Shown piece after piece: positions 1-64,000 of a stretch of 64,000 nt of DNA; the stretch's first letter is position 1; the number at the start of each line of letters is the position of its first letter. The stretch is from the NCBI RefSeq assembly GCF_029360775.1, contig NZ_JARKMZ010000001.1:124001-188000 (forward strand). Direction: 5' to 3'. Below the pieces are notes generated by a model that saw only the letters and a program-made list of their open reading frames with translations, was not told the origin of the DNA and made no database searches. Origin of the DNA: Daejeonella sp. H1SJ63 (lineage in GTDB: Bacteria; Bacteroidota; Bacteroidia; Sphingobacteriales; Sphingobacteriaceae). The position numbers and the translations under genes are program-made.

Positions 1-278
1 AGGGAATCAAGGGTGTGAAGACAGAAGTTTTCCTTCCGGAAATTGCAAACAACACTCCGACACTTCACCTTACATGGGATGATGCCCAAATAAAAATGAC
101 GGGAAAAGAATTCAGAGAACGTTTGTGGAATGGTAATCCCGGTATTGAAGTAATGGGGGGCGGTACAATGGGTAAGAGCAAAGGAGGAATTGAACTATCT
201 GTATGGCAGTTGAAGCCCGGACAGGATAAGATTGTCGCCAGAAGGCTAAAAGAGGAATTGATGGCAGCTTCAGTATAA
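1..278 (+). CDS. SelA-like PLP-dependent enzyme, C-terminal part (5' end outside window)
   Basis: Only the last ~91 codons are present; the reading frame is open to the window edge, so the gene starts upstream. The tail reads PEIANNTPTLHLTWD, then a segment ending in GNPGIEV, a pattern I associate with the C-terminal domain of SelA-type fold-I PLP enzymes (selenocysteine synthase relatives, D-glucosaminate-6-phosphate ammonia-lyase and unnamed class-V-fold lyases). The catalytic lysine lies outside the window, so the reaction cannot be named. It is followed 35 bases later by a transporter on the same strand and appears to be part of the catabolic run that follows. Family assignment is moderately sure, substrate unknown. 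Confidence 0.6.
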   Translation, partial: GIKGVKTEVFLPEIANNTPTLHLTWDDAQIKMTGKEFRERLWNGNPGIEVMGGGTMGKSKGGIELSVWQLKPGQDKIVARRLKEELMAASV

Positions 279-313
279 TCGCCGCTTATTCAGCAAAATA
301 TTTATATCCAAAC

Positions 314-1414
314 ATGTTAAAGAATAGTTTTTACAAGATTCTTATGGCCATTGCCATACTTAACCTGATCGTGGCGATAGTAATGGCTTATATAGGAAAT
401 ATAGCTGATGCTGGTCCTTTTGTGATTGCCTTTTTTATTTTTATGGCAAGCAGTTTCAGAGGCTTTGCTCCATTGCGCGGACTTACTTTTACAACCTCAA
501 TTCTGGCGGTAGTTGCTACTTCATTGTATTATCCCCAGTATTTTAAGGAATATCAGGGTTTTGAATATGCTACATTGATTACTCCCCTCATACAGATTAT
601 TATGTTTGGTATGGGATGTTCAATGGGTTTGAAAGATTTTATAGCACTTGCCAAATCACCCAAATCGGTTATTGTGGGGGTTATAAGTCAATACACCATT
701 ATGCCTCTGCTCGGGTTTTCTCTGGCAAGTTTCAGTGATTTCCCTCCTGAAATTTCAGCCGGTATTATCCTCTTAGGTTGTGCACCCACCTCTGTTACAG
801 CCAGTGTAATGTGCTTCCTTGCAAAAGCTAATGTTGTTCTTGCAATTACAATTACTGCACTGACAACATTAATGGCACCATTCCTGATTCCATTATTAAT
901 GAAGGTACTTGCCGGAGGTTTCATCGAGATCAACGTAATGGAGATGATGCTCGGAATCATTAAAATGGTTTTTGTTCCGATTGGTGCCGGATTGCTTTTT
1001 AATAAGTTTTTAAGTGGAAAAGCAAAATGGCTTGATGATGCCATGCCGATGGTATCAATGGTTGGAGTGGCATTTATTGTAGCAATTATTATGGCGGCCG
1101 GAAGGGATAGTATTTTAAATATAGGAGTTGAACTGATCATAGTGGTATTACTACTGATTGTTCTTGGCTTTTTCTTTGGATACTGGTTTGCAAAACTATT
1201 CAAACTCTCAGAAGGTGATTGCAGAACAATTGCAATTACAACCGGAACTCAGAATGCAGGTTTGGTTTCAGGTATTGCCAAAGTGATGGGAAAAATTGCA
1301 ACAGTTGGATTGGCCACCGCTATTTGCGGACCTATAATGGGCTTTACCTCTTCCATACTGGCATCTTACTGGAACAGTAACCTTCCCAAAGACGAGTTGA
1401 ATATAGAAAATTAA
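314..1414 (+). CDS. Bile acid:sodium symporter (BASS) family transporter
   Basis: A 366-residue protein made almost entirely of hydrophobic segments, about nine or ten membrane helices. The motif GCAPTSVTASVMCFLAKANV near residues 155-175 corresponds to the first crossover segment of SBF/BASS transporters, and TGTQNAGLVSGIA near residue 312 to the second. The family carries organic anions (bile acids, pantothenate, keto acids) in with Na+. Only 4 bases separate its stop from the following M81 peptidase gene, so the two are very likely co-transcribed and the transporter probably brings in the substrate or a product of this cluster. Substrate not deducible. Confidence 0.85.
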   Translation: MLKNSFYKILMAIAILNLIVAIVMAYIGNIADAGPFVIAFFIFMASSFRGFAPLRGLTFTTSILAVVATSLYYPQYFKEYQGFEYATLITPLIQIIMFGMGCSMGLKDFIALAKSPKSVIVGVISQYTIMPLLGFSLASFSDFPPEISAGIILLGCAPTSVTASVMCFLAKANVVLAITITALTTLMAPFLIPLLMKVLAGGFIEINVMEMMLGIIKMVFVPIGAGLLFNKFLSGKAKWLDDAMPMVSMVGVAFIVAIIMAAGRDSILNIGVELIIVVLLLIVLGFFFGYWFAKLFKLSEGDCRTIAITTGTQNAGLVSGIAKVMGKIATVGLATAICGPIMGFTSSILASYWNSNLPKDELNIEN

Positions 1415-1418
1415 AATT

Positions 1419-2888
1419 ATGTCTAAAAGGATTGCCCTGATGGGCATTTATCACGAATCAAATACTTTTGTCAGCAAGCCGACTGTTCTCGATGATTTTA
1501 AAAATGGTCATTATCTGAGAGGAGAAGCAATTCGTAATGAATATCAGAATGCTCATAATGAAATAGGAGGTATGCTTGAGGTGATGGACAGGGAAGGTAT
1601 GGAAGTGCTTCCCCTGGTTTATGCTTCAGCTACTCCCGGAGGAACGATTTCAGCTGAAACTTATGATGTCCTGTTACAGGATATGCTTGCAGAACTTGAC
1701 AAAGTCTTGCCGGTTGATGCATGTCTTGTAATTCCGCATGGAGCCGGAGTTTCAGAAAAGTATCCTGATATGGATGGCCACTGGTTAAGTAAGGTGAGAG
1801 AAAAAGTAGGTAAAAATGTTCCTATTGTAGGTACGCTGGATCTCCATGCCAATGTCAGTCAACTTATGGTTGATTCCACGGATGCTCTGGTTGCATATAA
1901 AGAAAATCCGCATGTGGATATGAGGCAGCGCGGGGCAGAGGCCGCAAATATTCTGGCTGGTTTGCTGAAGGGGGAAACCAAACCTGTTCAGGCTTTGGTT
2001 CAGGTTCCGCTGGCAATCAGTATAGAACAGCAATTAACGGCAAACGAGCCCTGTATAAGTTTATATGCTTATGCCAGTGAACTTGCTAAAGAACCCGGGA
2101 TTTTATCATTGAGTATACAGCATGGTTTTCCTTATGCAGATGTTTATGAAATGGGTACTTCCATTATTGTTGTTGCTGATGCTGATCGTGATAAAGCACT
2201 CTCGGTAGCAAAGAAACTTGAATCCTATATCCTCGAAAGGAAAGATACTTTTGTAGGCCATAAAAATGATATTTCTTCTTCCCTGAAACAGATTAATACG
2301 AGTGAAAAACCGGTATTACTGCTTGATATGGGGGATAATGTAGGGGGAGGTGGACCGGCAAATAATTGCTGTATCCTGGAAGCATTTGAAGAGAGCAAAC
2401 AATACAAATATTTTGTTTGTATTTATGATCCTAAAGCTGTTGAGGAAGCTTCTGCACATCAGCCCGGAGATATTTTTGATCTCCCGGTTGCCGGAACCGG
2501 AAAGGATGGCCTGAAAATACTCAATCTCCGTGTAAAGTTATTACGTGTTACTGATGGTACTTTTCAGGAAAGTAACCCCCGGCATGGAGGACAAATTAAT
2601 TTCAGAATGGGTAAAACTGTGGTAGTTGCTACAGAAGAGGGTAGTGAGATTATGTTAACCTCTTTAAGAGTGATGCCTTTCAGTCTGCAGCAATTAATTT
2701 CTCAGGGAGTGAACCCATCTGAATTTGATGCTATTGTAGCTAAAGGAGTTAATGCGCCAATTGCTGCCTATTCTCCTGTTTGTCCAACAATTATTCAGGT
2801 AAATACACCGGGGGTTACCCAGGCTGATATGACCCTGTTTGATTTTAAGCACAGGCGTAAACCATTGTTCCCATTTGAGAATGTTTAA
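1419..2888 (+). CDS. M81 family metallopeptidase (MlrC-like)
   Basis: 489 residues. The N-terminus has HESNTF at residues 12-17, followed by GTLDLHANVS (D141, H143) and NPHVDMRQRG (H165, D167), the conserved acidic and histidine positions of family M81, whose founder MlrC (microcystinase C) hydrolyses linearised microcystin and releases Adda. The C-terminal MlrC domain contains DMGDNVGGGGPANN (about residues 303-316). No signal peptide is visible, so it is probably cytoplasmic and acts on an imported amide or peptide. M81 proteins are widespread in soil bacteria and most have no known substrate, so microcystin should not be assumed. It lies between a transporter and a gamma-glutamyltransferase. 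Confidence 0.85.
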   Translation: MSKRIALMGIYHESNTFVSKPTVLDDFKNGHYLRGEAIRNEYQNAHNEIGGMLEVMDREGMEVLPLVYASATPGGTISAETYDVLLQDMLAELDKVLPVDACLVIPHGAGVSEKYPDMDGHWLSKVREKVGKNVPIVGTLDLHANVSQLMVDSTDALVAYKENPHVDMRQRGAEAANILAGLLKGETKPVQALVQVPLAISIEQQLTANEPCISLYAYASELAKEPGILSLSIQHGFPYADVYEMGTSIIVVADADRDKALSVAKKLESYILERKDTFVGHKNDISSSLKQINTSEKPVLLLDMGDNVGGGGPANNCCILEAFEESKQYKYFVCIYDPKAVEEASAHQPGDIFDLPVAGTGKDGLKILNLRVKLLRVTDGTFQESNPRHGGQINFRMGKTVVVATEEGSEIMLTSLRVMPFSLQQLISQGVNPSEFDAIVAKGVNAPIAAYSPVCPTIIQVNTPGVTQADMTLFDFKHRRKPLFPFENV

Positions 2889-2915
2889 GAGATAACCTTT
2901 ATAAAACAGCCGATT

Positions 2916-2941
2916 CCGGCCGGTATTTCAAAGCCGGCCGG
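2916..2941. repeat. GC-rich hairpin between M81 and GGT genes
   Basis: A 7-bp perfect stem (CCGGCCG at 2916-2922 with CGGCCGG at 2935-2941) closes a 12-base loop in the 78-base space between the two genes. The octamer CCGGCCGG occurs twice. No U-tract follows, so it is more likely an mRNA processing or stability element than an intrinsic terminator. Confidence 0.45.
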
Positions 2942-2966
2942 TGACAGCTGGAATAAGTTCAAAATT

Positions 2967-4760
2967 ATGAATACCGGAAAATCACTATTGAAAAAAGCAT
3001 TCGGGTTCCTGTTGGGAACCCTGATACTAACCTCATCAATTCAAACAAATGTTTCAGCGCAGGCGGCCAAAGATAATCTTCGTCCTGCGGCACTGGGCAA
3101 AAATGGTATGATTGCTACCGCCAATCCCCTTGCAACTTTAGCAGGGCAAAAAATTCTGGTAAAGGGAGGAAATGCAATTGATGCGATAGTTGCAGCAGCA
3201 GCGTCATTAAATGCCGCTGAACCCTATATGTCGGGTACAGCTGGGGTAGGATACATGCTTTTTTATTCTGCAAAAGAGAACAGGGTAAGGTCTTTGGTCT
3301 TTGGAGGCTGGGTGCCGGAAACATTTAAAATCACAAGATTTAAGACTGATGTGAGGGTAGCTGATGGAGCAGGCCACGGTGCGATGGAAACTATTGGTCC
3401 GCGTATTGCTGCTGTTCCCGGTAATCTTGCAGGCTGGGCAAAAGCATTGAAGGATTATGGTACCATGCCGCTTTCAGAAGTGTTTGAAAGTGCAATTGAT
3501 TATCTCGAAAATGGTGTGCCAGTCACTGAATTTGATCAGGCGATGTGGGCCGGTACAGTTGCGAGAGTTGCTCCACATGCCGAGTCAAGAAAAATATTCC
3601 TTAAAAATGGTAAAGACCCTTATGTCATAGGTGATTATTTCTCGAACAAGCCATTGGCTAAAACGATGCGAAGAATTGCTGCAGAGGGTATTGATGTCTT
3701 TTACAAAGGTGAAATTGCCAAAGAAATGGCAGATGCATTTGCCCGTGATGGTGGTTTTATTACAGTGAAAGATCTGGCAGCTGTACCTGACAGAGTTCAA
3801 TGGACTGATCCGATTTCGATTAAATACCGCGATTATACTGTTTACAATAACCCTCCTCCTGGAATGGGTATACAGCAACTGCAGGTTTTAAAGATCATGG
3901 AAGGCTTTGACCTTAAAAAAATGGGACATAACAGCCAGGAGTATCTGGCACATCTCCTCGAGGCAAATTATCTGAGCAGAATAGATACTGATAAATATAT
4001 CGGAGATCCTAAATATGTTTCTGTACCTGTTGATATGCTTCTATCTGATGCCTACATCGCTAAACAGAGGGCAAAAGTTGTTACCAGAGTAAAAGAACGT
4101 ATGGCAGGTATGAAGCGCCAAAATTCATTGAATATGAATACTGTTCCGCAGGATGATGCTAATGCAAATAAATACAGATATGCAACAACCAGTCTTTCGG
4201 CAGTTGATAAATGGGGTAACGCAGTTGTAATTATTCAGACGCATGGCGGAGGTTTTGGTTGTGGATATGTTGCAGGAAATACCGGTGTAGTGTTTAACAG
4301 CGCTTTAGACTGGATGTCTGCTGAGCAGGGCCTGGCAAATAGTGTTCAGCCGGGAAAGGCTGTGGGATGGTGCATTGGCGGAATGCTGCAGTTTCACAGG
4401 AATGGAAAACCTGAGCTGATCGTTGGCTCTCCTGGTAGTTTTGGAATTTTACAGTCAGTACCACAGGTGGCAATGAATGCCATCGATTTTGGGATGAATA
4501 TCCAGGACGCAATCAGCGCGCCGCGTTTCCGCTGGAAAGATGAACTGGGATCTGTTCCTGCCAAAGAACTGATTATGGAAACCAGGGTTCCTGCTAAAGT
4601 AATTCAATCCTTGAGAGATATGGGTTATGTGATAGATACAAGCCTTGGGGACTGGTCTATGACTGTTGGTGGAGCTCAGGGCGTAAGCATTGACCGTAAA
4701 ACCGGCTGGCTGATGGGCGGTGCGGATTTAAGAAGAAACGGATATGCAGTAGGCTGGTAA
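2967..4760 (+). CDS. Gamma-glutamyltransferase family protein (exported)
   Basis: 597 residues with a signal peptide (hydrophobic stretch about residues 11-25, ending near VSAQA). The N-terminal part shows NPLATLAGQKILVKGGNAIDA, typical of the large chain of gamma-glutamyltransferases. The autoprocessing site is read as TTSLS at residues 407-411, equivalent to TTHYS of known enzymes, with T407 as the expected nucleophile, followed by VDKWGNAV. GSPGSFG stands where GSPGG is usual. The classical acidic loop LNNxMDDF is replaced by FNSALDW, so substrate choice may differ from glutathione hydrolases. It would act in the periplasm, removing gamma-glutamyl groups or hydrolysing a related amide. Same strand as its neighbours. 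Confidence 0.85.
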   Translation: MNTGKSLLKKAFGFLLGTLILTSSIQTNVSAQAAKDNLRPAALGKNGMIATANPLATLAGQKILVKGGNAIDAIVAAAASLNAAEPYMSGTAGVGYMLFYSAKENRVRSLVFGGWVPETFKITRFKTDVRVADGAGHGAMETIGPRIAAVPGNLAGWAKALKDYGTMPLSEVFESAIDYLENGVPVTEFDQAMWAGTVARVAPHAESRKIFLKNGKDPYVIGDYFSNKPLAKTMRRIAAEGIDVFYKGEIAKEMADAFARDGGFITVKDLAAVPDRVQWTDPISIKYRDYTVYNNPPPGMGIQQLQVLKIMEGFDLKKMGHNSQEYLAHLLEANYLSRIDTDKYIGDPKYVSVPVDMLLSDAYIAKQRAKVVTRVKERMAGMKRQNSLNMNTVPQDDANANKYRYATTSLSAVDKWGNAVVIIQTHGGGFGCGYVAGNTGVVFNSALDWMSAEQGLANSVQPGKAVGWCIGGMLQFHRNGKPELIVGSPGSFGILQSVPQVAMNAIDFGMNIQDAISAPRFRWKDELGSVPAKELIMETRVPAKVIQSLRDMGYVIDTSLGDWSMTVGGAQGVSIDRKTGWLMGGADLRRNGYAVGW

Positions 4761-4803
4761 GCAGATATTTATTGTAGAAAAGCATTATAGAATATTAAGA
4801 TGA

Positions 4804-4841
4804 GACCTGCTTGCCGCAGGCAGGCCTACCTGCTGGTAGGT
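4804..4841. repeat. Double palindromic intergenic element
   Basis: Two adjacent inverted repeats, CCTGCTTGCCGCAGGCAGG and CCTACCTGCTGGTAGG, fill the space between the GGT gene and the Tat-protein gene. Elements of this CCTGCC/GGCAGG and CCTACC/GGTAGG composition look like dispersed extragenic palindromes. The stretch is open in frame with the next gene but is clearly not coding. Confidence 0.55.
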
Positions 4842-4871
4842 TCATCACCTTTAAAAACGAAAAATAAACGG

Positions 4872-6245
4872 ATGAAAAAAGAAAGCACAAATCACCGCAG
4901 GGACTTTATTAAGAAGTCAGTTTTTGCTGCAGCGGGAATGAGTCTGGTACCGGGTTTTGTACTAGGCAAAGATGGCAGTATTGATTCAATTACTGAACAG
5001 CTGTCGAGGGCCCTGGCCGGGCAGGACGGGATTAAGAAAGTTGCCTTCATAACTCATATTTACAGAAACAGTGCACATGCAGATGTAATCGGTACCAAAT
5101 TGTTCCTTGGAATTCCGGCTGATGAAGGTATGGTGGCACCACAGATCAAAATTGCATCAGTATATATCGAGCAGGTTGGGGCTAATGATACAGGTATCAG
5201 AATCGCTAAAATGAACAATACTCCGGTTTATCCCACAGTTGAAGAGGCTTTAACTCTTGGGGGCGACAAACTTGCGGTAGATGCGGTAATTTATGTGGGC
5301 GAACACGGTGAATATCCTTATAACAGACTGGGAATGAAATTATACCCCCGTATGAATTACCTTGAACGAATTTTCAGAGTATTTGATGCATCCAACAGAT
5401 CAGTTCCAGTTTTTACAGATAAGGCACTGTCTTACAGCTGGATAGATAGCAGGTGGATTTATGATCGTGCTCAGGAATTAAATGTGCCATTAATGGCGGG
5501 TTCATCCCTGCCGTATTGCTGGAGAGATAAACCACTGGTTCATCCTCTTGGAGTTAAGATTTCTGAGGCAGTAGCAATAGGTTATGCATCTCTGGATGCT
5601 TATGGATTCCACGTAACCGAGATTCTTCAGTGTATGATTGAAAGGAGGGCAGGAGGTGAAACCGGCGTTGAAAGTGTTGAAGGCTTGAAGGGAGCCGATG
5701 TATGGGCGGCTATTGATTCAGGGAAGATTTCGCAGAAGCTTGTTGAAGCTGCCTGTGATACCATTCAGGGTAAAGCTACCGGAAATATGCGTGAGATTGT
5801 TAAAATGCCGTATGCCGTGATTGTTAAGTATAAAGATGGGACCAAAGGTTCTATTGTTATGCTTGATCAATATGTAAATCAGGGCTGGGCTTATGCCGCA
5901 AAAACTGGAAAGGATATTGTAGCAACAGAGTTTGTTCTGGATCATAGCATGAGCTACTCACACTTCAGCTATCTTACCTTAAATATTCAGAAGTTTATTG
6001 TTACAGGGAAACAGACTGCACCAATTGAGCGTAATTTGCTGACCAGTGGAATTATAGATATGGGAATTCGCTCACTGGCCGAAGGTAAAGTGAAACAAAC
6101 ACCATTCCTGAATATTAAATACAGTGCTGCAGGTTACGAGCCGATCAGACCAACAGCTCCGCGTCCAACGGGGCAAAGCATCGGACCATGGCCTCCGAAA
6201 GGCTATGAATTTATCATTCCGGATGCATTTAAGAATAAGAAATAG
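4872..6245 (+). CDS. Tat-exported protein of unknown function
   Basis: 457 residues from ATG 4872. An ATG at 4800 in the same frame would add 24 residues, but these are encoded by a palindromic repeat, and the Tat signal begins properly at 4872: HRRDFIKK at residues 8-15, followed by a hydrophobic segment and an Ala-rich end. The mature part begins with KVAFITHIYRNSAHADVI and has a Rossmann-like look, with YVGEHGEYPYN in the middle; it resembles uncharacterised Tat-signal proteins of Bacteroidota and Planctomycetes. I recognise no catalytic motif. Tat export suggests folding with a cofactor before transport. It sits between a periplasmic GGT and a periplasmic PQQ-type dehydrogenase, so a periplasmic role in the same pathway is likely. 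Confidence 0.65.
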   Translation: MKKESTNHRRDFIKKSVFAAAGMSLVPGFVLGKDGSIDSITEQLSRALAGQDGIKKVAFITHIYRNSAHADVIGTKLFLGIPADEGMVAPQIKIASVYIEQVGANDTGIRIAKMNNTPVYPTVEEALTLGGDKLAVDAVIYVGEHGEYPYNRLGMKLYPRMNYLERIFRVFDASNRSVPVFTDKALSYSWIDSRWIYDRAQELNVPLMAGSSLPYCWRDKPLVHPLGVKISEAVAIGYASLDAYGFHVTEILQCMIERRAGGETGVESVEGLKGADVWAAIDSGKISQKLVEAACDTIQGKATGNMREIVKMPYAVIVKYKDGTKGSIVMLDQYVNQGWAYAAKTGKDIVATEFVLDHSMSYSHFSYLTLNIQKFIVTGKQTAPIERNLLTSGIIDMGIRSLAEGKVKQTPFLNIKYSAAGYEPIRPTAPRPTGQSIGPWPPKGYEFIIPDAFKNKK

Positions 6246-6259
6246 ATTTTAATTGCTTG

Positions 6260-6273
6260 CTGAATATATTCAG
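6260..6273. promoter_or_regulatory. Perfect 14-base palindrome upstream of PQQ-type dehydrogenase
   Basis: CTGAATATATTCAG in the 230-base gap 6246-6475. The gap is the longest within the catabolic run, so a promoter or operator may lie here, but I see no perfect -33/-7 pair. Confidence 0.3.
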
Positions 6274-6475
6274 AATTATACCAGAAATAATACGTTTATA
6301 ATTTGGAAAATCAGTAAAAAGTAAAGAATATGCAGTATATTTTATTGAGTGTCCATTTGAACTAAATTCATCACGAATGATGCCGGTTAACTAAAGGTGT
6401 ATTTTCTGTAACTTGCAGTTCTGAAAATAGTATATCAGGCTTTCATTACAATTAAAAACAAATTCAACAAAAAAA

Positions 6476-8260
6476 ATGAAAATCAATTCAAAATTTTTTT
6501 CTGAGACTAAGCTTCGCACAAAAGTGCTTGGATTTTTAGTCCTGGCATTTCTGATCACAATCAGTTTTATCAAATCACAGGGAACCGCCGGTTTACCTAA
6601 AGCCGATTCTGATAATGGCGGTCTCTTCTTGCCGGGTGGTTTTGAAGCAGTAGTAGTTCATGATTCTGTAGGTCGTGCAAGACATCTTGCGGTTAATTCT
6701 AACGGAGATGTTTATGTTAAGCTTAGAGTGCCAATCAACGGTAATGGTAGTGTTGGGCTTCGTGATACAGATAATGACGGTAAGGCTGATATTGTTGAAT
6801 ACTTTGGTAACTATCCGGATGTTGGTAACTATGGTACTGCCATGAGAATTCATAAAGATTATTTGTATTTCTCAACTGCAGGTGAAGTTTATCGTACTAA
6901 ATTAACTAAAGGTAAACTGGTTCCTGAAAGTAAAGCAGAATTGCTTTTGACTGATGATTATAAGAATGATCCCCATGGTTCTTCTCACATTGCAAAGCCA
7001 CTTGCATTTGATGATCAGGGTAATATGTATGTTCCTTTCGGATCTCCTAGCGATGTATGTGGTATTTATGACAGACAGCCGGGATCATTGGGCAAAAACC
7101 CATGCCCTGAACTTGAGGAACATGCCGGAATATGGAAATTCAGTGATAGCAAACTAAACCAGACTCTGAAAAAAGATGGTATCAGATATGCTACCGGTAT
7201 CAGAAGTGTTGTGGCAATGGACTGGAATAAGAAAGAAAAGACATTATATGTTGTTCAGCATGGACGTGATGACTTAGTCAGACAGTTTCCTGATATGTAT
7301 AATCCTTGGCAGAGTGCTTTGCTTCCTGCTGAAGAATTCTTTAAAGTTACTGAAGGAACTGATGGTGGATGGCCATATTATTACTATGACTATATGAAGG
7401 GTAAAAAATTATTAAACCCTGAATACGGAGGAGATGGTAAGAAAGAACTTGATCCGTCTTCAAAAATTGCAATGCCTTTAGTTGGATTCCCTGGTCACTT
7501 TGCACCAAACGATTTATTCTTCTATACCGGAAATCAATTCCCTGAAAGATATAAAAACGGTGCATTTGTTGCTTTCCATGGTTCAACAATTCGTTCACCT
7601 TATCCGCAGGGAGGTTATTTCATAGGTTTCGTACCATTTAAGGATGGAAAACCTTCAGGCGACTGGGAAGTGTTTGCTGATGGATTCCCTGGCCGTGATA
7701 CTCTGGTTAATACCAGTGATGCTGCATACCGCCCAATGGGTATAGCTATGGGGCCTGATGGTTCACTGTACTTATCTGAAAGCGAGAAAGGTAAAATCTG
7801 GAGAGTAATGTACAAAGGAGATAAAAAGAACTTCGGCACTGCTCAATTAGCAGAAATGCAGAAGCGTAAAGAGACTCAGCCTCACATCAAAACTCCTGAT
7901 ATTATTAAGGATAATGTGAATACAGCTAAGATTGCAGCAGGTGCTAAACTGTATAATACCTATTGTGCTACCTGTCACCAAACCAATGGTAAAGGTGATG
8001 GAACCCGTTTCCCTCCATTGGAAAACTCTGAATATGTTAAAGGAAACAAGAATCGTTTAATCGGAATTGTGCTGAACGGACTTAACGGCCCGATTACAGT
8101 GAATGGTGTTGGTTATAATGAGGTAATGCCTGCTAACAGCTATCTTTCTGATGAGCAGATTGCACTTATCCTTACTTATGTAAGAGCAAACTTTAAAAAC
8201 AATCTGACAGGCATATTACCTGGTGAAGTAGCCAGAATACGTCAGCAGACTAAAAAATAA
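6476..8260 (+). CDS. PQQ-dependent sugar dehydrogenase-like propeller fused to cytochrome c
   Basis: 594 residues. A membrane/signal segment spans about residues 15-33. The main domain (about 45-460) is a beta-propeller of the soluble glucose/L-sorbosone dehydrogenase type, with FLPGGFEAVVV, RHLAVNSNGDVYV, ATGIRSVVAMDW, YVVQHGRDDL and MGPDGSLYLSE blades. A C-terminal cytochrome c domain follows, with CATCH at residues 497-501 and EVMPAN as probable axial-Met region. Such proteins oxidise sugars or alcohols in the periplasm and pass electrons directly to the attached haem and then to the respiratory chain. The next gene, a carbohydrate-binding-like protein, follows closely, so the two probably work as a pair. 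Substrate unknown. Confidence 0.85.
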   Translation: MKINSKFFSETKLRTKVLGFLVLAFLITISFIKSQGTAGLPKADSDNGGLFLPGGFEAVVVHDSVGRARHLAVNSNGDVYVKLRVPINGNGSVGLRDTDNDGKADIVEYFGNYPDVGNYGTAMRIHKDYLYFSTAGEVYRTKLTKGKLVPESKAELLLTDDYKNDPHGSSHIAKPLAFDDQGNMYVPFGSPSDVCGIYDRQPGSLGKNPCPELEEHAGIWKFSDSKLNQTLKKDGIRYATGIRSVVAMDWNKKEKTLYVVQHGRDDLVRQFPDMYNPWQSALLPAEEFFKVTEGTDGGWPYYYYDYMKGKKLLNPEYGGDGKKELDPSSKIAMPLVGFPGHFAPNDLFFYTGNQFPERYKNGAFVAFHGSTIRSPYPQGGYFIGFVPFKDGKPSGDWEVFADGFPGRDTLVNTSDAAYRPMGIAMGPDGSLYLSESEKGKIWRVMYKGDKKNFGTAQLAEMQKRKETQPHIKTPDIIKDNVNTAKIAAGAKLYNTYCATCHQTNGKGDGTRFPPLENSEYVKGNKNRLIGIVLNGLNGPITVNGVGYNEVMPANSYLSDEQIALILTYVRANFKNNLTGILPGEVARIRQQTKK

Positions 8261-8269
8261 TTATTGAAC

Positions 8270-9040
8270 ATGAATTTTATCAGTTATTTGCTTTTAATCT
8301 CTCTGCCTGTATTCTTTACAGGCGGAGAGCCTAAAGCACCTGCAGTTTCAAAACATGTTAACAATGTTAAACCTGCAGATGCTATCTATAAGGTTTCAAG
8401 GTTGAAAAAAGCCATGCCGGTTGATGCGAACTGGGATAAGCCTCAGTGGAAAAAGGTGAAGACCATCAAAATTGAAAAGTATATGGGGGCTATTCCTCCG
8501 TTTAAGCCTCAGGTGGAAGCAAAGATGATGTATGATCAGGATAATGTTTACGTTATTTTTCGCGTAAAAGATCGCTTTGTAAAAAGTGTCGTTCAGGAAT
8601 ATAATGGAAATGTGTCTGGAGATTCATGTGTGGAATTCTTTTTTGCTCCGGATACGGAATTACCACTGAAATATTTTAATCTGGAAATAAACGCCGGAGG
8701 TACACCTTTGATTTATTATGTATCCAAACCATGGACTGAATTTGCAAAGCTGAAGAATGACGAGATCAAACAAATTGAGATTGCTCATTCACTTCCCTCA
8801 AAGGTGGATCCTGAAATTACCGAGCCGGTAACCTGGACTCTTGAATACAGACTGCCTTTGGCAATGCTGAAAACATATTCAAATGTTACCCAGCCTGCAC
8901 CAGGTGTGATCTGGAAAGCTAATTTCTACAAAACAGGAAGCCGTACTTCCAATCCAAACTATCTTACCTGGAACTTTGTAGATAATCCTAAACCTAATTT
9001 TCATTTACCTCAGTTTTTCGGAACCTTAATCTTCAAATAG
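8270..9040 (+). CDS. CBM9/DOMON-like exported protein
   Basis: 256 residues from ATG 8270; a TTG at 8264 would add two residues and is less likely. A hydrophobic signal segment opens the protein. The mature part follows the pattern of carbohydrate-binding family-9-like proteins: DANWDKPQWKKV, VEAKMMYDQDNVYVIFRVKD, GDSCVEFFFAPD, YFNLEINAGG and NPNYLTWNF. The family binds sugars or, in DOMON relatives, haem. It follows the PQQ-cytochrome gene by nine bases, so it may present substrate to that enzyme or accept electrons from it. Confidence 0.75.
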   Translation: MNFISYLLLISLPVFFTGGEPKAPAVSKHVNNVKPADAIYKVSRLKKAMPVDANWDKPQWKKVKTIKIEKYMGAIPPFKPQVEAKMMYDQDNVYVIFRVKDRFVKSVVQEYNGNVSGDSCVEFFFAPDTELPLKYFNLEINAGGTPLIYYVSKPWTEFAKLKNDEIKQIEIAHSLPSKVDPEITEPVTWTLEYRLPLAMLKTYSNVTQPAPGVIWKANFYKTGSRTSNPNYLTWNFVDNPKPNFHLPQFFGTLIFK

Positions 9041-9064
9041 CCGGGGAAGGACATCTGAAAAAGT

Positions 9065-10000
9065 ATGGAAAAGCTGGCAATTATCGGGTCTGGCACAATG
9101 GGACATTCCATTGCACTTAGTGCTGCCTGGAGTGGATTAAGTGTTAAAATGTACGGACTGGATGATCTGGATCTTTCGAATGGATTATTGGGTATTCAGC
9201 AGAAAATTTCAATCTTAATTGAGAATGGACTTTTACCTTCCTCTCAATCTGATCAGGTATTATCCCGTATTTCCCTGACAAAATCTAAAGAAGAGGCTGT
9301 TTCAGAGGCTACATTTGTTATCGAATGTATTCCTGAGGATCTTGGGTTAAAGCAGGAACTGTTTAAGTATTTAGACGAGATTTGCTCTCCTGATGTTATT
9401 CTCGCAAGTAATACCTCGGGATTGAGTCTGAGTAAAATGCTTGCAGATACTAAGCATCCTGAACGTTTCGTTTTAACTCATTTCTGGAATCCTGCACATC
9501 TTATTCCTCTTGTAGAAGTACTCAGAACTTCCCTTACTGCATCATCAGTATTTAAAAGAACGATCGATTTATTGAATCTGATGGGTAAAAAGCCTGTTGA
9601 AGTAAAGAAAGAAGTGCCGGGCCTTATTGGTAACCGGTTGCAGTTCGCATTACTCCGGGAAGCGCTTTCACTGCTTGAAGAAGGTGTGGCTTCTAAAGAG
9701 GATATCGATGCGGCGGTTATTTACAGCATAGGCAGAAGATTGCCGGTAACCGGACCTATCGCTTCAGCTGATATGGGCGGGCTGGATGTTTTTGCTGCTA
9801 TCTCCGACTATCTTTTCAAAGATTTGAGTAATGCAGATCGGGCATTCTCTTCAATGAGAAGTTTGGTTGAACAAAAAAAAATGGGACTGAAGAGTTCTGA
9901 AGGTTTTTATCTCTGGGATAAGAAATTCTCGGATGAGATGACAGGATCCAGAGAAAAGGAGTTGATCCGTCAGCTTAAACAGGATCGTGGGATTGAATAA
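9065..10000 (+). CDS. 3-hydroxyacyl-CoA dehydrogenase family protein
   Basis: 311 residues. The N-terminal Rossmann fold has IGSGTMGHSIA (residues 6-16) for NAD binding, then ASNTSGLS and the catalytic region THFWNPAHLIPLVEV with the His of the His/Glu pair. The C-terminal helical domain has VPGLIGNRLQFALLREAL. Length fits short-chain 3-hydroxybutyryl-CoA dehydrogenases (Hbd, about 285-315) and also lambda-crystallin/L-gulonate-type relatives. It oxidises a 3-hydroxy acid or its CoA ester. Position between the oxidative periplasmic genes and an aminotransferase suggests a step in side-chain degradation. Confidence 0.8.
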   Translation: MEKLAIIGSGTMGHSIALSAAWSGLSVKMYGLDDLDLSNGLLGIQQKISILIENGLLPSSQSDQVLSRISLTKSKEEAVSEATFVIECIPEDLGLKQELFKYLDEICSPDVILASNTSGLSLSKMLADTKHPERFVLTHFWNPAHLIPLVEVLRTSLTASSVFKRTIDLLNLMGKKPVEVKKEVPGLIGNRLQFALLREALSLLEEGVASKEDIDAAVIYSIGRRLPVTGPIASADMGGLDVFAAISDYLFKDLSNADRAFSSMRSLVEQKKMGLKSSEGFYLWDKKFSDEMTGSREKELIRQLKQDRGIE

Positions 10001-10071
10001 AGAAGCTTATAAATGAAGAAATTACGCCTATAATTTATTAATACAGAAAAGATTATTAACCCTTGTTGCCA

Positions 10072-11376
10072 ATGAAAAGTTTAGATTATTCCAAATCTGC
10101 AGAATTACTCGGCAGAGCTAAAAAAGTCCTCGCCGGAGGTGTTTCCTCTGAATTTCGAAAATACAATCATCCACATGCGATATTTTATACGCATGGAAAG
10201 GGAAGTCACCTTTTTGATGTGGATGGTAATGATTATCTCGATTTTACCTTAAGTCAGGGCCCTTTGATCCTTGGACATTCACACCCTCATGTATTGAAAT
10301 CGGTAAATGATTATTCTGAAGAGGGACAGCTATTTGCGGGTCAGCATATCCGGGAGATCGAACTTGCTGAAACATTAAACCGTTTGATTCCATCTGCAGA
10401 GCTGATGAGATTCTGCCTGGATGGTTCAGAGGCTGTTCAAACAGCTTTCAGAGTGGCAAGGGCAAAAACCGGAAAACAAAAATTCCTGCGTTTTGAAGGG
10501 CATTACCACGGGTGGTTGGATAACGTAGCCTGGGGTATTTCAACACCTTCTCCTGAAGCATTGGGCAGCAGAGAACATCCAAATGTTTATCCATGGTCGG
10601 CAGGTTTACCCGAGCACTCAAAAGATGAGTTTATCATTCTTCCATGGAATGATATTGAGCTGGTAAAGAAAACTCTTGCTGAGCGTCATGGAGAGATTGC
10701 TGCCATTATTACAGAACCGATTATGTGTAATAATGGTTGTATTATGCCTGCCGAAGGATTCCACGCCGGATTGCGCAGCCTTTGTGATCAGTACGGAATT
10801 GCATTGATTTTTGACGAGGTTATCACCGGATTCAGAATGAGTATTGGTGGTTCTCAGAAATACTTCGGAATTACTCCGGATATGTCAATTTTTGCCAAAG
10901 CAATGGGTAGCGGTTATCCTATCAGTGCTATTGTTGGAAAACGTGAGTGGATGGGTTTGATCGAAGAGGCAAAAGTAATTCATGCCGGTACCATGAACTC
11001 AAGTAATCCTACCATTGCTGCTGCTTTGGCTACTATTGAAGTTCTTGAAAAAGAAAATCCTTATGAGCGCATGTTCCGGTTTGGAAATAAACTAATGGAT
11101 GGGATTCGTAAAGCTGCTGCAGATTATAATCATAATCTTTTGGTTCAGGGTCCGGGTCCGATGTTCAATATCGGATTCACAAATCTTGATAAGGTTAAAG
11201 ATTACAGGGATACATTGACATACGATAAAGCTAAGCTTGGAAAGTTCATTGCCACCATGCATGATGAGAGAGTCAGAATCATTGGTCGCGGACTTTGGTA
11301 TATCAGTGCTGCACATACCGAAGAAGATATCGATCATGCTATTGAGGTGTCGCGAAGAGTGCTCAGTAATATGTAA
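10072..11376 (+). CDS. Class III PLP aminotransferase, glutamate-1-semialdehyde aminomutase-like
   Basis: 434 residues from ATG 10072 (TTG codons at 10063 and 10066 are in frame but unlikely starts). The protein opens with KKVLAGGVSSEFRKY as in HemL relatives, then GHYHGW, IFDEVITGFR and FAKAMGSGYP, with K276 as PLP lysine. True HemL is a tetrapyrrole enzyme; this copy sits in a catabolic run with no haem genes and so probably belongs to the HemL-like omega- or beta-amino acid aminotransferases, for which beta-phenylalanine aminotransferase is a known case. It would transfer or remove an amino group from an amino acid released by the amidases upstream. Confidence 0.75.
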   Translation: MKSLDYSKSAELLGRAKKVLAGGVSSEFRKYNHPHAIFYTHGKGSHLFDVDGNDYLDFTLSQGPLILGHSHPHVLKSVNDYSEEGQLFAGQHIREIELAETLNRLIPSAELMRFCLDGSEAVQTAFRVARAKTGKQKFLRFEGHYHGWLDNVAWGISTPSPEALGSREHPNVYPWSAGLPEHSKDEFIILPWNDIELVKKTLAERHGEIAAIITEPIMCNNGCIMPAEGFHAGLRSLCDQYGIALIFDEVITGFRMSIGGSQKYFGITPDMSIFAKAMGSGYPISAIVGKREWMGLIEEAKVIHAGTMNSSNPTIAAALATIEVLEKENPYERMFRFGNKLMDGIRKAAADYNHNLLVQGPGPMFNIGFTNLDKVKDYRDTLTYDKAKLGKFIATMHDERVRIIGRGLWYISAAHTEEDIDHAIEVSRRVLSNM

Positions 11377-11448
11377 TTATTGAGTTTTCTTTACGGATTC
11401 TTTGTATTAAGTATAAATTCTTTCAACTTTAGGGCTTAAAATATCAAT

Positions 11449-14289
11449 ATGGATACAGGGAGGCTTTTGGAAGCTATTTTGCCAAAAGAAAGAATTAAGA
11501 CGAGATTAATTGACCTGGTAGCTTATGCATCAGATGCCGGTTTTTATTATCTGAGACCTAAAGCAGTTGTACAGCCGGTAAGTGAAAACGAGATCATTTC
11601 TCTGTTGGAATTTTCGCACAGGAACAGGATTCCGGTTACTTTCCGGACAGGTGGTACAAGTTTATCAGGTCAGTCAATTACAGATGGTATTCTTGTTGAT
11701 TTAAAGCAATACTGGAATCAGTTGCTGATTGAAGAGGAAGGATCAAGGGTAAGAGTACAACCCGGGATTACGGGTTCTATGGTTAATAATTACCTGAAAA
11801 AACACAGGAGAAAAATTGGCCCAGATCCTTCAAGTATTGATTCTGCAATGATTGGGGGAATACTCTCCAATAATTCCAGCGGAATGTGTTGTGGTGTTAA
11901 CCTGAATTCATATCATACAACCAGGCATATCCGGTTTATACTTCCCTGTGGCAAAACTTTTTCTACAGAGAAAACCTCTGATTATTCACGTTTTGAACAG
12001 GAATGTCCGGAGATCTTCTCTACCATTATAAGTTTAAAGCAACAGATTTCTGCAAATTCTGAACTATCAGACCGGATCAGAAAAAAGTATCTGACAAAAA
12101 ATACGGTAGGATATTCTTTGAATGCATTCATAGATTATGAGCATCCATTGGATATCCTTTCGCATCTGCTGATCGGAGCAGAAGGTACTCTGGGATTCAT
12201 CGCTGAGGCGGTGATGGAAACTGTTCCTGATTATCCTTTTAAGTCTACAGCATTTCTTTATTTCGAAAATATCTATTCGGCATGTCAGGCTATTGAGCCG
12301 CTGACACTGACAGGTGCCGAGGCTGTTGAGCTGATGGACAGGGCTTCATTAAGGTCTATAGAGGATATCAAAGGTGTACCGGCGATTTTTAAAACATTAC
12401 CTGAAACGGCTGCCGCCTTACTAATTGAATATCAGGCTAATTCTGAAGCTGAACTTCAGGCAAAAATTGATAATTTACTTCCTCTAACCGGAGTTTTTTT
12501 ACTGCTCGAACCGATCAGGTTTACCACTGATCCTGCTCAGCAGGCATTTTACTGGAAACTGCGTAAAGGGATGTTCCCTGCGGTAGGAGCAGTTCGTGCA
12601 AGCGGTACAACGGTAATTCTGGAAGATATTGCTTTTCCGGTAGCTCAGCTTGGAGATGCTATACTTGATCTTCATGTGCTTTTCGCAAAGTATGAATATG
12701 AAAATGCCATCATTTTCGGCCATGCAAAGGATGGTAATATTCATTTTGTGGTTACCCAGTCATTCAATTCGCCTGAAGAGGTAGACCGTTATGACAGGTT
12801 CCTCAGGGAAGTGGTGGAACTTGTTGTGAATAAATACGATGGTACCCTGAAGGCTGAGCATGGTACGGGTAGAAATATGTCGCCCTTTGTTGAAACAGAA
12901 TGGGGCGCCGAGGCTTATGAGATCATGAAGAGCCTGAAGCAGGTGGTTGATCCTGAAAATCTGCTTAATCCGGGTGTAATTATCAATGCTCATAAAAATG
13001 CACATATTCATGACCTTAAATCTCTTCCAAGTGTTGAAAAAGAGGTCGACAGATGTATTGAATGTGGATATTGCGAACATAAATGCCCGAGCAGGAACGT
13101 TACTCTTACTCCGCGCCAGAGGATTGTGGTACGACGTGAGCTAGCCCTTCTGGATGCCAAAGGAAATAGTTCTGATCATAAGGAATTACTTGCTCAGTTT
13201 CAATACGACGGACTTGATACCTGTGCGGTAGATGGTTTATGTGCAACGAGTTGCCCTGTTGATATTAACACCGGTGATCTGGTAAAGCGCCTGCGTCGTG
13301 AAAATCATTCTGCTTTTTCAAATAAAGCAGCACTTGCTGTGTCTAAGAATTTCAAATTGGTTACTTCTTTAGTAAACTTTGGTCTGGAGGCTGGTACAGT
13401 GATGAATAATGTATTCGGTAAGAATGCGATGAAAGGAATTACCGGTGGACTTAAGAAAGTTATTCCTGAGTTTCCTTTGTGGAGTGATCAGCTTCGTACC
13501 AGTGGTTCGATTTCAGGAAAATATGTAAAATCTCCTGCAAACATAGGTTTTGATGCTCCGGCAGTTGTTTACTTCCCTACCTGTATTTCACGGATTATGG
13601 GTGGTCAGGAAGGTAAGAGAAGTATTCCGGATACATTTCTGAGTGTTGCAGAAAAATCAGGGATTCAGGTAATCATACCGCAAGGTATTGGTTCAATGTG
13701 CTGCGGGCAACTTTTCTCGTCAAAAGGTTATAATCAGGCTTATGCGGATAAGAGCAATGAAACTGTTGAGCAGCTCTGGACTATTACAAAAGAAGGTATC
13801 TTACCAGTAGTACTTGATGTAACTTCCTGCTCTCATACATTGCAGCAGTGCAGGCCGGTTTTAACTGAATCCAATAAAGAGCGTTACGATAGGCTAAGTA
13901 TTCTCGACAGTATTGATTTTCTGCATGACTACATTATTCCAGCCTGTGGAACTGTTGATAAGAAAGGGAATATTGTTCTGCATCCCGTATGTTCTTTGCA
14001 AAAAATGGGACTTGAAAGAAAGTTTATTGCGGTGGCTTCCCATTTCAGTGATACTGCTGAAGTTCCGGTGCATGCAGGATGTTGTGGTATGGCGGGCGAC
14101 CGTGGATTTATTTTCCCTGAACTGACTGCTTCAGCAACTGCACCTGAGGCTGCAGATGTAAAACAGGGAAATTATGAAGGGTATTATTCATCCGGTAAAA
14201 CCTGCGAAATAGCCATGTCTGAGGCGGTTGGAAAGAATTATGAGTCTATTCTTTATCTCGCTGATGAGTGTATAAAAGGCAAGTCATGA
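11449..14289 (+). CDS. FAD-linked 2-hydroxyacid dehydrogenase fused to Fe-S and CCG domains
   Basis: 946 residues, three parts. Residues about 1-520 are a PCMH-type FAD-binding oxidase (FRTGGTSLSGQS; IGGILSNNSSGMCCG; GHAKDGNIHFV; KAEHGTGRNMSPF) of the GlcD/D-lactate dehydrogenase type. A two-cluster ferredoxin domain follows, starting with CIECGYCEHKCPS at residue 536 and CAVDGLCATSCPV. The C-terminus has two cysteine-rich CCG modules (SMCCGQL and AGCCGMAGDRG), as in GlpC/heterodisulfide reductase subunits. The layout matches the YdiJ/GlcD-GlcF fusion class, which oxidises a D-2-hydroxyacid (lactate, glycolate, 2-hydroxyglutarate) and sends electrons to quinone. It starts 72 bases after the aminotransferase and ends 27 bases before an SDR gene. 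Confidence 0.85.
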   Translation: MDTGRLLEAILPKERIKTRLIDLVAYASDAGFYYLRPKAVVQPVSENEIISLLEFSHRNRIPVTFRTGGTSLSGQSITDGILVDLKQYWNQLLIEEEGSRVRVQPGITGSMVNNYLKKHRRKIGPDPSSIDSAMIGGILSNNSSGMCCGVNLNSYHTTRHIRFILPCGKTFSTEKTSDYSRFEQECPEIFSTIISLKQQISANSELSDRIRKKYLTKNTVGYSLNAFIDYEHPLDILSHLLIGAEGTLGFIAEAVMETVPDYPFKSTAFLYFENIYSACQAIEPLTLTGAEAVELMDRASLRSIEDIKGVPAIFKTLPETAAALLIEYQANSEAELQAKIDNLLPLTGVFLLLEPIRFTTDPAQQAFYWKLRKGMFPAVGAVRASGTTVILEDIAFPVAQLGDAILDLHVLFAKYEYENAIIFGHAKDGNIHFVVTQSFNSPEEVDRYDRFLREVVELVVNKYDGTLKAEHGTGRNMSPFVETEWGAEAYEIMKSLKQVVDPENLLNPGVIINAHKNAHIHDLKSLPSVEKEVDRCIECGYCEHKCPSRNVTLTPRQRIVVRRELALLDAKGNSSDHKELLAQFQYDGLDTCAVDGLCATSCPVDINTGDLVKRLRRENHSAFSNKAALAVSKNFKLVTSLVNFGLEAGTVMNNVFGKNAMKGITGGLKKVIPEFPLWSDQLRTSGSISGKYVKSPANIGFDAPAVVYFPTCISRIMGGQEGKRSIPDTFLSVAEKSGIQVIIPQGIGSMCCGQLFSSKGYNQAYADKSNETVEQLWTITKEGILPVVLDVTSCSHTLQQCRPVLTESNKERYDRLSILDSIDFLHDYIIPACGTVDKKGNIVLHPVCSLQKMGLERKFIAVASHFSDTAEVPVHAGCCGMAGDRGFIFPELTASATAPEAADVKQGNYEGYYSSGKTCEIAMSEAVGKNYESILYLADECIKGKS

Positions 14290-14316
14290 CAAGGAATTCC
14301 GGTAAGATCAAATGTT

Positions 14317-15090
14317 ATGAAAGCTAAAGTTGTTCTGATTACCGGAAGTACAAGTGGTATCGGACTGGAGTTGGCCGGAACATTTGCCCGGGCCGGGTTT
14401 AATGTGGTGTTTCACGGTCTTGAACCTGATGGTGCAAAAATAGCCCGTCAATTTGCTGAAGAGTTTCATATCCAAACCTTTTATTCTTCTGCAAACCTGC
14501 TTGTACCTTCTGAGATAGAACTGATGATTGCAGATGCATGTTCAGAGCTTGGGTCGGTTGATGTTCTGGTAAATAATGCAGGTATTCAGTTTGTTTCCCC
14601 GGTTGAAGATTTTCCTCTGGATAAATGGAATGATATTTTGAGTGTCAATCTGAGTGCCGCATTTTGTACTTCAAAGGCTGTCTGGACTTCCATGAAAGAC
14701 AAGAAATGGGGAAGAATTATTAACATAGCCTCCGCACATGGATTGCAGGCTTCTGAATTTAAATCGGCATATGTTGCATCAAAACATGGACTTATTGGTT
14801 TGACGAAGGTTCTGGCTCTGGAAGGTGCAGAGTTCGGGATTACAGCGAATGCAATTTGTCCGGGTTATGTAAAAACCCCTTTGGTAGAAAAGCAAATAGC
14901 CGATCTGATGCAATCGCATAATATTTCAGAACAGGAGGTTTTGCAGAAAATCATGCTGCAGAAACATGCGATCAAAGAATTTGTAAGTCCGGATGCAATT
15001 GCAGCACTTGCTTTATTCTTAGCGTCTGATCAGGCCTCAATGATTACCGGAGCTTCTTTGCCTGTTGATGGTGGCTGGGGGGCACAGTAG
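14317..15090 (+). CDS. hbdH: 3-hydroxybutyrate dehydrogenase (short-chain dehydrogenase)
   Basis: 257 residues. TGSTSGIG (residues 9-16) binds NAD; LVNNAGIQ, RIINIASAHGL and SAYVASKHGLIG hold the Ser, Tyr and Lys catalytic residues. The long substrate-loop segment ICPGYVKTPLVEKQI and the end ITGASLPVDGGW are very close to known D-3-hydroxybutyrate dehydrogenases such as that of Pseudomonas fragi. It interconverts D-3-hydroxybutyrate and acetoacetate. It closes the catabolic run; the following gene is on the other strand. A related 3-hydroxy acid could be the real substrate here. Confidence 0.8.
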   Translation: MKAKVVLITGSTSGIGLELAGTFARAGFNVVFHGLEPDGAKIARQFAEEFHIQTFYSSANLLVPSEIELMIADACSELGSVDVLVNNAGIQFVSPVEDFPLDKWNDILSVNLSAAFCTSKAVWTSMKDKKWGRIINIASAHGLQASEFKSAYVASKHGLIGLTKVLALEGAEFGITANAICPGYVKTPLVEKQIADLMQSHNISEQEVLQKIMLQKHAIKEFVSPDAIAALALFLASDQASMITGASLPVDGGWGAQ

Positions 15091-15102
15091 CCCTTTCTGC
15101 AA

Positions 15103-15570
15103 TTAGCGCAGCCTGTCTGCAGATTTTATCAGCTTTTCGTCTCTTCTGATTCCTCTTAATGCAAGTACCACAAAGAATACTGCCAGTGATGGCATTATTA
15201 CTCCCAATCCATAATTCTCAGATTGAAGTGTGATACCGCCAAGGGCAACTTTTGCTGTTTGAACCAGCCAGAAGCTGAATCCAAGAATAGAAATGATGCT
15301 GGCATAACAAAGCATCATTTGCTTCTTTCTGTTTTTGAAAAGGAAAATAGCTATGAATGGAATAAGCCCCAGGATTACTGTAGCTATCGTTAATCCGATA
15401 AAAGCTTCTGTCTGAACAATCTGACCACCTACGCTTTCATGAACTCCCGTTACTTTCAGTGATTTGGCACTGCCATCCGGATTAAATGTTTGAAGATATG
15501 GGAACAGAAATAAACTGAAAATAGCCGCAGTTGCAAAAAACAGCCAGATAGTTTGTACTCTTTGTAGCAT
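15103..15570 (-). CDS. DUF4293 family membrane protein
   Basis: 155 residues with four hydrophobic segments and the opening MLQRVQTIWLF, the hallmark of DUF4293, a small membrane protein found in Bacteroidota and of unknown function. It ends 12 bases from the convergent SDR gene and is divergent from truA. A -7-like box CAAATATA (TATATTTG on this strand) lies at 15588-15595. Confidence 0.85.
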   Translation of the reverse strand: MLQRVQTIWLFFATAAIFSLFLFPYLQTFNPDGSAKSLKVTGVHESVGGQIVQTEAFIGLTIATVILGLIPFIAIFLFKNRKKQMMLCYASIISILGFSFWLVQTAKVALGGITLQSENYGLGVIMPSLAVFFVVLALRGIRRDEKLIKSADRLR

Positions 15571-15695
15571 AATTCAATATTTTGCAGCAAATATAAATTT
15601 TTTATTCAAGCGATGACCTTAAGTCTGTATGAGAATAGGATTAAAAATATGATCATCTGCACAGCTCTTTAACATTTCAGCATTACCTTTGCAGC

Positions 15696-16448
15696 TTGAA
15701 CACACAACAAAGATATTTCATTGAACTGGCTTATAACGGGACTGCTTATCATGGTTGGCAGATCCAGAATAATGCTGTTTCTGTTCAGGAACTGATCAAT
15801 AAGGCATTGTCTGCGCTTTGCCGTACAGAAATAGAAACTACAGGATGCGGCCGTACCGATACCGGAGTTCATGCAAAGCAGTTGTTTGCACATTTTGATG
15901 TTTCAACTGATATCGATGTTCTAAGCTCTAAATTTTTGCATAGTACAAATGCTATGTTACCCTATGATATTGTTGTGAAGCGATTCATAAAGGTTAAGAA
16001 TGATGCGCATGCCCGATTCGATGCAACATTGCGATCATACGAATATCATATACACTTTTTAAAGGATCCGTTTTTGCATAATCGGTCCTGGTTATTGCGC
16101 GATGAGCCGGATCTTGATTTAATGAATAAGGCTGCTCAGATCCTGATGGAGTACCGTGACTTTAGCTGCTTCAGTAAATCAAATACTCAAACATTTACCA
16201 ATAATTGTGTAGTTAACAGAGCCGAATGGTTAAAAACTGAAAACGGAATCGTATTTCATATCTCTGCCGATCGTTTTCTGAGGAATATGGTTCGTGCAAT
16301 CGTTGGTACATTGATCAGGGTTGGAAAGAATGAGATCAGTGCAGAAGAGATCAGAAACGTGATTGCCAGTAAAGATCGTTCCAATGCCGGTGAATCGGTT
16401 CCTGCCTGTGGTTTATATCTTACAGAAGTAAAATATCCATATTTATAA
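15696..16448 (+). CDS. truA: tRNA pseudouridine(38-40) synthase TruA
   Basis: 250 residues from TTG 15696. No ATG exists near the conserved beginning RYFIELAYNGTAYHGWQIQ, so TTG is accepted. The catalytic Asp is D55 in GCGRTDTGVHAKQ. TruA converts uridines 38-40 of the anticodon arm to pseudouridine. A perfect -7 box TACCTTTG lies at 15684-15691, only five bases before the TTG, which if used would make an almost leaderless mRNA; no matching -33 box is visible. The stop is one base before the next gene's ATG. Confidence 0.93.
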   Translation: MNTQQRYFIELAYNGTAYHGWQIQNNAVSVQELINKALSALCRTEIETTGCGRTDTGVHAKQLFAHFDVSTDIDVLSSKFLHSTNAMLPYDIVVKRFIKVKNDAHARFDATLRSYEYHIHFLKDPFLHNRSWLLRDEPDLDLMNKAAQILMEYRDFSCFSKSNTQTFTNNCVVNRAEWLKTENGIVFHISADRFLRNMVRAIVGTLIRVGKNEISAEEIRNVIASKDRSNAGESVPACGLYLTEVKYPYL

Positions 16449-16449
16449 G

Positions 16450-18216
16450 ATGAGTAAGGTTAGTGGTAATGCAGTTGATGTTAATCTCCTGAGACGGATA
16501 TTCAGGTATGTAACGCCATACCGGAATATATTTACTAAATCGATTATACTTACAGTATTATTAGCTGTACTGGCTCCATTGCGTCCATGGCTCATCCAGT
16601 ATACGGTCGACAGCTATATTTTGCTCAACGATTTCAGGGGGCTGGTGAATATGAGTTTTATCATGGTGGCTTTGCTGCTTATCCAGACTTTTGTTCAATA
16701 TTATCATACATTTTATACAAATGTTCTTGGTCAGTCTGTAATTAAAGATTTAAGAATTACAGTATTTAATCATATTTCGGCCCTCAGACTAAAATATTTT
16801 GACCGTACTCCAATCGGGCAGTTGATTACACGTACAGTTTCTGATCTGGAAACCATCGCAGATATCTTTTCGGAGGGTTTAATAGTTATCGTCGGAGATA
16901 TCTTGCAGGTAGTGGCCATCATTGCCGTAATGTTATATACTGATTGGGAACTCACACTGATAGTGCTGATCCCTATGCCTTTATTGATGGCAGCATCATA
17001 CGTATTTAAGGAAGCAATAAAATCAGCATTTCAGGAAGTCAGAACTCAGGTAGCAAATCTGAATACATTTTTACAGGAACATATTTCAGGGATCAGGATC
17101 ATTCAGTATTTCGCCCGCGAAAATCAGGAAATGCGAAAATTTAAGAAGATCAATGCCCGGCACAGAGATGCACATATCCAATCTAACTGGTATTATTCCA
17201 TTTTTTTTCCGGTGGTGGAGATCATTTCAGCACTCTCTATTGGTTTGCTGGTGTGGTATGGTTCAAAATTGATCATCGCAAACGATATTTCACCGGGAGT
17301 GGTAGTGTCTTTTATTATGTATATCAACATGCTTTTCAGACCTATCCGTGAACTGGCTGATAAGTTTAATACTCTTCAAATGGGGATGGTAGGTGCTGAG
17401 CGGATATTTAAAGTTTTAGATACAGATGAAAAGACAGAGAATAAGGGAATCCTGAAACCTGAGACATTAAAGGGAGATATTGAGTTTAGAAATGTTTGGT
17501 TTGCCTATAATGATGAGAACTGGGTGTTAAAGGATATTTCATTTCATGTTAAACCCGGCGAGACCCTGGCACTTGTTGGTGCAACAGGAGCAGGAAAGTC
17601 TTCTGTTATTAATATTCTTAACCGTTTTTATGAAATTAATAAGGGTAGTGTATTGGTAGATGGCAAAGATATCAGGGATTACGAGTTGAATTATCTTCGC
17701 TCACACATTGCAACCGTTTTGCAGGATGTCTTTCTTTTTTCAGATACTATCGGAAACAATATAAATCTTAATAATCAGGAGATCAGTCGTGAGGATCTGG
17801 TCAGGGCAGCCATGGAAGTGGGAGCACATCAGTTTATAGAGAAATTACCGGGCGGATACGATTATGATGTGATGGAAAGAGGTGCAACCCTGTCGGCAGG
17901 CCAGGCTCAGCTAATTTCATTCATTCGTGCCATGGTTTATGATCCACAAATCCTGGTACTTGATGAGGCTACTGCATCTGTTGATACAGAAACTGAGGAA
18001 TTGATTCGTCATGCAATTAATAAGCTGATGGAGGGCAGAACTTCCATTGTAATTGCACACCGTTTGTCGACCATACAAAATGCAGATAAAATAATAGTCC
18101 TTGATCGCGGTGAGATCAGAGAAATGGGTTCTCATCAGCAATTGCTAAAGTTCAATGGTTATTATAAGCGTCTGTATGATCTTCAGTTCAATTCAGAGGG
18201 TATAGCTAAAGCTTAA
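16450..18216 (+). CDS. ABC transporter, fused permease and ATPase (MsbA/YheI type)
   Basis: 588 residues. Six membrane helices lie in about residues 20-310. The ATPase domain has Walker A GATGAGKSS (about 378-386), the signature LSAGQ and Walker B ILVLDEATAS, then the His switch IAHRLS. Half-transporters of this type act as homo- or heterodimers to export lipids, drugs or peptides. It starts right after truA and is probably translationally linked to it. Substrate cannot be told. Confidence 0.88.
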   Translation: MSKVSGNAVDVNLLRRIFRYVTPYRNIFTKSIILTVLLAVLAPLRPWLIQYTVDSYILLNDFRGLVNMSFIMVALLLIQTFVQYYHTFYTNVLGQSVIKDLRITVFNHISALRLKYFDRTPIGQLITRTVSDLETIADIFSEGLIVIVGDILQVVAIIAVMLYTDWELTLIVLIPMPLLMAASYVFKEAIKSAFQEVRTQVANLNTFLQEHISGIRIIQYFARENQEMRKFKKINARHRDAHIQSNWYYSIFFPVVEIISALSIGLLVWYGSKLIIANDISPGVVVSFIMYINMLFRPIRELADKFNTLQMGMVGAERIFKVLDTDEKTENKGILKPETLKGDIEFRNVWFAYNDENWVLKDISFHVKPGETLALVGATGAGKSSVINILNRFYEINKGSVLVDGKDIRDYELNYLRSHIATVLQDVFLFSDTIGNNINLNNQEISREDLVRAAMEVGAHQFIEKLPGGYDYDVMERGATLSAGQAQLISFIRAMVYDPQILVLDEATASVDTETEELIRHAINKLMEGRTSIVIAHRLSTIQNADKIIVLDRGEIREMGSHQQLLKFNGYYKRLYDLQFNSEGIAKA

Positions 18217-18268
18217 TTTTTGCTGAAAATAATTTACCTTCGGTTCAGACCATAATATTACTGATCTT

Positions 18269-19543
18269 ATGAAGCGAATTGTTTCCCATTTAACCTTCCA
18301 GGTGCTTGTTGCCATTATTATCGGTGTATTGGTGGGTATAAATTTCCCGGGCTTTGCACCAACGGCAAAACTGATCAGCCAGACTTTTATCAATATGATC
18401 AGCATGCTGATCGCACCCATCATTTTTTTTACAATTGTATTGGGCATTTCTCAGATGGGAGATATGAAAAAGGTTGGAAGGGTAGGAGGAAAGGCTCTCA
18501 TTTACTTTGAGCTTATCACTACCATTGCGATTATTATCGGACTGTTTGTGGCAAATATCTTCAGACCGGGTAAAGGGGTTGATGTAAGTGCAACACATGC
18601 TGACCCTTCAAAGATTCAAACTTATCAGGATTCTGCCTCAGAGATGAACTGGCTTGAGTTCTTTGCTCACATTGTACCTAAAAATATCACCGAATCCTTT
18701 GCCAAAGGAGATATTCTTCAGATTCTGTTTTTTGCCATTTTATTCGGATTTGCATTAAGCAGAATGGGTTCTGCCGGAACTTCACTGATTGGTACTTTTG
18801 AAAAGCTTTCTCAGGTGATCTTTAATATTATGAAAATGGTCATGGTTCTGGCACCATTCGGAGCATTTGGAGGCATGGCTTTTACCATTGGAACTTACGG
18901 GCTTGAAACGCTTTATCCATTGGGTAAACTGATGATAGCTGTGTATATGACGATGGCCTTATTTATTTTCATTGTGCTGAACCTGGTTTGCTATTTTTAT
19001 AAGTTCAGTTTATGGCAGTTACTCAAATATATCCGACAGGAAATAGTGATCGTTTTGGGTACTTCTTCTTCAGAATCGGTTTTGCCAAGTATGATTATGA
19101 AGATGGAAAAGTTTGGCTGTTCTAAATCTGTGGTCGGATTGGTTATCCCAACCGGTTATTCCTTTAATCTGGACGGAACTTCTATCTACCTTTCCATGTC
19201 GGTGATTTTTCTGTCTCAGGTTTTCAATATTGATCTCAGTATTGGTCAGCAGCTTGCAATTATTGGGGTACTAATGATCACATCGAAGGGTGCGGCAGGT
19301 GTAACCGGCAGTGGATTTATTGTATTGGCTTCTACTCTGACAGCATTAAAAGTTGTGCCTATAGAAAGTATAGCCATATTACTGGGGGTCGACAGATTTA
19401 TGTCTGAAGCCAGAGCGATCACCAATCTGATCGGGAATGCGGTAGCTTCCGTGGTAATAGCCAAGAGTGAAAATGAGTTCGATAATAAAGCTTATAAAAA
19501 AGCAATAGATCCAAATGCTCCGGATGAGCTTGTTATTCCCTGA
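18269..19543 (+). CDS. Dicarboxylate/amino acid:cation symporter (DAACS)
   Basis: 424 residues, many membrane helices. The first re-entrant hairpin carries GTSSSESVLPSM, then VIPTGYSFNLDGTSIYLS (the unwound helix that binds cation and substrate) and the second hairpin ITSKGAAGVTGSGFIVLAST, all diagnostic for GltP/DctA/GltT proteins. It imports glutamate, aspartate or C4-dicarboxylates with Na+ or H+. Within these motifs I cannot separate dicarboxylate from amino acid specificity. Confidence 0.9.
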   Translation: MKRIVSHLTFQVLVAIIIGVLVGINFPGFAPTAKLISQTFINMISMLIAPIIFFTIVLGISQMGDMKKVGRVGGKALIYFELITTIAIIIGLFVANIFRPGKGVDVSATHADPSKIQTYQDSASEMNWLEFFAHIVPKNITESFAKGDILQILFFAILFGFALSRMGSAGTSLIGTFEKLSQVIFNIMKMVMVLAPFGAFGGMAFTIGTYGLETLYPLGKLMIAVYMTMALFIFIVLNLVCYFYKFSLWQLLKYIRQEIVIVLGTSSSESVLPSMIMKMEKFGCSKSVVGLVIPTGYSFNLDGTSIYLSMSVIFLSQVFNIDLSIGQQLAIIGVLMITSKGAAGVTGSGFIVLASTLTALKVVPIESIAILLGVDRFMSEARAITNLIGNAVASVVIAKSENEFDNKAYKKAIDPNAPDELVIP

Positions 19544-19581
19544 AAAGACTAAAAATCCTTTAATTCTTTTTTTGTTTACCT

Positions 19582-19612
19582 TTTGAGATTCTGCCTGATT
19601 CTGTTAGCTTTG
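19582..19612 (+). promoter_or_regulatory. Bacteroidota-type promoter of sucD
   Basis: TTTG at 19582-19585, 19 bases, then TAGCTTTG at 19605-19612. This matches the phylum consensus TTTG-N19/20-TAnnTTTG in every fixed base. The start codon is 19 bases downstream of the box, so the leader is short. Confidence 0.75.
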
Positions 19613-19631
19613 CTGTACAAAAATATATTCA

Positions 19632-20507
19632 ATGAGTGTACTGGTAAATAAAGATTCAAAAGTTATAGTTCAGGGGTTTACAGGTAATGAGGGTACATAC
19701 CACGCCTCTCAGATGATCGAGTACGGAACGCAGGTAGTGGGTGGTGTTACTCCGGGTAAAGGTGGTCAAAGTCATCTTGACCGTCCGGTATTCAATACGG
19801 TTAAAGATGCTGTAGATAAAACAGGCGCTGACGTGTCTATCATATTTGTTCCACCGGCTTTTGCTGCAGATGCGATCATGGAAGCTGCTGAGGCAGGCAT
19901 TAAAGTTATTGTTTGTATCACTGAAGGAATTCCAACCAAGGATATGATCCTTGTTAAAGAATATATTGCAGATAAAGACTGTCGTTTGATCGGTCCGAAC
20001 TGCCCTGGTATCATTACAGCTGATGAAGCTAAAATTGGTATTATGCCAGGTTTCATCTTCAAAAAAGGAGGTGTTGGAATTGTTTCAAAATCAGGAACTC
20101 TTACTTACGAAGCAGTTGATCAGGTTGTTAAAGCCGGTCTGGGTATTACCACGGCTATTGGTATTGGTGGTGATCCAATTATTGGAACTCCAACTGTTGA
20201 AGCTGTGAAATTATTGATGAATGATCCTGAAACCAAAGGTATTGTCATGATTGGCGAGATCGGTGGAGGTATGGAAGCAGAAGCTGCACGCTGGATCAAA
20301 GAAAATGGTACTAAGCCGGTTGTTGGCTTCATCGCAGGTCAGACAGCGCCTCCGGGACGCCGTATGGGTCATGCAGGAGCAATTGTTGGTGGTGCTGACG
20401 ATACAGCTGCTGCTAAAATGAAGATTATGAGAGAATGCGGAATTCGCGTTGTGGAATCACCGGCTGAGATCGGCGCTGCAATGGCTGAAGAACTTTCAAA
20501 ATTATAA
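19632..20507 (+). CDS. sucD: Succinate-CoA ligase, alpha subunit
   Basis: 291 residues. [11 protein letters not shown] binds Co[21 protein letters not shown] and GGDPIIGT are conserved, and the phosphohistidine is H247 in [13 protein letters not shown]. With SucC it interconverts succinyl-CoA and succinate with NTP formation in the TCA cycle. sucC is not in this window, so the two subunits are encoded apart, as is common in Bacteroidota. Own promoter upstream and strong terminator downstream indicate a one-gene unit. Confidence 0.95.
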
Positions 20508-20526
20508 AAGGGTATTTAGCTCACTG

Positions 20527-20552
20527 AAAACCGGCTTCATGCCGGTTTTTTT
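20527..20552 (+). terminator. Intrinsic terminator of sucD
   Basis: Stem AAAACCGGC / GCCGGTTTT (20527-20535 and 20541-20549) with a 5-base loop, running into a T-tract. Confidence 0.9.
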
Positions 20553-20672
20553 GTGCCCATTACTGGTGTTTTCAACAAGATTTTTTAATTTCAAAATCAG
20601 AGATCACCCCCTTACCTTAGTTATATGTCTGAATTATAGATTCTTGATGGAGAATTCTGGCCGGGGGCAGAT

Positions 20673-20694
20673 ATGCTGGCGAGAACGCCAGCAT
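20673..20694. repeat. Perfect 8-bp hairpin upstream of DUF3500 gene
   Basis: ATGCTGGC and GCCAGCAT pair around a 6-base loop. No T-tract follows. It lies in the 206-base gap between the sucD terminator and the DUF3500 gene and could be a leader structure or a repeat. Confidence 0.35.
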
Positions 20695-20758
20695 AAAGGG
20701 GCGACTGAGATGTAAATTATTATTTTGTTGTTGATCGGTTTATTAAGTAGATTCAGGT

Positions 20759-21784
20759 ATGGTAAAATTGAAAGCACTATTCAAGACAATCTGTATCGTA
20801 TTTACGGTAGTCATCTCAAGCCCGGCAAATGCACAGGATCTGGCAAAGAAGGCCAACGCATTTCTAAATACACTTTCGGCTGAATTAAGGGCTCAGGCTC
20901 AGTTTGATTTTGCGGATGCAGAACGATTTAACTGGAATTTTGTTCCTATTAAACGAAATGGCCCTTCCTTTCGTGACTTTGATGAAAAACAGAAAAGTGC
21001 TGCGATTGTCCTGCTGAGGGCTTCGTTAAGCGATCAGGGTTATCAGAAAACAAGAGCAATTATTGAATTGGAAGAGGTTTTGAAGGTAATTGAAGGCAGA
21101 GGGCCTTCTGATAATTTCCGCGACCCCTTAAATTATCACATCAGTATTTTTGGGACACCATCCTTAAATGCTGAGTGGGGATGGAGATTTGAAGGACACC
21201 ATATATCATTGAACTTTTCTTCAATAAAGGGAGTTCTGGTTTCGTCTACACCCTCTTTCTTTGGAACTAATCCGGCTATTGTTACAAGCGGGCCTAAGAA
21301 AGGCACACAGGTTTTAAAAGAGGAAGAGGAGTTTGGATTCTTATTACTTAACTCCCTGGATGAAAAACAATTGAAAATTGCCCGTTTTTCAGAAAATGCG
21401 CCATCTGATATAATAACAGGCAATAAGCGCAAAGCATCACTTTTAGATCCCTCCGGAATCAAATTCAGTGACTTGAATGAAGTACAGAAGAAAATATTCT
21501 TAAAGTTAATGGATGTTTACATGAAAAATTATGCCGCTGAGTTTTCAGAAAAATTTCTCCGGAAAATAAAAAATGCAGGACTTGATAATTTACATTTTGC
21601 ATGGGCCGGAAGTTTGAAGCCGGGTAGCGGACATTATTACAGGATTCAGGGGAATTCATTGCTTATTGAATATGATAATACCCAGAACAATTCCAACCAT
21701 GTACATACTGTAGTTCGTGACCTTACAAATGATTTTGGAGATGATGTATTAAAGGGACATTATCAGCAGCATAAACATCATTAA
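20759..21784 (+). CDS. DUF3500 family exported protein
   Basis: 341 residues with a signal peptide ending near SSPANAQD. The body shows the DUF3500 pattern: NWNFVPIKRNGPSFRD, YHISIFGTP, WGWRFEGHHISLNF, HFAWAGS and a C-terminal LLIEYDNTQNNSNHVHTVVRD. The His-rich end (HYQQHKHH) and conserved HH and DNTQ look metal-binding, but no function is established for the family that I know of. It is a single gene between terminators. Confidence 0.85.
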   Translation: MVKLKALFKTICIVFTVVISSPANAQDLAKKANAFLNTLSAELRAQAQFDFADAERFNWNFVPIKRNGPSFRDFDEKQKSAAIVLLRASLSDQGYQKTRAIIELEEVLKVIEGRGPSDNFRDPLNYHISIFGTPSLNAEWGWRFEGHHISLNFSSIKGVLVSSTPSFFGTNPAIVTSGPKKGTQVLKEEEEFGFLLLNSLDEKQLKIARFSENAPSDIITGNKRKASLLDPSGIKFSDLNEVQKKIFLKLMDVYMKNYAAEFSEKFLRKIKNAGLDNLHFAWAGSLKPGSGHYYRIQGNSLLIEYDNTQNNSNHVHTVVRDLTNDFGDDVLKGHYQQHKHH

Positions 21785-21851
21785 ATAAAGACGTTAACGA
21801 TCTTATAATTGTTTTCAACCTATGCCAGCCATTTTTGATGCATTGTTTGAA

Positions 21852-21883
21852 TTTGCTGTTTCAGCCTGAAATCGCGATATTTG
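21852..21883 (+). promoter_or_regulatory. Probable promoter of RlpA gene
   Basis: TTTG at 21852-21855, 20 bases, GATATTTG at 21876-21883: one mismatch to the -7 consensus, with correct spacing, 17 bases before the start codon. Confidence 0.55.
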
Positions 21884-21900
21884 TTCTGACTAACCAATAA

Positions 21901-22344
21901 ATGAAGCAGATGAAAGCACTAATTTTTATACTCTTCAGCTTTATTTTAATGGCTTCAGCTTCTGCTCAAAAGGCAGATTTACAGAAAGATAGTATACAGA
22001 TAAATACTATTCAGACAGATAGTATCCAAACCGATAGCATCCGGATTGTCAGAGGGAAGGCAACCTATTATGCAAGTAAATTTCATGGCAGGCGAACTAC
22101 CAGTGGAGAGATCTTTAGCAATAATAAGATGACAGCCGCCCATCTGACCCTGCCTTTCGGGACAATGGTAAGAGTTACCAATATTGATAACGGACGTACT
22201 ATAGATGTTCGGGTTAACGATCGGGGTCCGCACAATAAGAGTTTTATCATTGATATATCTCAGGCCGCAGCTAAAGAGATCGGGATCTATTCCAGAGGTG
22301 TAGGGAATGTAGAGATCAGATACATATTGCCAAAAAAGTATTGA
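21901..22344 (+). CDS. RlpA-like septal ring lytic transglycosylase family protein
   Basis: 147 residues. Signal peptide to about residue 22, then a short low-complexity stretch in which QTDSI repeats, then the double-psi beta-barrel of RlpA: GKATYYASKFHGRRTTSGE, AAHLTLPFGTMVRVTN and VRVNDRGPHNKSFIIDIS. It lacks the SPOR domain of the E. coli protein. RlpA proteins cleave or bind stripped peptidoglycan in the periplasm at septa. The conserved His (AAH) and Asp (NDRGP) are present, so activity is possible. Confidence 0.88.
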   Translation: MKQMKALIFILFSFILMASASAQKADLQKDSIQINTIQTDSIQTDSIRIVRGKATYYASKFHGRRTTSGEIFSNNKMTAAHLTLPFGTMVRVTNIDNGRTIDVRVNDRGPHNKSFIIDISQAAAKEIGIYSRGVGNVEIRYILPKKY

Positions 22345-22420
22345 ACTTTTATAAACATTCAACTATTGTATCCTTCACGTCATATACGGGGGTGAATTAA
22401 TTTATTTCAAAGCCCCTTAC

Positions 22421-22428
22421 TATATTTG
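22421..22428 (+). promoter_or_regulatory. -7 promoter box of msrB
   Basis: TATATTTG fits TAnnTTTG exactly, 18 bases before the start codon. The -33 position has only T-rich sequence without the G. Confidence 0.45.
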
Positions 22429-22446
22429 TGACAGCCAGACCATACT

Positions 22447-22833
22447 ATGGAATATAACAAACTAAGTCCCGAAGAAGAATACATCATTTTGCAAAAAGGC
22501 ACAGAGAGGCCCTATTCCGGAGAATATCTTGATAATAAGAAAACAGGTATTTATTTCTGCAGACAATGTAATGCACCCTTATATCGGTCAGAGGATAAAT
22601 TTGATTCTCACTGCGGCTGGCCCAGTTTTGATGATGAAATTGAAGGTGCTGTAAAAAAAGTGCCTGATAAAGACGGACATCGTGTAGAGATCGTCTGCAA
22701 TAGCTGTGGTGGGCATTTGGGACATGTATTTGAAGGAGAGAAATTAACTCCTAAAAATACCCGTCATTGTGTGAATTCGCTTTCTATGAAATTTATCTCC
22801 TCAGAGGATCTGTCTGCTCAGCGTTTTTCCTGA
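22447..22833 (+). CDS. msrB: Peptide-methionine (R)-S-oxide reductase MsrB
   Basis: 128 residues. Two CxxC zinc pairs (CRQC about residue 38 and CNSC about residue 83), [20 protein letters not shown] and the catalytic C108 in [11 protein letters not shown]. It reduces methionine-R-sulfoxide in proteins with thioredoxin. No MsrA domain is fused. The last 41 bases overlap the end of the convergent methyltransferase gene. Confidence 0.95.
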
Positions 22834-23509
22834 GTTTTTTTGCCCAGAATACTCCCCACATTAAATATTTGGAGAGCAGGTCGACCTGGCCGAAGCCGGC
22901 ATTTTCAAGCTGATTGAGGTGCCAGCCTACCGGACTGTGGTGATCATGCGTATCCTGATGTTCCATCCACATCCTCCAGTTTTCCTCTGTTGAGCCAAGT
23001 TTTATGGCCTCTTCTTTCCAGCATGCTATATTCTTTTTATAGATCTCGTCTGTAATTCCCCGGGTTTGATCTGCAAAAATAAACAGGCCATTCTTACTCA
23101 GAGCTTTGTAAACATCCTGATATAAATGGATTTTAAACGGGTCTTCAATGTGGTGAATGGCAATACTCGACATTACCAGATCATAAGAGTTGGGCTGAAG
23201 GTTCATCTGTCTGAAATCGGCCTTGATGTATCTGATATTTTTCGCATTGGGAAAACGCTTTCTGCATTCATCAAGTATATCTTCGGAAAGGTCGAGCGCA
23301 TGGATCTCCGCATCCGGAAAGTGATCCTGTATCTGTTGGGTCAGATTCCCGGTACCACATCCCAGATCAAGGATGCGTCCCGGCTTAAAATCTTCAGGGA
23401 TATAACGGAACATGTTAAAAAGCATTTCATGATATCGCGGCACACACTTACGGATTAATTCGGTATAGCTGCTGCTTAATTGATCATAAAATTGTTCAAG
23501 TTGTTCCAT
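22793..23509 (-). CDS. Class I SAM-dependent methyltransferase
   Basis: 238 residues. Motif [13 protein letters not shown] (about 44-55), then [10 protein letters not shown] and [15 protein letters not shown] with the motif of small-molecule methyltransferases. The acceptor is not evident. Its 3' end overlaps msrB by 41 bases tail to tail; both frames look genuine, so the shared bases encode [11 protein letters not shown] on one strand and [11 protein letters not shown] on the other. It is divergent from fabG with 71 bases between start codons. Confidence 0.88.
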
Positions 23510-23580
23510 GTAATACTCCTTTGGATAAAATTGTATTTATTTTTAAGAAAAGTCCTAATTTCACAGTTTTAAATCTCATT

Positions 23581-24324
23581 ATGAAATTACTTAAAGGAAA
23601 AATTGCATTAATTACCGGGGCATCAAAAGGTATTGGTCGTAAGATTGCTGAAAAATTTGCTGAGCACGGTGCTGAGGTGGCGTTTACCTATTTGTCTTCT
23701 GTTGAAAAGGGGCAGGCATTGGAAGAGGAACTGCAAAGCTTCGGAACCAAAGTTAAAGGATATCGCTCAGATGCATCAAAGTTTGATGAAGCAGAAAAGC
23801 TGATCAATGATATAGTTGAAGATTTTGGGGGTCTTGATATCGTTGTAAACAATGCCGGGATTACTAAAGATGGCTTATTGATGCGAATGACAGAAGAGAA
23901 CTGGGATGATGTAATCAATGTCAATCTTAAATCTGTTTTTAATGTTACTAAAGCAGCCTCTAAGGTAATGATGAAAAACCGAAAGGGTGTTTTTATTAAT
24001 ATGAGTTCTGTAGTAGGAGTGCAGGGTAATGCCGGGCAAGCCAATTATGCAGCATCTAAAGCCGGTATTATTGGTTTTTCCAAATCGGTAGCGAAAGAGC
24101 TTGGCTCAAGAAATATTCGTTCCAATGTAGTTGCTCCGGGCTTTATTAAAACAGAGATGACCGAAGTTCTGGATCCTAAGGTTGTTGAAGGATGGGCACA
24201 GGCAATTCCTTTGAAACGGGCTGGTGAAACAGAAGATGTTGCTAATCTTTGCGTTTTCCTTGGTTCTGATATGAGTACTTACATCACCGGGCAGGTAATT
24301 CCGGTTGATGGGGGTATGCTTTAA
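23581..24324 (+). CDS. fabG: 3-oxoacyl-ACP reductase FabG (SDR)
   Basis: 247 residues from ATG 23581. The frame stays open to 23521, but the conserved start KLLKGKIALITGASKGIG begins at this ATG. NAGITKDGLLMRM, INMSSVVGVQGNAGQANYAASKAG (Ser, Tyr, Lys) and ITGQVIPVDGGM are characteristic of FabG, which reduces 3-oxoacyl-ACP with NADPH in fatty-acid synthesis. No other fab genes are near. Ends with its own terminator. Confidence 0.92.
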   Translation: MKLLKGKIALITGASKGIGRKIAEKFAEHGAEVAFTYLSSVEKGQALEEELQSFGTKVKGYRSDASKFDEAEKLINDIVEDFGGLDIVVNNAGITKDGLLMRMTEENWDDVINVNLKSVFNVTKAASKVMMKNRKGVFINMSSVVGVQGNAGQANYAASKAGIIGFSKSVAKELGSRNIRSNVVAPGFIKTEMTEVLDPKVVEGWAQAIPLKRAGETEDVANLCVFLGSDMSTYITGQVIPVDGGML

Positions 24325-24344
24325 TATTTTTTGAATTGTTCTTT

Positions 24345-24377
24345 AAGCCTGTAATTTATCTGATTACAGGCTTTTTA
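24345..24377 (+). terminator. Intrinsic terminator of fabG
   Basis: An 11-bp perfect stem (AAGCCTGTAAT at 24345-24355, ATTACAGGCTT at 24363-24373) with a 7-base loop, then a T-rich tract. Confidence 0.9.
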
Positions 24378-24485
24378 TTTTCTTCCCTTTTTTCTGAAAA
24401 TACTTTTTCGTGTCATGAACACTTGATAAAATATTATTATAAGTTCTGTAAAGCATAAATTTTTAAAGGCATATTTGTAATAGCT

Positions 24486-26573
24486 ATGCCGCTTTTATTT
24501 CAATTGCAATTTACAACGGTAACTTATTTATGGCTTCTGGCAAGTCTGTTTGCCGGTATAGGGTATGCTGCTCTGCTTTATTACAATACATTTGATCCTG
24601 CAAAAAAACTTCGCAACTATCTTTTCCTGATCAGGGCATTATCCATTACCCTGATTGTATTTCTACTGTTTGCCCCACAAGTAAAAACGGTAAACTATAC
24701 GAAAGAAAAACCTCTCATATTAATTGCTCAGGATAATTCAGCATCACTCGGGATTGCCGGAAATGACGGTTTCAACAAGGAGAAGTATCAGCAGCAATTA
24801 AAAGCGCTTGAAACCGAATTGTCGACTTACTATGAAGTCAGGACTTTTAATTTTGATTCAGAGCTGAGAGATGGACTTGATCTTAATTTCAGTGGTGCAT
24901 TAACTGATATTTCATCTGCATTAAAGAAAATTACTGATCAGTTTGCAAACCGGAATATAGGTGCTTTGATTCTTGGCAGTGATGGGATATACAACAGGGG
25001 GGCTAATCCGCTTTACGAGAGTAAGAATTTTCCTGCAGCAATCTATACCATAGCCCTGGGTGATACTGTACCGAAGCGGGATTTACTGATCTCTGATGTC
25101 AATTATAACAATATTGCCTATCTGGGTAATCAGTTTCAGATAGAGGTTAGGCTTGAAGCTTTTCAGGCCCGGGGTAGCACAGCTTTATTAAAAGTGTTTT
25201 CAGGTTCAGGGATTGTACTTTCCAGGCAAATTCAAATAGGATCGAATGAGTTCAGGCAGACAGTGCCTCTGACACTCCCTGCAGACAATAAGGGTATTCA
25301 GCAGTTTACCATCAGGATTGATCCTGTTTCAAATGAGCTTTCTGAACGTAATAATGAACAAAAAATTTATGTAGATGTAATTGACGGAAGGCAGAAAGTA
25401 CTGATCATTGCTCATGTCCCTCACCCGGATATTACCGCGTTTAAGCAATCTATAGAAATCAATAAAAATTATACGGTCAAAGTTGTGCCGGCATCAGAGG
25501 TCTCAGTAGCTGAAATCACAGCTTCAGACCTGATTATACTTCATCAGATACCTGCTTCAGGGGGCAATGCCCGTGATATCCTGTCGCAGGTTATATCAAA
25601 ACCTATATTGTTTGTCCCCGGATCTCAAAGTAATCTTACCGCATTTTCAACATCTCAAAACTTATTGAGTTTAACATCTTCGGGAACTCTGCAGGAAGTA
25701 ACTGCATCTGTGAAATCAGATTTTTATGCGTTTACCCTGAGTGAGGAAACGAGGAGGAGGATAAGCAATTTCGGTCCGCTCCTATCTCCATTTGGTAATT
25801 ATGGGCTAAAGGCTCCTGCAAGTATTTTGCTGACGCAACAGATTGGTAAATTGGTTACTGATAAGCCTTTGCTTTTATTTGCTGAGGATAACCGGCGCAA
25901 GATAGGGATACTTGCCGGAGAAGGAATATGGCGCTGGCGTCTTGAGGATTTTCAGGAAAATTCAAACCATAATGCCATTGATGAATTGATTCAGAAGATA
26001 GTTCAATATTTATCGGGTAAGGAAGATAAAAGGAAGTTCAGGGTATATCCTTCAAAGAATGCATTCGATGAGAATGAACAGATCGGTATTAATGCTGAAT
26101 TGTATAATGATGCTTTTGAACTGGTCAATACGCCTGATGTAAATATTGTCTTAAAACCAAAAGAAGGGAAATCATTTTCCTTTATTTTTTCAAGGACAGC
26201 TAATGCATATACCCTGAATGCCGGAACATTGCCTCCGGGTGAATATCAGTTTATTGCACAAACCACTTTGGGTAAGACAAATCATAAAGCAGAGGGGCAG
26301 TTTATAATCAGCCGTCAGGATTCAGAGTTCAGACAAAGTATAGCTAATCATCAGTTGATGAATACTATTGCCCTGCAAACCGGTGGCAAAATGATTTATC
26401 CTGATCAGCTCAATGATCTGCCCGGATTGCTAAGGTCAAATGAAAATGTGAAAACACTTTCATTTGAAGATCGTAAGTATGAAGATCCTGTAAATATCGG
26501 CATAGTATTCTTTCTCATTCTTGGACTGCTGAGTCTGGAATGGTTTTTAAGAAAACGTAATGGTTTAATTTAA
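24486..26573 (+). CDS. Membrane-anchored VWA-like protein
   Basis: 695 residues. Two membrane helices at the N-terminus (about 14-35 and 44-62) and one at the C-terminus (about 671-688) frame a long extracytoplasmic part. A MIDAS-like DNSAS begins at D83 in LILIAQDNSAS and fits the DxSxS of VWA domains. The middle region has beta-rich and Rossmann-like segments. The architecture resembles Bacteroidota proteins related to BatA and to glutamine amidotransferase-like VWA proteins. Function unknown; these proteins often accompany MoxR ATPases, but none is nearby. Confidence 0.75.
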   Translation: MPLLFQLQFTTVTYLWLLASLFAGIGYAALLYYNTFDPAKKLRNYLFLIRALSITLIVFLLFAPQVKTVNYTKEKPLILIAQDNSASLGIAGNDGFNKEKYQQQLKALETELSTYYEVRTFNFDSELRDGLDLNFSGALTDISSALKKITDQFANRNIGALILGSDGIYNRGANPLYESKNFPAAIYTIALGDTVPKRDLLISDVNYNNIAYLGNQFQIEVRLEAFQARGSTALLKVFSGSGIVLSRQIQIGSNEFRQTVPLTLPADNKGIQQFTIRIDPVSNELSERNNEQKIYVDVIDGRQKVLIIAHVPHPDITAFKQSIEINKNYTVKVVPASEVSVAEITASDLIILHQIPASGGNARDILSQVISKPILFVPGSQSNLTAFSTSQNLLSLTSSGTLQEVTASVKSDFYAFTLSEETRRRISNFGPLLSPFGNYGLKAPASILLTQQIGKLVTDKPLLLFAEDNRRKIGILAGEGIWRWRLEDFQENSNHNAIDELIQKIVQYLSGKEDKRKFRVYPSKNAFDENEQIGINAELYNDAFELVNTPDVNIVLKPKEGKSFSFIFSRTANAYTLNAGTLPPGEYQFIAQTTLGKTNHKAEGQFIISRQDSEFRQSIANHQLMNTIALQTGGKMIYPDQLNDLPGLLRSNENVKTLSFEDRKYEDPVNIGIVFFLILGLLSLEWFLRKRNGLI

Positions 26574-26639
26574 TCAGGCAGGCTTCATTTATTAATCCTA
26601 TTTCTCTCCTCTAATTGTTTTTGCATATCTCAAATCCTG

Positions 26640-26738
26640 TAAGTTTGACCGTTAAATTGGCCTTATACACCGCTGACTAAAAACCATTCTCCCAAATCAT
26701 TCTGCAGAATCTAAATTCAGATATCGATTGACCGGTCA
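26640..26738 (+). promoter_or_regulatory. Possible promoter/operator region of secretion operon
   Basis: The 248-base gap before the HlyD gene contains a perfect -7 box TAAGTTTG (26640-26647) with a TTTTTG 16 bases upstream, and a 10-base palindrome TGACCGGTCA at 26729-26738 followed directly by the near-box TGAATTTG. Either could start the operon; I cannot decide. Confidence 0.35.
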
Positions 26739-26821
26739 TGAATTTGCGATTCAGAATTGTTACGATCCAGGTAATTCTATGAGGATCAATTGTGGGTTGA
26801 GAAGTTTTTAAATGATTGAAT

Positions 26822-28024
26822 ATGTCTGAATTACTTGATTCTGATAATAATAATTATCAATATTTTTCTTCAACTAAGTATGGTTTAGGCAGGAATAGCC
26901 ACATTATTTATTGTGTTTCTGTAGTGGCTGTCATTTTCACTTTCGCCCTCTTACCTTTCATTGTAATACAGATAAGTGTAAACGGTAGGGGAATTATACA
27001 GTCAGCTATTGAAAGAACTGAATTAGTAACATCAGTGAGTGGCAGGATAATTCAGATCCGGATGAAAGATAATCAGACTCTTTTACGTGGAGATACACTT
27101 TTGATTATCGATTCATCGCTATCCAGACAACAGGGCAAAATTATAAATATGCGATCTGCTTTATTAAAGCAGTATTTGTATGATATAGCACAAATTTTGA
27201 AATATGCTGAACTATCAGATAAAGAAAGTAAAACTCCTGATTTGAGAACAGAACAGTATAAAGCAACCTGGCAACAGTTTTTGCAGGAGTCTGAGGAGCA
27301 TCAGCTGGTAATCAGGCAATCAGAGCGTGTGTTAAACCGTTACACTATCCTTTATAAAACTGGAGCATTGACTACTGCTGAGTATGAGAAATTTAGTTTT
27401 GACTATGATCAGGCGGTTTCGAGATATTATCTGTTGGGGAAAAGGTACAGATCGCAGCTGGAAATGGAATCCGGAGCTCACCGTAAGGAACTAAGTGAAC
27501 TGATTGAGCAGGAAGCTGAATTAGCTGAAGAAAAAGAACTATTTATTCTAAAATCTCCTGTCAGTGGTTCATTGCAAAATCTTTCGGGACTACAGAATGG
27601 ATCTTATGTTTTTGCCAACCAAAAAATTGCAGAGATTTCTCCGGATACTCATCTGATAGCCTTTTGTTATGTCAAACCGGCTGACATAGGATTAATTAGA
27701 AAAGGGCAATCCGTAAATTTTCAGATCGATGCGTATAATCATAATCAATGGGGTCTGTTATCCGGAAAGGTAATTGATATTTCTGACGATGTCATTTTTG
27801 CAAATTCGGGTGAAGCAGTATTCAAAGTGAGGTGCAGCCTCGATAGTGATCATATGAAATTAAAAAATGAATACAGAGGATTTCTTAAAAAGGGAATGAA
27901 TTTTACTGCCCGTTTTATGGTAGCGGAGCGAACCTTATTCCAGCTGTTATATGATGATGCAGAAAATTGGCTTAATCCAAATTTGAAAGAAGCAAATCAC
28001 ATTGATACCTATCGCAAATTATGA
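26822..28024 (+). CDS. HlyD-family secretion adaptor (membrane fusion protein)
   Basis: 400 residues from ATG 26822 (TTG at 26816 is in frame but poorer). One membrane helix at about residues 29-52, then a biotinyl-lipoyl-like segment VTSVSGRIIQIRMKDNQTLLRGDTLLIID split by a coiled-coil hairpin rich in Gln, Glu and Lys (about 100-240), then KSPVSGSLQNLSGLQNGSYV and a C-terminal beta domain. It would bridge the inner-membrane exporter encoded next to an outer-membrane channel. Its stop overlaps the exporter start in ATGA, so the two are translationally coupled. No TolC-like gene is in the window. Confidence 0.9.
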   Translation: MSELLDSDNNNYQYFSSTKYGLGRNSHIIYCVSVVAVIFTFALLPFIVIQISVNGRGIIQSAIERTELVTSVSGRIIQIRMKDNQTLLRGDTLLIIDSSLSRQQGKIINMRSALLKQYLYDIAQILKYAELSDKESKTPDLRTEQYKATWQQFLQESEEHQLVIRQSERVLNRYTILYKTGALTTAEYEKFSFDYDQAVSRYYLLGKRYRSQLEMESGAHRKELSELIEQEAELAEEKELFILKSPVSGSLQNLSGLQNGSYVFANQKIAEISPDTHLIAFCYVKPADIGLIRKGQSVNFQIDAYNHNQWGLLSGKVIDISDDVIFANSGEAVFKVRCSLDSDHMKLKNEYRGFLKKGMNFTARFMVAERTLFQLLYDDAENWLNPNLKEANHIDTYRKL

Positions 28025-30189
28025 ATATTAAGGTAAAGCAACGAGATATTAGTGATTGTGGTGCGGCTTGTTTGGCCTCTGTTACAGGGTTTTATAAGTT
28101 GAATGTATCGGTTGCCAGAATCAGGCAGTATGCAGGTACAGATCATAGAGGGACAAATGTTTCCGGTATGATCGAAGCTGCGAAACGACTTCGATTAGAT
28201 GCCAAAGGTGTCAGGGGCTCATGTGAAAGCCTTTTTAAAATACCAGTTCCAGCTATTGCGCATGTCATTATCAAAGAGCAGCTTCAGCATTATGTAGTCA
28301 TATATCAGGTTAAGCAAACTTCAATTACCGTGATGGATCCGGCAGATGGGAAAATGCATGTGAAAGATCATGATGATTTCAACAAGGAATGGAGCGGAGT
28401 TTTGATTTTGCTTAGTCCAAACGATGAATTTGCTCCGGGTAATCAAAAAGTAAGTCTGTTAAGTCGGTTCAGACTTTTGTTATATCCTCATAGGGCTATT
28501 TTAATTCAGGCTCTTTTCGGGGCAATGATTTATACACTGTTAGGGCTTTCGATGTCAATTTTTGTTCAGAAAATTGTTGATTTTGTATTGGTTGATGGCA
28601 ATAGAAATTTGCTTAACCTGATGAGCGTTGGAATGATTCTCATTCTGTTACTTCAGGTTTTTATCGGTACACTGAAAAGTATATTTATTTTTCGAACGGG
28701 TCAAATGATCGATGCCCGACTAATTTTAGGCTATTACAAGCATTTACTCAAATTGCCTCAGCAATTTTTTGATACGATGCGTGTGGGTGAGATTACGTCA
28801 AGAATAGGTGATGCTGTTAAGATAAGAATATTCATAAATGATGTGTCCATCAATATGGTGGTAAACTTCTTCATGCTTGTATTTGCATTCGCATTAATGT
28901 TTACCTATTACTGGAAACTTGCCTTGTTTATGTTGACTATCATTCCATTATATGTAATTATCTATCTGCTTAGTAATAAACTTAACAAAAAAGTTCAGCG
29001 TAAACTGATGGAAAATGCTGCAGAACTTGAATCACAACTTGTTGAGAGTTTGAATGCTGTTGGTACAATCAAACGTTTCAGACTGGAGGAACATGCAAAT
29101 CAGAAAACAGAAGACCGGTTCATAAATCTATTAAATACGGTCTACAAGTCAGGCCTTAACTCTGTTTTTTCCGGCACATCTACAGAGTTGGTTTCCCATG
29201 GATTTACAATCATGCTTCTTTGGTTAGGCTCAGGTCTGGTACTTGAGCAACAGATCAGTCCCGGAGAATTACTTTCCTTTTATACTCTGATAGGATATTT
29301 TACAAATCCGGTTTCCTCATTCGTCGGGATGAATAAAACAGTTCAGGATGCATTAATTGCATCCGACAGGCTTTTTGAAATCATGGATATCGAGCAGGAG
29401 AATGAAGAACATAAAGTTGAACTGGTCGGGTCTAATCCGGGAGATATCCGGTTTGCAGATGTCTGCTTTCGCTATGGCACAAGGGTCAGCATCTTTGACA
29501 AGCTGAATTTAGAGATTTCTCGAAGTACATTGACTGCTATTGTTGGAGAAAGTGGTTCAGGAAAATCTACATTGATGTCTATCCTGCAAAATATTTACCC
29601 TATTCAGAGCGGCAACATATTTATTGGTGAATATTCTTTAAAGTATATCAGTAATAGCTCACTTCGGAGGATGGTTGGTGTAGTTCCTCAACGTATTGAT
29701 CTTTTTGCCGTAAATGTGATTGAAAATATAGCTATTGGAGATGATTCGCCGAATATGAGTAAGATATTGAGTATTTGTAAACGATTGGGAATGGTTGAAT
29801 TTATTGAACAGCTGCCACAAGGGTTCAATACTCAGCTTGGTGAGAATGGCGCAAACATATCCGGCGGACAAAAGCAGAGAATAGCCATAGCACGTGCTAT
29901 GTATCGTGATCCTGAAATTCTGATCTTGGATGAGGCAAGTTCATCACTGGATCCGGTTTCAGAGAGGTATGTTCAGGATACAATTGATTTTCTACTCGCG
30001 GAAAACAAGACAGTAATTATAATCTCTCATCGCCTTAGCAGCATACAAAAGGCCGGAAAGATTATCGTTCTAAAAAACGGACAGGTAGCAGAAGAGGGTA
30101 AACATGCTGAGCTGATTGCTTTTAGGGGAGAATATTTTCGATTATGGTCTCAGCAGATACCAATGGAATTTCAGGGTTTAATAGATTGA
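28021..30189 (+). CDS. Peptidase-containing ABC transporter (C39 protease/ABC exporter)
   Basis: 722 residues, full bacteriocin-exporter layout. The C39 peptidase at residues 1-125 has Q7, C13 (SDCGAACLAS), H90 (HYVVIY) and D106 (MDPADG), all catalytic positions. A six-helix ABC membrane domain follows (about 150-440), then the ATPase with Walker A VGESGSGKST, signature ISGGQKQR and Walker B ILILDEASS. PCAT proteins cut the leader after a Gly-Gly motif and export the mature peptide. Two such Gly-Gly peptides are encoded within 1 kb downstream, which gives a direct functional match. Confidence 0.95.
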   Translation: MNIKVKQRDISDCGAACLASVTGFYKLNVSVARIRQYAGTDHRGTNVSGMIEAAKRLRLDAKGVRGSCESLFKIPVPAIAHVIIKEQLQHYVVIYQVKQTSITVMDPADGKMHVKDHDDFNKEWSGVLILLSPNDEFAPGNQKVSLLSRFRLLLYPHRAILIQALFGAMIYTLLGLSMSIFVQKIVDFVLVDGNRNLLNLMSVGMILILLLQVFIGTLKSIFIFRTGQMIDARLILGYYKHLLKLPQQFFDTMRVGEITSRIGDAVKIRIFINDVSINMVVNFFMLVFAFALMFTYYWKLALFMLTIIPLYVIIYLLSNKLNKKVQRKLMENAAELESQLVESLNAVGTIKRFRLEEHANQKTEDRFINLLNTVYKSGLNSVFSGTSTELVSHGFTIMLLWLGSGLVLEQQISPGELLSFYTLIGYFTNPVSSFVGMNKTVQDALIASDRLFEIMDIEQENEEHKVELVGSNPGDIRFADVCFRYGTRVSIFDKLNLEISRSTLTAIVGESGSGKSTLMSILQNIYPIQSGNIFIGEYSLKYISNSSLRRMVGVVPQRIDLFAVNVIENIAIGDDSPNMSKILSICKRLGMVEFIEQLPQGFNTQLGENGANISGGQKQRIAIARAMYRDPEILILDEASSSLDPVSERYVQDTIDFLLAENKTVIIISHRLSSIQKAGKIIVLKNGQVAEEGKHAELIAFRGEYFRLWSQQIPMEFQGLID

Positions 30190-30191
30190 AA

Positions 30192-30449
30192 ATGAAATTA
30201 TTGGAACAAATTGAACGTATTAACCGATTGCATGAGTTGATAAAGCATCGGCGCACTGGCACTCCAAGTCAGTTGGCCCGCAGACTTAATCTCTCAACTT
30301 CTATGGTTTATAAACTGATGGATGAGCTCAGGTTAAGGGATGTTCCGGTTGAGTACTCGCGGCAATTGGGTACTTATTTTTATAGCAGAAATTTTCAAAT
30401 GAGAATATCCATAGAATTCAGACCTCTGACAGAGGAAGAAGAAAATTGA
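30192..30449 (+). CDS. Small HTH DNA-binding protein
   Basis: 85 residues from ATG 30192, three bases after the exporter stop; an in-frame ATG at 30144 would overlap the exporter and adds nothing conserved. The middle part RTGTPSQLARRLNLSTSMVYKLMDELR is a typical winged or plain helix-turn-helix, followed by EYSRQLGTYFYSRNF, as in HTH_11-like regulators. Placed between the exporter and the peptide genes, it most likely controls the bacteriocin promoter directly downstream. No ligand domain is present, so what it senses is not visible. Confidence 0.75.
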   Translation: MKLLEQIERINRLHELIKHRRTGTPSQLARRLNLSTSMVYKLMDELRLRDVPVEYSRQLGTYFYSRNFQMRISIEFRPLTEEEEN

Positions 30450-30467
30450 TTTTTTTCTGTATGAAAG

Positions 30468-30498
30468 TTGAATTGAAAAAGCTCAGGCTATAGTTTTT
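30468..30498 (+). promoter_or_regulatory. Probable promoter of the leader-peptide genes
   Basis: TTG at 30468-30470, 20 bases, TAGTTTTT at 30491-30498, one mismatch to TAnnTTTG. It lies in the 153-base gap before the first peptide gene and would give a leader of about 100 bases. Confidence 0.45.
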
Positions 30499-30537
30499 TT
30501 ATATTTAAGATTAGTCAATTTAATACATCGCGATAAA

Positions 30538-30549
30538 TGTTGTGCAACA
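30538..30549. promoter_or_regulatory. Inverted repeat TGTTGTGCAACA, possible operator
   Basis: TGTTG-TG-CAACA, a 5-bp dyad with a 2-base centre. It lies between the predicted promoter and the first Gly-Gly peptide gene and is a natural candidate for binding by the small HTH protein encoded upstream. Confidence 0.35.
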
Positions 30550-30602
30550 AAGGCAGAGACCGAAAAGCCTGAATAGAGTAGGTGAACTAAAATTGAAATA
30601 AC

Positions 30603-30791
30603 ATGCAAAATTCAAATTTAATTGAGATTGACAAGCTGGAAGCTATGTCAATCAACGGAGGTAATATTGTACCATGGTCGGCTGCAATGAGAGCTACCTG
30701 GTGGGGTGCTCTTATCTTCTATGCCATGGAAAATTATGAAGACCTAAAGGGAGGTGCCGTTAGTGCTTATCATGATTACTACAAAAAATAG
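30603..30791 (+). CDS. Double-glycine leader peptide 1 (bacteriocin-like precursor)
   Basis: 62 residues. The first 20 end in EAMSINGG, a leader of the type cut by C39 peptidases; the predicted mature peptide has 42 residues, starting NIVPWSAAMRATWWGAL. It has three Trp, a hydrophobic central segment, an acidic patch (MENYEDLKGG) and a basic, Tyr-rich end. No Cys, so no disulfide or lanthionine. It has the size and look of class II bacteriocins. A second Gly-Gly at 50-51 is unlikely to be used. I know no named homologue. Confidence 0.8.
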   Translation: MQNSNLIEIDKLEAMSINGGNIVPWSAAMRATWWGALIFYAMENYEDLKGGAVSAYHDYYKK

Positions 30792-30825
30792 ATGCTGTGA
30801 AACCATCATGATTTTGCTAAAACCT

Positions 30826-30861
30826 GCAAGGGGTATGATTATCAAATCACGATCACCTTGC
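30826..30861. other. Imperfect hairpin between the two peptide genes
   Basis: GCAAGG (30826-30831) pairs with CCTTGC (30856-30861), with GATT/AATC pairing inside. It lies in the 113-base space between the two leader-peptide genes and could attenuate or process the transcript. No T-tract. Confidence 0.25.
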
Positions 30862-30904
30862 CAGTAGGCAGATTCATTATCGTTAAAAAACAAAAAATAA
30901 ACAA

Positions 30905-31117
30905 ATGGAAAAGTTAAATGTAAAAGACCTCGGGATGCAGGAGATGAATTCTGAGGAAATGTATTCTTGTACTGGTGGGGAAACACCGGGAATGAATACT
31001 AGTTTAGCCAATGATATAGGCTATATGCTTGCCTATGGCTTTTTCGGAGCTATTGATATGGTTAGAGCATTTGGTGCAGGTGCTGCGAAAGGGCAAAAAC
31101 TCCGTTTTCAGGGTTGA
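30905..31117 (+). CDS. Double-glycine leader peptide 2 (bacteriocin-like precursor)
   Basis: 70 residues. Leader of 25 residues starting MEKLNVKDLGMQEMNSEEM and ending CTGG, which closely fits the ComC/BlpC/PlnC-like bacteriocin signal of Bacteroidota. The predicted mature peptide of 45 residues contains a hydrophobic helix with small residues spaced as GxxxG/AxxxG (YGFFGAIDM, FGAGAAKG) and a basic end KLRFQG. GxxxG motifs are known from the paired peptides of class IIb two-component bacteriocins. The single Cys lies in the leader. It is followed by a strong terminator 5 bases after the stop. Confidence 0.82.
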   Translation: MEKLNVKDLGMQEMNSEEMYSCTGGETPGMNTSLANDIGYMLAYGFFGAIDMVRAFGAGAAKGQKLRFQG

Positions 31118-31121
31118 TTGG

Positions 31122-31153
31122 CATCGGGCAGATTAATCTGCCCGATGTTTTTA
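31122..31153 (+). terminator. Strong intrinsic terminator after peptide 2
   Basis: A 26-base perfect palindrome (CATCGGGCAGATT then its complement, 31122-31147), best folded as an 11-bp stem with TTAA loop, followed by TTTTATT. It would stop most transcripts before the CPBP gene, which begins 35 bases later. Confidence 0.92.
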
Positions 31154-31181
31154 TTATATTAAATCGTTATTGATAAAAGAT

Positions 31182-31685
31182 ATGAGTACCAAACGGTTGA
31201 TTTCTTTTGAGCCACCTTCATTTATTCAAAGGTTGAACACTTTTAAACTACTTTTGATTGTATTGCTTGCTAATCTTATACTTTCATCTGTCTTTGCCAT
31301 ATTGAGACAGAAATATGGCTATTCAATGGACCCCAAAATGCTCAATTTTGATAGTGTATTAGAAGAATTTATTGTTGTAGTTGTAGTTGCACCTGTATTC
31401 GAAACGGTTGTTTTTCAATACTTTATGATCACATTGATGTTGTTTCTGGCTCAGAGGTTTTTCAAAAGGGATTTAGCTGCATTTGCGATAATACTGCCTG
31501 CAATTTGTTTCGGATTTAGTCATACTTATAACAATCTGTATGTGTTAAACACGTTTTTAGCTGCATTGATGATCAATTACTTTTATATCCTGGTGAAATC
31601 AAGAAACCAGAATGCATTTATATTAACAGTAATTCTTCACGCACTCTATAATTTTTCAGTATTTGGTCTGAAGCAAATGGCCTGA
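31182..31685 (+). CDS. CPBP-family intramembrane protein, probable bacteriocin immunity protein
   Basis: 167 residues from ATG 31182 (TTG 31170 in frame is weaker). Four or five membrane helices. APVFETVVFQ stands at motif 1 (canonical EExxxR), FGFSHTYNN at motif 2 (FxxxH) and HALYN at motif 3. The first Glu and both His remain; the second Glu and the Arg are replaced. CPBP (Abi/CAAX) proteins include known self-immunity factors of class II bacteriocins such as PlnI/PlnL. Position directly after the peptides supports immunity; a processing role is the alternative. Confidence 0.78.
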   Translation: MSTKRLISFEPPSFIQRLNTFKLLLIVLLANLILSSVFAILRQKYGYSMDPKMLNFDSVLEEFIVVVVVAPVFETVVFQYFMITLMLFLAQRFFKRDLAAFAIILPAICFGFSHTYNNLYVLNTFLAALMINYFYILVKSRNQNAFILTVILHALYNFSVFGLKQMA

Positions 31686-31802
31686 TAAAAATCAGATCAG
31701 CGCATTAGTTGAATCAATAATTTGAGCAAGAGCTTCTATTTCAGGAGGGGAGAGTTTTGAGGAGGAGATTTACTTTAAAGACAATCAGAAAATTGATTTA
31801 TC

Positions 31803-32102
31803 CTATTTCTTATTTTCTTCAACAATAATCACAAATACATCCTCATTCTCTTTTTTCATCAGATACTTTTCTCTGGCGAATTTTTCCAGTTTAGTTTTAT
31901 TTGTGGTAAGCTCATTGAGGTCTCTAACAGCTTTTTCTGATTCTCTGGTATAAAACTCCTTTTCAGCTTCTAATTTATTCAACTGTGTTCTGTATTCATA
32001 CTGAGACATCAGATCATTTCTGTCAAAAAACAGCATCCAGGTCAGAAATGCCGTACCTGTAATGAAGTATTTGTTTCGAAGGAGAGCTAATAAACGTGAC
32101 AT
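31803..32102 (-). CDS. ftsB: FtsB/DivIC-family cell division protein
   Basis: 99 residues from ATG 32102. One membrane helix (about residues 10-27), then a coiled coil rich in Glu, Lys and Leu (EYRTQLNKLEAEKEFYTRE) and the conserved end KLEKFAREKYLMKKENEDVF. FtsB/DivIC bridges FtsL and FtsQ in the divisome. It follows eno by 86 bases on the same strand; an eno-ftsB pair is common in many bacteria. Confidence 0.88.
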   Translation of the reverse strand: MSRLLALLRNKYFITGTAFLTWMLFFDRNDLMSQYEYRTQLNKLEAEKEFYTRESEKAVRDLNELTTNKTKLEKFAREKYLMKKENEDVFVIIVEENKK

Positions 32103-32188
32103 CAATACAAATATAAAACAAAAACATCCTAAGATTTATATTCTCAGGATGTTTTGCAATGTTGTATTATCAACTTATTAACAAAGTC

Positions 32189-33535
<1,347 letters not shown>

Positions 33536-33549
33536 TTAGTTGCAGTTTA

Positions 33550-34647
33550 TTAGTTCATCATTGCTACAAAGTCATCGAAAAGATATCTCGAATCGTGAGG
33601 ACCCGGAGATGATTCAGGATGATATTGAACCGAAAATGCTTTTTTACCCTTAACTCTGATTCCTTCAATTGACTGATCATTCAGGTTAATATGGGTGATC
33701 TCAACTTTGTCAGAATTGCGCACATCATCAGGAATTACTCCAAAACCGTGATTTTGTGAAGTTACTTCGCAGTGATTAATGATGATATTTTTTACCGGAT
33801 GGTTCAAACCTCTGTGCCCGTTGAACATTTTCATAGTACGAATGTCGTTTGCCAGAGCCAGTAACTGGTGACCAAGACATATCCCAAATAAAGGTTTCCC
33901 TGAAGCGAGAACTTTTTTAACGGTGTCAATTGCATACGGCATTGCAGATGGATCGCCCGGGCCATTTGAGATGAAATAACCATCAGGGTTCCATTTTTCC
34001 ATTTCTGCAAATGTTGTTTTAGCCGGAAATACTTTAGAAAATACTCCTCTGCTGTCAAAGTTTCTCAGAATGTTCTTTTTAACACCTAAGTCAAGAACTG
34101 CAACTTTTTTAGGTGCATTCTTGTCGCCATATTCATAAGCCTCTTTTGTTGAAACCTGAGAAGATAGCTCAAGCCCGTCCATTGAAGGTACAGAAGCCAG
34201 TTTTTCTTTTAATTGGTCAATATCCAGAATCTCAGATGAGATAATAGCATTCATTGCTCCTTTATCACGAATGTGGCGAACCAGAGAACGGGTATCCACA
34301 TCAGAAATACCTACTATATGTTCCTCCTGAAAGTAGTCCTGAATAGAGGTATCAGCCATTTTCCGGCTGTAGGTTATATTGAAGTTTTTACATACAAGTC
34401 CTGCAATTTTAATATCTTCAGACTCTACCTCATCCTTGTGGATACCATAGTTTCCGATGTGTGCGTTGGTTGTCACCATGATCTGTCCAAAATAAGACGG
34501 ATCAGTAAATATCTCCTGATATCCGGTCATACCTGTGTTGAAACAAATTTCACCAGTAGTGGTACCAATTTTTCCCGCCGCTTTTCCGTGGTAAACAGTT
34601 CCGTCTGCAAGTAGCAGAACAGCAGGTAATTTGATGTAATTATTCAT
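33550..34647 (-). CDS. carA: Carbamoyl-phosphate synthase small subunit
   Basis: 365 residues. The N-terminal domain has LLLADGTVYHGKA and FNTGMTGYQEIFTDPSY. The C-terminal glutaminase holds C257 in FGICLGHQ and the His/Glu pair in VQYHPESSPGPHDS. It supplies ammonia to CarB for carbamoyl phosphate, used in pyrimidine and arginine synthesis. carB is not adjacent. A promoter-like pair lies 106 bases upstream. Confidence 0.96.
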   Translation of the reverse strand: MNNYIKLPAVLLLADGTVYHGKAAGKIGTTTGEICFNTGMTGYQEIFTDPSYFGQIMVTTNAHIGNYGIHKDEVESEDIKIAGLVCKNFNITYSRKMADTSIQDYFQEEHIVGISDVDTRSLVRHIRDKGAMNAIISSEILDIDQLKEKLASVPSMDGLELSSQVSTKEAYEYGDKNAPKKVAVLDLGVKKNILRNFDSRGVFSKVFPAKTTFAEMEKWNPDGYFISNGPGDPSAMPYAIDTVKKVLASGKPLFGICLGHQLLALANDIRTMKMFNGHRGLNHPVKNIIINHCEVTSQNHGFGVIPDDVRNSDKVEITHINLNDQSIEGIRVKGKKAFSVQYHPESSPGPHDSRYLFDDFVAMMN

Positions 34648-34752
34648 TTATTAAAGTTTGAAAACAAATTTGAAAATCAGTTGAAAAACAATGATTTCGG
34701 AAGATTTTCCGGCCGTGTTGAGGGAAGTCTTTTACTTCAAAATTCACGGCTA

Positions 34753-34783
34753 CAAAATTAGGTATTTATAACTAATTCTGAAA
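34753..34783 (-). promoter_or_regulatory. Probable promoter of carA
   Basis: On the minus strand TTTC (34783-34780), 19 bases, TAATTTTG (34760-34753): perfect -7 box, one mismatch at -33. Confidence 0.55.
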
Positions 34784-34864
34784 GCATTTCGCATAGGAAT
34801 TATGAATTTGTTTTACAAAAGGGCGATTCAGAATATTTTGAGTATTTATTGTTTCTATTAATCA

Positions 34865-34872
34865 TAACTTTG
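34865..34872 (+). promoter_or_regulatory. -7 promoter box of panB
   Basis: TAACTTTG matches the -7 consensus, 22 bases before the start codon. No good -33 box at the right distance. Confidence 0.45.
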
Positions 34873-34894
34873 GACACACTTAAATACTCTGCTC

Positions 34895-35710
34895 ATGTCT
34901 GTACATAAAGAGCTTAAACGGATTACTACAAATACGATTCAGGAAATGAAGCAAAAAGGCGAAAAGATCGCCATGCTGACTTCCTATGATTATTCAATGG
35001 CCACTATAGTTGACGAAGGTGGGGTAGATGTTATTCTTGTTGGAGATTCTGCATCAAATGTAATGGCTGGTCACGAAACTACCTTGCCCATAACGCTTGA
35101 CCAGATGATCTATCACGCTCAGTCTGTAGTGAGGGCAGCAAAACGTGCATTAGTTGTGGTCGATCTTCCCTTTGGCTCTTATCAGGGTAATTCGAAGGAA
35201 GCACTTAATTCTGCTATCCGTATTATGAAAGAGTCGGGAGCACATGCAGTTAAGTTGGAAGGGGGACTGGAAATCCGTGAATCTGTTGAACGTATTATCA
35301 CGGCAGGTATTCCGGTTATGGGGCATTTAGGGCTTACACCTCAGTCTATTTATAAGTTTGGAACTTATACGGTAAGGGCTAAAGAACAGGCAGAAGCTGA
35401 AAAATTAAAAGATGATATTAAAGTTTTGCAGGAAGCCGGATGTTTTTCTGTAGTACTTGAAAAAATCCCGGCTTTACTGGCCAAAGAGGTTACTGATTCG
35501 GTTAAAATTCCGACTATTGGAATCGGTGCCGGGCCATATTGTGATGGTCAGGTATTGGTTATTAATGATATGATCGGATTAACCAAGGGCTTCAAACCAA
35601 GATTCCTCAGGCAGTATCTGAATCTTTTTGATCAGATTAACGGAGCTGTGAAAACTTATGTGAGTGATGTAAAGGCCGGTGATTTCCCTAATTCAAAGGA
35701 ACAATACTAA
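34895..35710 (+). CDS. panB: 3-methyl-2-oxobutanoate hydroxymethyltransferase
   Basis: 271 residues. [56 protein letters not shown] and [15 protein letters not shown] are the standard PanB blocks, including Mg-binding Asp/Glu. It makes ketopantoate from ketoisovalerate and methylene-THF, the first step to pantothenate and CoA. The RluA gene follows after 13 bases, so the two probably share a transcript. Confidence 0.96.
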
Positions 35711-35723
35711 TTTATCCTGATTA

Positions 35724-36455
35724 ATGGCTGCTCCTGAATTCAAGAAGACGAAATTTCCGGTTCTTTCTCCTGATATCACAGACAAGGATATTCTTTTCGA
35801 GGATAATCATCTGATTGCGATTAATAAAAGAGCCGGTGATATCGTTCAGGTTGATGAAACCGGTGATGAACCTCTGGATGAAAAGGTTAAGCGTTACATT
35901 GCCAGGAAATATAACAAACCCAATGGAGCGTTTCTGGGAGTAGTCCACCGTCTCGACAGGCCTGTAAGCGGTGTAATCCTTTTTGCCAAGACCAGCAAAG
36001 CACTCGACAGGATCAATAAAATGTTTAAGAGCAGGGATATGCATAAAACCTATTGGGCAGTGGTGCGCAATCGTCCGGCTCAGGAACAAGGTACCCTGAT
36101 CCACTGGCTGGTAAAAAATCCCAAAAAAAATGTAACCAAAGCTTATGAAAAGGAGGTTCCCGGAAGTCTGAGGGCTGAGCTACACTACAAACTTATTGGA
36201 GAACTGGGAGGGTATTACCTGATAGAGGTGGATCCGATTACGGGCCGGCCGCATCAGATTCGCGTGCAGTTATCCACAATGAATTGCCCTATAGTTGGCG
36301 ACAATAAGTACGGATATCCGCGTGGTAGCCTGAAAAAGAGTATTTGCCTGCATGCCCGCAGGCTGCAATTTATACACCCCGTAAAACAGGAACCTGTGAA
36401 TATTTTTGCTCCATTGCCCAAAGATGGTTTTTGGGACAGATTTGAAAATTTCTGA
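35724..36455 (+). CDS. RluA-family pseudouridine synthase
   Basis: 243 residues. DILFEDNHLIAINKRAGDIVQ opens the domain; the catalytic Asp is D78 in VVHRLDRPVSG; ITGRPHQIRVQL closes the active site. There is no S4 domain. It modifies uridine in rRNA or tRNA; the precise target cannot be told. It ends five bases from the convergent SDR gene. Confidence 0.9.
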   Translation: MAAPEFKKTKFPVLSPDITDKDILFEDNHLIAINKRAGDIVQVDETGDEPLDEKVKRYIARKYNKPNGAFLGVVHRLDRPVSGVILFAKTSKALDRINKMFKSRDMHKTYWAVVRNRPAQEQGTLIHWLVKNPKKNVTKAYEKEVPGSLRAELHYKLIGELGGYYLIEVDPITGRPHQIRVQLSTMNCPIVGDNKYGYPRGSLKKSICLHARRLQFIHPVKQEPVNIFAPLPKDGFWDRFENF

Positions 36456-36460
36456 TCGTT

Positions 36461-37303
36461 CTATTCTTCAAAGGAGGTATTCAGACTAACATCCTCCCAT
36501 TTTGAAAACTCTTCTTCAACTGTTTTAAATTTATCTCTTATCGCATCAAGAGCAACTTTCCCTAAAACCAAACGTAGTGGCGGATGGCTCGAATTAATGG
36601 CCAAAAGTATGGCCTTTGCTCCTTTAGCAGGATCGCCGGGCTGTTTACCACTGCTGCCTTGCAGAAGTTTAAGCCTTAGTCCTGAACTTTGTTCGTAATC
36701 AGCAATTTTATTTTTGGCGCTTACTGAAGAAGCTCCGGCCCAATCTGTGCGGAAAGGACCTGGCTCCACAAGTGTTAAATGAATATTAAGTGGTTGAATT
36801 TCAATAGCTAAAGCTTCACTCATACCTTCAAGAGCAAATTTACTTGCATTGTATAATCCGGTGCCTGAATTGGCGCGTAATCCCGACATGGAAGAAATCT
36901 GAACAATATGTCCTGATCTTTGCTTTCGCATGACAGGTAAAACGGCTTGGGTTAAGGCCAGAACTGCAAAAAAGTTAGTTTCCATCTGCATTCTTGCCTC
37001 CTCCATGCTGAGCTCTTCGATAGCACCAAATAACCCGTATCCGGCATTGTTTACCAGGATATCTAAACGATTGTGCTTATTTAGAATATGCTGAATAACA
37101 GAATGCATTTGAACCTGATTGTTTACGTCAAGCTCTAGTCCGAAGGTCTTCCCAGGAACGAGCTCATTAAATGCCCTGATTTGTTCAGTTTTTCGCAGGG
37201 TTCCAAAAATAATGTCTCCATTTGACGCAGCTTCTTTAGCAAGAGCTCTTCCTAATCCTCCGGATACTCCGGTAATCAGCCAGATTCTGGGTTCTTTATT
37301 CAT
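36461..37303 (-). CDS. Short-chain dehydrogenase/reductase
   Basis: 280 residues from ATG 37303 (TTG 37318 is in frame, less likely). ITGVSGGLG binds NAD(P), LVNNAGYGLFGAIEE and VQISSMSGLRANSGTGLYNASKFALEG hold Ser, Tyr and Lys. The C-terminal extension after EPGPFRTDW is that of the classical SDR group often annotated as oxidoreductase without substrate. Not linked to a pathway here. Confidence 0.85.
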   Translation of the reverse strand: MNKEPRIWLITGVSGGLGRALAKEAASNGDIIFGTLRKTEQIRAFNELVPGKTFGLELDVNNQVQMHSVIQHILNKHNRLDILVNNAGYGLFGAIEELSMEEARMQMETNFFAVLALTQAVLPVMRKQRSGHIVQISSMSGLRANSGTGLYNASKFALEGMSEALAIEIQPLNIHLTLVEPGPFRTDWAGASSVSAKNKIADYEQSSGLRLKLLQGSSGKQPGDPAKGAKAILLAINSSHPPLRLVLGKVALDAIRDKFKTVEEEFSKWEDVSLNTSFEE

Positions 37304-37439
37304 ATTGCAATTTAGCAATTATCATTAATCAAAAGATGATTCAGAAGGGATTCAGACTTTCTTTTGTCGACAATATGTGCCGGAAGTGTGAGCTTCCCCT
37401 TCATTTACAGTTGCGGTATTTGATTGGCTTTAGCTAAAT

Positions 37440-37471
37440 AAAAATAGCCGCCATTGTTAAATGACGGCTAT
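37440..37471 (-). terminator. Intrinsic terminator of icd
   Basis: Read on the minus strand, ATAGCCGTCATT pairs with AATGGCGGCTAT (12 positions, one G-U) around a 4-base loop, followed by TTTTATTT. It begins 22 bases after the icd stop. Confidence 0.85.
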
Positions 37472-37492
37472 CTGTATGATTCAATAAAAAGC

Positions 37493-38728
37493 TTAAGCTA
37501 ACTTGGCTTTTAAGTTCTGGTCAATTGCATCAAGGAACTCTTCTGTGTACAGATAGTGATCTCCATGACTTACTTTGTTTCCGTGAATACAAACTGCAAG
37601 ATCCTTGGTCATTTTTCCGCTCTCAACAGTTTCGATACAAACCTGCTCTAAAGCATGACAGAAATTAATTAATGCCTGGTTATTGTCTAATTTACCACGG
37701 AATTCAAGACCTCTTGTCCATGCGAAAATTGACGCGATCGGGTTAGTTGAAGTTGGCTTTCCAGCCTGGTGATCACGGTAGTGACGGGTAACAGTACCGT
37801 GAGCTGCTTCAGCTTCCATGGTAGAACCATCCGGAGTGATCAGTACAGAAGTCATTAGTCCTAATGAACCAAAGCCCTGAGCAACAGTATCAGACTGAAC
37901 ATCACCATCATAATTTTTACAAGCCCAAACAAAATTACCATTCCACTTTAGTGCAGAAGCAACCATGTCGTCAATCAGACGGTGCTCGTAAACGATACCT
38001 GCAGCATCAAATTTTGCTTTGAATTCATTCTGATAAACTTCTTCAAAGATGTCTTTGAAACGTCCATCGTATTTTTTAAGGATTGTATTTTTGGTTGAAA
38101 GATATAAAGGCCATCCTTTAGATAAAGCCTGGTTAAAGCAGGCACGTGCAAAACCGAAGATACTTTCGTCAGTATTGTACATCGCCATAGCAACACCGTC
38201 GCCTTTGAAATTATATACTTCGAAAGATTGTGCTTCACCGCCATCTTCCGGACTGAAAGTGATGGTTAATTTCCCTTTTCCTTTAGTTACAAAATCAGTT
38301 GCACGATACTGATCGCCAAAAGCGTGACGACCGATACAGATCGGAGCAGTCCAGTTTGGTACCAGGCGGGGAACATTGCTCATTACAATTGGCTCACGGA
38401 AAACTGTACCATCCAGAATGTTTCTGATTGTACCATTTGGTGATTTCCACATTTGTTTAAGACTGAACTCTTTAACACGAGCCTCATCAGGAGTGATGGT
38501 TGCACATTTGATACCTACACCGTATTGTTTTATTGCATTTGCTGCGTCAATGGTTACCTGGTCGTTAGTTTCATCCCGGTATTCCATTCCAAGATCATAA
38601 TATTTAATATCCAGGTCAAGATATGGAGTGATCAGTTTATCTTTAATAAACTTCCAGATAATTCTGGTCATTTCATCTCCGTCTAATTCTACTACCGGAT
38701 TTGCAACTTTAATTTTTTGTACTGACAT
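37493..38728 (-). CDS. icd: NADP-dependent isocitrate dehydrogenase (eukaryote-type)
   Basis: 411 residues. [65 protein letters not shown] and [22 protein letters not shown] match the homodimeric class of human IDH1 and yeast IDP, distinct from the E. coli enzyme. It makes 2-oxoglutarate and NADPH in the TCA cycle. The class is normal in several Bacteroidota. A perfect -7 box lies at 38760-38767. Confidence 0.95.
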
Positions 38729-38759
38729 ATACTTAATAATGAGGTTTTTGGAATTTCGT

Positions 38760-38767
38760 CAAAGATA
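38760..38767 (-). promoter_or_regulatory. -7 promoter box of icd
   Basis: TATCTTTG on the minus strand, 31 bases before the start codon. A T-rich TTTTC lies 18 bases further upstream. Confidence 0.5.
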
Positions 38768-38944
38768 GGAATTTTGAATACACCTGAAAATCTGTGAGGC
38801 ATCAATTTTGGCAGATTTTTCATTTAACGGAGATTAAAGCCATTTTTTGCCCTGATCTGCCTGAAATCCGGTAAATACAGAACGTAAAAATGATGTTAGG
38901 AATATGCAGTTGAAATTTGACGGCTTTTCAGGAAGCTTAACTGT

Positions 38945-40798
38945 TTAATAGTCGAGGTCGAGGTTAAATCTGCGTTTGAACTCTTCTAGATTAGGGTTTT
39001 TTTGTACCATATGCTGATATTTTTCAGTGGAGGTATAAAGTTTTCTCTTTACCGTTTGTTCAATTAGCTTCGTTTTCAGGTCGATGCTGAAGTTTTTAAG
39101 CTCTACTCTGAGATAATTCAGAAGGTCAACCCTTTCAGAGTTCAGAAGGTTATCCTGAATTTTATTTTCTATGACGACTTCGATCTGGTAGTTGTCAAGC
39201 AGAGCCGGAGGGTTTGCTGTCAGTATTGTGAAGATGTTTATTTTACCTTCTTTTTTAGTCTTTTCAGCATACATGTTCCAGTGTCTGAGCAGTGTGTCTG
39301 AATCGAATTCCTGCTTACTGTCGCCACTGACATATTCCGGATCTTTATCTTCTTTTTTAGAATAAGAAGCGGTGAGATCATTCAGGTTGGGAATCAGCGT
39401 TCCTGAGTTACTTAATAAAGGTTTAGGGATGTTGATTCTGGATTGTTTTTCATCTTTCCCGGCATTCGGCGGCACATGAGCTGAAACGACTGCAGGAGCG
39501 GGATTGATTATTTCTGCCGGAGCCGGTTCAGAAATTTTAATGGCCGGAGGAACGGTAGTTGTTGTCGCGGCCGGTATTTCAGCCTGTAGAGGCTTCTCTG
39601 TTATCGTATGTAGTGCCGGAGCCGGGCTTTTCTGTACTTCTGTTAAGGGATTAAGTTTTTTTTTTACCAGGCCTTCAGAAAGACCTTCGGTTGCAATATT
39701 AATTACAGAAGGTATATGGCATAGTTTGATTAAGGCCAGCTCAACCTGTAATCTTTGATTTTTACTGGTTTTATAATTTAAATCGCACTGATTGCTGATG
39801 TTTAGGGCCGAAATCAGAAATGAGGCAGATGCAGCCAAAGCTTGCTGATTATATTTCTGACGTATTCCCTCACTCACTTCAAGTAATTTCAATGTTGAAC
39901 TGTCTTTACTTACAAGCAGATTCCTTAAGTGGGAGGCAAGTCCGGTAATGAAATGATTGCCATCAAATCCATTACTTAAAATTTCATCAAAAATCAGTAA
40001 TGATGCCGCCACATCCTGCTCCAATATAGAATCGGTGAGTTTAAAGTAGTAATCATAATCCAGAATGTTCAGATTGTCAATTACAGCCCTGTAGCTTACA
40101 TTTTTGTTTGAAAAGCTGACAATCTGATCGAACATGGAAAGCGCATCGCGCAACCCGCCGTCGGCCTTTTGGGCAATCATGTGTAGCCCATCCTCATCAT
40201 ACGATATACCTTCCTTAACTGCGATTTCTTTCAGATGACCGGCAATATCTTCTACCCGGATGCGGTTAAAATCAAAAATCTGGCATCTGGACAGTATAGT
40301 TGGAAGAATTTTATGCTTTTCTGTGGTTGCCAGAATAAAAATGGCATAATTCGGGGGCTCCTCAAGAGTCTTCAGGAAAGCATTAAATGCTGCCTGAGAG
40401 AGCATATGAACCTCGTCGATGATATAAATTTTGTATTTGCCTGCCTGAGGCGGTATCCGAACCTGTTCAATCAGGCTTCTGATATCCTCAACGGAGTTGT
40501 TGGATGCAGCATCAAGTTCATGGATATTGAAAGAATTTCCGTTTTGAAAAGAAATGCAGGAATCACAAACTCCGCAAGCTTCAGCATCCTCAGTCAGATT
40601 TTTACAGTTTATAGTCTTTGCAAGGATTCGGGCGCAGGTAGTTTTTCCTACACCTCTTGGTCCGCAAAAAAGAAATGCCTGGGCAAGCTGGTTATTTTTG
40701 ATGGCATTCTTCAGAGTACCTGTTATATGCAGCTGACCTACAACAGTTTGGAATGTTGCCGGTCTGTACTTTCTTGCTGATACTATAAAATTGTCCAT
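38945..40798 (-). CDS. dnaX: DNA polymerase III subunits gamma and tau
   Basis: 617 residues. The AAA+ motor has Walker A GPRGVGKTTCARIL (about 45-58), a zinc module with CGVCDSC, Walker B IIDEVHMLS, sensor ATTEKHKILPTILSRCQ and the collar domain to about residue 375. After it comes a low-complexity linker rich in Pro and Ala, then a C-terminal domain that should bind polymerase and helicase in tau. At the border of collar and linker the gene has ten consecutive A residues coding VKKK (378-381); both slippage frames hit a stop within a few codons. That would give a 382- to 384-residue gamma form. Confidence 0.95.
   Translation of the reverse strand: MDNFIVSARKYRPATFQTVVGQLHITGTLKNAIKNNQLAQAFLFCGPRGVGKTTCARILAKTINCKNLTEDAEACGVCDSCISFQNGNSFNIHELDAASNNSVEDIRSLIEQVRIPPQAGKYKIYIIDEVHMLSQAAFNAFLKTLEEPPNYAIFILATTEKHKILPTILSRCQIFDFNRIRVEDIAGHLKEIAVKEGISYDEDGLHMIAQKADGGLRDALSMFDQIVSFSNKNVSYRAVIDNLNILDYDYYFKLTDSILEQDVAASLLIFDEILSNGFDGNHFITGLASHLRNLLVSKDSSTLKLLEVSEGIRQKYNQQALAASASFLISALNISNQCDLNYKTSKNQRLQVELALIKLCHIPSVINIATEGLSEGLVKKKLNPLTEVQKSPAPALHTITEKPLQAEIPAATTTTVPPAIKISEPAPAEIINPAPAVVSAHVPPNAGKDEKQSRINIPKPLLSNSGTLIPNLNDLTASYSKKEDKDPEYVSGDSKQEFDSDTLLRHWNMYAEKTKKEGKINIFTILTANPPALLDNYQIEVVIENKIQDNLLNSERVDLLNYLRVELKNFSIDLKTKLIEQTVKRKLYTSTEKYQHMVQKNPNLEEFKRRFNLDLDY
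39656..39665 (-). promoter_or_regulatory. A10 slippage site in dnaX
   Basis: Ten T on the plus strand, ten A in the mRNA (GTA AAA AAA AAA CTT). One A less gives AAC TTA ATC CCT TAA; one A more gives ACT TAA. Thermus thermophilus dnaX makes gamma by transcriptional slippage at an A9 run, so the parallel is direct; that it happens here is inference. Confidence 0.6.
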
Positions 40799-41215
40799 CG
40801 GAGGCTAAATTAGAAAGAGGATTGTGTTAAACCAAACTTAGATGATTTTTTTGTCCATATAATTTATTGTATGGTTAAACTTAAGTGATTTAGCCCGAAT
40901 TGTTGGGAGGATTACCTATTTGTGCCGGGCGATTAAAATGATATGGAATATTAAATTGATAATAGTTGAAAATACGTAATAGTGAGTATTGGTACTTAGT
41001 AGATTAAATTGAATCTTTGCATAAGATCCATTATTTTATGAAAGCGTTTACTGATTTTTGCAGGTTCACAATAGGTTTTATTGTTTATATCGTAAAAAGT
41101 AATACCAGATAAGCCCTTTTGTTTTGTTTGGTTTGAAATTGATCTGTCTGACTAAGTTCTGAATTTCCCTGCTCTGATATTATATTAATAAGGTTTCTTT
41201 ATTCTGATAAAACCA
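40799..41215. other. Intergenic region between dnaX and rpsF
   Basis: The 513-base gap has no ORF with coding character. It holds a repeated regulatory element and weak promoter (40968-41019) and, at its right end, the rpsF promoter. The dnaX promoter on the minus strand must lie at its left end but I see no clear box. Confidence 0.5.
40968..41019 (+). promoter_or_regulatory. Operator-like element copy 1 with promoter boxes
   Basis: GAAAATACGTAATAGTGAGT followed by ATTGGTACTTA. It aligns without gaps with 45379-45430, sharing GAAAATAC, GTATT, GTACTTA and, at identical distance, a CTTT -7 box (here AATCTTTG at 41012-41019, preceded by TTG 20 bases upstream). It faces the ribosomal-protein operon but lies over 290 bases from it. 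Confidence 0.45.
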
Positions 41216-41246
41216 TTTGATAAATAGAAAATTATATCTATTTTTG
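41216..41246 (+). promoter_or_regulatory. Promoter of rpsF-rpsR-rplI
   Basis: TTTG at 41216-41219, 19 bases, TATTTTTG at 41239-41246: a full match to the Bacteroidota consensus, 65 bases before rpsF. Confidence 0.8.
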
Positions 41247-41311
41247 CATCCCGCTTTGAAGCCTTACAAAGGGTTTGAGCGTAATTCAATTAAAACAAAT
41301 AAAAAGCAACA

Positions 41312-41680
41312 ATGCAACAGTACGAAACAGTGATCATTCTGACCCCGTTGTTATCAGAAGAAGCTGCGAAAGAGGTAGTTACCAAATTCAAAAAGCTTAT
41401 GACAGATAACGGAGCCGAAATTGTCCATGAAGACAATTGGGGTTTGAAAAAACTAGCGTATCCGATTCAAAAGAAGACTACAGGATACTATCACCTAACT
41501 GAATTCAGAGCTCCGGGTGAGTTTATTAACAAACTTGAAGTTGAATACAAGCGCGATGAACGTGTAATGCGTTTTCTGACTGTATCTCTGGATAAGCATG
41601 CACTTGCATTCAGTGAGAAAAAACGTAGCGGAGCCTTCAACAAGAACAAGGAAACTAAAGCTGAGGAGGTAGCAAAATAA
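41312..41680 (+). CDS. rpsF: Ribosomal protein bS6
   Basis: 122 residues. [43 protein letters not shown] and [19 protein letters not shown] are the S6 blocks. It binds 16S rRNA in the platform together with S18. First gene of the classic rpsF-rpsR-rplI operon; its stop shares a base with the next start (TAATG). Confidence 0.97.
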
Positions 41681-41943
41681 TGGCAAAAGATCAAATCCAA
41701 TACGTAACCGCTCCGAAAGTTGACGAGAGCCGTAAAAAATATTGCCGTTTCAGAAAGAACGGAATTAAATACATCGATTATAAAGACGCTAACTTTTTAT
41801 TAAAGTTCATCAACGATCAGGGTAAAGTTTTACCACGTCGTTTAACCGGAACTTCATTAAAATTCCAGCGTAAAGTGGCTCAGGCTGTTAAGCGTGCCCG
41901 CCATATCGGTTTATTACCTTATGTTACTGATTCATTAAAATAA
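41680..41943 (+). CDS. rpsR: Ribosomal protein bS18
   Basis: 87 residues. [29 protein letters not shown] and [18 protein letters not shown] are diagnostic. It pairs with S6 on the small subunit. Start overlaps the rpsF stop by one base, so expression is coupled. The extension at the N-terminus (about 20 residues) is normal for the phylum. Confidence 0.97.
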
Positions 41944-41959
41944 GAGGGAGATAAGCGAA

Positions 41960-42403
41960 ATGGAATTAATTTTAAAACAAGACATCAAGAATCTCGGCGA
42001 GAAAGATGATGTTGTTACAGTAAAGCCGGGTTTTGGACGTAACTACCTTATTCCAAAAGGTTATGCTATCCTGGCTACAGAATCTGCAAAGAAAGTATTA
42101 GCTGAAAACTTAAAGCAGGCTGCTTTCAAACAGGACAAAATTAAAAAGGATGCTGATGCAATTGCAGCAAGACTTGAGGGTGTAAAACTTTCAATCGGTG
42201 CTAAAGCTGGCGAGAGTGGCAAGATCTTTGGATCTGTTAATACTATCCAGATTGCTGATGCTTTGAAGAAAGAAGGCTTTGACGTTGACCGTCGTCGCAT
42301 TACTTTCGATACTGAGCCTAAGTTTGTAGGTGAGTATACAGCAAACCTTAACCTGCACAAAGAAGTAAAGGTTAAAGTTCCTTTTGAAGTTATTGCAGAA
42401 TAA
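41960..42403 (+). CDS. rplI: Ribosomal protein bL9
   Basis: 147 residues. MELILKQDIKNLGEKDDVVTVKPGFGRNYLIPKGYA is the N-terminal rRNA-binding domain, then the long connecting helix and the C-terminal domain with AGESGKIFGSVNTIQIADALKKEG. Last gene of the operon. Confidence 0.97.
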   Translation: MELILKQDIKNLGEKDDVVTVKPGFGRNYLIPKGYAILATESAKKVLAENLKQAAFKQDKIKKDADAIAARLEGVKLSIGAKAGESGKIFGSVNTIQIADALKKEGFDVDRRRITFDTEPKFVGEYTANLNLHKEVKVKVPFEVIAE

Positions 42404-42411
42404 TTTCCTTT

Positions 42412-42430
42412 CACCGGATTAATTCCGGTG
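42412..42430 (+). other. Small hairpin after rplI
   Basis: CACCGGA / TCCGGTG stem of 7 bp with 5-base loop, followed by an A-rich tract instead of T. It may protect the operon's 3' end; the true terminator is the next hairpin. Confidence 0.45.
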
Positions 42431-42457
42431 GATAATCAGGAAAAAAATTATATTTTT

Positions 42458-42497
42458 AAGTGCCTTCTGAAATTTCAGAAGGCACTTTTTATTTTTA
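42458..42497 (+). terminator. Intrinsic terminator of the rpsF operon
   Basis: A 30-base perfect palindrome (42458-42487, AAGTGCCTTCTGAAA and its complement) then TTTATTTTTA. Preceded by a T-rich tract as well, so it could act in both directions. Confidence 0.92.
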
Positions 42498-42527
42498 CGT
42501 ATTTCAGATCAATTAAACAGGTGCAGA

Positions 42528-43205
42528 TTGAAAAAATTCAGACAAGCCCTTCGTAAGTTCATTTTCTGGTATTTTGTTATAACGATCTCCTGGGTTTTGA
42601 TTTATCGTTTTATTAATCCGCCAATAACTTACCTTATGGTTCAAAGAGCAGTTGAACGTAAGATCGATGGGAAGGACTGGAAGATGGAAAGGTCGTGGCT
42701 GGAAATGGATGAGTTGTCAGATAATCTGAAAAAAGCTGCAATAGCCGGCGAAGATGCCCGGTTTTTAAGTCACTGGGGCTTTGATATAGAAGCGCTTCAA
42801 AATGCTGTTGAAAAGAACAAAAAGAGAAAACGGGTTATCGGTGGAAGTACAATCAGTCAGCAAACTGCTAAAAATGTTTTTCTATGGCCCGGAAGATCTT
42901 ATATCAGGAAAGGATTTGAAGCATATTTTACCTTGCTTATCGAATTGCTTTGGGGTAAAGAACGAATTCTGGAAGTTTATCTGAACGTAATCGAAATGGG
43001 GGATGGAATCTATGGAGCTGAGGCTGCCACCCAACAATACTATGGGAAATCTGCCAGAAGTTTGAGTAAATCCCAGGCTGCATTACTGGTGGCTGTGTTT
43101 CCTAATCCTTTGCGCTGGACGCCAAACAGACCGACGAGATATATTTATTATAAGCAGGGATTGATTCTCAGAAATATGCGTCATATTGGCAAATTGCCTT
43201 TCTGA
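42528..43205 (+). CDS. mtgA: Monofunctional peptidoglycan transglycosylase
   Basis: 225 residues from TTG 42528; no ATG precedes the conserved part. One membrane helix (about residues 10-30). GT51 motifs: AAIAGEDARFLSHWGFD (catalytic Glu), GGSTISQQTAKNVFLWPGRS, KERILEVYLNVIEMGDGIYGAEAA and FPNPLRWTPNRP. It polymerises lipid II glycan strands without a transpeptidase domain. It stands alone after the ribosomal operon. Confidence 0.93.
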   Translation: MKKFRQALRKFIFWYFVITISWVLIYRFINPPITYLMVQRAVERKIDGKDWKMERSWLEMDELSDNLKKAAIAGEDARFLSHWGFDIEALQNAVEKNKKRKRVIGGSTISQQTAKNVFLWPGRSYIRKGFEAYFTLLIELLWGKERILEVYLNVIEMGDGIYGAEAATQQYYGKSARSLSKSQAALLVAVFPNPLRWTPNRPTRYIYYKQGLILRNMRHIGKLPF

Positions 43206-43329
43206 AGAGTATAGAAATAAGGATATTAAATATTTTCGATTCAGCATTGTCCTTCAGGATAGCCTGTTCAATAACCTTATCCTGATTCTCAATGATACAG
43301 GCCAGCAGTAATTTAAATCTTACCTTATT

Positions 43330-43812
43330 CTACTCTTCAGGTAAAGAAAATATCTTTGAATGCCAGCTTTGGCTGAATGGAATTTCCCATTTACTGAATA
43401 ACTCTTTGCGCGTGTTAATCAGGTTGTTGAAAACCGGTGTTTGGCTATTTATTTTACCGTTCCTGATCAGTTCTTCAAATTCCTCCCGGCTACAGTTTAT
43501 AATATTCTGATCCTGACGGAAGGCAATTCTGAATCTGTCAAACAGATTAATGCCAAACTTCTGTTCAATTTCCTTTATCAGGTTTACTGATTTGTCAATA
43601 CTGCATCCGGTAGCTCCGGCTATTTGTTCATCAACAGAAAGAACAATGAACTGATGATGAAGCACTTCTCCCAATGCTGCAAGGGCATGTCCATGTGCCT
43701 GCCATTCTGAAGTAAACTCATTCAATATTTTTTGAATGGCAAGTTCCTCATTATTATTGAGGATACGGTTTGAATGATAGATCCACAGTCTCGAATTTTC
43801 AGAAATATTCAT
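43330..43812 (-). CDS. Conserved protein of Bacteroidota, unknown function
   Basis: 160 residues from ATG 43812. Begins MNISENSRLWIYHSNRILN and contains EFTSEWQAHGHALAALGEVLHHQFIVLSVDE and GATGCSIDKSV. I recall this family from Bacteroidota genomes, where it is often called ABC transporter ATPase, but no Walker motif is present and that name is not justified. Soluble, no signal peptide. Convergent with mtgA. Confidence 0.75.
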   Translation of the reverse strand: MNISENSRLWIYHSNRILNNNEELAIQKILNEFTSEWQAHGHALAALGEVLHHQFIVLSVDEQIAGATGCSIDKSVNLIKEIEQKFGINLFDRFRIAFRQDQNIINCSREEFEELIRNGKINSQTPVFNNLINTRKELFSKWEIPFSQSWHSKIFSLPEE

Positions 43813-43944
43813 ATACAAAAATACAAATTCAGAACTTATTAAAGTTCAGATGAATGTCTTTATGTCTTATATGATTCATCAATTTGTAAAAAATGTAGCC
43901 CTGAACTATTTCAAGTTTATTTGGCCTGTTACGAAAATGTGATC

Positions 43945-43960
43945 TACCCAGAAATGGGTA
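43945..43960. promoter_or_regulatory. Operator-like inverted repeat copy 3 (TACCCA-GAAA-TGGGTA)
   Basis: A perfect 6-bp dyad with a 4-base centre, followed by TT as in the copy at 45384. It lies 16 bases upstream of the promoter boxes of the following gene, a position suited to an activator. Confidence 0.55.
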
Positions 43961-43976
43961 TTCTGAGTGGATATAC

Positions 43977-44006
43977 TTGTGTTGTTGTTCTCAGGGAGTA
44001 TCTTTG
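43977..44006 (+). promoter_or_regulatory. Promoter of the outer-membrane protein gene
   Basis: TTG at 43977-43979, 19 bases, TATCTTTG at 43999-44006, an exact -7 box, 43 bases before the start codon. Confidence 0.65.
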
Positions 44007-44049
44007 ACATAGAATTCATACAATTAATCAAATCTTAAATTCAGCTTTC

Positions 44050-44799
44050 ATGAAAAAGATCATTTTGTCAATCGCTCTTTTATTCATTTTGGGTGCTGCA
44101 CAGGCACAGGAAAATGAAACTCAATCTGAAAAGAGTTCTTCTTCCGGAAATAACCTCTTAAAGGTTAATTTACTATCTCTTCCATTAAGAAATTTTTCTT
44201 TCAGCTATGAGCATAAAATCGGTAAAAAGATAAGTGCAGGCCTTGGTCTCCGTATTATGCCCGAGGGTGGGGTACCTATGTTGTCTACTATTTCTGATAT
44301 GATTGATGATCCGGAAACTTCCAGACAACTGGAGCAGGTTCAGACAAGTAATACTGCCATTACTCCTGAGATCAGATTCTATTTAGGTAAACAGGCCATG
44401 CGCGGTTTTTATGTGGCTCCATTTGCCAGATATAGCAAGTACAAGGCTGCTCTTCCGTTTGAGTTTGATGTGAACGGATCTACTCAAACAATGCCCTTAA
44501 GTGGTGAGTTAACTACCTTCACCGGTGGATTGCAATTGGGTGCTCAATGGAAATTAGGAGGCAGACTTTACCTCGACTGGTGGATGCTTGGTCCGCAGTA
44601 TGGTACTTCTGACGGTACTCTCGATGGTAAGCGTGCATTGAGTACTCAGGAACAGCAGGAATTAAGAACAGAACTTCAGAATATTGAAATCCCATTTGCT
44701 GATACAAAGACAACTGTTGACGCGAATGGAGCAAGACTTGATATTACCGGTCCATGGGCTGGTTTGAGAGCTGGTCTCAGTTTAGGAATCAGGTTCTAA
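44050..44799 (+). CDS. Predicted outer-membrane beta-barrel protein (DUF3575-like)
   Basis: 249 residues. Signal peptide MKKIILSIALLFILGAAQAQ. The mature part alternates hydrophobic and polar residues and ends in GLSLGIRF, with a terminal Phe as in outer-membrane barrels. KVNLLSLPLRNFSFSYEHKIGKKISAGLGLR and EIRFYLGKQAMRGFYVAPFARYS look like DUF3575 proteins. Function unknown. It has its own promoter with an upstream inverted repeat and a terminator, so its expression is probably regulated. Confidence 0.75.
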   Translation: MKKIILSIALLFILGAAQAQENETQSEKSSSSGNNLLKVNLLSLPLRNFSFSYEHKIGKKISAGLGLRIMPEGGVPMLSTISDMIDDPETSRQLEQVQTSNTAITPEIRFYLGKQAMRGFYVAPFARYSKYKAALPFEFDVNGSTQTMPLSGELTTFTGGLQLGAQWKLGGRLYLDWWMLGPQYGTSDGTLDGKRALSTQEQQELRTELQNIEIPFADTKTTVDANGARLDITGPWAGLRAGLSLGIRF

Positions 44800-44834
44800 G
44801 TGATTCTCTGAAATACAATATTTCTTTTCTATTT

Positions 44835-44867
44835 TAGGGCAGGATTTTCATTCTGCCCTATGTTTTT
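44835..44867 (+). terminator. Intrinsic terminator overlapping the next start codon
   Basis: TAGGGCAG (44835-44842) pairs with CTGCCCTA (44853-44860), 10-base loop, then TGTTTTTT. The final A of the stem is the first base of the next gene's ATG, and the T-tract codes its first residues. Confidence 0.85.
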
Positions 44868-45345
44868 TAAGAATAAATCATATTTCATTTATCCGTTTCT
44901 GCTTCTGTCGCTTTATATATTTCCAGGAGCCACTTCAGGAACTGAAGATGAGCCGGTAAAGGTTCTGGTTGATAGAACACTGAGCCGGTTCAATGCCCTG
45001 CACTATCCTGAATCTGAACTTTCTAAAATCAGGAAATGTGAGATACAATTAAGTGAAGATGGTTTTCTCAGGTATCGTAAAACTTATATCAACGGAAAGC
45101 AGGAATATTATTCTTTTAATCTTTCCAGGTTTGTTAGCATGGATTATTACGGGAGCATCACATCCGGCGAATTGTCTATCAATACCGAAGAAGATGATGT
45201 GATTGTACAGACATTTAATGACCGGAATGGCAATGTAGATTCGATGGCAACATATTTTCGATTGCCGGTACATGGCATCGCAGCTGAAGATCTGAACTCC
45301 ATTCAGGCAGATCTTTTAGAAATGAAGAAACATTTTCAGCTATAA
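44860..45345 (+). CDS. Exported protein of unknown function
   Basis: 161 residues. Signal peptide with hydrophobic core YPFLLLSLYIFPG up to about residue 23. The rest is mixed alpha/beta, with ESELSKIRKCEIQLSEDGFLRYRKTY and FNDRNGNVDSMATYFRLPV. I recognise no family. The start codon sits at the foot of the preceding terminator hairpin, so translation would depend on read-through transcripts in which the hairpin forms or melts. Confidence 0.65.
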   Translation: MFFKNKSYFIYPFLLLSLYIFPGATSGTEDEPVKVLVDRTLSRFNALHYPESELSKIRKCEIQLSEDGFLRYRKTYINGKQEYYSFNLSRFVSMDYYGSITSGELSINTEEDDVIVQTFNDRNGNVDSMATYFRLPVHGIAAEDLNSIQADLLEMKKHFQL

Positions 45346-45378
45346 AGAATCAATTATTTCAATCGGAATACAAAATCT

Positions 45379-45430
45379 GAAAATACCTGAATATGGGTAT
45401 TAGTACTTAAGTCTGTTTCTTCTAACTTTA
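45379..45430 (+). promoter_or_regulatory. Operator-like element copy 2 with -7 box
   Basis: Dyad TACCTGAATATGGGTA at 45384-45399, then TTAGTACTTAA, then TAACTTTA at 45423-45430. Gapless likeness to 40968-41019, including the distance from element to -7 box. No gene on the plus strand follows before the terminator at 45466. Confidence 0.5.
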
Positions 45431-45465
45431 GAAAGCGAACAGATTAAAATTGGTTACCTTTAATC

Positions 45466-45508
45466 AAAGGCAATCCGGGACTTAAATAGTTTCGAATTGC
45501 CTTTTTTT
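45466..45508 (+). terminator. Intrinsic terminator, plus strand
   Basis: AAAGGCAAT (45466-45474) with ATTGCCTTT (45496-45504), 21-base loop, then a T-tract that reaches the stop codon of the convergent Fe-S gene. It either ends the transcript of the preceding exported-protein gene or a short RNA started at about 45437. Confidence 0.75.
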
Positions 45509-46298
45509 ATAGCCCATTTGCTCTGACCGTGATCTCGGCAATATCCAATACTTTTACTTCTTCTTCTTTATTGTAATTTTTAACCCCATCACTTAGCATT
45601 GTCATACAGAACGGGCAAGAGGCGGCAACAATATTGGGTTGAAGTGCAAGTGCTTCATCAATCCGTTCGATATTGATGTCTTTTGTTCCCTTTTCAGGCT
45701 CCTTGAACATTTGTGCTCCACCTGCACCACAGCATAATCCATTTGATTTGCAGCGTTTCATTTCCACTAAATCAGCATCCAGAACTTCGAGAGCTTTTCT
45801 TGGAGCTTCGTATACATCATTTGCCCGGCCCAGATAACAGGGGTCGTGAAAGGTTATTCTTTTTCCCTTGAATGATTCACCGCCCTCAGTTTTTAACTTT
45901 CCTTCATCAATGAGCTGCTGAATGAGTTGCGAATGGTGGATCACCTCATAATTGCCTCCTAATCCGGGATATTCATTTTTGATGGTATTGAAACAATGAG
46001 GACAACCCGTGACGATCTTTTTGATCTCATAACCATTCAGTACCTGAATATTGCTCATGGCCTGCATCTGGAACAGAAATTCATTGCCGGCACGTTTTGC
46101 CGGATCGCCGGTACAGCTTTCTTCTGTTCCAAGAATGGCAAATTTTAATCCAACGTGCTGTAATATCTTGCAGATATCCCTTGTTATTTTCTGGGCCCTT
46201 TCATCAAAACTGCCTGCACAGCCAACCCAGAATAATATTTCCGGTGTCTCGCCCTTTGCAAGCATTTCGGCCATTGTAGGAACCGTTAATTTATCCAT
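45507..46298 (-). CDS. (Fe-S)-binding protein with two CCG domains (HdrB/LutA-like)
   Basis: 263 residues. Cys-rich motifs typical of heterodisulfide reductase subunit B and LutA/GlpC relatives: VGCAGSFDERA, EESCTGDPAKR, TGCPHCFNT, HDPCYLGRANDVYEAPR and GLCCGAGGAQMF, SCPFCMTML. Such domains bind a non-cubane or 4Fe-4S cluster and pass electrons between a dehydrogenase and quinone. It follows the membrane Fe-S protein gene (46443-47744) on the same strand after 144 bases; the two together form a HdrDE-like unit. Confidence 0.85.
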   Translation of the reverse strand: MDKLTVPTMAEMLAKGETPEILFWVGCAGSFDERAQKITRDICKILQHVGLKFAILGTEESCTGDPAKRAGNEFLFQMQAMSNIQVLNGYEIKKIVTGCPHCFNTIKNEYPGLGGNYEVIHHSQLIQQLIDEGKLKTEGGESFKGKRITFHDPCYLGRANDVYEAPRKALEVLDADLVEMKRCKSNGLCCGAGGAQMFKEPEKGTKDINIERIDEALALQPNIVAASCPFCMTMLSDGVKNYNKEEEVKVLDIAEITVRANGL

Positions 46299-46442
46299 GT
46301 TGTACTAATTTGTCTATTATTCAATTTGTCTATTTGTCAATCGCATCCGGAGGCACTTGACATTTATTGTTATCATCACCAATCAGGCTTATTAATATTG
46401 GCATAGCATCTTTTCGCAAAATTTACTTCAATCAGCAAATAT

Positions 46443-47744
46443 CTAATCGTTTTCCGCCCAATTCATCCTGTCTACTGCCGCATATTTCCATGGAGCTCCG
46501 TTATTTTCAACATTGGAGAACATGTTATTGATACTTGCAGGAGCCTGCGACTCTTCCATTACGGCAAAGCGTCTTAGTTCAATGATAATGGAAAGAGGGT
46601 CGATATTTACCGGACAAGCATCTGTACATGCATTGCAGGTAGTACAGGCCCATATTTCCTCGCGGGTGATGTAATTGTCGAGCAGTGATTTACCGTCCTG
46701 ATGATCTTTCCCATGCTTATCGATAGTATTGCCAACTTCTACCAGTCTGTCGCGCGTATCCATCATGATCTTACGGGGGGAGAGAAGCTTGCCTGTTTGG
46801 TTTGCCGGACAAACGGAAGTACATCTTCCGCATTCAGTACAGGTGTAGGCATCCATCAGACTCTTCCAGGTCAGATCATGGATGTCTTTTGCTCCAAAAC
46901 GGCTTCCCTCGGCTACCGGTTCAGGTACATAAGAAGGGTCGAGCATGGCTTTAACCTCATTACTTACAGAAGCCATATTGCTGAATTTCCCCTTAGGTTC
47001 GAGGTTTGAATACCAGGTGTTTGGGAAAGCCATAATGATATGTAAATGCTTGGAATAAGGCAGATAGTTTAAGAACCCAAATATTCCGATAATGTGAAAC
47101 CACCAGCAAAACCGTTCAATCAATAGTAATGAGGACTCAGAATCAGGTAGAAGGGCTAAGAGCAGGCCGCTTACCGGAAATGTTCCTGCATTGATGTAAT
47201 GTGCTGATCCCAATTGCTGTAGCTTCTGGTCTGCAGCATTCATCAGTAAAAATGCAGTCATTAACAGTACTTCTACAATCAAAATAATATTGGCATCTGA
47301 TCTTGGCCAATCTGTCATTTCAGTACCTGTAAAACGTTTGATTTTGAGGATGTTTCTTCGGGCGAAGAAGGCAATTACTCCAATCAGTACCAGTGCGGCA
47401 AGAATCTCAAAGCCGGCAATAAGTACATCATAAATGGCACCTAATGGCTGAGCAAAGATGCGGTGAGTACCAAATAATCCATCAATAATGATTTCCAGTA
47501 CTTCCAGATTAATGATAACAAAGCCTACGTATACAAATAAATGCAGTACTGCTGCAAGAGGTTTTTTAACCATTTTCGACTGTCCGAAGGCGACCTTAAG
47601 CATGGTCTTCATACGTTCTGCAGGTCTGTCAGAGCGGTCGAGATCTTTTCCCAGCTTAATATTGCGGATGATTTTACGAACATTCAGGCTGAACAGGGTA
47701 ATTGCTGCCGCTGAAATGATCAAAAAAATGACTTGCAGAATCAT
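46443..47744 (-). CDS. Membrane Fe-S electron-transfer protein (NarI-like helices plus ferredoxin)
   Basis: 433 residues. Five or six helices in about residues 1-250, including one at the extreme N-terminus, resemble the NarI/HdrE haem-b membrane subunit. Then two 4Fe-4S motifs: CTECGRCTSVCPA and CTTCNACTDACPV. The order matches proteins found with CCG-domain partners in Bacteroidota, thought to link ETF or other flavoproteins to menaquinone. The partner gene lies directly downstream. The electron donor is not in view. Confidence 0.85.
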   Translation of the reverse strand: MILQVIFLIISAAAITLFSLNVRKIIRNIKLGKDLDRSDRPAERMKTMLKVAFGQSKMVKKPLAAVLHLFVYVGFVIINLEVLEIIIDGLFGTHRIFAQPLGAIYDVLIAGFEILAALVLIGVIAFFARRNILKIKRFTGTEMTDWPRSDANIILIVEVLLMTAFLLMNAADQKLQQLGSAHYINAGTFPVSGLLLALLPDSESSLLLIERFCWWFHIIGIFGFLNYLPYSKHLHIIMAFPNTWYSNLEPKGKFSNMASVSNEVKAMLDPSYVPEPVAEGSRFGAKDIHDLTWKSLMDAYTCTECGRCTSVCPANQTGKLLSPRKIMMDTRDRLVEVGNTIDKHGKDHQDGKSLLDNYITREEIWACTTCNACTDACPVNIDPLSIIIELRRFAVMEESQAPASINNMFSNVENNGAPWKYAAVDRMNWAEND

Positions 47745-48027
47745 ATCGGTATGGGTTTTTGGCTAATTTAACGAATATCCGGTATATATAATTACTATGC
47801 AAGCATAATAATAAATTAAATTGAAAACAATTTGCTTAGGGAAAACAGACCTTGAGTACTGTTCTTTATGTAAAATAAAGTTTCTTATTTAAAATTCATG
47901 AATAGGTGCGACCAGTGAGTGATAAGGGGGGGCCAAGTGATTTTCTGTCAGGTTGCAGGCAAATTGAGGCGGATTACAATCCATCTGATGCTTCTGAAAT
48001 CCAGACTATACCTCGTTTTCTAATCTT

Positions 48028-48453
48028 TTATTCTTTTCTTTCATATTCCAGTCCAGGACCATCACACATTTGCCAGGTTCCAACAAGTTTGTTAGCTGAT
48101 TTTAATGATAGCTGTTCGGTTTGATGTGAATAACAATTCCCAATAATTGCGTTTTCAGTTTCATGAGTTAATTCAAGCAGAGTCACGGATGTTGTGGAAA
48201 GAAATTTAAAATTCCCTGACACATCATAATTAATTCCGTCTCGTTCTCTATGCTTAATAAATGTTCCGTCAGATTTCAGTAAATAATATTCCTGCCATCC
48301 CATGTTTTCCCCGGTCCTCTCTGAATTTGGAATTTGGCCTGTCATTTTTACTAAAGTCCATTTTTGGGGATATTTATCAATATTAAAACTATTATCCTTC
48401 GAGCAGGAAAATACAGCACATAGTGTGAATAATATTAAAAATGACTTTTTCAT
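48028..48453 (-). CDS. Small lipoprotein, lipocalin-like
   Basis: 141 residues from ATG 48453. Lipobox with C17 in LCAVFSCSK. The body KWTLVKMTGQIPNSERTGENM, WQEYYLLKSDGTFIKHRERDG and GTWQMCDGPGLEYERKE resembles the short lipocalin-like lipoproteins of Bacteroidota. No partner nearby; function unknown. Confidence 0.75.
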   Translation of the reverse strand: MKKSFLILFTLCAVFSCSKDNSFNIDKYPQKWTLVKMTGQIPNSERTGENMGWQEYYLLKSDGTFIKHRERDGINYDVSGNFKFLSTTSVTLLELTHETENAIIGNCYSHQTEQLSLKSANKLVGTWQMCDGPGLEYERKE

Positions 48454-48474
48454 CTTTATTTTTATGGTTAACAA

Positions 48475-48960
48475 TAATAGTCAAAATATATCACCTTGAA
48501 TTTGCCTGGAAAGCTCTTATAAAGACGATCAGTAGTTGATTTCTGTTACATGATTTCTGATATTTATGCTGATCTTTTTAATTGGCAAATTTTCAGGGTC
48601 GAGGCCAAAAGGGCCTCAATAGATTCAGTGTCAGTTAGCTGGTACCACTTCGAAAACCTCAGAGAAATCCGGGGCTTACCTTGATTTATTCACAGCCCCG
48701 GGTGGCTGTTCGATCTTGATACTTCAAATTCTGGTTCCTCTCCAGAAATCTTGGCAATATTGAGAGTTTACCAGCGCACAAAGAGGATTTGACAGAATTA
48801 CTCTAGCTTTTTAACTAATGATCGTTTTTTGTACAGTCTATCTGAAATTAAATTTACAATAGGTTTAACGCTGGGGGTCAGATATTTGCAGCTTGCAGCT
48901 CCTGATCTTGAAAACAATTATTAAATACCATGAATAAATCTTATCAGAAATTTTCAAATA
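48475..48960. other. Gene-free region upstream of tRNA-Phe
   Basis: No coding ORF. It holds hairpin GAGGCC-AAAAG-GGCCTC (48601-48617), the tRNA-Phe 3' remnant (48637-48674) and a second 8-bp perfect hairpin CCGGGGCT / AGCCCCGG (48669-48676 and 48694-48701). The rest shows nothing I can name. Confidence 0.5.
48637..48674 (+). repeat. Degenerate partial copy of tRNA-Phe 3' end and terminator
   Basis: AGCTGGTACCAC is identical to the 3' end of the tRNA-Phe gene about 450 bases downstream. The following bases keep GAAA and CCTCAGAGAAATC as in the tRNA's terminator, with several substitutions. It looks like an old attachment-site duplicate or a recombination scar. Confidence 0.6.
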
Positions 48961-48986
48961 ATATTTTCTTAAATGAAAAAAGACAC

Positions 48987-48994
48987 TACATTTG
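48987..48994 (+). promoter_or_regulatory. -7 promoter box of tRNA-Phe
   Basis: TACATTTG matches TAnnTTTG exactly, 28 bases before the tRNA. The -33 region is only T-rich. Confidence 0.5.
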
Positions 48995-49021
48995 CAGTCC
49001 CGAACAAAACGGGTATGGTCT

Positions 49022-49097
49022 GGTACCATAGCTCAGTTGGTAGAGCAAAGGACTGAAAATCCTTGTGTCGCTGGTTCGATTCCAGCTGGTACCACCA
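49022..49097 (+). tRNA. tRNA-Phe (GAA)
   Basis: Acceptor GGTACCA pairs with TGGTACC; D-arm GCTCAGTTGGTAGAGC; anticodon loop CTGAAAA with GAA; T-loop GGTTCGATTCC. CCA is encoded at 49095-49097. It stands alone between its own promoter and terminator. Confidence 0.97.
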
Positions 49098-49099
49098 GG

Positions 49100-49128
49100 A
49101 AACCCTCAGAGAAATCTGAGGGTTTTTT
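49100..49128 (+). terminator. Intrinsic terminator of tRNA-Phe
   Basis: AAACCCTCAGA / TCTGAGGGTTT, 11-bp perfect stem with GAAA loop, then T-tract. Confidence 0.92.
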
Positions 49129-49670
49129 GCTTTAAAGCAGTCCTGAGCGGCTTTTTGCTTAATACTTCTAATAGTTTGTCCCTCTATAGCATCCGTGAGC
49201 CGGGTTAGATAATAAGTGATTTAGGGGAATAATTTATGACATTTGGCACGTTTGGCTCGTCTTTTTGACCTACAATGCACAAGTTTAGTACCGGAAGGAC
49301 TACAATATACCTTCATCAGCAAAGCTTAGATAAGTATCCCCGGCGAGAATGATATGGTCCATTTTACCCGCTATTTTACATTGAAATTTCAATAATTATT
49401 AATCGAACTCAGGTTATTCAATAAAATTTGTTTCATTCTATTTATTTCTGATATTGAACATACCAATCACTTTGGTATTCAGGTACTTTAGGATAGCCTG
49501 AAGATGTTGGAATTTATAATTGATTCCATTGAATTTTGTTGAATTCAGCAGGGAATTGAAAAAGATTATATGTTAAATTAAAGATTAAATACTATTAAAA
49601 TAGTGTAAATTTCCATTAGATTGATGTTTCATTTTAAATTATTTTTATCGTTTAAGAACTGTATAGCTAG
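49129..49670. other. Gene-free region before the oxidoreductase/Kor cluster
   Basis: 542 bases without a convincing ORF. A dyad ACTATT-AA-AATAGT lies at 49591-49604, 67 bases before the TTG start of the next gene, in an A+T-rich stretch suited to a promoter, but no exact consensus boxes are seen. Confidence 0.4.
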
Positions 49671-51440
49671 TTGAAACCAACAGATACCAAAAATCCGGAA
49701 TACTTCCACAAGGTTGTGGATTGTCAATATGCCTGCCCCGCGCATACTCCGGTACCTGAATACATCAGGTTGATCTCAGCAGGAAAATATACTGAGGCAT
49801 ATATGATTAATTGGGAATCGAATGTATTCCCCGGGGTACTCGGGCGAACCTGCGATCGTCCCTGTGAACCTGCATGCCGCCGTGGCAGAATTGAAGAAGA
49901 ACCTGTCGCAATTTGCCGGCTTAAACGGGTAGCTGCAGATAATAAGGACGATGTCCGGGCATTCATGCCCGGTGTTCCTTCAGAAATGAATGGAAAACGG
50001 ATTGCCCTGATTGGCGGCGGACCGGCATCTCTAACCGTAGCCCGCGATCTTGCCCCCTTGGGTTATGAGATTCACCTCTACGATGAACATGCTGCCGGTG
50101 GCGGTATGATGCGTAGCCAGATCCCTTCCTTCAGATTACCCGATGATGTCTTGAACGAAGAAGTCGGGTATATTCTTGATATGGGAATCCATACTCATTT
50201 CAATACCTATGTATCCAGTATGATCGAAATTCTTGAAAAGGGATACGATGCGGTATTTGTAGGTACTGGTGCTCCGAGAGGTCGTGATTTGATACTTCCC
50301 GGTCGCGAAGAAGCCGGTAAAAACGTACATGTCGGAATAGAATGGCTTGCAAGCGTAGCTTTCGAGCATACCCATAAAATTGGTAAGAAAGTGATCGTGC
50401 TGGGTGGTGGAAATACCGCCATGGATTGCTGCCGTACTTCCCGCCGACTTGGTGGTGAAGAGGTAAAGGTTGTGGTGCGGAGTCCCTTTGCAGAGATGAA
50501 AGCCTCCCCATGGGAGATTGAGGATGCAATGCATGAAGATATTCCCATCTTTGAAAATCATGTGCCTAAAACCTACGTGATCGAAAATGGCAAACTGGTT
50601 GGGATGACCTTTGAAAAGGTAAAAGCTGTATATGATGAGCAGGGCAAACGCAGTCTTGTTCCATCCGGCGAGCCCGAAGTATTTATTGAAGCGGATGATG
50701 TACTTGTCGCTGTTGGTCAGCAGAACAGTTTCCCATGGATTGAAAAGGATACTGGTGTTGATTTTGATCAGTGGGGAATGCCACTTGTCGATTCTTTAAC
50801 TCATCAGTCAACTAATCAGCGCGTTTTCTTTGGTGGTGATGCCGCTTTCGGACCCAAAAATGTAATCACTGCTGTTGCTCATGGGCATCAGGCAGCCATC
50901 TCCATAGATCTGTATTGCAGGGGAGAAGCACTTACAGCGCGCCCGGCACCATTTACCAATCTGGTCTCAAAGAAAATGGGTATCCATGAGTGGAGCTATG
51001 ATAATGATGTGGTTAATGACCAGCGTTTTATTGTTCCTCAGGCTGAAAAAAAAGCCGCTCTGTCTGATCGTAAACTGGAAGTTGAGCTGGGTTTTGATAT
51101 TCAGACTGCAATTAAAGAAGCTCATCGCTGTCTGAATTGCGATGTGCAAACTGTATTTGAAAAAGATAAATGTATCGAATGCGATGCATGCGTTGATATT
51201 TGTCCGACTTCCTGCATCACATTTACTGCAAATGGGGAAGAAGATGATTTACGGACACGACTCAAAGCTCCGGCTTTAAATATAACTCAGGACCTCTATG
51301 TATCCGATACGCTCCCTACCCAAAGGGTGATGGTAAAAGATGAAGACGTTTGCCTGCACTGCGGCTTGTGTGCTGAGCGTTGCCCGACATCTGCATGGGA
51401 TATGCAGCAATATTTATATAAAGTTACCAAAGCAGGTTAA
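49671..51440 (+). CDS. GltD/NfnB-like FAD oxidoreductase with C-terminal ferredoxin domain
   Basis: 589 residues from TTG 49671 (no ATG near). The N-terminal Cys-rich helix region has CQYACPAHTPVPEYI and GRTCDRPCEPACRRG for Fe-S clusters. Then FAD and NAD(P) Rossmann motifs: ALIGGGPASLTVARDL and VIVLGGGNTAMDCCRTSRRLGG, as in glutamate synthase small chain. The C-terminal ferredoxin domain has CIECDACVDICPTSC and CLHCGLCAERCPTS. It probably moves electrons between NAD(P)H and ferredoxin. The KorA gene starts three bases after its stop, so its partner is the 2-oxoacid oxidoreductase. Confidence 0.88.
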   Translation: MKPTDTKNPEYFHKVVDCQYACPAHTPVPEYIRLISAGKYTEAYMINWESNVFPGVLGRTCDRPCEPACRRGRIEEEPVAICRLKRVAADNKDDVRAFMPGVPSEMNGKRIALIGGGPASLTVARDLAPLGYEIHLYDEHAAGGGMMRSQIPSFRLPDDVLNEEVGYILDMGIHTHFNTYVSSMIEILEKGYDAVFVGTGAPRGRDLILPGREEAGKNVHVGIEWLASVAFEHTHKIGKKVIVLGGGNTAMDCCRTSRRLGGEEVKVVVRSPFAEMKASPWEIEDAMHEDIPIFENHVPKTYVIENGKLVGMTFEKVKAVYDEQGKRSLVPSGEPEVFIEADDVLVAVGQQNSFPWIEKDTGVDFDQWGMPLVDSLTHQSTNQRVFFGGDAAFGPKNVITAVAHGHQAAISIDLYCRGEALTARPAPFTNLVSKKMGIHEWSYDNDVVNDQRFIVPQAEKKAALSDRKLEVELGFDIQTAIKEAHRCLNCDVQTVFEKDKCIECDACVDICPTSCITFTANGEEDDLRTRLKAPALNITQDLYVSDTLPTQRVMVKDEDVCLHCGLCAERCPTSAWDMQQYLYKVTKAG

Positions 51441-51443
51441 GAG

Positions 51444-53279
51444 ATGCCTAATTCAAAAGTTAATGATTTTGTCATTCGTTTTGCGAATGTCAATGGTACA
51501 GGGTCTGCAAGTGCAAATTATCTGTTTGCAAAAGCTATTTTCCGGATGGGAATCCCTGTAACTCCTAAAAATATATTTCCATCAAATATACAGGGACTTC
51601 CAACCTGGTACGATGTCAGGGTGAGTGAAAAGGGTTATCTCGGTCGACGGGAAGGGGTGGATTTGATGGTTTGTGTGAACCCTCAAAGTATGCCTGATGA
51701 TGTGCTTTCAGTAAAAAGTGGAGGATACTTCATTTACGATTGTACCAAAGCGCTGAATCCGGCATTAATCAGGCCTGATGTGACTTATATCGGCCTTCCA
51801 CTGATGGAAATGTGTCTGCGCGAATTCACTGATCCGCGGCAGCGGCAATTGTTTAAGAATATCATTTATGTGGGGGCACTTTCTGCCTTGCTGGATATCG
51901 AATTCTCGGTACTGGAACAATTGCTTGCCGAGCAGTTTGTGGGCAAGGAGAAACTGGTTGCGATGAATATCAAAGCCCTGAATCTGGGTATTCAGTACAT
52001 TCACAGCAATTATGCCTATCCTCTGGATATTCGTTTGGAAAGACGGAATCTGGTTGGCGATAAGATTTTGATTGATGGTAATTCAGCCTGCGGACTCGGT
52101 GCCGTTTATGGCGGTGCAACGGTTGTGGCCTGGTATCCGATTACGCCATCAACCTCGGTGGTGGAGGCCTTCGAGAGCTATGCAAAAAAATTAAGGGTCG
52201 ATAAGGAAACAGGGAAACGCAATTATGCCATTGTGCAGGCAGAAGATGAACTTGCTGCAATCGGAATGGTAATCGGTGCCAACTGGAATGGCGCGCGTTC
52301 ATTCACGGCTACCAGTGGTCCGGGACTGTCTTTGATGAATGAATTCCTCGGACTGGCTTATTTCGCTGAAATTCCAACTGTGTTGATTGATGTCCAGCGT
52401 ACAGGTCCCTCGACGGGAATGCCAACAAGGACCCAACAATCGGATATTTTATTGGCGGCCTATGCTTCGCATGGCGATACCAAACAGGTACTGATCTTTC
52501 CTTCTACCCCGAAAGAATGTTTTGACATGTCAGCCGAATCATTCGATCTGGCTGAGCTCTTACAAACACCGGTCATCATCATGACCGACCTCGATCTGGG
52601 TATGAATGATCATATGTCTGAGTCTTTTGAATGGGATGACAAACGAAAATATAATCGTGGTAAGGTTCTCGATGCCAGTCAATTGGAAGAGATGCCCCAA
52701 TTCGGACGCTACTTGGATATAGATGGTGATGGAATTCCTTACCGGACCATTCCGGGTACTCACCCAACCAAAGGTTCATTCTTTACCCGCGGGACTTCCC
52801 GGGATGAATACGCAGCTTATACCGAAGATGGCCGGGTCTATGTCAGAAATATGGAAAGACTGCTGAAGAAGTGGAATACAGCAAAGGAAACAGTACCTGC
52901 TCCTTTTCTTTATCAGGAAGAGAACAAGAGCCCTTACGGTATTATTTTCTTCGGGACTTCAACCTTTTCGGCTGAAGAAGCAATAGATTCCATGCATGCT
53001 TCCGGGCTTGTATTTGATGCCATGAGGCTAAAGGCATTCCCTTTCAATAAAACAGTGGAAGATTTTATTTATTCGCACGAAAAGGTATTTATTATCGAGC
53101 AAAACCGGGATGCTCAGATGCGCAGCCTGCTGATCAATGAGCTCAATGTAAATCCTCAGAAAATGATCCCTGTTCTCAATTATGATGGGATGCCCATCAC
53201 GGCATATGCGATCATGGCTCTGATCAATAAAAATTTATCACCAGCACTTAATGCTTCAACCAGTAAAATTCTGTCATGA
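51444..53279 (+). CDS. korA: 2-oxoacid:ferredoxin oxidoreductase alpha subunit (gamma-alpha fusion)
   Basis: 611 residues. Residues 1-180 are the gamma domain (FVIRFANVNGTGSASANYLFAKAIFRMG). The alpha part starts at about 205 with GNSACGLGAVYGGATVVAWYPITPSTSVVEAF and contains TATSGPGLSLMNEFLGLAYFAEIPTVLIDVQRTGPSTGMPTRTQQSD. The fused order is that of actinobacterial KorA. With KorB it converts 2-oxoglutarate (or another 2-oxoacid) and CoA to the acyl-CoA, reducing ferredoxin. The end overlaps korB by four bases (ATGA). Confidence 0.9.
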   Translation: MPNSKVNDFVIRFANVNGTGSASANYLFAKAIFRMGIPVTPKNIFPSNIQGLPTWYDVRVSEKGYLGRREGVDLMVCVNPQSMPDDVLSVKSGGYFIYDCTKALNPALIRPDVTYIGLPLMEMCLREFTDPRQRQLFKNIIYVGALSALLDIEFSVLEQLLAEQFVGKEKLVAMNIKALNLGIQYIHSNYAYPLDIRLERRNLVGDKILIDGNSACGLGAVYGGATVVAWYPITPSTSVVEAFESYAKKLRVDKETGKRNYAIVQAEDELAAIGMVIGANWNGARSFTATSGPGLSLMNEFLGLAYFAEIPTVLIDVQRTGPSTGMPTRTQQSDILLAAYASHGDTKQVLIFPSTPKECFDMSAESFDLAELLQTPVIIMTDLDLGMNDHMSESFEWDDKRKYNRGKVLDASQLEEMPQFGRYLDIDGDGIPYRTIPGTHPTKGSFFTRGTSRDEYAAYTEDGRVYVRNMERLLKKWNTAKETVPAPFLYQEENKSPYGIIFFGTSTFSAEEAIDSMHASGLVFDAMRLKAFPFNKTVEDFIYSHEKVFIIEQNRDAQMRSLLINELNVNPQKMIPVLNYDGMPITAYAIMALINKNLSPALNASTSKILS

Positions 53280-54328
53280 CATATATACGCCCTAAATTCC
53301 GCCATCCCGATCTGCCTAAAAATGATCTTGGATATACTACCAGGGAATATGAAGGTTCGCTTTCAACCTTATGTGCCGGCTGCGGACATGACTCGATCAG
53401 CGGAAGTATTCTTCAGGCTTGTTTTGAATTATCGATTCCGCCACATAGGATTGCGAAATTATCAGGTATAGGCTGCTCTTCAAAGACGCCTACCTATTTC
53501 CTTGGGAATTCACATGGTTTTAATTCAGTACACGGGAGAATGCCTTCGGTGGCTACGGGAGCGAATATGGCGAACCGTGATCTGATCTATATGGGAGTTT
53601 CAGGTGATGGAGATACCGCTTCGATTGGTATGGGTCAGTTTGTGCATGTGATCCGCCGAAACCTGAATATGGTTTATATCGTGATGAACAATGGTTGTTA
53701 CGGCCTCACTAAAGGGCAGGATTCAGCTACAGCCGATGCGGGTTCAAAGAGCAAAGCGGGTTCTGTGAATCCTTTCCAGCCTATTGATTTAGCCGGACTG
53801 GCGCTCGAACTTGGCGCAGGTTTTGTTGCACAAAGTTTTTCAGGAGATAAGGAACAATTGGTTCCCTTGATCAAAGCGGCGGTAAGTCACCCGGGATTTG
53901 CATTCATCAATGTAATTTCTCCCTGCGTAACGTTCAATAATAACCCCGGGTCAACAAAATCGTACGATTACGTCCGTGAGCATATAGAAGCTACAGGCAA
54001 AACCGATTTGGTTCCTGAGAAATCGGAGATATTGGCCAGTTATGAATCAGGCACCGGGACGGAGGTGATGCTGCACGACGGCACCTTTATCAAGCTTGAA
54101 AAGCTGGCGGTTAACCGCGATCCTTTCAACAGGATGGAGGCGATGAATGCGCTGCGTAATGCAAGGAACAGGAATGAGATTCTGACCGGCTTACTGTATA
54201 TCGAAACCGAAACCGAAGATCTGCATCATACGATAAACTCAGCAGATCGGCCTTTGAACAGCCTTGAAGAAGAAGATCTCTGTCCGGGTTCTGCAGTTCT
54301 GGCTGAGATCAATGAGGATTTGAGATAG
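53276..54328 (+). CDS. korB: 2-oxoacid:ferredoxin oxidoreductase beta subunit
   Basis: 350 residues. LCAGCGHDSISGSIL and GIGCSSKTPTYF carry cluster-binding Cys, GDGDTASIGMGQ to NNGCYGLTKGQ is the thiamine diphosphate motif, and NVISPCVTFNN holds the later Cys. The set fits 2-oxoglutarate rather than pyruvate oxidoreductases, but specificity is an inference. Start overlaps korA. Confidence 0.92.
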   Translation: MTYIRPKFRHPDLPKNDLGYTTREYEGSLSTLCAGCGHDSISGSILQACFELSIPPHRIAKLSGIGCSSKTPTYFLGNSHGFNSVHGRMPSVATGANMANRDLIYMGVSGDGDTASIGMGQFVHVIRRNLNMVYIVMNNGCYGLTKGQDSATADAGSKSKAGSVNPFQPIDLAGLALELGAGFVAQSFSGDKEQLVPLIKAAVSHPGFAFINVISPCVTFNNNPGSTKSYDYVREHIEATGKTDLVPEKSEILASYESGTGTEVMLHDGTFIKLEKLAVNRDPFNRMEAMNALRNARNRNEILTGLLYIETETEDLHHTINSADRPLNSLEEEDLCPGSAVLAEINEDLR

Positions 54329-54379
54329 AAATATTTATTTCTGCGAAGGATAAAAATGCAGGTAATCCTTCATTTTTTA

Positions 54380-54387
54380 TAGATTTG
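54380..54387 (+). promoter_or_regulatory. -7 promoter box of tRNA-Val
   Basis: TAGATTTG fits the consensus, 11 bases before the tRNA gene. Confidence 0.5.
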
Positions 54388-54398
54388 AGACCTGAACA

Positions 54399-54473
54399 GG
54401 GAAATTAGCTCAGCTGGTTTAGAGCACTACCTCGACAAGGTAGGGGTCGCTGGTTCGAACCCAGTATTTCCCA
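54399..54473 (+). tRNA. tRNA-Val (GAC)
   Basis: Acceptor GGGAAAT / ATTTCCC, D-arm with CAGCTGGTTTAGAGC, anticodon loop TCGACAA with GAC, T-arm TGGTTCGAACCCA. CCA is not encoded. Confidence 0.95.
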
Positions 54474-54482
54474 CTGAACAAG

Positions 54483-54508
54483 GTCTTAGAGATGTCTAAG
54501 GCTTTTTT
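54483..54508 (+). terminator. Intrinsic terminator of tRNA-Val
   Basis: GTCTTAGA / TCTAAGGC (8 pairs including G-U) with GATG loop, then TTTTTT. Confidence 0.85.
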
Positions 54509-54516
54509 ATTACCCT

Positions 54517-54541
54517 GCGGTCGGAGTTATCTCCGTACCGC
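54517..54541. repeat. GCGGT...ACCGC palindromic repeat, copy A
   Basis: A 25-base imperfect palindrome beginning GCGGTCGGAG and ending TCCGTACCGC, preceded by CCCT as in copy C. A looser relative (CGGT...ACCG) follows at 54555-54573. Confidence 0.6.
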
Positions 54542-54696
54542 CTTCCCCTACAGTCGGTTTTATCGCTATACCGCAAGCTGCAGTTTAATGGAATTAAAGG
54601 CGACACGAGTGCACTAGCTGAGAGAATGGTAAATAATTGTCTATTGCATAGGCTTCTAATTATAGAATTCTCTCTTTGTGAGATTAAATCAAAAGC

Positions 54697-55115
54697 ATGA
54701 AGAGGTCTTCAATTCTCAGTCTAATCCTTATTGCATTTGCCATAGGGTTTATAATAAGCATATATACTGACTCTAGCACATATGCTTCTATTAAAGAGGC
54801 AAAAGAAACAGAGAACGAACTACATATTGTTGGACATTTAATAAAGGAGAAGGAAATGTACTACAACCCGATAAAGGACGCAAATTATTTCTCGTTTTAC
54901 TTAAAGGATGAAAACAATGAGGAGTGCAAGGTCGTTTTTACTGGTGCCAAACCTCAAGATTTTGAGCGTAGTGAGAAATTGTTCTAGTTGGCAAGATGTC
55001 TGGTAATGAGTTTCATGCTAGCCATATAACCTTGAAATGTCCTTCTAAATATACCAACGACCAAGTAGAGTTTGACGGTAACCCTCAAGTCAAAGCGGAA
55101 ATTCAAGCTCTTTAA
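54697..55115 (+). pseudogene. ccmE: Frameshifted ccmE (cytochrome c maturation protein)
   Basis: The first 94 codons give a membrane anchor (about residues 5-22) and the CcmE OB-fold start: ELHIVGHLIKEKEMYYNPI, YFSFYLKDENNEECKVVFTGAKPQDFERSEK. Then the frame meets TAG at 54985. Moving back one base at 54978 restores the expected continuation IVLVGKMSGNEFHASHITLK and CPSKY, ending at TAA 55113-55115, a total of about 139 residues, the normal size. A lost A in the run GAGAAATT explains it. The haem-binding site would be CxxxY (CPSKY) instead of HxxxY. No other ccm gene is nearby. Confidence 0.8.
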
Positions 55116-55152
55116 AGAAATTAAGTTTTCTTATCATGACGCTTTTTTTTCG

Positions 55153-55174
55153 GCGGTTGGTGTCACCGTACCGC
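55153..55174. repeat. GCGGT...ACCGC palindromic repeat, copy B
   Basis: A 22-base version, GCGGTTGGTG then TCACCGTACCGC, three bases shorter in the loop. It lies just after the ccmE relic. Confidence 0.6.
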
Positions 55175-55213
55175 AATTTCATAAAATACCAATGAAATAA
55201 CAAAGTATTCCCT

Positions 55214-55238
55214 GCGGTCGGTGTTGTCACCGTACCGC
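55214..55238. repeat. GCGGT...ACCGC palindromic repeat, copy C
   Basis: A 25-base version, GCGGTCGGTGTTGTC then ACCGTACCGC, preceded by CCCT. The rest of the gap 55116-55430 shows nothing else. Confidence 0.6.
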
Positions 55239-55430
55239 TTTTCATTCGTCCGATGTTCCACCGAATTTTAACTATTGGATAGCAGAATCACATGCGACAC
55301 GTCTGGGCAATCGTTAACTTATCTTAATATTTTCTTTAGGCTTTGGATATCCTGCTGACAATTGACATATTTAAATAAGGATTTTGGGGAGTTTATAATA
55401 ATAGTAAGGTTATATGAATACTTTAATTAA

Positions 55431-55778
55431 ATGACAAAACCAGAAATAGCCACCGCATTTTCCAATGGAGATTTTGACAAGACAAACGATTTTATTGCCG
55501 ATGATGCTTTTTGGGAAGTAGTTGAAGAAGATAAATTCATAGGGAAAAATGCGATTGCTGACAATTGCAATCAAGCGAGTCAATACTTTAAATCTGTTAC
55601 GACAAATTTTAAAACTCTGAATGTGATTTCAGAGAATAACAAGGTTGTTGTAAATGGAACAGCCGAATTTATCCGGAATAGTAAACGAATTTCTTTTGTA
55701 TCGGCTTGTGATTTATATGAGTTCAACGATTCTAATCAGATTCAAAAAATTACATCTTATTGTATCCAGGCGAAATAG
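55431..55778 (+). CDS. NTF2-like (SnoaL-type) protein
   Basis: 115 residues. The cone fold of NTF2-like proteins is suggested by the opening helix TAFSNGDFDKTNDFIADDAFWEVVEEDKFIGKNAI and the beta strands VVVNGTAEFIRNSKRISFVSACDLYEFN ending IQKITSYC. Members range from enzymes to binding proteins; no catalytic residue is evident. Lone gene in an accessory stretch. Confidence 0.75.
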   Translation: MTKPEIATAFSNGDFDKTNDFIADDAFWEVVEEDKFIGKNAIADNCNQASQYFKSVTTNFKTLNVISENNKVVVNGTAEFIRNSKRISFVSACDLYEFNDSNQIQKITSYCIQAK

Positions 55779-55836
55779 AAGTTTAAAGCTCTTATCGAAA
55801 TTATAACACCCTGGTTATCGTGTAGTACAAAACCAA

Positions 55837-56121
55837 ATGAAAGCAGAGTTAATTCAAACATTGCATCCACAATCTGGCAAAACGAACAAGAAGATCTCTT
55901 TAGAGAAATACAATTTTATACGAGATCATCTTTTAAGCATTTTGGCCAAACTTGAACCCACACATGCCAAGCTGATGGAAGAGTTATATCAGCGGGTAAA
56001 GGATAATTTTGATGGGGGAGTTCAATGGTATGGAGAAACTGTAAAACTTGATTTGGAAGCAAGGAATTTAATTGCAGGAACTCAAACAAAACGGTTTTTG
56101 GTCGATTTTAGATACAGCTGA
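55837..56121 (+). CDS. DUF6958-like protein with a foreign C-terminal end
   Basis: 94 residues. KISLEKYNFIRDHLLSILAKLEPTHAKLMEELYQRVKDNFDGGVQWYGETVKLDLEARNLI matches the small DUF6958 family. The end after about residue 80 is not family-like: it is the out-of-frame reading of a YdeI-like gene relic. A deletion seems to have joined the two genes near 56075-56085. The product may still fold, since only the last residues of the domain are lost. Confidence 0.6.
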   Translation: MKAELIQTLHPQSGKTNKKISLEKYNFIRDHLLSILAKLEPTHAKLMEELYQRVKDNFDGGVQWYGETVKLDLEARNLIAGTQTKRFLVDFRYS

Positions 56122-56326
56122 ATCTCTTGAAATTCCGGATGATTTGGAAGCAGAATTTCAAAAAATACCTGATTCAAAGAATTATTTTCTCAGTTTGAGC
56201 AGATCAGATAAACGAAATATTTTATAATGGCTGGTTATGGCCAGGAGAATTGAAACCAGACAAAAGCGGATTGCAGAAATCGTGGAATTAGCCGGGCAGA
56301 GACTAAAACCAAAACAGTTCAGGTAA
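56078..56326 (+). pseudogene. YdeI/OmpD-associated family gene, 3' relic
   Basis: Read in the frame starting GAA at 56078 it gives ELKQNGFWSILDTAESLEIP, then DDLEAEFQKIPDSKNYF, then a stop in place of Tyr in RNIL*WLVMARRIETRQKRIAEIVE and the normal end KPKQFR. This is the C-terminal part of the YdeI/OmpD-associated family, which has members linked to bacteriocin or polymyxin tolerance. The 5' part is missing and a TAT to TAA change is likely at 56223-56225. Confidence 0.7.
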
Positions 56327-56424
56327 GAGGCACTGATCTATTCTGCTCAGCCTGGATAATTTATTAGGCTTTAGTGATAGGGCTTAAAAATTAAATTTTG
56401 TATTTTGTTATAAATTCAGAGCTT

Positions 56425-56634
56425 ATGAATAAAGAATATTCTAATGGTGAAATCATCATCAAATGGCAACCTAAACTTTGCCTGCATGTGGGTATTTGTG
56501 TAAAAACATTGCCACAAGTCTATAAACCGAAAGAATCCCCCTGGATTACAATTGAAAATGCCTCAACAGAAGAATTGAAAGCCCAGGTTAACAGGTGTCC
56601 ATCAGGGGCGCTGACTTATACTTTGGTGGAATAG
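56425..56634 (+). CDS. Divergent 4Fe-4S ferredoxin-like protein (mono-cluster)
   Basis: 69 residues from ATG 56425 (TTG 56398 is in frame but gives an unrelated extension). IIIKWQPKLCLHVGICVKTLPQVYKP and QVNRCPSGALTY place three Cys as in the Fer4_19 family, a small (4Fe-4S)-binding protein of unknown role. RDD gene follows after 27 bases. Confidence 0.82.
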   Translation: MNKEYSNGEIIIKWQPKLCLHVGICVKTLPQVYKPKESPWITIENASTEELKAQVNRCPSGALTYTLVE

Positions 56635-56661
56635 ATAGAAGCAAGTAACAGTAGATATAAC

Positions 56662-57309
56662 ATGGATAACAAACACATCCCATTAGAAATCGAAGGTATT
56701 AAAGGTAATTTGTATGCAGGTTTTTGGGTACGGTTGGCTTCTCTGTTATTGGACCTCATCTTTATGCTTCCTGTCATATTTGTGATACAATATTTAAATG
56801 GTTTAGGGAAAAATGTTTATTTCTATACATTGCTTCCGAGTCTTGCCTTTGGATTTTGGTATGATATTTATCTTCCAAAAAAATATGGTTGGACTCCGGG
56901 TAAGCAAGTTGCAGGTATAAAAATTCTTCGCTTGGATGGAAAGGCAATCGGATGGAAAGAAGCAATTTTAAGACATAGTGTTATGTTTTTCCTTACTTTA
57001 TCGAGTAGCATTTGGATGACAATGAGCTTGTTATCAGCCGATGATGAGATTTTCAAAAGCTTAAGTTGGATAAAACAAACACAATATTTAAGGTCACTTT
57101 CTCCTGACTTTTTCAAATTTTACAATTGGGCGAGCAATATTTGGATTTATAGTGAGTTCATAGTCCTGCTACTGAACAAAAGAAAAAGAGCAATTCACGA
57201 TTATTTGGCTGAAACGGTAATAGTTAGATCGAAATATATTGAAGAAATTGAAAGAGTAATGAATTCAAATGTTACTATAGAAGAAAATGATTCTACAAAA
57301 GAAGTTTAA
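56662..57309 (+). CDS. RDD-family membrane protein
   Basis: 215 residues. GFWVRLASLLLDLIFMLPVIF has the RDD-box (R and D present), then KYGWTPGKQVAGIKILRLDGKAIGWKEAILRH and KRKRAIHDYLAETVIV, all typical. Three or four membrane helices. RDD proteins may be ion transporters or signalling partners; no partner is evident. Confidence 0.85.
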   Translation: MDNKHIPLEIEGIKGNLYAGFWVRLASLLLDLIFMLPVIFVIQYLNGLGKNVYFYTLLPSLAFGFWYDIYLPKKYGWTPGKQVAGIKILRLDGKAIGWKEAILRHSVMFFLTLSSSIWMTMSLLSADDEIFKSLSWIKQTQYLRSLSPDFFKFYNWASNIWIYSEFIVLLLNKRKRAIHDYLAETVIVRSKYIEEIERVMNSNVTIEENDSTKEV

Positions 57310-57440
57310 TTAAATTATAGTAATGGGATCTAATGGCTACAAACATAATCTCCTTTTCAATTGAAAACCTAAAACGATTATAATCCTTTACCGCAATTAG
57401 CAGGTTTGAAATAATTTTAACATTTAAAAATAAATCAAAT

Positions 57441-57833
57441 ATGCCAGCACCAGCTAAAAACCCATTTACCTGGGTAGAAATTTATGTAGATGATATGAGC
57501 AGGGCTCAGAAATTTTACGAAGCACTTTTACAAATCAAATTAAACGAATTGCCAATGCCCGACAGTTTGGACGAAATGCAAATGCTTAGCTTCCCCTGGG
57601 CGGAAAACGAAGGGAATATTAGCGGAGCATTGGTTAAAATGGAAAATATGGGTCCGGGTGCAGGTGGTACGATGGTTTATTTTACCTGCGAGGATTGTTC
57701 AGTTGAAGAAGGGAGGGCAGAAGCAGCAGGAGGAAAAGTTTTACAGCCAAAAATGTCACTTGGTGAGCATGGATTTTGCTCAGTCCTGATGGATACGGAA
57801 GGAAATACCATTGGATTGCATTCGATGAATTAA
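57441..57833 (+). CDS. VOC family protein (glyoxalase-like)
   Basis: 130 residues. FTWVEIYVDDMSRAQKFYEALLQIKL and GGTMVYFTCEDCSVEEGRAEAAGGKVLQPKMSLGEHGFCSVLMDTEGNTIGLHSMN are the two beta-alpha-beta modules of the vicinal-oxygen-chelate fold. Members bind metal and act as lyases, dioxygenases or resistance proteins. Substrate unknown. Confidence 0.85.
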   Translation: MPAPAKNPFTWVEIYVDDMSRAQKFYEALLQIKLNELPMPDSLDEMQMLSFPWAENEGNISGALVKMENMGPGAGGTMVYFTCEDCSVEEGRAEAAGGKVLQPKMSLGEHGFCSVLMDTEGNTIGLHSMN

Positions 57834-57873
57834 AACCCGCTGATTAGCTGGATAATCACTCCATTCAAAAGAT

Positions 57874-58266
57874 ATGAACCTTGAAATAAAAACCTTCAAC
57901 GAAAAGTTAAGTCCTCAAGACAAGGAAATCTGCGACTTACTTGCTTCGATAATCGGCACAGAACTGTCTGATGCTGAAAGTAAAATCTGGCATGCCCATC
58001 CGGTATGGTTTTTAGGCGGGAATCCAATTGTTGGTTACAGCAAACAAAAACCGGGGATCCGTTTAATGTTCTGGAGTGGAGTCGGTTTCGATGAGGAAGG
58101 ACTAAATCTCATTGGTAAAAAGTTTAAGGATGCTTCTGTATTCTATAATCATGTTTCCGATATTGAAATTAATGATTTGAAGCGTTGGCTGCAGACATCA
58201 GGGGAAATTCAATGGGATTATAAAAATATAGTCAGGCGCAAAGGACATTTAGAGCGATTAATTTAA
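57874..58266 (+). CDS. DUF1801 family protein
   Basis: 130 residues. IWHAHPVWFLGGNPIVGYSKQKPGIRLMFWSG fits the YdhG/DUF1801 fold, related to iron-chaperone-like YdhG. Followed after 11 bases by an SRPBCC gene; such pairs are common in accessory stretches of Bacteroidota and suggest a shared transcript. Confidence 0.78.
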   Translation: MNLEIKTFNEKLSPQDKEICDLLASIIGTELSDAESKIWHAHPVWFLGGNPIVGYSKQKPGIRLMFWSGVGFDEEGLNLIGKKFKDASVFYNHVSDIEINDLKRWLQTSGEIQWDYKNIVRRKGHLERLI

Positions 58267-58277
58267 ATCCAAGCATT

Positions 58278-58694
58278 ATGAAAGGGGATAAAATCATAAT
58301 TCAGACCATTATTTCGGTGGATATTGAAAAAGTTTGGGACTACTACACCCGGCCTGAACATATTACAAAATGGAACTTTGCAAGTGAAGACTGGCAATGC
58401 CCTCATGCTTCGAATGATATGCAGGTAGGCGGAAAGTACCTCGCAAGAATGGAAGCCAAAGATGGGAGTTTTGGTTTTGATTTTGAAGCTGTTTATGATC
58501 AAATAATTGTTGGTGAAAGCTTCAGCTACACCATGCCTGATGGTAGAGAAGTACACGTAACTTTTAATGATGTTAGTGGCAAAACAGAAGTCTCTGTAAG
58601 CTTTGACGCTGAAACAGAAAATCCGATTGAAATGCAAAGGGAGGGCTGGCTGGCAATACTTAATAATTTCAAGAAGTATATTGAGAGGAATTGA
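58278..58694 (+). CDS. SRPBCC (AHSA1-like) domain protein
   Basis: 138 residues. IIIQTIISVDIEKVWDYYTRPEHITKWNFASEDWQCPHA and the end MQREGWLAILNNFKKYIE are hallmarks of AHSA1/START-like proteins, which hold a hydrophobic pocket for small ligands. Ligand unknown. Confidence 0.88.
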   Translation: MKGDKIIIQTIISVDIEKVWDYYTRPEHITKWNFASEDWQCPHASNDMQVGGKYLARMEAKDGSFGFDFEAVYDQIIVGESFSYTMPDGREVHVTFNDVSGKTEVSVSFDAETENPIEMQREGWLAILNNFKKYIERN

Positions 58695-59434
58695 TAAGTT
58701 GTTGGGTTGATTCTCCTGTCTTTGACAAGCTATAATTTATCAGTGTAATGAATGGGATGTCATGGTGAGTATTTTTAGATAACCTACCCATGGCATGTTC
58801 TAATACGTTTAAGCATAAAGCTATTGAAAATTCAAAATTCAGGCCATAATTTTAAGTTAGACCAGCGAAGTTCCTTCACTGCGTTCAGGATGACAGGTTG
58901 GGAGGCTGCTCGGCTGGAAAAATGTACCGGGCGCACTGTCATCCCTGATGGCTGCGCTCACTGTCTGTAGAGTTGCGAAGCTACCTCTTAATTCTACTGA
59001 CAATGAGGCTGCAGTCGGAAAGTTTTTTAGATACATTTTCCAACCCTCAAAAATCCCTTTTTGCTCCTTCCGTTCTACAAAATAGAACGGCTCATTCCGC
59101 AAATCGTAATACCTGAGCTGATCCGGGCTCTGTCCCATACTAAAAAAGGTATACAAAAAGCGAACAAATTAGATAACTTATGTTCGCAATGGGAATAATC
59201 AGAAAAGGAGGCAAGCGAGTCTTCTTCAAAGAGACCGGAAGTTTTATCAGAAGTGGTTGCCCTGATAGTAATCACGTACGGGGTATTTCCTCTGTATCGT
59301 TTAGCACAGTCTCTCCACCTTTAGATCATAATTCCCGTAAAGCTATTTGCCCATTCATCTAATATTCTTAATTTAATCCTAAGGTTTTGATAGTAAGGAT
59401 CTTGAAAATTATAAACAGCTAAAACGAAGATGCT
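58695..59434. other. Gene-poor region with repeat debris
   Basis: 740 bases. The left half holds a CHPERSEG-type repeat (58861-58894) and what looks like a degenerate inverted relative near 58936-58965. On the minus strand 58980-59155 an open frame begins MGQSPDQLRYYDLRNEP, which I do not recognise and which runs into the repeat. 59160-59434 shows nothing I can name. Confidence 0.4.
58861..58894 (-). repeat. CHPERSEG-type dispersed repeat
   Basis: The minus strand reads TGTCATCCTGAACGCAGTGA and onward, which translates to CHPERSEGTSL. Repeats giving this peptide when translated recur in many unrelated bacterial genomes and are often miscalled as coding. Confidence 0.6.
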
Positions 59435-60379
59435 ATGCACAGAAGAAAAATGTTGAAAATGCTTTCGGCAATCCCTGTAGCCGGAATGTTGCCTGAAGGG
59501 CTCAATGCGATGAGTTCTGATAGAATAGCAGGCGGCACTGTTCCAAATGCCGATAGAGCACCAATTATTAATGCTTCTGAGCATGTCTGGTTAATGAATG
59601 ATCCCCGTTTCCCGATAGATCCGGAGATCTCCACCTGCCCAGGCAGTAAACCTCCCCGCGATTATTCAGGTGAGCATTTGATTGAAGAAATGAATATTCA
59701 CGGCATAGACAAAACAGTGATTTCGCATGTTTGCTATTATGGAAGGAATAATGATTATACCATCCATTGCGTCAAGACCTGGCCTGATCGTTTTGCCGGA
59801 TTCGGATTATTGTTCGGAAACCGCTTATACGATCCGGTTGATCCTAAAAATCCTGCACGTCTTGAAAAACTGATAAAGGAGGACGGGCTGATCGGCTTAC
59901 GGCTCAGTCCGATACAGGATCCACAAAAAGTTTGGATGAACGATCCGGGCTGTTATCCCTGGTGGAATAAGGCAGAGGAGTTAAATGCATCCTTCAATAT
60001 TTTTCTGGCACCGCAGCAAATAGGGCAGGTGGCAGATATGGCTCAGCGTTTTCCGGGTGTTAAAATCGTGATCGATCATCTGGCTATGATTGATATCAGC
60101 AAACCGGATTCTGAGGGAATCATGCCACTCTTAAATCTGGCTAAATTTCCCAATGTCTATATCCGTACATCCATGCATAATCCGTCTAAACAAAAACCTC
60201 CTTATAGGGATGTTTGGCCTTATCTTAAGCGGATTTATGATGTTTATGGTCCGCAAAGAATGCTTTTTGCTAATTTTTTTGAATTTCTGATCATCAAAGA
60301 AATCATTCCATTCTTCACGGAGGAAGATAAGGTATGGATATTGGGTAAAACTGCAGAAGGGATTTATTTTAATAGATGA
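59435..60379 (+). CDS. Amidohydrolase-family protein, probably inactive
   Basis: 314 residues. Twin-Arg-like start HRRKMLKMLSAIPVAGM, then the amidohydrolase_2 TIM barrel: INASEHVWLMND, HLIEEMNIHGIDKTVISHVCYYG, GLRLSPIQDP, KIVIDHLAMID and NVYIRTSMHN. In active relatives the last strand reads roughly RMLFGTDFP with the catalytic Asp, followed by a loop; here RMLFANFFEFLIIKEIIPFF lacks that Asp and seems shorter by about a dozen residues, while the end FTEEDKVWILGKTAEGIYF is intact. It looks like an in-frame deletion. Homologues act on lactones or sulfomuconolactone-like compounds. Confidence 0.75.
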   Translation: MHRRKMLKMLSAIPVAGMLPEGLNAMSSDRIAGGTVPNADRAPIINASEHVWLMNDPRFPIDPEISTCPGSKPPRDYSGEHLIEEMNIHGIDKTVISHVCYYGRNNDYTIHCVKTWPDRFAGFGLLFGNRLYDPVDPKNPARLEKLIKEDGLIGLRLSPIQDPQKVWMNDPGCYPWWNKAEELNASFNIFLAPQQIGQVADMAQRFPGVKIVIDHLAMIDISKPDSEGIMPLLNLAKFPNVYIRTSMHNPSKQKPPYRDVWPYLKRIYDVYGPQRMLFANFFEFLIIKEIIPFFTEEDKVWILGKTAEGIYFNR

Positions 60380-60454
60380 CAGGCATATTCTGGGGTATAA
60401 TTGAAGGTCATTCCTGTTTTGTTCAGCTAATCGAATACGAAAAGAAAAAGTTCT

Positions 60455-61177
60455 TTAATTACAACCTTCATCCTGAGTACAAACCTGACCTTCACTTGTT
60501 TTCATGTTCAGGGCAGGATTTTGCTCTTTCCACTCAGCGAATGATTTCTCCAGTACCTGTGAAAAGGCCTGACTTTCCTGAGCACCCGAAATGGCATATT
60601 TTCTGTCGAATACAAAGAAGGGTACACCTCTTACCCCAATTTGCTGAGCTTCCAGAATATCTGCCCTGACTTCATCTGCGTATTGTTGGCTTTCCAGTAC
60701 AGATTTTAGTTTGACAGGGTCCAGTCCGATTTCATTTCCCAGTTCAATCAGGGTATTCTGATCATCGGTATTTTTACCATCTGTAAAATAAGCACGGAAG
60801 AGTAATTCTTCTGCATCGTTTTGTTTGCTGTATTGCTTTGCAAAATGCGAGAAGCGATGTGCATTCATTGAATTGGCAACAATGGCTTTATCGAAATTAT
60901 AAACCAGTCCCTCACCGGCAGCCATGCGGGTTACCTGATCATTCATTTGTTGTGCATGCTCTAAGCTGATTCCTTTATGTTCGGACAGATATTGGTTAAT
61001 ATTTTTTGAAGAATCTGTTTTCAGATCAGGAGCAAGCTGATAGCTCTTCCAGATTATTTCGATATTTTCTTTTCCGGAAATTTGATCAAGTGCTTTCTCA
61101 AACCTGCGTTTGCCGATATAGCAAAAAGGACACATTACATCGCTCCAGATTTCTACATGCATTTTCTTTTGATTCAT
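60455..61177 (-). CDS. FrnE-type DsbA-family oxidoreductase
   Basis: 240 residues. The thioredoxin-fold active site is CPFC at residues 16-19 in EIWSDVMCPFCYIGKRRFE; a helical insert follows, then GVRGVPFFVFDRKYAISGAQ with the cis-Pro. The C-terminal tail carries two further Cys (VCTQDEGC), as in FrnE, where an additional CxxxxC pair takes part in redox activity. No signal peptide, so cytoplasmic. It overlaps no neighbour; tandem TAACGAAT repeats lie upstream. Confidence 0.88.
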   Translation of the reverse strand: MNQKKMHVEIWSDVMCPFCYIGKRRFEKALDQISGKENIEIIWKSYQLAPDLKTDSSKNINQYLSEHKGISLEHAQQMNDQVTRMAAGEGLVYNFDKAIVANSMNAHRFSHFAKQYSKQNDAEELLFRAYFTDGKNTDDQNTLIELGNEIGLDPVKLKSVLESQQYADEVRADILEAQQIGVRGVPFFVFDRKYAISGAQESQAFSQVLEKSFAEWKEQNPALNMKTSEGQVCTQDEGCN

Positions 61178-61511
61178 TATTTGGTATTTTTCTTTAATTT
61201 ATAACGAATAACTAACGAATATTAGTTTGTGTTCAATCAATAAACTTTCGCAATTTATCTTAACAAAACAGAATTCTTGAGTAGATTAGTCCTTTGAAAA
61301 AATTAATAAGGCTTTTATTTACTATTAATTGATCAAAAGGATGTCGATAATTTGCAGGATTAAAATGCGGAGAATTCGGCTGGTTGTTTTAAAATGCTGA
61401 ATGTCAGAATTTTGCTTGTCTGTATTTGAATCCCCTCCTTTTTGATTTTAGTAATTTTAGCCGTATCATTTATGTTAACCCGGCCTTTGTCTGGATTTAG
61501 AGTAAAATATT
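61178..61511. other. Divergent intergenic region FrnE/ppc
   Basis: 334 bases that must hold promoters for both divergent genes. TAACGAAT occurs at 61202-61209 and 61213-61220, 11 bases apart, and the dyad ACTAA-N6-TTAGT spans 61211-61226. No exact -33/-7 pair is evident for ppc; TAATTTTA before the start is the nearest match. Confidence 0.4.
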
Positions 61512-64000
61512 ATGAGTAATACCCTGGAAGAATTTAAAAATCTGGTTGGAATCAAGTTTGAGATGTATAACAGTTTGTTTACATCCCTGCCATTTCATCG
61601 GGTTGAGAAAACCGGAATTTTGCTTTCTTTATTTCTTTTGCATTGTGAAGAAGGTTTCCGTAATGAACAGAGTCCGGCTGAAATAATTAATTCATTTTTT
61701 AAGCAGTATACCACATATCGCAATGAAAAGGAGCAAATAGATCTTTTGTTCAGATTCATTCAATATTCTGAAAGGCAGGTTGTACTTTTTGATGCGCTCG
61801 AAGATGCGGCGTTCAGTGCAACACACGATATGAATGGTGCGGGTACCTTAAAGCAATTACAGTCTGAAGTTATTCAAACTAACTCTGAACAAGCACTTGC
61901 ACAAAAACTCAAGGACTTTTCAGTCAGAATGGTTCTTACCGCACACCCTAATCAGTTTTATCCGAGGGAAGTTTTAGGTATTATTCATGATCTGGGTAAA
62001 GCACTTTATCGTGATGATACCGTTTTGGTGAATACCTATCTTCAGCAGCTGGGGAAAACACCATTCTTCAAGAAGCAAAAACCTACCCCATACGATGAGG
62101 CCGTTAACCTGATCTGGTTCCTTGAAAATGTATTCTATCAGTCGGCTGGTAGAATATTATCATTTCTTTACGATCAGTTCCCCGATGCCATTGATGAAAA
62201 GAATCAATTGATCAGAATGGGATTCTGGCCGGGGGGCGACCGTGACGGGAATCCGTTTGTTAAGGCAGATACAACCCTTAAAGTTGCTGAAGCCTTAAGA
62301 GGGAGTATCATTAAATGTTATTATCGTGATGTTCGTTTGCTGAAGGGCAGACTGACGTTTCAGGGAGTAGATACATTGCTGGCTACACTGGAAGACAGAT
62401 TATACAAGAATCTGTTCATCCCCGGATACAATGCAGATCTTTCGAAAGATGAAATTACGGATACCCTTATTAAGATCAGAAGCATATTAATTGAAAAGCA
62501 TAATAGTTTATTCCTTAACAAGGTAAATAATCTGCTGAATAAGGTTAATCTGTTTGGTTTGTTCTTTGCTTCACTGGATATCAGACAGGACAGTTCAATT
62601 CACAGGAAATTAGTGGAGCAGATCTCTGAAAAAACTTCTATCCTGCCCAGGAATTATAAAAGCCTTTCACAGGAAGCAAAGATTCAGGCATTACAAAGCA
62701 TAGATTCACTGTTTCTTGATACTGATCTTGATAAAGAGACCTTCGATACACTCATGGCTATTAAAACCATTCAAAAGTTTAATGGGCCTGAAGGATGTCA
62801 CCGTTATATCATCAGCCATACTACCAGTGCCCTGGATGTAATGGAAGTATATGGTCTATGTCTGATGACCGGATGGAAAAAGGAGAAGATCAGCATTGAT
62901 TTTGTTCCTCTTTTCGAAACTATTGGTGACCTTCAGAGCGCCGGGGAGGTGATGAGGGTTTTGTACGAGAATGAAATTTATCTTCAGCACTTAAAACGCA
63001 GAAACAGTGCCCAGACTATCATGCTTGGATTCTCAGATGGGACCAAGGATGGAGGTTATCTGATGGCTAACTGGAGTATTTATAAAGCTAAAGAGGAACT
63101 TACCCGGATTTCAAGAGAATATGATGTTAAAGTTGTATTCTTTGACGGAAGGGGAGGTCCGCCGGCACGTGGAGGAGGTAAAACCCATCAGTTTTATGCT
63201 TCCATGGGTAAAAATATTGCAAACAAGGAAATTCAGTTAACCATTCAGGGACAGACCATCAGCTCTAATTTCGGTACGATGGATGCTGCCAGGTATAATA
63301 TGGAGCAGCTGATGCATTCAGGTATAAGTAATGCACTGTTTTCTTCAAGAGATATTACTTTGAGTAAGCAGGAGGAAGAGTTGCTTCAGGAGCTTTCAGA
63401 TGAGAGTTATGAAGCGTTTAATGTGTTGAAGGAAAACCCCGATTTTCTTGAATATCTGGATTATGCCAGTCCTTTACGTTATTATGCTGAAGCCAATATT
63501 GGAAGCAGACCTTCAAAACGTAAATCAGGAAAGCTGAATCTGAATGATCTGAGGGCCGTGCCTTATGTTGGTGCCTGGAGTCAGCTCAAGCAGAACCTGC
63601 CGGGATATTACGGAGTAGGTATTGCTTTTGAAAAACTTGCCGCTGCCGGAAAATGGGAGGATATCAGGAATTTGTACAGGCACTCACTGTATTTCAAAAC
63701 CCTGATCGATAACTGTGAAATGGCTATGAGCAAATGCTTTTTCCCATTAACGGCCTATTTATCGAAACATCCAAAGTATGGTGAGTTATGGAATATGTTC
63801 CATGATGAGTTTGAGCGTACCAGGAAATATGTCCTCTTGCTGACAGGTAAATCTGATCTGATGGGAGATAAAGCAGCCGATAAACTTTCCATACACATGA
63901 GACAGCGTATCGAATTGCCATTAATCACCATTCAACAATATGCATTGACAATGATCAGGGAAGGTGCAAACAAGAATGCTGATGCTTCTGAAAGTAAGAT
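61512..64000 (+). CDS. ppc: Phosphoenolpyruvate carboxylase (3' end outside window)
   Basis: 829 codons are present and no stop is reached, so the gene continues past the window. H145 in VLTAHPNQ, R244 in GGDRDGNPFV and R547 in FDGRGGPPARGGG are the catalytic positions of PEP carboxylase. It carboxylates PEP to oxaloacetate, filling the TCA cycle. The otherwise common SxxG... region is replaced by SSNFGTMDAARYN, as in a divergent class. With eno, icd, sucD and korAB it makes a good part of central carbon metabolism in this window. Confidence 0.93.
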   Translation, partial: MSNTLEEFKNLVGIKFEMYNSLFTSLPFHRVEKTGILLSLFLLHCEEGFRNEQSPAEIINSFFKQYTTYRNEKEQIDLLFRFIQYSERQVVLFDALEDAAFSATHDMNGAGTLKQLQSEVIQTNSEQALAQKLKDFSVRMVLTAHPNQFYPREVLGIIHDLGKALYRDDTVLVNTYLQQLGKTPFFKKQKPTPYDEAVNLIWFLENVFYQSAGRILSFLYDQFPDAIDEKNQLIRMGFWPGGDRDGNPFVKADTTLKVAEALRGSIIKCYYRDVRLLKGRLTFQGVDTLLATLEDRLYKNLFIPGYNADLSKDEITDTLIKIRSILIEKHNSLFLNKVNNLLNKVNLFGLFFASLDIRQDSSIHRKLVEQISEKTSILPRNYKSLSQEAKIQALQSIDSLFLDTDLDKETFDTLMAIKTIQKFNGPEGCHRYIISHTTSALDVMEVYGLCLMTGWKKEKISIDFVPLFETIGDLQSAGEVMRVLYENEIYLQHLKRRNSAQTIMLGFSDGTKDGGYLMANWSIYKAKEELTRISREYDVKVVFFDGRGGPPARGGGKTHQFYASMGKNIANKEIQLTIQGQTISSNFGTMDAARYNMEQLMHSGISNALFSSRDITLSKQEEELLQELSDESYEAFNVLKENPDFLEYLDYASPLRYYAEANIGSRPSKRKSGKLNLNDLRAVPYVGAWSQLKQNLPGYYGVGIAFEKLAAAGKWEDIRNLYRHSLYFKTLIDNCEMAMSKCFFPLTAYLSKHPKYGELWNMFHDEFERTRKYVLLLTGKSDLMGDKAADKLSIHMRQRIELPLITIQQYALTMIREGANKNADASESK

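What the first reader, a model, noticed from the sequence alone, without database searches (positions are those of the whole stretch)
26580..31685. Compact, apparently undescribed two-peptide bacteriocin island
Seen: HlyD adaptor and C39-ABC exporter overlapping by ATGA, then a small HTH gene three bases later, then two short ORFs (62 and 70 codons), each with a leader ending in Gly-Gly, then a CPBP membrane protein. C39 catalytic Q7, C13, H90 and D106 are all present. Known: C39 exporters cut Gly-Gly leaders; class IIb bacteriocins use two peptides with GxxxG-type contacts; CPBP proteins serve as immunity factors. Inferred: the two mature peptides (42 and 45 residues, no Cys) form a pair acting on relatives. 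The mature sequences recall no named bacteriocin to me.
Basis: partly seen in the sequence, partly recalled or inferred. Interest (0 to 1): 0.78.

Follow-up and report, generated by a model that had tools for sequence, protein, structure and literature searches.

The report
Two-peptide export island with RNA leader
A Bacteroidota bacterium carries a small gene island that makes, trims and exports two short peptides, probably to harm related bacteria, and a tiny folded RNA and a DNA-binding protein appear to control it.

Summary
The island is real: HlyD, C39-ABC exporter, winged-helix HTH, two double-glycine (GG) precursors (cores 42 and 45 residues) and a CPBP membrane protein. Both precursors look like selected genes. 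A window-type pair accompanies 7 of 13 exporter copies in the genus, and the exporter sits at a chromosomal site that is empty in 7 congeners. A class II bacteriocin-like pair is the best reading, untested; the GxxxG hallmark is absent from peptide 1.

An Rfam DUF805b RNA (30550-30584) lies just before peptide 1, and in 10 of 11 HTH-bearing genus islands. Covariation shows that it also forms a pseudoknot. Of 20 sampled family sites leading into GG peptides, 16 have a C39 exporter within about 10 kb, against 0 of 20 other RNA sites. A dyad abutting the RNA marks 20 of 20 HTH-linked sites and 1 of 75 non-GG sites (pattern chosen after seeing them).

Most surprising: 36 of 40 HTH homologues outside the window's tail-less clade end in a GG-leader-like segment plus a short peptide, as if the regulator were itself an exporter substrate. 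The window's HTH lacks this tail. New variant of a known kind.

The parts
26822..28024 (+). HlyD-type periplasmic adaptor (400 aa)
   Evidence: PF13437 46 bits over cut-off 22.2; overlaps next gene by ATGA
28021..30189 (+). C39 peptidase-ABC exporter (722 aa)
   Evidence: PF03412, PF00664 and PF00005 over cut-off; Q7 C13 H90 D106; nearest solved PCAT1 4ry2 E 3.5e-164
30192..30449 (+). small winged-helix HTH protein (85 aa), tail-less form of a family whose other members mostly end in a GG-leader-like tail
   Evidence: HTH_11 24.5 bits, just under cut-off 25; AlphaFold2 pLDDT 91.8, three helices and a two-strand wing; tails
30535..30546 (+). imperfect dyad TGTTGTGCAACA abutting the RNA, candidate operator (position read)
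   Evidence: pattern in 10 of 10 genus and 10 of 10 HTH-linked family sites
30550..30584 (+). DUF805b RNA (RF02914) in the 5' leader of peptide 1; hairpin plus pseudoknot
   Evidence: 41.6 bits, gathering 35.6; covariation
30603..30791 (+). GG precursor 1 (leader 20 aa, core 42 aa)
30905..31117 (+). GG precursor 2 (leader 25 aa, core 45 aa)
31120..31149 (+). intrinsic-terminator-like hairpin between precursor 2 and CPBP
   Evidence: 13 pairs followed by T-rich tail
31182..31685 (+). CPBP (Rce1-like) membrane protein, putative immunity (167 aa)
   Evidence: PF02517 40.4 bits, cut-off 22.4; E74 H114 H153 N157 invariant in 11 of 11 aligned

Best explanation
A class II (unmodified, GG-leader) bacteriocin-like island. 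The two precursors are made from one leader RNA, cut after GG by the C39 domain and exported through the ABC/HlyD pair (steps inferred from family knowledge; the catalytic residues and leaders are shown). The two cores probably act as a pair on related bacteria, and the CPBP protein protects the producer (inferred). Transcription is probably set by the HTH protein at the dyad just before the RNA, and expression of precursor 1 is tuned by the DUF805b pseudoknot in its 5' leader (both inferred from association). The exporter unit occupies a chromosomal site that is empty in other congeners.
For: Catalytic residues; GG ORFs rare in the window; purifying selection; pair kept beside 7 of 13 exporter copies, different GG pair at 2 more; CPBP gene beside every one of those 7; a peptide 2 homologue (L092) passes the TIGR01847 bacteriocin signal cut-off, 16.8 vs 15.7 bits; occupied site in 8 and empty site in 7 genus genomes; RNA over cut-off in 10 genus islands; dyad 20 of 20 HTH-linked vs 1 of 75 non-GG; ABC gene ends within about 130 nt before the HTH in 25 of 30 loci; two GG ORFs after the HTH in 8 of 19 loci outside the tail-less clade.
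Against: No activity, export or expression data. GxxxG not kept in peptide 1. By my count the cores are nearly neutral (about 0 and +1), unlike typical cationic two-peptide bacteriocins (recalled). 2 of 13 exporter copies have a single GG peptide, G144 shows only peptide 1 before its contig ends, G067 none; the exporters of G144 and G067 carry an internal stop. The terminator separates CPBP from the peptides. No outer-membrane channel gene was looked for.
Confidence: 0.62

Rival explanations
1. The peptides are signals or biofilm/autolysis effectors, not toxins; CPBP processes or senses them.
For: GG peptides with non-killing roles are reported for Synechococcus biofilm (PMC4997328, abstract start in a listing) and gonococcal autolysis (PMC11798529, abstract start in a listing). 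The leader part of peptide 2 homologues gives weak hits to the pheromone model BlpC (L092, 23 bits, cut-off 70). Most HTH relatives have a pheromone-sized GG cargo.
Against: CPBP genes in 1-3 copies beside the divergent pairs, and peptides more divergent than exporter or HTH, fit toxin-immunity. No histidine kinase was seen among the ORFs of the window island.
Confidence: 0.22
2. Two independent one-peptide bacteriocins share one exporter and one RNA leader.
For: Islands with a single GG peptide exist (G042, G119). No conserved GxxxG in peptide 1.
Against: Pairs recur in the same order in 7 genus islands.
Confidence: 0.25
3. The island is a decaying remnant that is no longer active in this strain.
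For: The HTH tail of relatives is gone; two congeners have stops in the exporter.
Against: Window genes are intact; HTH pN/pS 0.10/0.72 and exporter 0.14/0.70 against G109.
Confidence: 0.05

Closest known systems
PCAT exporters (PCAT1, ComA)
   Same: full-length match with C39, membrane and ABC parts (4ry2, 8hf7); catalytic residues
   Different: works with an HlyD adaptor in a Gram-negative cell
Class IIb two-peptide bacteriocins (lactococcin G, lactobin A/cerein 7B models)
   Same: two adjacent unmodified GG precursors, GG exporter, immunity-type gene
   Different: no named family reached by the window peptides; GxxxG not kept; Gram-negative host
Bacteroidetocins
   Same: Bacteroidota GG peptides of about 42 residues with an ABC transporter/peptidase (PMC6671954, passages read)
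   Different: those have at least two Cys and mostly a thiol oxidoreductase gene; these cores have no Cys and no such gene was seen in the island
DUF805b RNA (Rfam RF02914)
   Same: window hit over gathering score
   Different: the Rfam consensus shows only the 4-bp stem; I add a pseudoknot and the link to GG peptides. The original description (Weinberg et al. 2017, recalled) is not held, so it may already note the pseudoknot
CPBP/Abi bacteriocin immunity proteins
   Same: PF02517, next to the peptides
   Different: motif 1 reads ETxxxQ, not EExxxR (motif recalled), in 11 of 11 aligned
NHLP and Nif11 precursors, whose leaders derive from folded proteins (recalled)
   Same: the tailed HTH relatives would have a folded domain in front of a GG site
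   Different: here the domain is a winged-helix DNA-binding fold and is kept without cargo in the window's clade

Membership tests
C39 PCAT exporter | C39, membrane and ABC domains in one chain | tested here: met
   PF03412, PF00664, PF00005 over cut-off
C39 PCAT exporter | catalytic Gln, Cys, His, Asp | tested here: met
   Q7 C13 H90 D106
C39 PCAT exporter | cleaves and exports the neighbouring precursors | not testable with these tools
   needs an assay
Class IIb two-peptide bacteriocin | two adjacent GG-leader precursors | tested here: met
   pair at 7 of 13 exporter copies
Class IIb two-peptide bacteriocin | GxxxG-type motifs in both peptides | tested here: not met
   by eye: peptide 1 none, peptide 2 one, kept only in G109
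Class IIb two-peptide bacteriocin | match to a named two-peptide family | tested here: not met
   peptide 1 no hit; peptide 2 only sub-cut-off leader hits
Class IIb two-peptide bacteriocin | synergistic killing near 1:1 | not testable with these tools
   needs an assay
Class IIb two-peptide bacteriocin | dedicated immunity protein | tested here: inconclusive
   CPBP gene next door and at all 7 window-type pairs; immunity untested
Bacteroidetocin | at least two Cys in the mature peptide | tested here: not met
   no Cys in either core; criterion from PMC6671954
DUF805b RNA | score over the Rfam gathering threshold | tested here: met
   41.6 vs 35.6 bits
CPBP (Rce1-like) | Pfam score over cut-off | tested here: met
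   40.4 vs 22.4 bits
CPBP (Rce1-like) | motif 1 EExxxR (recalled) | tested here: not met
   ETxxxQ in 11 of 11; E74, H114, H153 and N157 kept

The most novel reading that the evidence does not exclude
In Sphingobacteriaceae a winged-helix regulator encoded beside the C39 exporter is itself an exporter substrate: its C-terminus carries a double-glycine leader and a short hydrophobic peptide, so export or cleavage is coupled to transcription of the bacteriocin-like peptides through a dyad at the start of a DUF805b-led transcript. The window's clade has lost the cargo but kept regulator, dyad and RNA.
Probability: 0.4. Interest if true: 0.85.

Novelty: new variant of a known kind. Interest (0 to 1): 0.58.

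Why it matters
If true, it ties an orphan Rfam cis-element to exported peptides, adds a pseudoknot to its model, and offers a layout signature (C39-ABC, HTH, dyad, DUF805b RNA, GG peptides) for finding unnamed peptide islands in Bacteroidota. The tailed HTH proteins would be a simple circuit in which a DNA-binding protein and a secreted peptide are one polypeptide. The other genes behind the RNA in my sample (bacteriocin models, a thiol-activated cytolysin, a MACPF protein, LodA, subtilases, DUF6520 peptides) hint at a wider secreted-effector regulon that can be tested directly.

Tried and rejected
Named-family assignment of the mature peptides: none. Bacteroidetocin: rejected on Cys content. 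Plasmid origin of 30192-31685: no match in PLSDB. Generic palindrome length as an operator test: weak (arms of 5 or more: 8 of 10 HTH-linked, 6 of 10 genus with one row misparsed, 4 of 11 GG without HTH, 0 of 5 other GG, 16 of 77 non-GG), so I used a specific pattern chosen after seeing the sites; its p-value is therefore not independent. HTH as the dyad binder stays inferred: two GG sites carry the dyad without an HTH within 10 kb; G228 has an HTH elsewhere on the same contig, G298 none at 1e-5. Sigma-70 scan: 18 sites, shuffles 20.2, no signal. PDB fold search of the HTH: no hit at E 0.001 or better, best NiaR 0.038. PSSM test of HTH tails without the two Gly columns: only 11 of 43 above the 99% null.

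Full report
Place. The window is contig C1:124001-188000 of a 3.65-Mb genome. The nearest named exporter relatives are MAGs labelled Sphingobacteriales, Daejeonella and others, so I read the host as a Daejeonella-like member of the Sphingobacteriaceae (inferred). 'Genus' and 'family' below are the tool's groupings.

Observation. HlyD (26822-28024), C39-ABC exporter (28021-30189), HTH (30192-30449), precursor 1 (30603-30791), precursor 2 (30905-31117) and CPBP (31182-31685) are as described. Exporter catalytic residues are present; it matches PCAT1 over its full length. Strict GG-leader ORFs are rare: 4 of 157 in the window, two of them these. Against G109, pN/pS is 0.27/0.63 and 0.26/0.70 for the peptides, 0.10/0.72 for HTH and 0.14/0.70 for the exporter. 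Neither peptide reaches a named family; a homologue of peptide 2 in L092 passes the general bacteriocin signal model.

Distribution. Searching 201 family genomes with each peptide, both are found together at high confidence only in G109 besides the window; peptide 1 has weaker matches in G144, G124, G092 and G104, and the many other hits at E up to 1 are mostly noise. The exporter has 13 copies at 60% identity or more in 12 of 20 genus genomes. Reading the surroundings (alignments): 7 copies have a window-type pair plus 1-3 CPBP genes (in G092 the peptides lie on another contig than the exporter); both G086 copies have a different GG pair; G042 and G119 have one GG peptide; G144 shows only peptide 1 before its contig ends; G067 has none. 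The exporters of G144 and G067 contain a stop.

Insertion site. With the upstream vWA-type gene as anchor, HlyD follows it in 8 genus genomes and ftsB (with eno where the stretch reaches) follows it directly in 7; G086 has ftsB about 1.35 kb downstream without HlyD; G139, G067, G129 and G124 could not be decided. The exporter unit is thus an island at a fixed site.

RNA. Rfam finds DUF805b at 30550-30584 (41.6 bits, threshold 35.6). It is over threshold in 10 genus islands, that is 10 of the 11 genus genomes with the HTH; G086 lacks it. In the family 196 of 301 genomes have it at E 1e-5 or better, 166 over threshold, 0 of 14 controls; in the phylum 80 of 395 at 1e-7. I read 110 of the best-scoring family sites, so the sample leans to strong matches. 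Of 100 distinct parsed sequences (L205 and others not fitting the core pattern were dropped), three of the four stem pairs vary and mostly covary; beyond the Rfam stem, the base before CC in the loop and the base after GG in the tail are Watson-Crick in 92 of 100, shuffles mean 38, maximum 52. On 54 equal-length sequences that pair changes on both sides in 24. The two C-G pairs beside it cannot vary because the parse required them. This is an H-type pseudoknot of 4 plus 3 pairs; in the window the pair is A-U. The start codon lies 21-24 nt after the motif at 52 of 103 sites.

What the RNA precedes. The first ORF has a strict GG leader at 24 of 103 sites, against 13 of 473 other small ORFs of the same stretches; 64 of the 103 first ORFs are in that size range. 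Pfam finds DUF6520 in 13, subtilase in 8, class II bacteriocin in 6, and single cytolysin, MACPF, LodA, tectonin, PixA and M57 proteins; two other names with 4 hits each (TmcA_N, Rep_N) I take for chance. Outside the family, 5 of 25 parsed loci of 30 had a loosely GG-like first ORF. A C39 exporter lies within about 10 kb of 16 of 20 GG-type sites and of 0 of 20 others, an HTH homologue at 9 and 0. The 20 were chosen from 27 or so GG sites, two of them GG only by eye; one stretch was one-sided and one control was short.

Dyad. G[TC]TG-N0-2-C[AG][AG]C directly before the RNA occurs at 10 of 10 HTH-linked family sites (9 loci), 10 of 10 genus sites, 2 of 17 other GG sites and 1 of 75 non-GG sites. 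The pattern was written after inspection. Outside the genus the HTH stop lies 43-47 nt before the RNA core in 6 of 9 loci where the strict pattern was found. I take the dyad as a candidate operator of the HTH.

HTH family. P0006 has matches at 1e-10 in 57 of 301 family genomes, 62 places. I read 50 of the 62. The window and 9 congeners end right after the fold; of the other 40, 36 have a GG or AG motif after residue 15 of the tail, usually as LxxxExxxI(N/S)(A/G)G, followed by a short, mostly hydrophobic peptide (alignment). A PSSM made from 33 peptide leaders puts its best window exactly on that GG/AG in 29 of 33 tailed proteins; 21 of 43 proteins exceed the 99% shuffle level with the Gly columns, 11 of 43 without. 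The last residues overlap a conserved DNA element (CACTAC-T7-GTAGAGTG) read in two different frames in two clades, so that part may be kept as DNA, not protein. The ABC gene ends within about 130 nt before the HTH in 25 of 30 loci, and two GG ORFs follow the HTH in 8 of 19 loci outside the tail-less clade (L309, L311 and L334 not included). The HTH model is a confident winged helix without a close solved relative.

CPBP. In 11 aligned CPBP proteins E74, T75, Q79, H114, H153 and N157 are invariant: the catalytic-type E/H/H/N (recalled) is kept, EExxxR (recalled) is not. A strong terminator-like hairpin separates it from precursor 2.

Literature. 'DUF805b' is in no held paper; a search joining the RNA and bacteriocin terms gave none; searches for a GG-bearing DNA-binding regulator gave 1 and 2 papers, of which I read passages of PMC8939145 and opened neither of the two. 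Bacteroidetocin criteria are from passages of PMC6671954. PMC12648078 (passages) reports that class II candidates are found also in Bacteroidota, so the general idea of such peptides here is not new. Passages of PMC12250211 show no GG-leader work.

Verdict. Ordinary in its core parts, new in its layout: a GG-peptide pair with an RNA pseudoknot leader, a candidate HTH operator, and a regulator family whose other members look like exporter substrates themselves.

Noticed in passing
L318-L357; L270-L287: HTH homologues mostly end in a GG-leader-like segment plus a short hydrophobic peptide; the window's clade lacks it.
   Followed up: partly
L108-L217: DUF805b RNA in Sphingobacteriaceae precedes many secreted or effector-type genes (DUF6520, subtilase, cytolysin, MACPF, LodA), up to 21 copies in one genome.
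   Followed up: partly
L046, L045, L091, L044, between HTH and peptide 1: Tiny leaderless ORF MKKYxK..IWF..FY(W/G)(D/E)DMxRGFRDGYNS resembling the C-terminal motif of peptide 1 homologues; broken in L042; not in the window.
   Followed up: no
L101 (G000:C20:65656-65688): Second, sub-threshold DUF805b-like site (27.4 bits) in the window's own genome, before a secreted-type ORF.
   Followed up: no
upstream of the dyad in HTH-linked family sites: Conserved CACTAC-T7-GTAGAGTG inverted repeat and TAATTTAG, possibly promoter parts, overlapping the HTH 3' end outside the genus.
   Followed up: partly
window 30850-30870, between the two precursors: The window has a 113-nt spacer with a weak hairpin between the precursors, where G109 has about 5 nt.
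   Followed up: no
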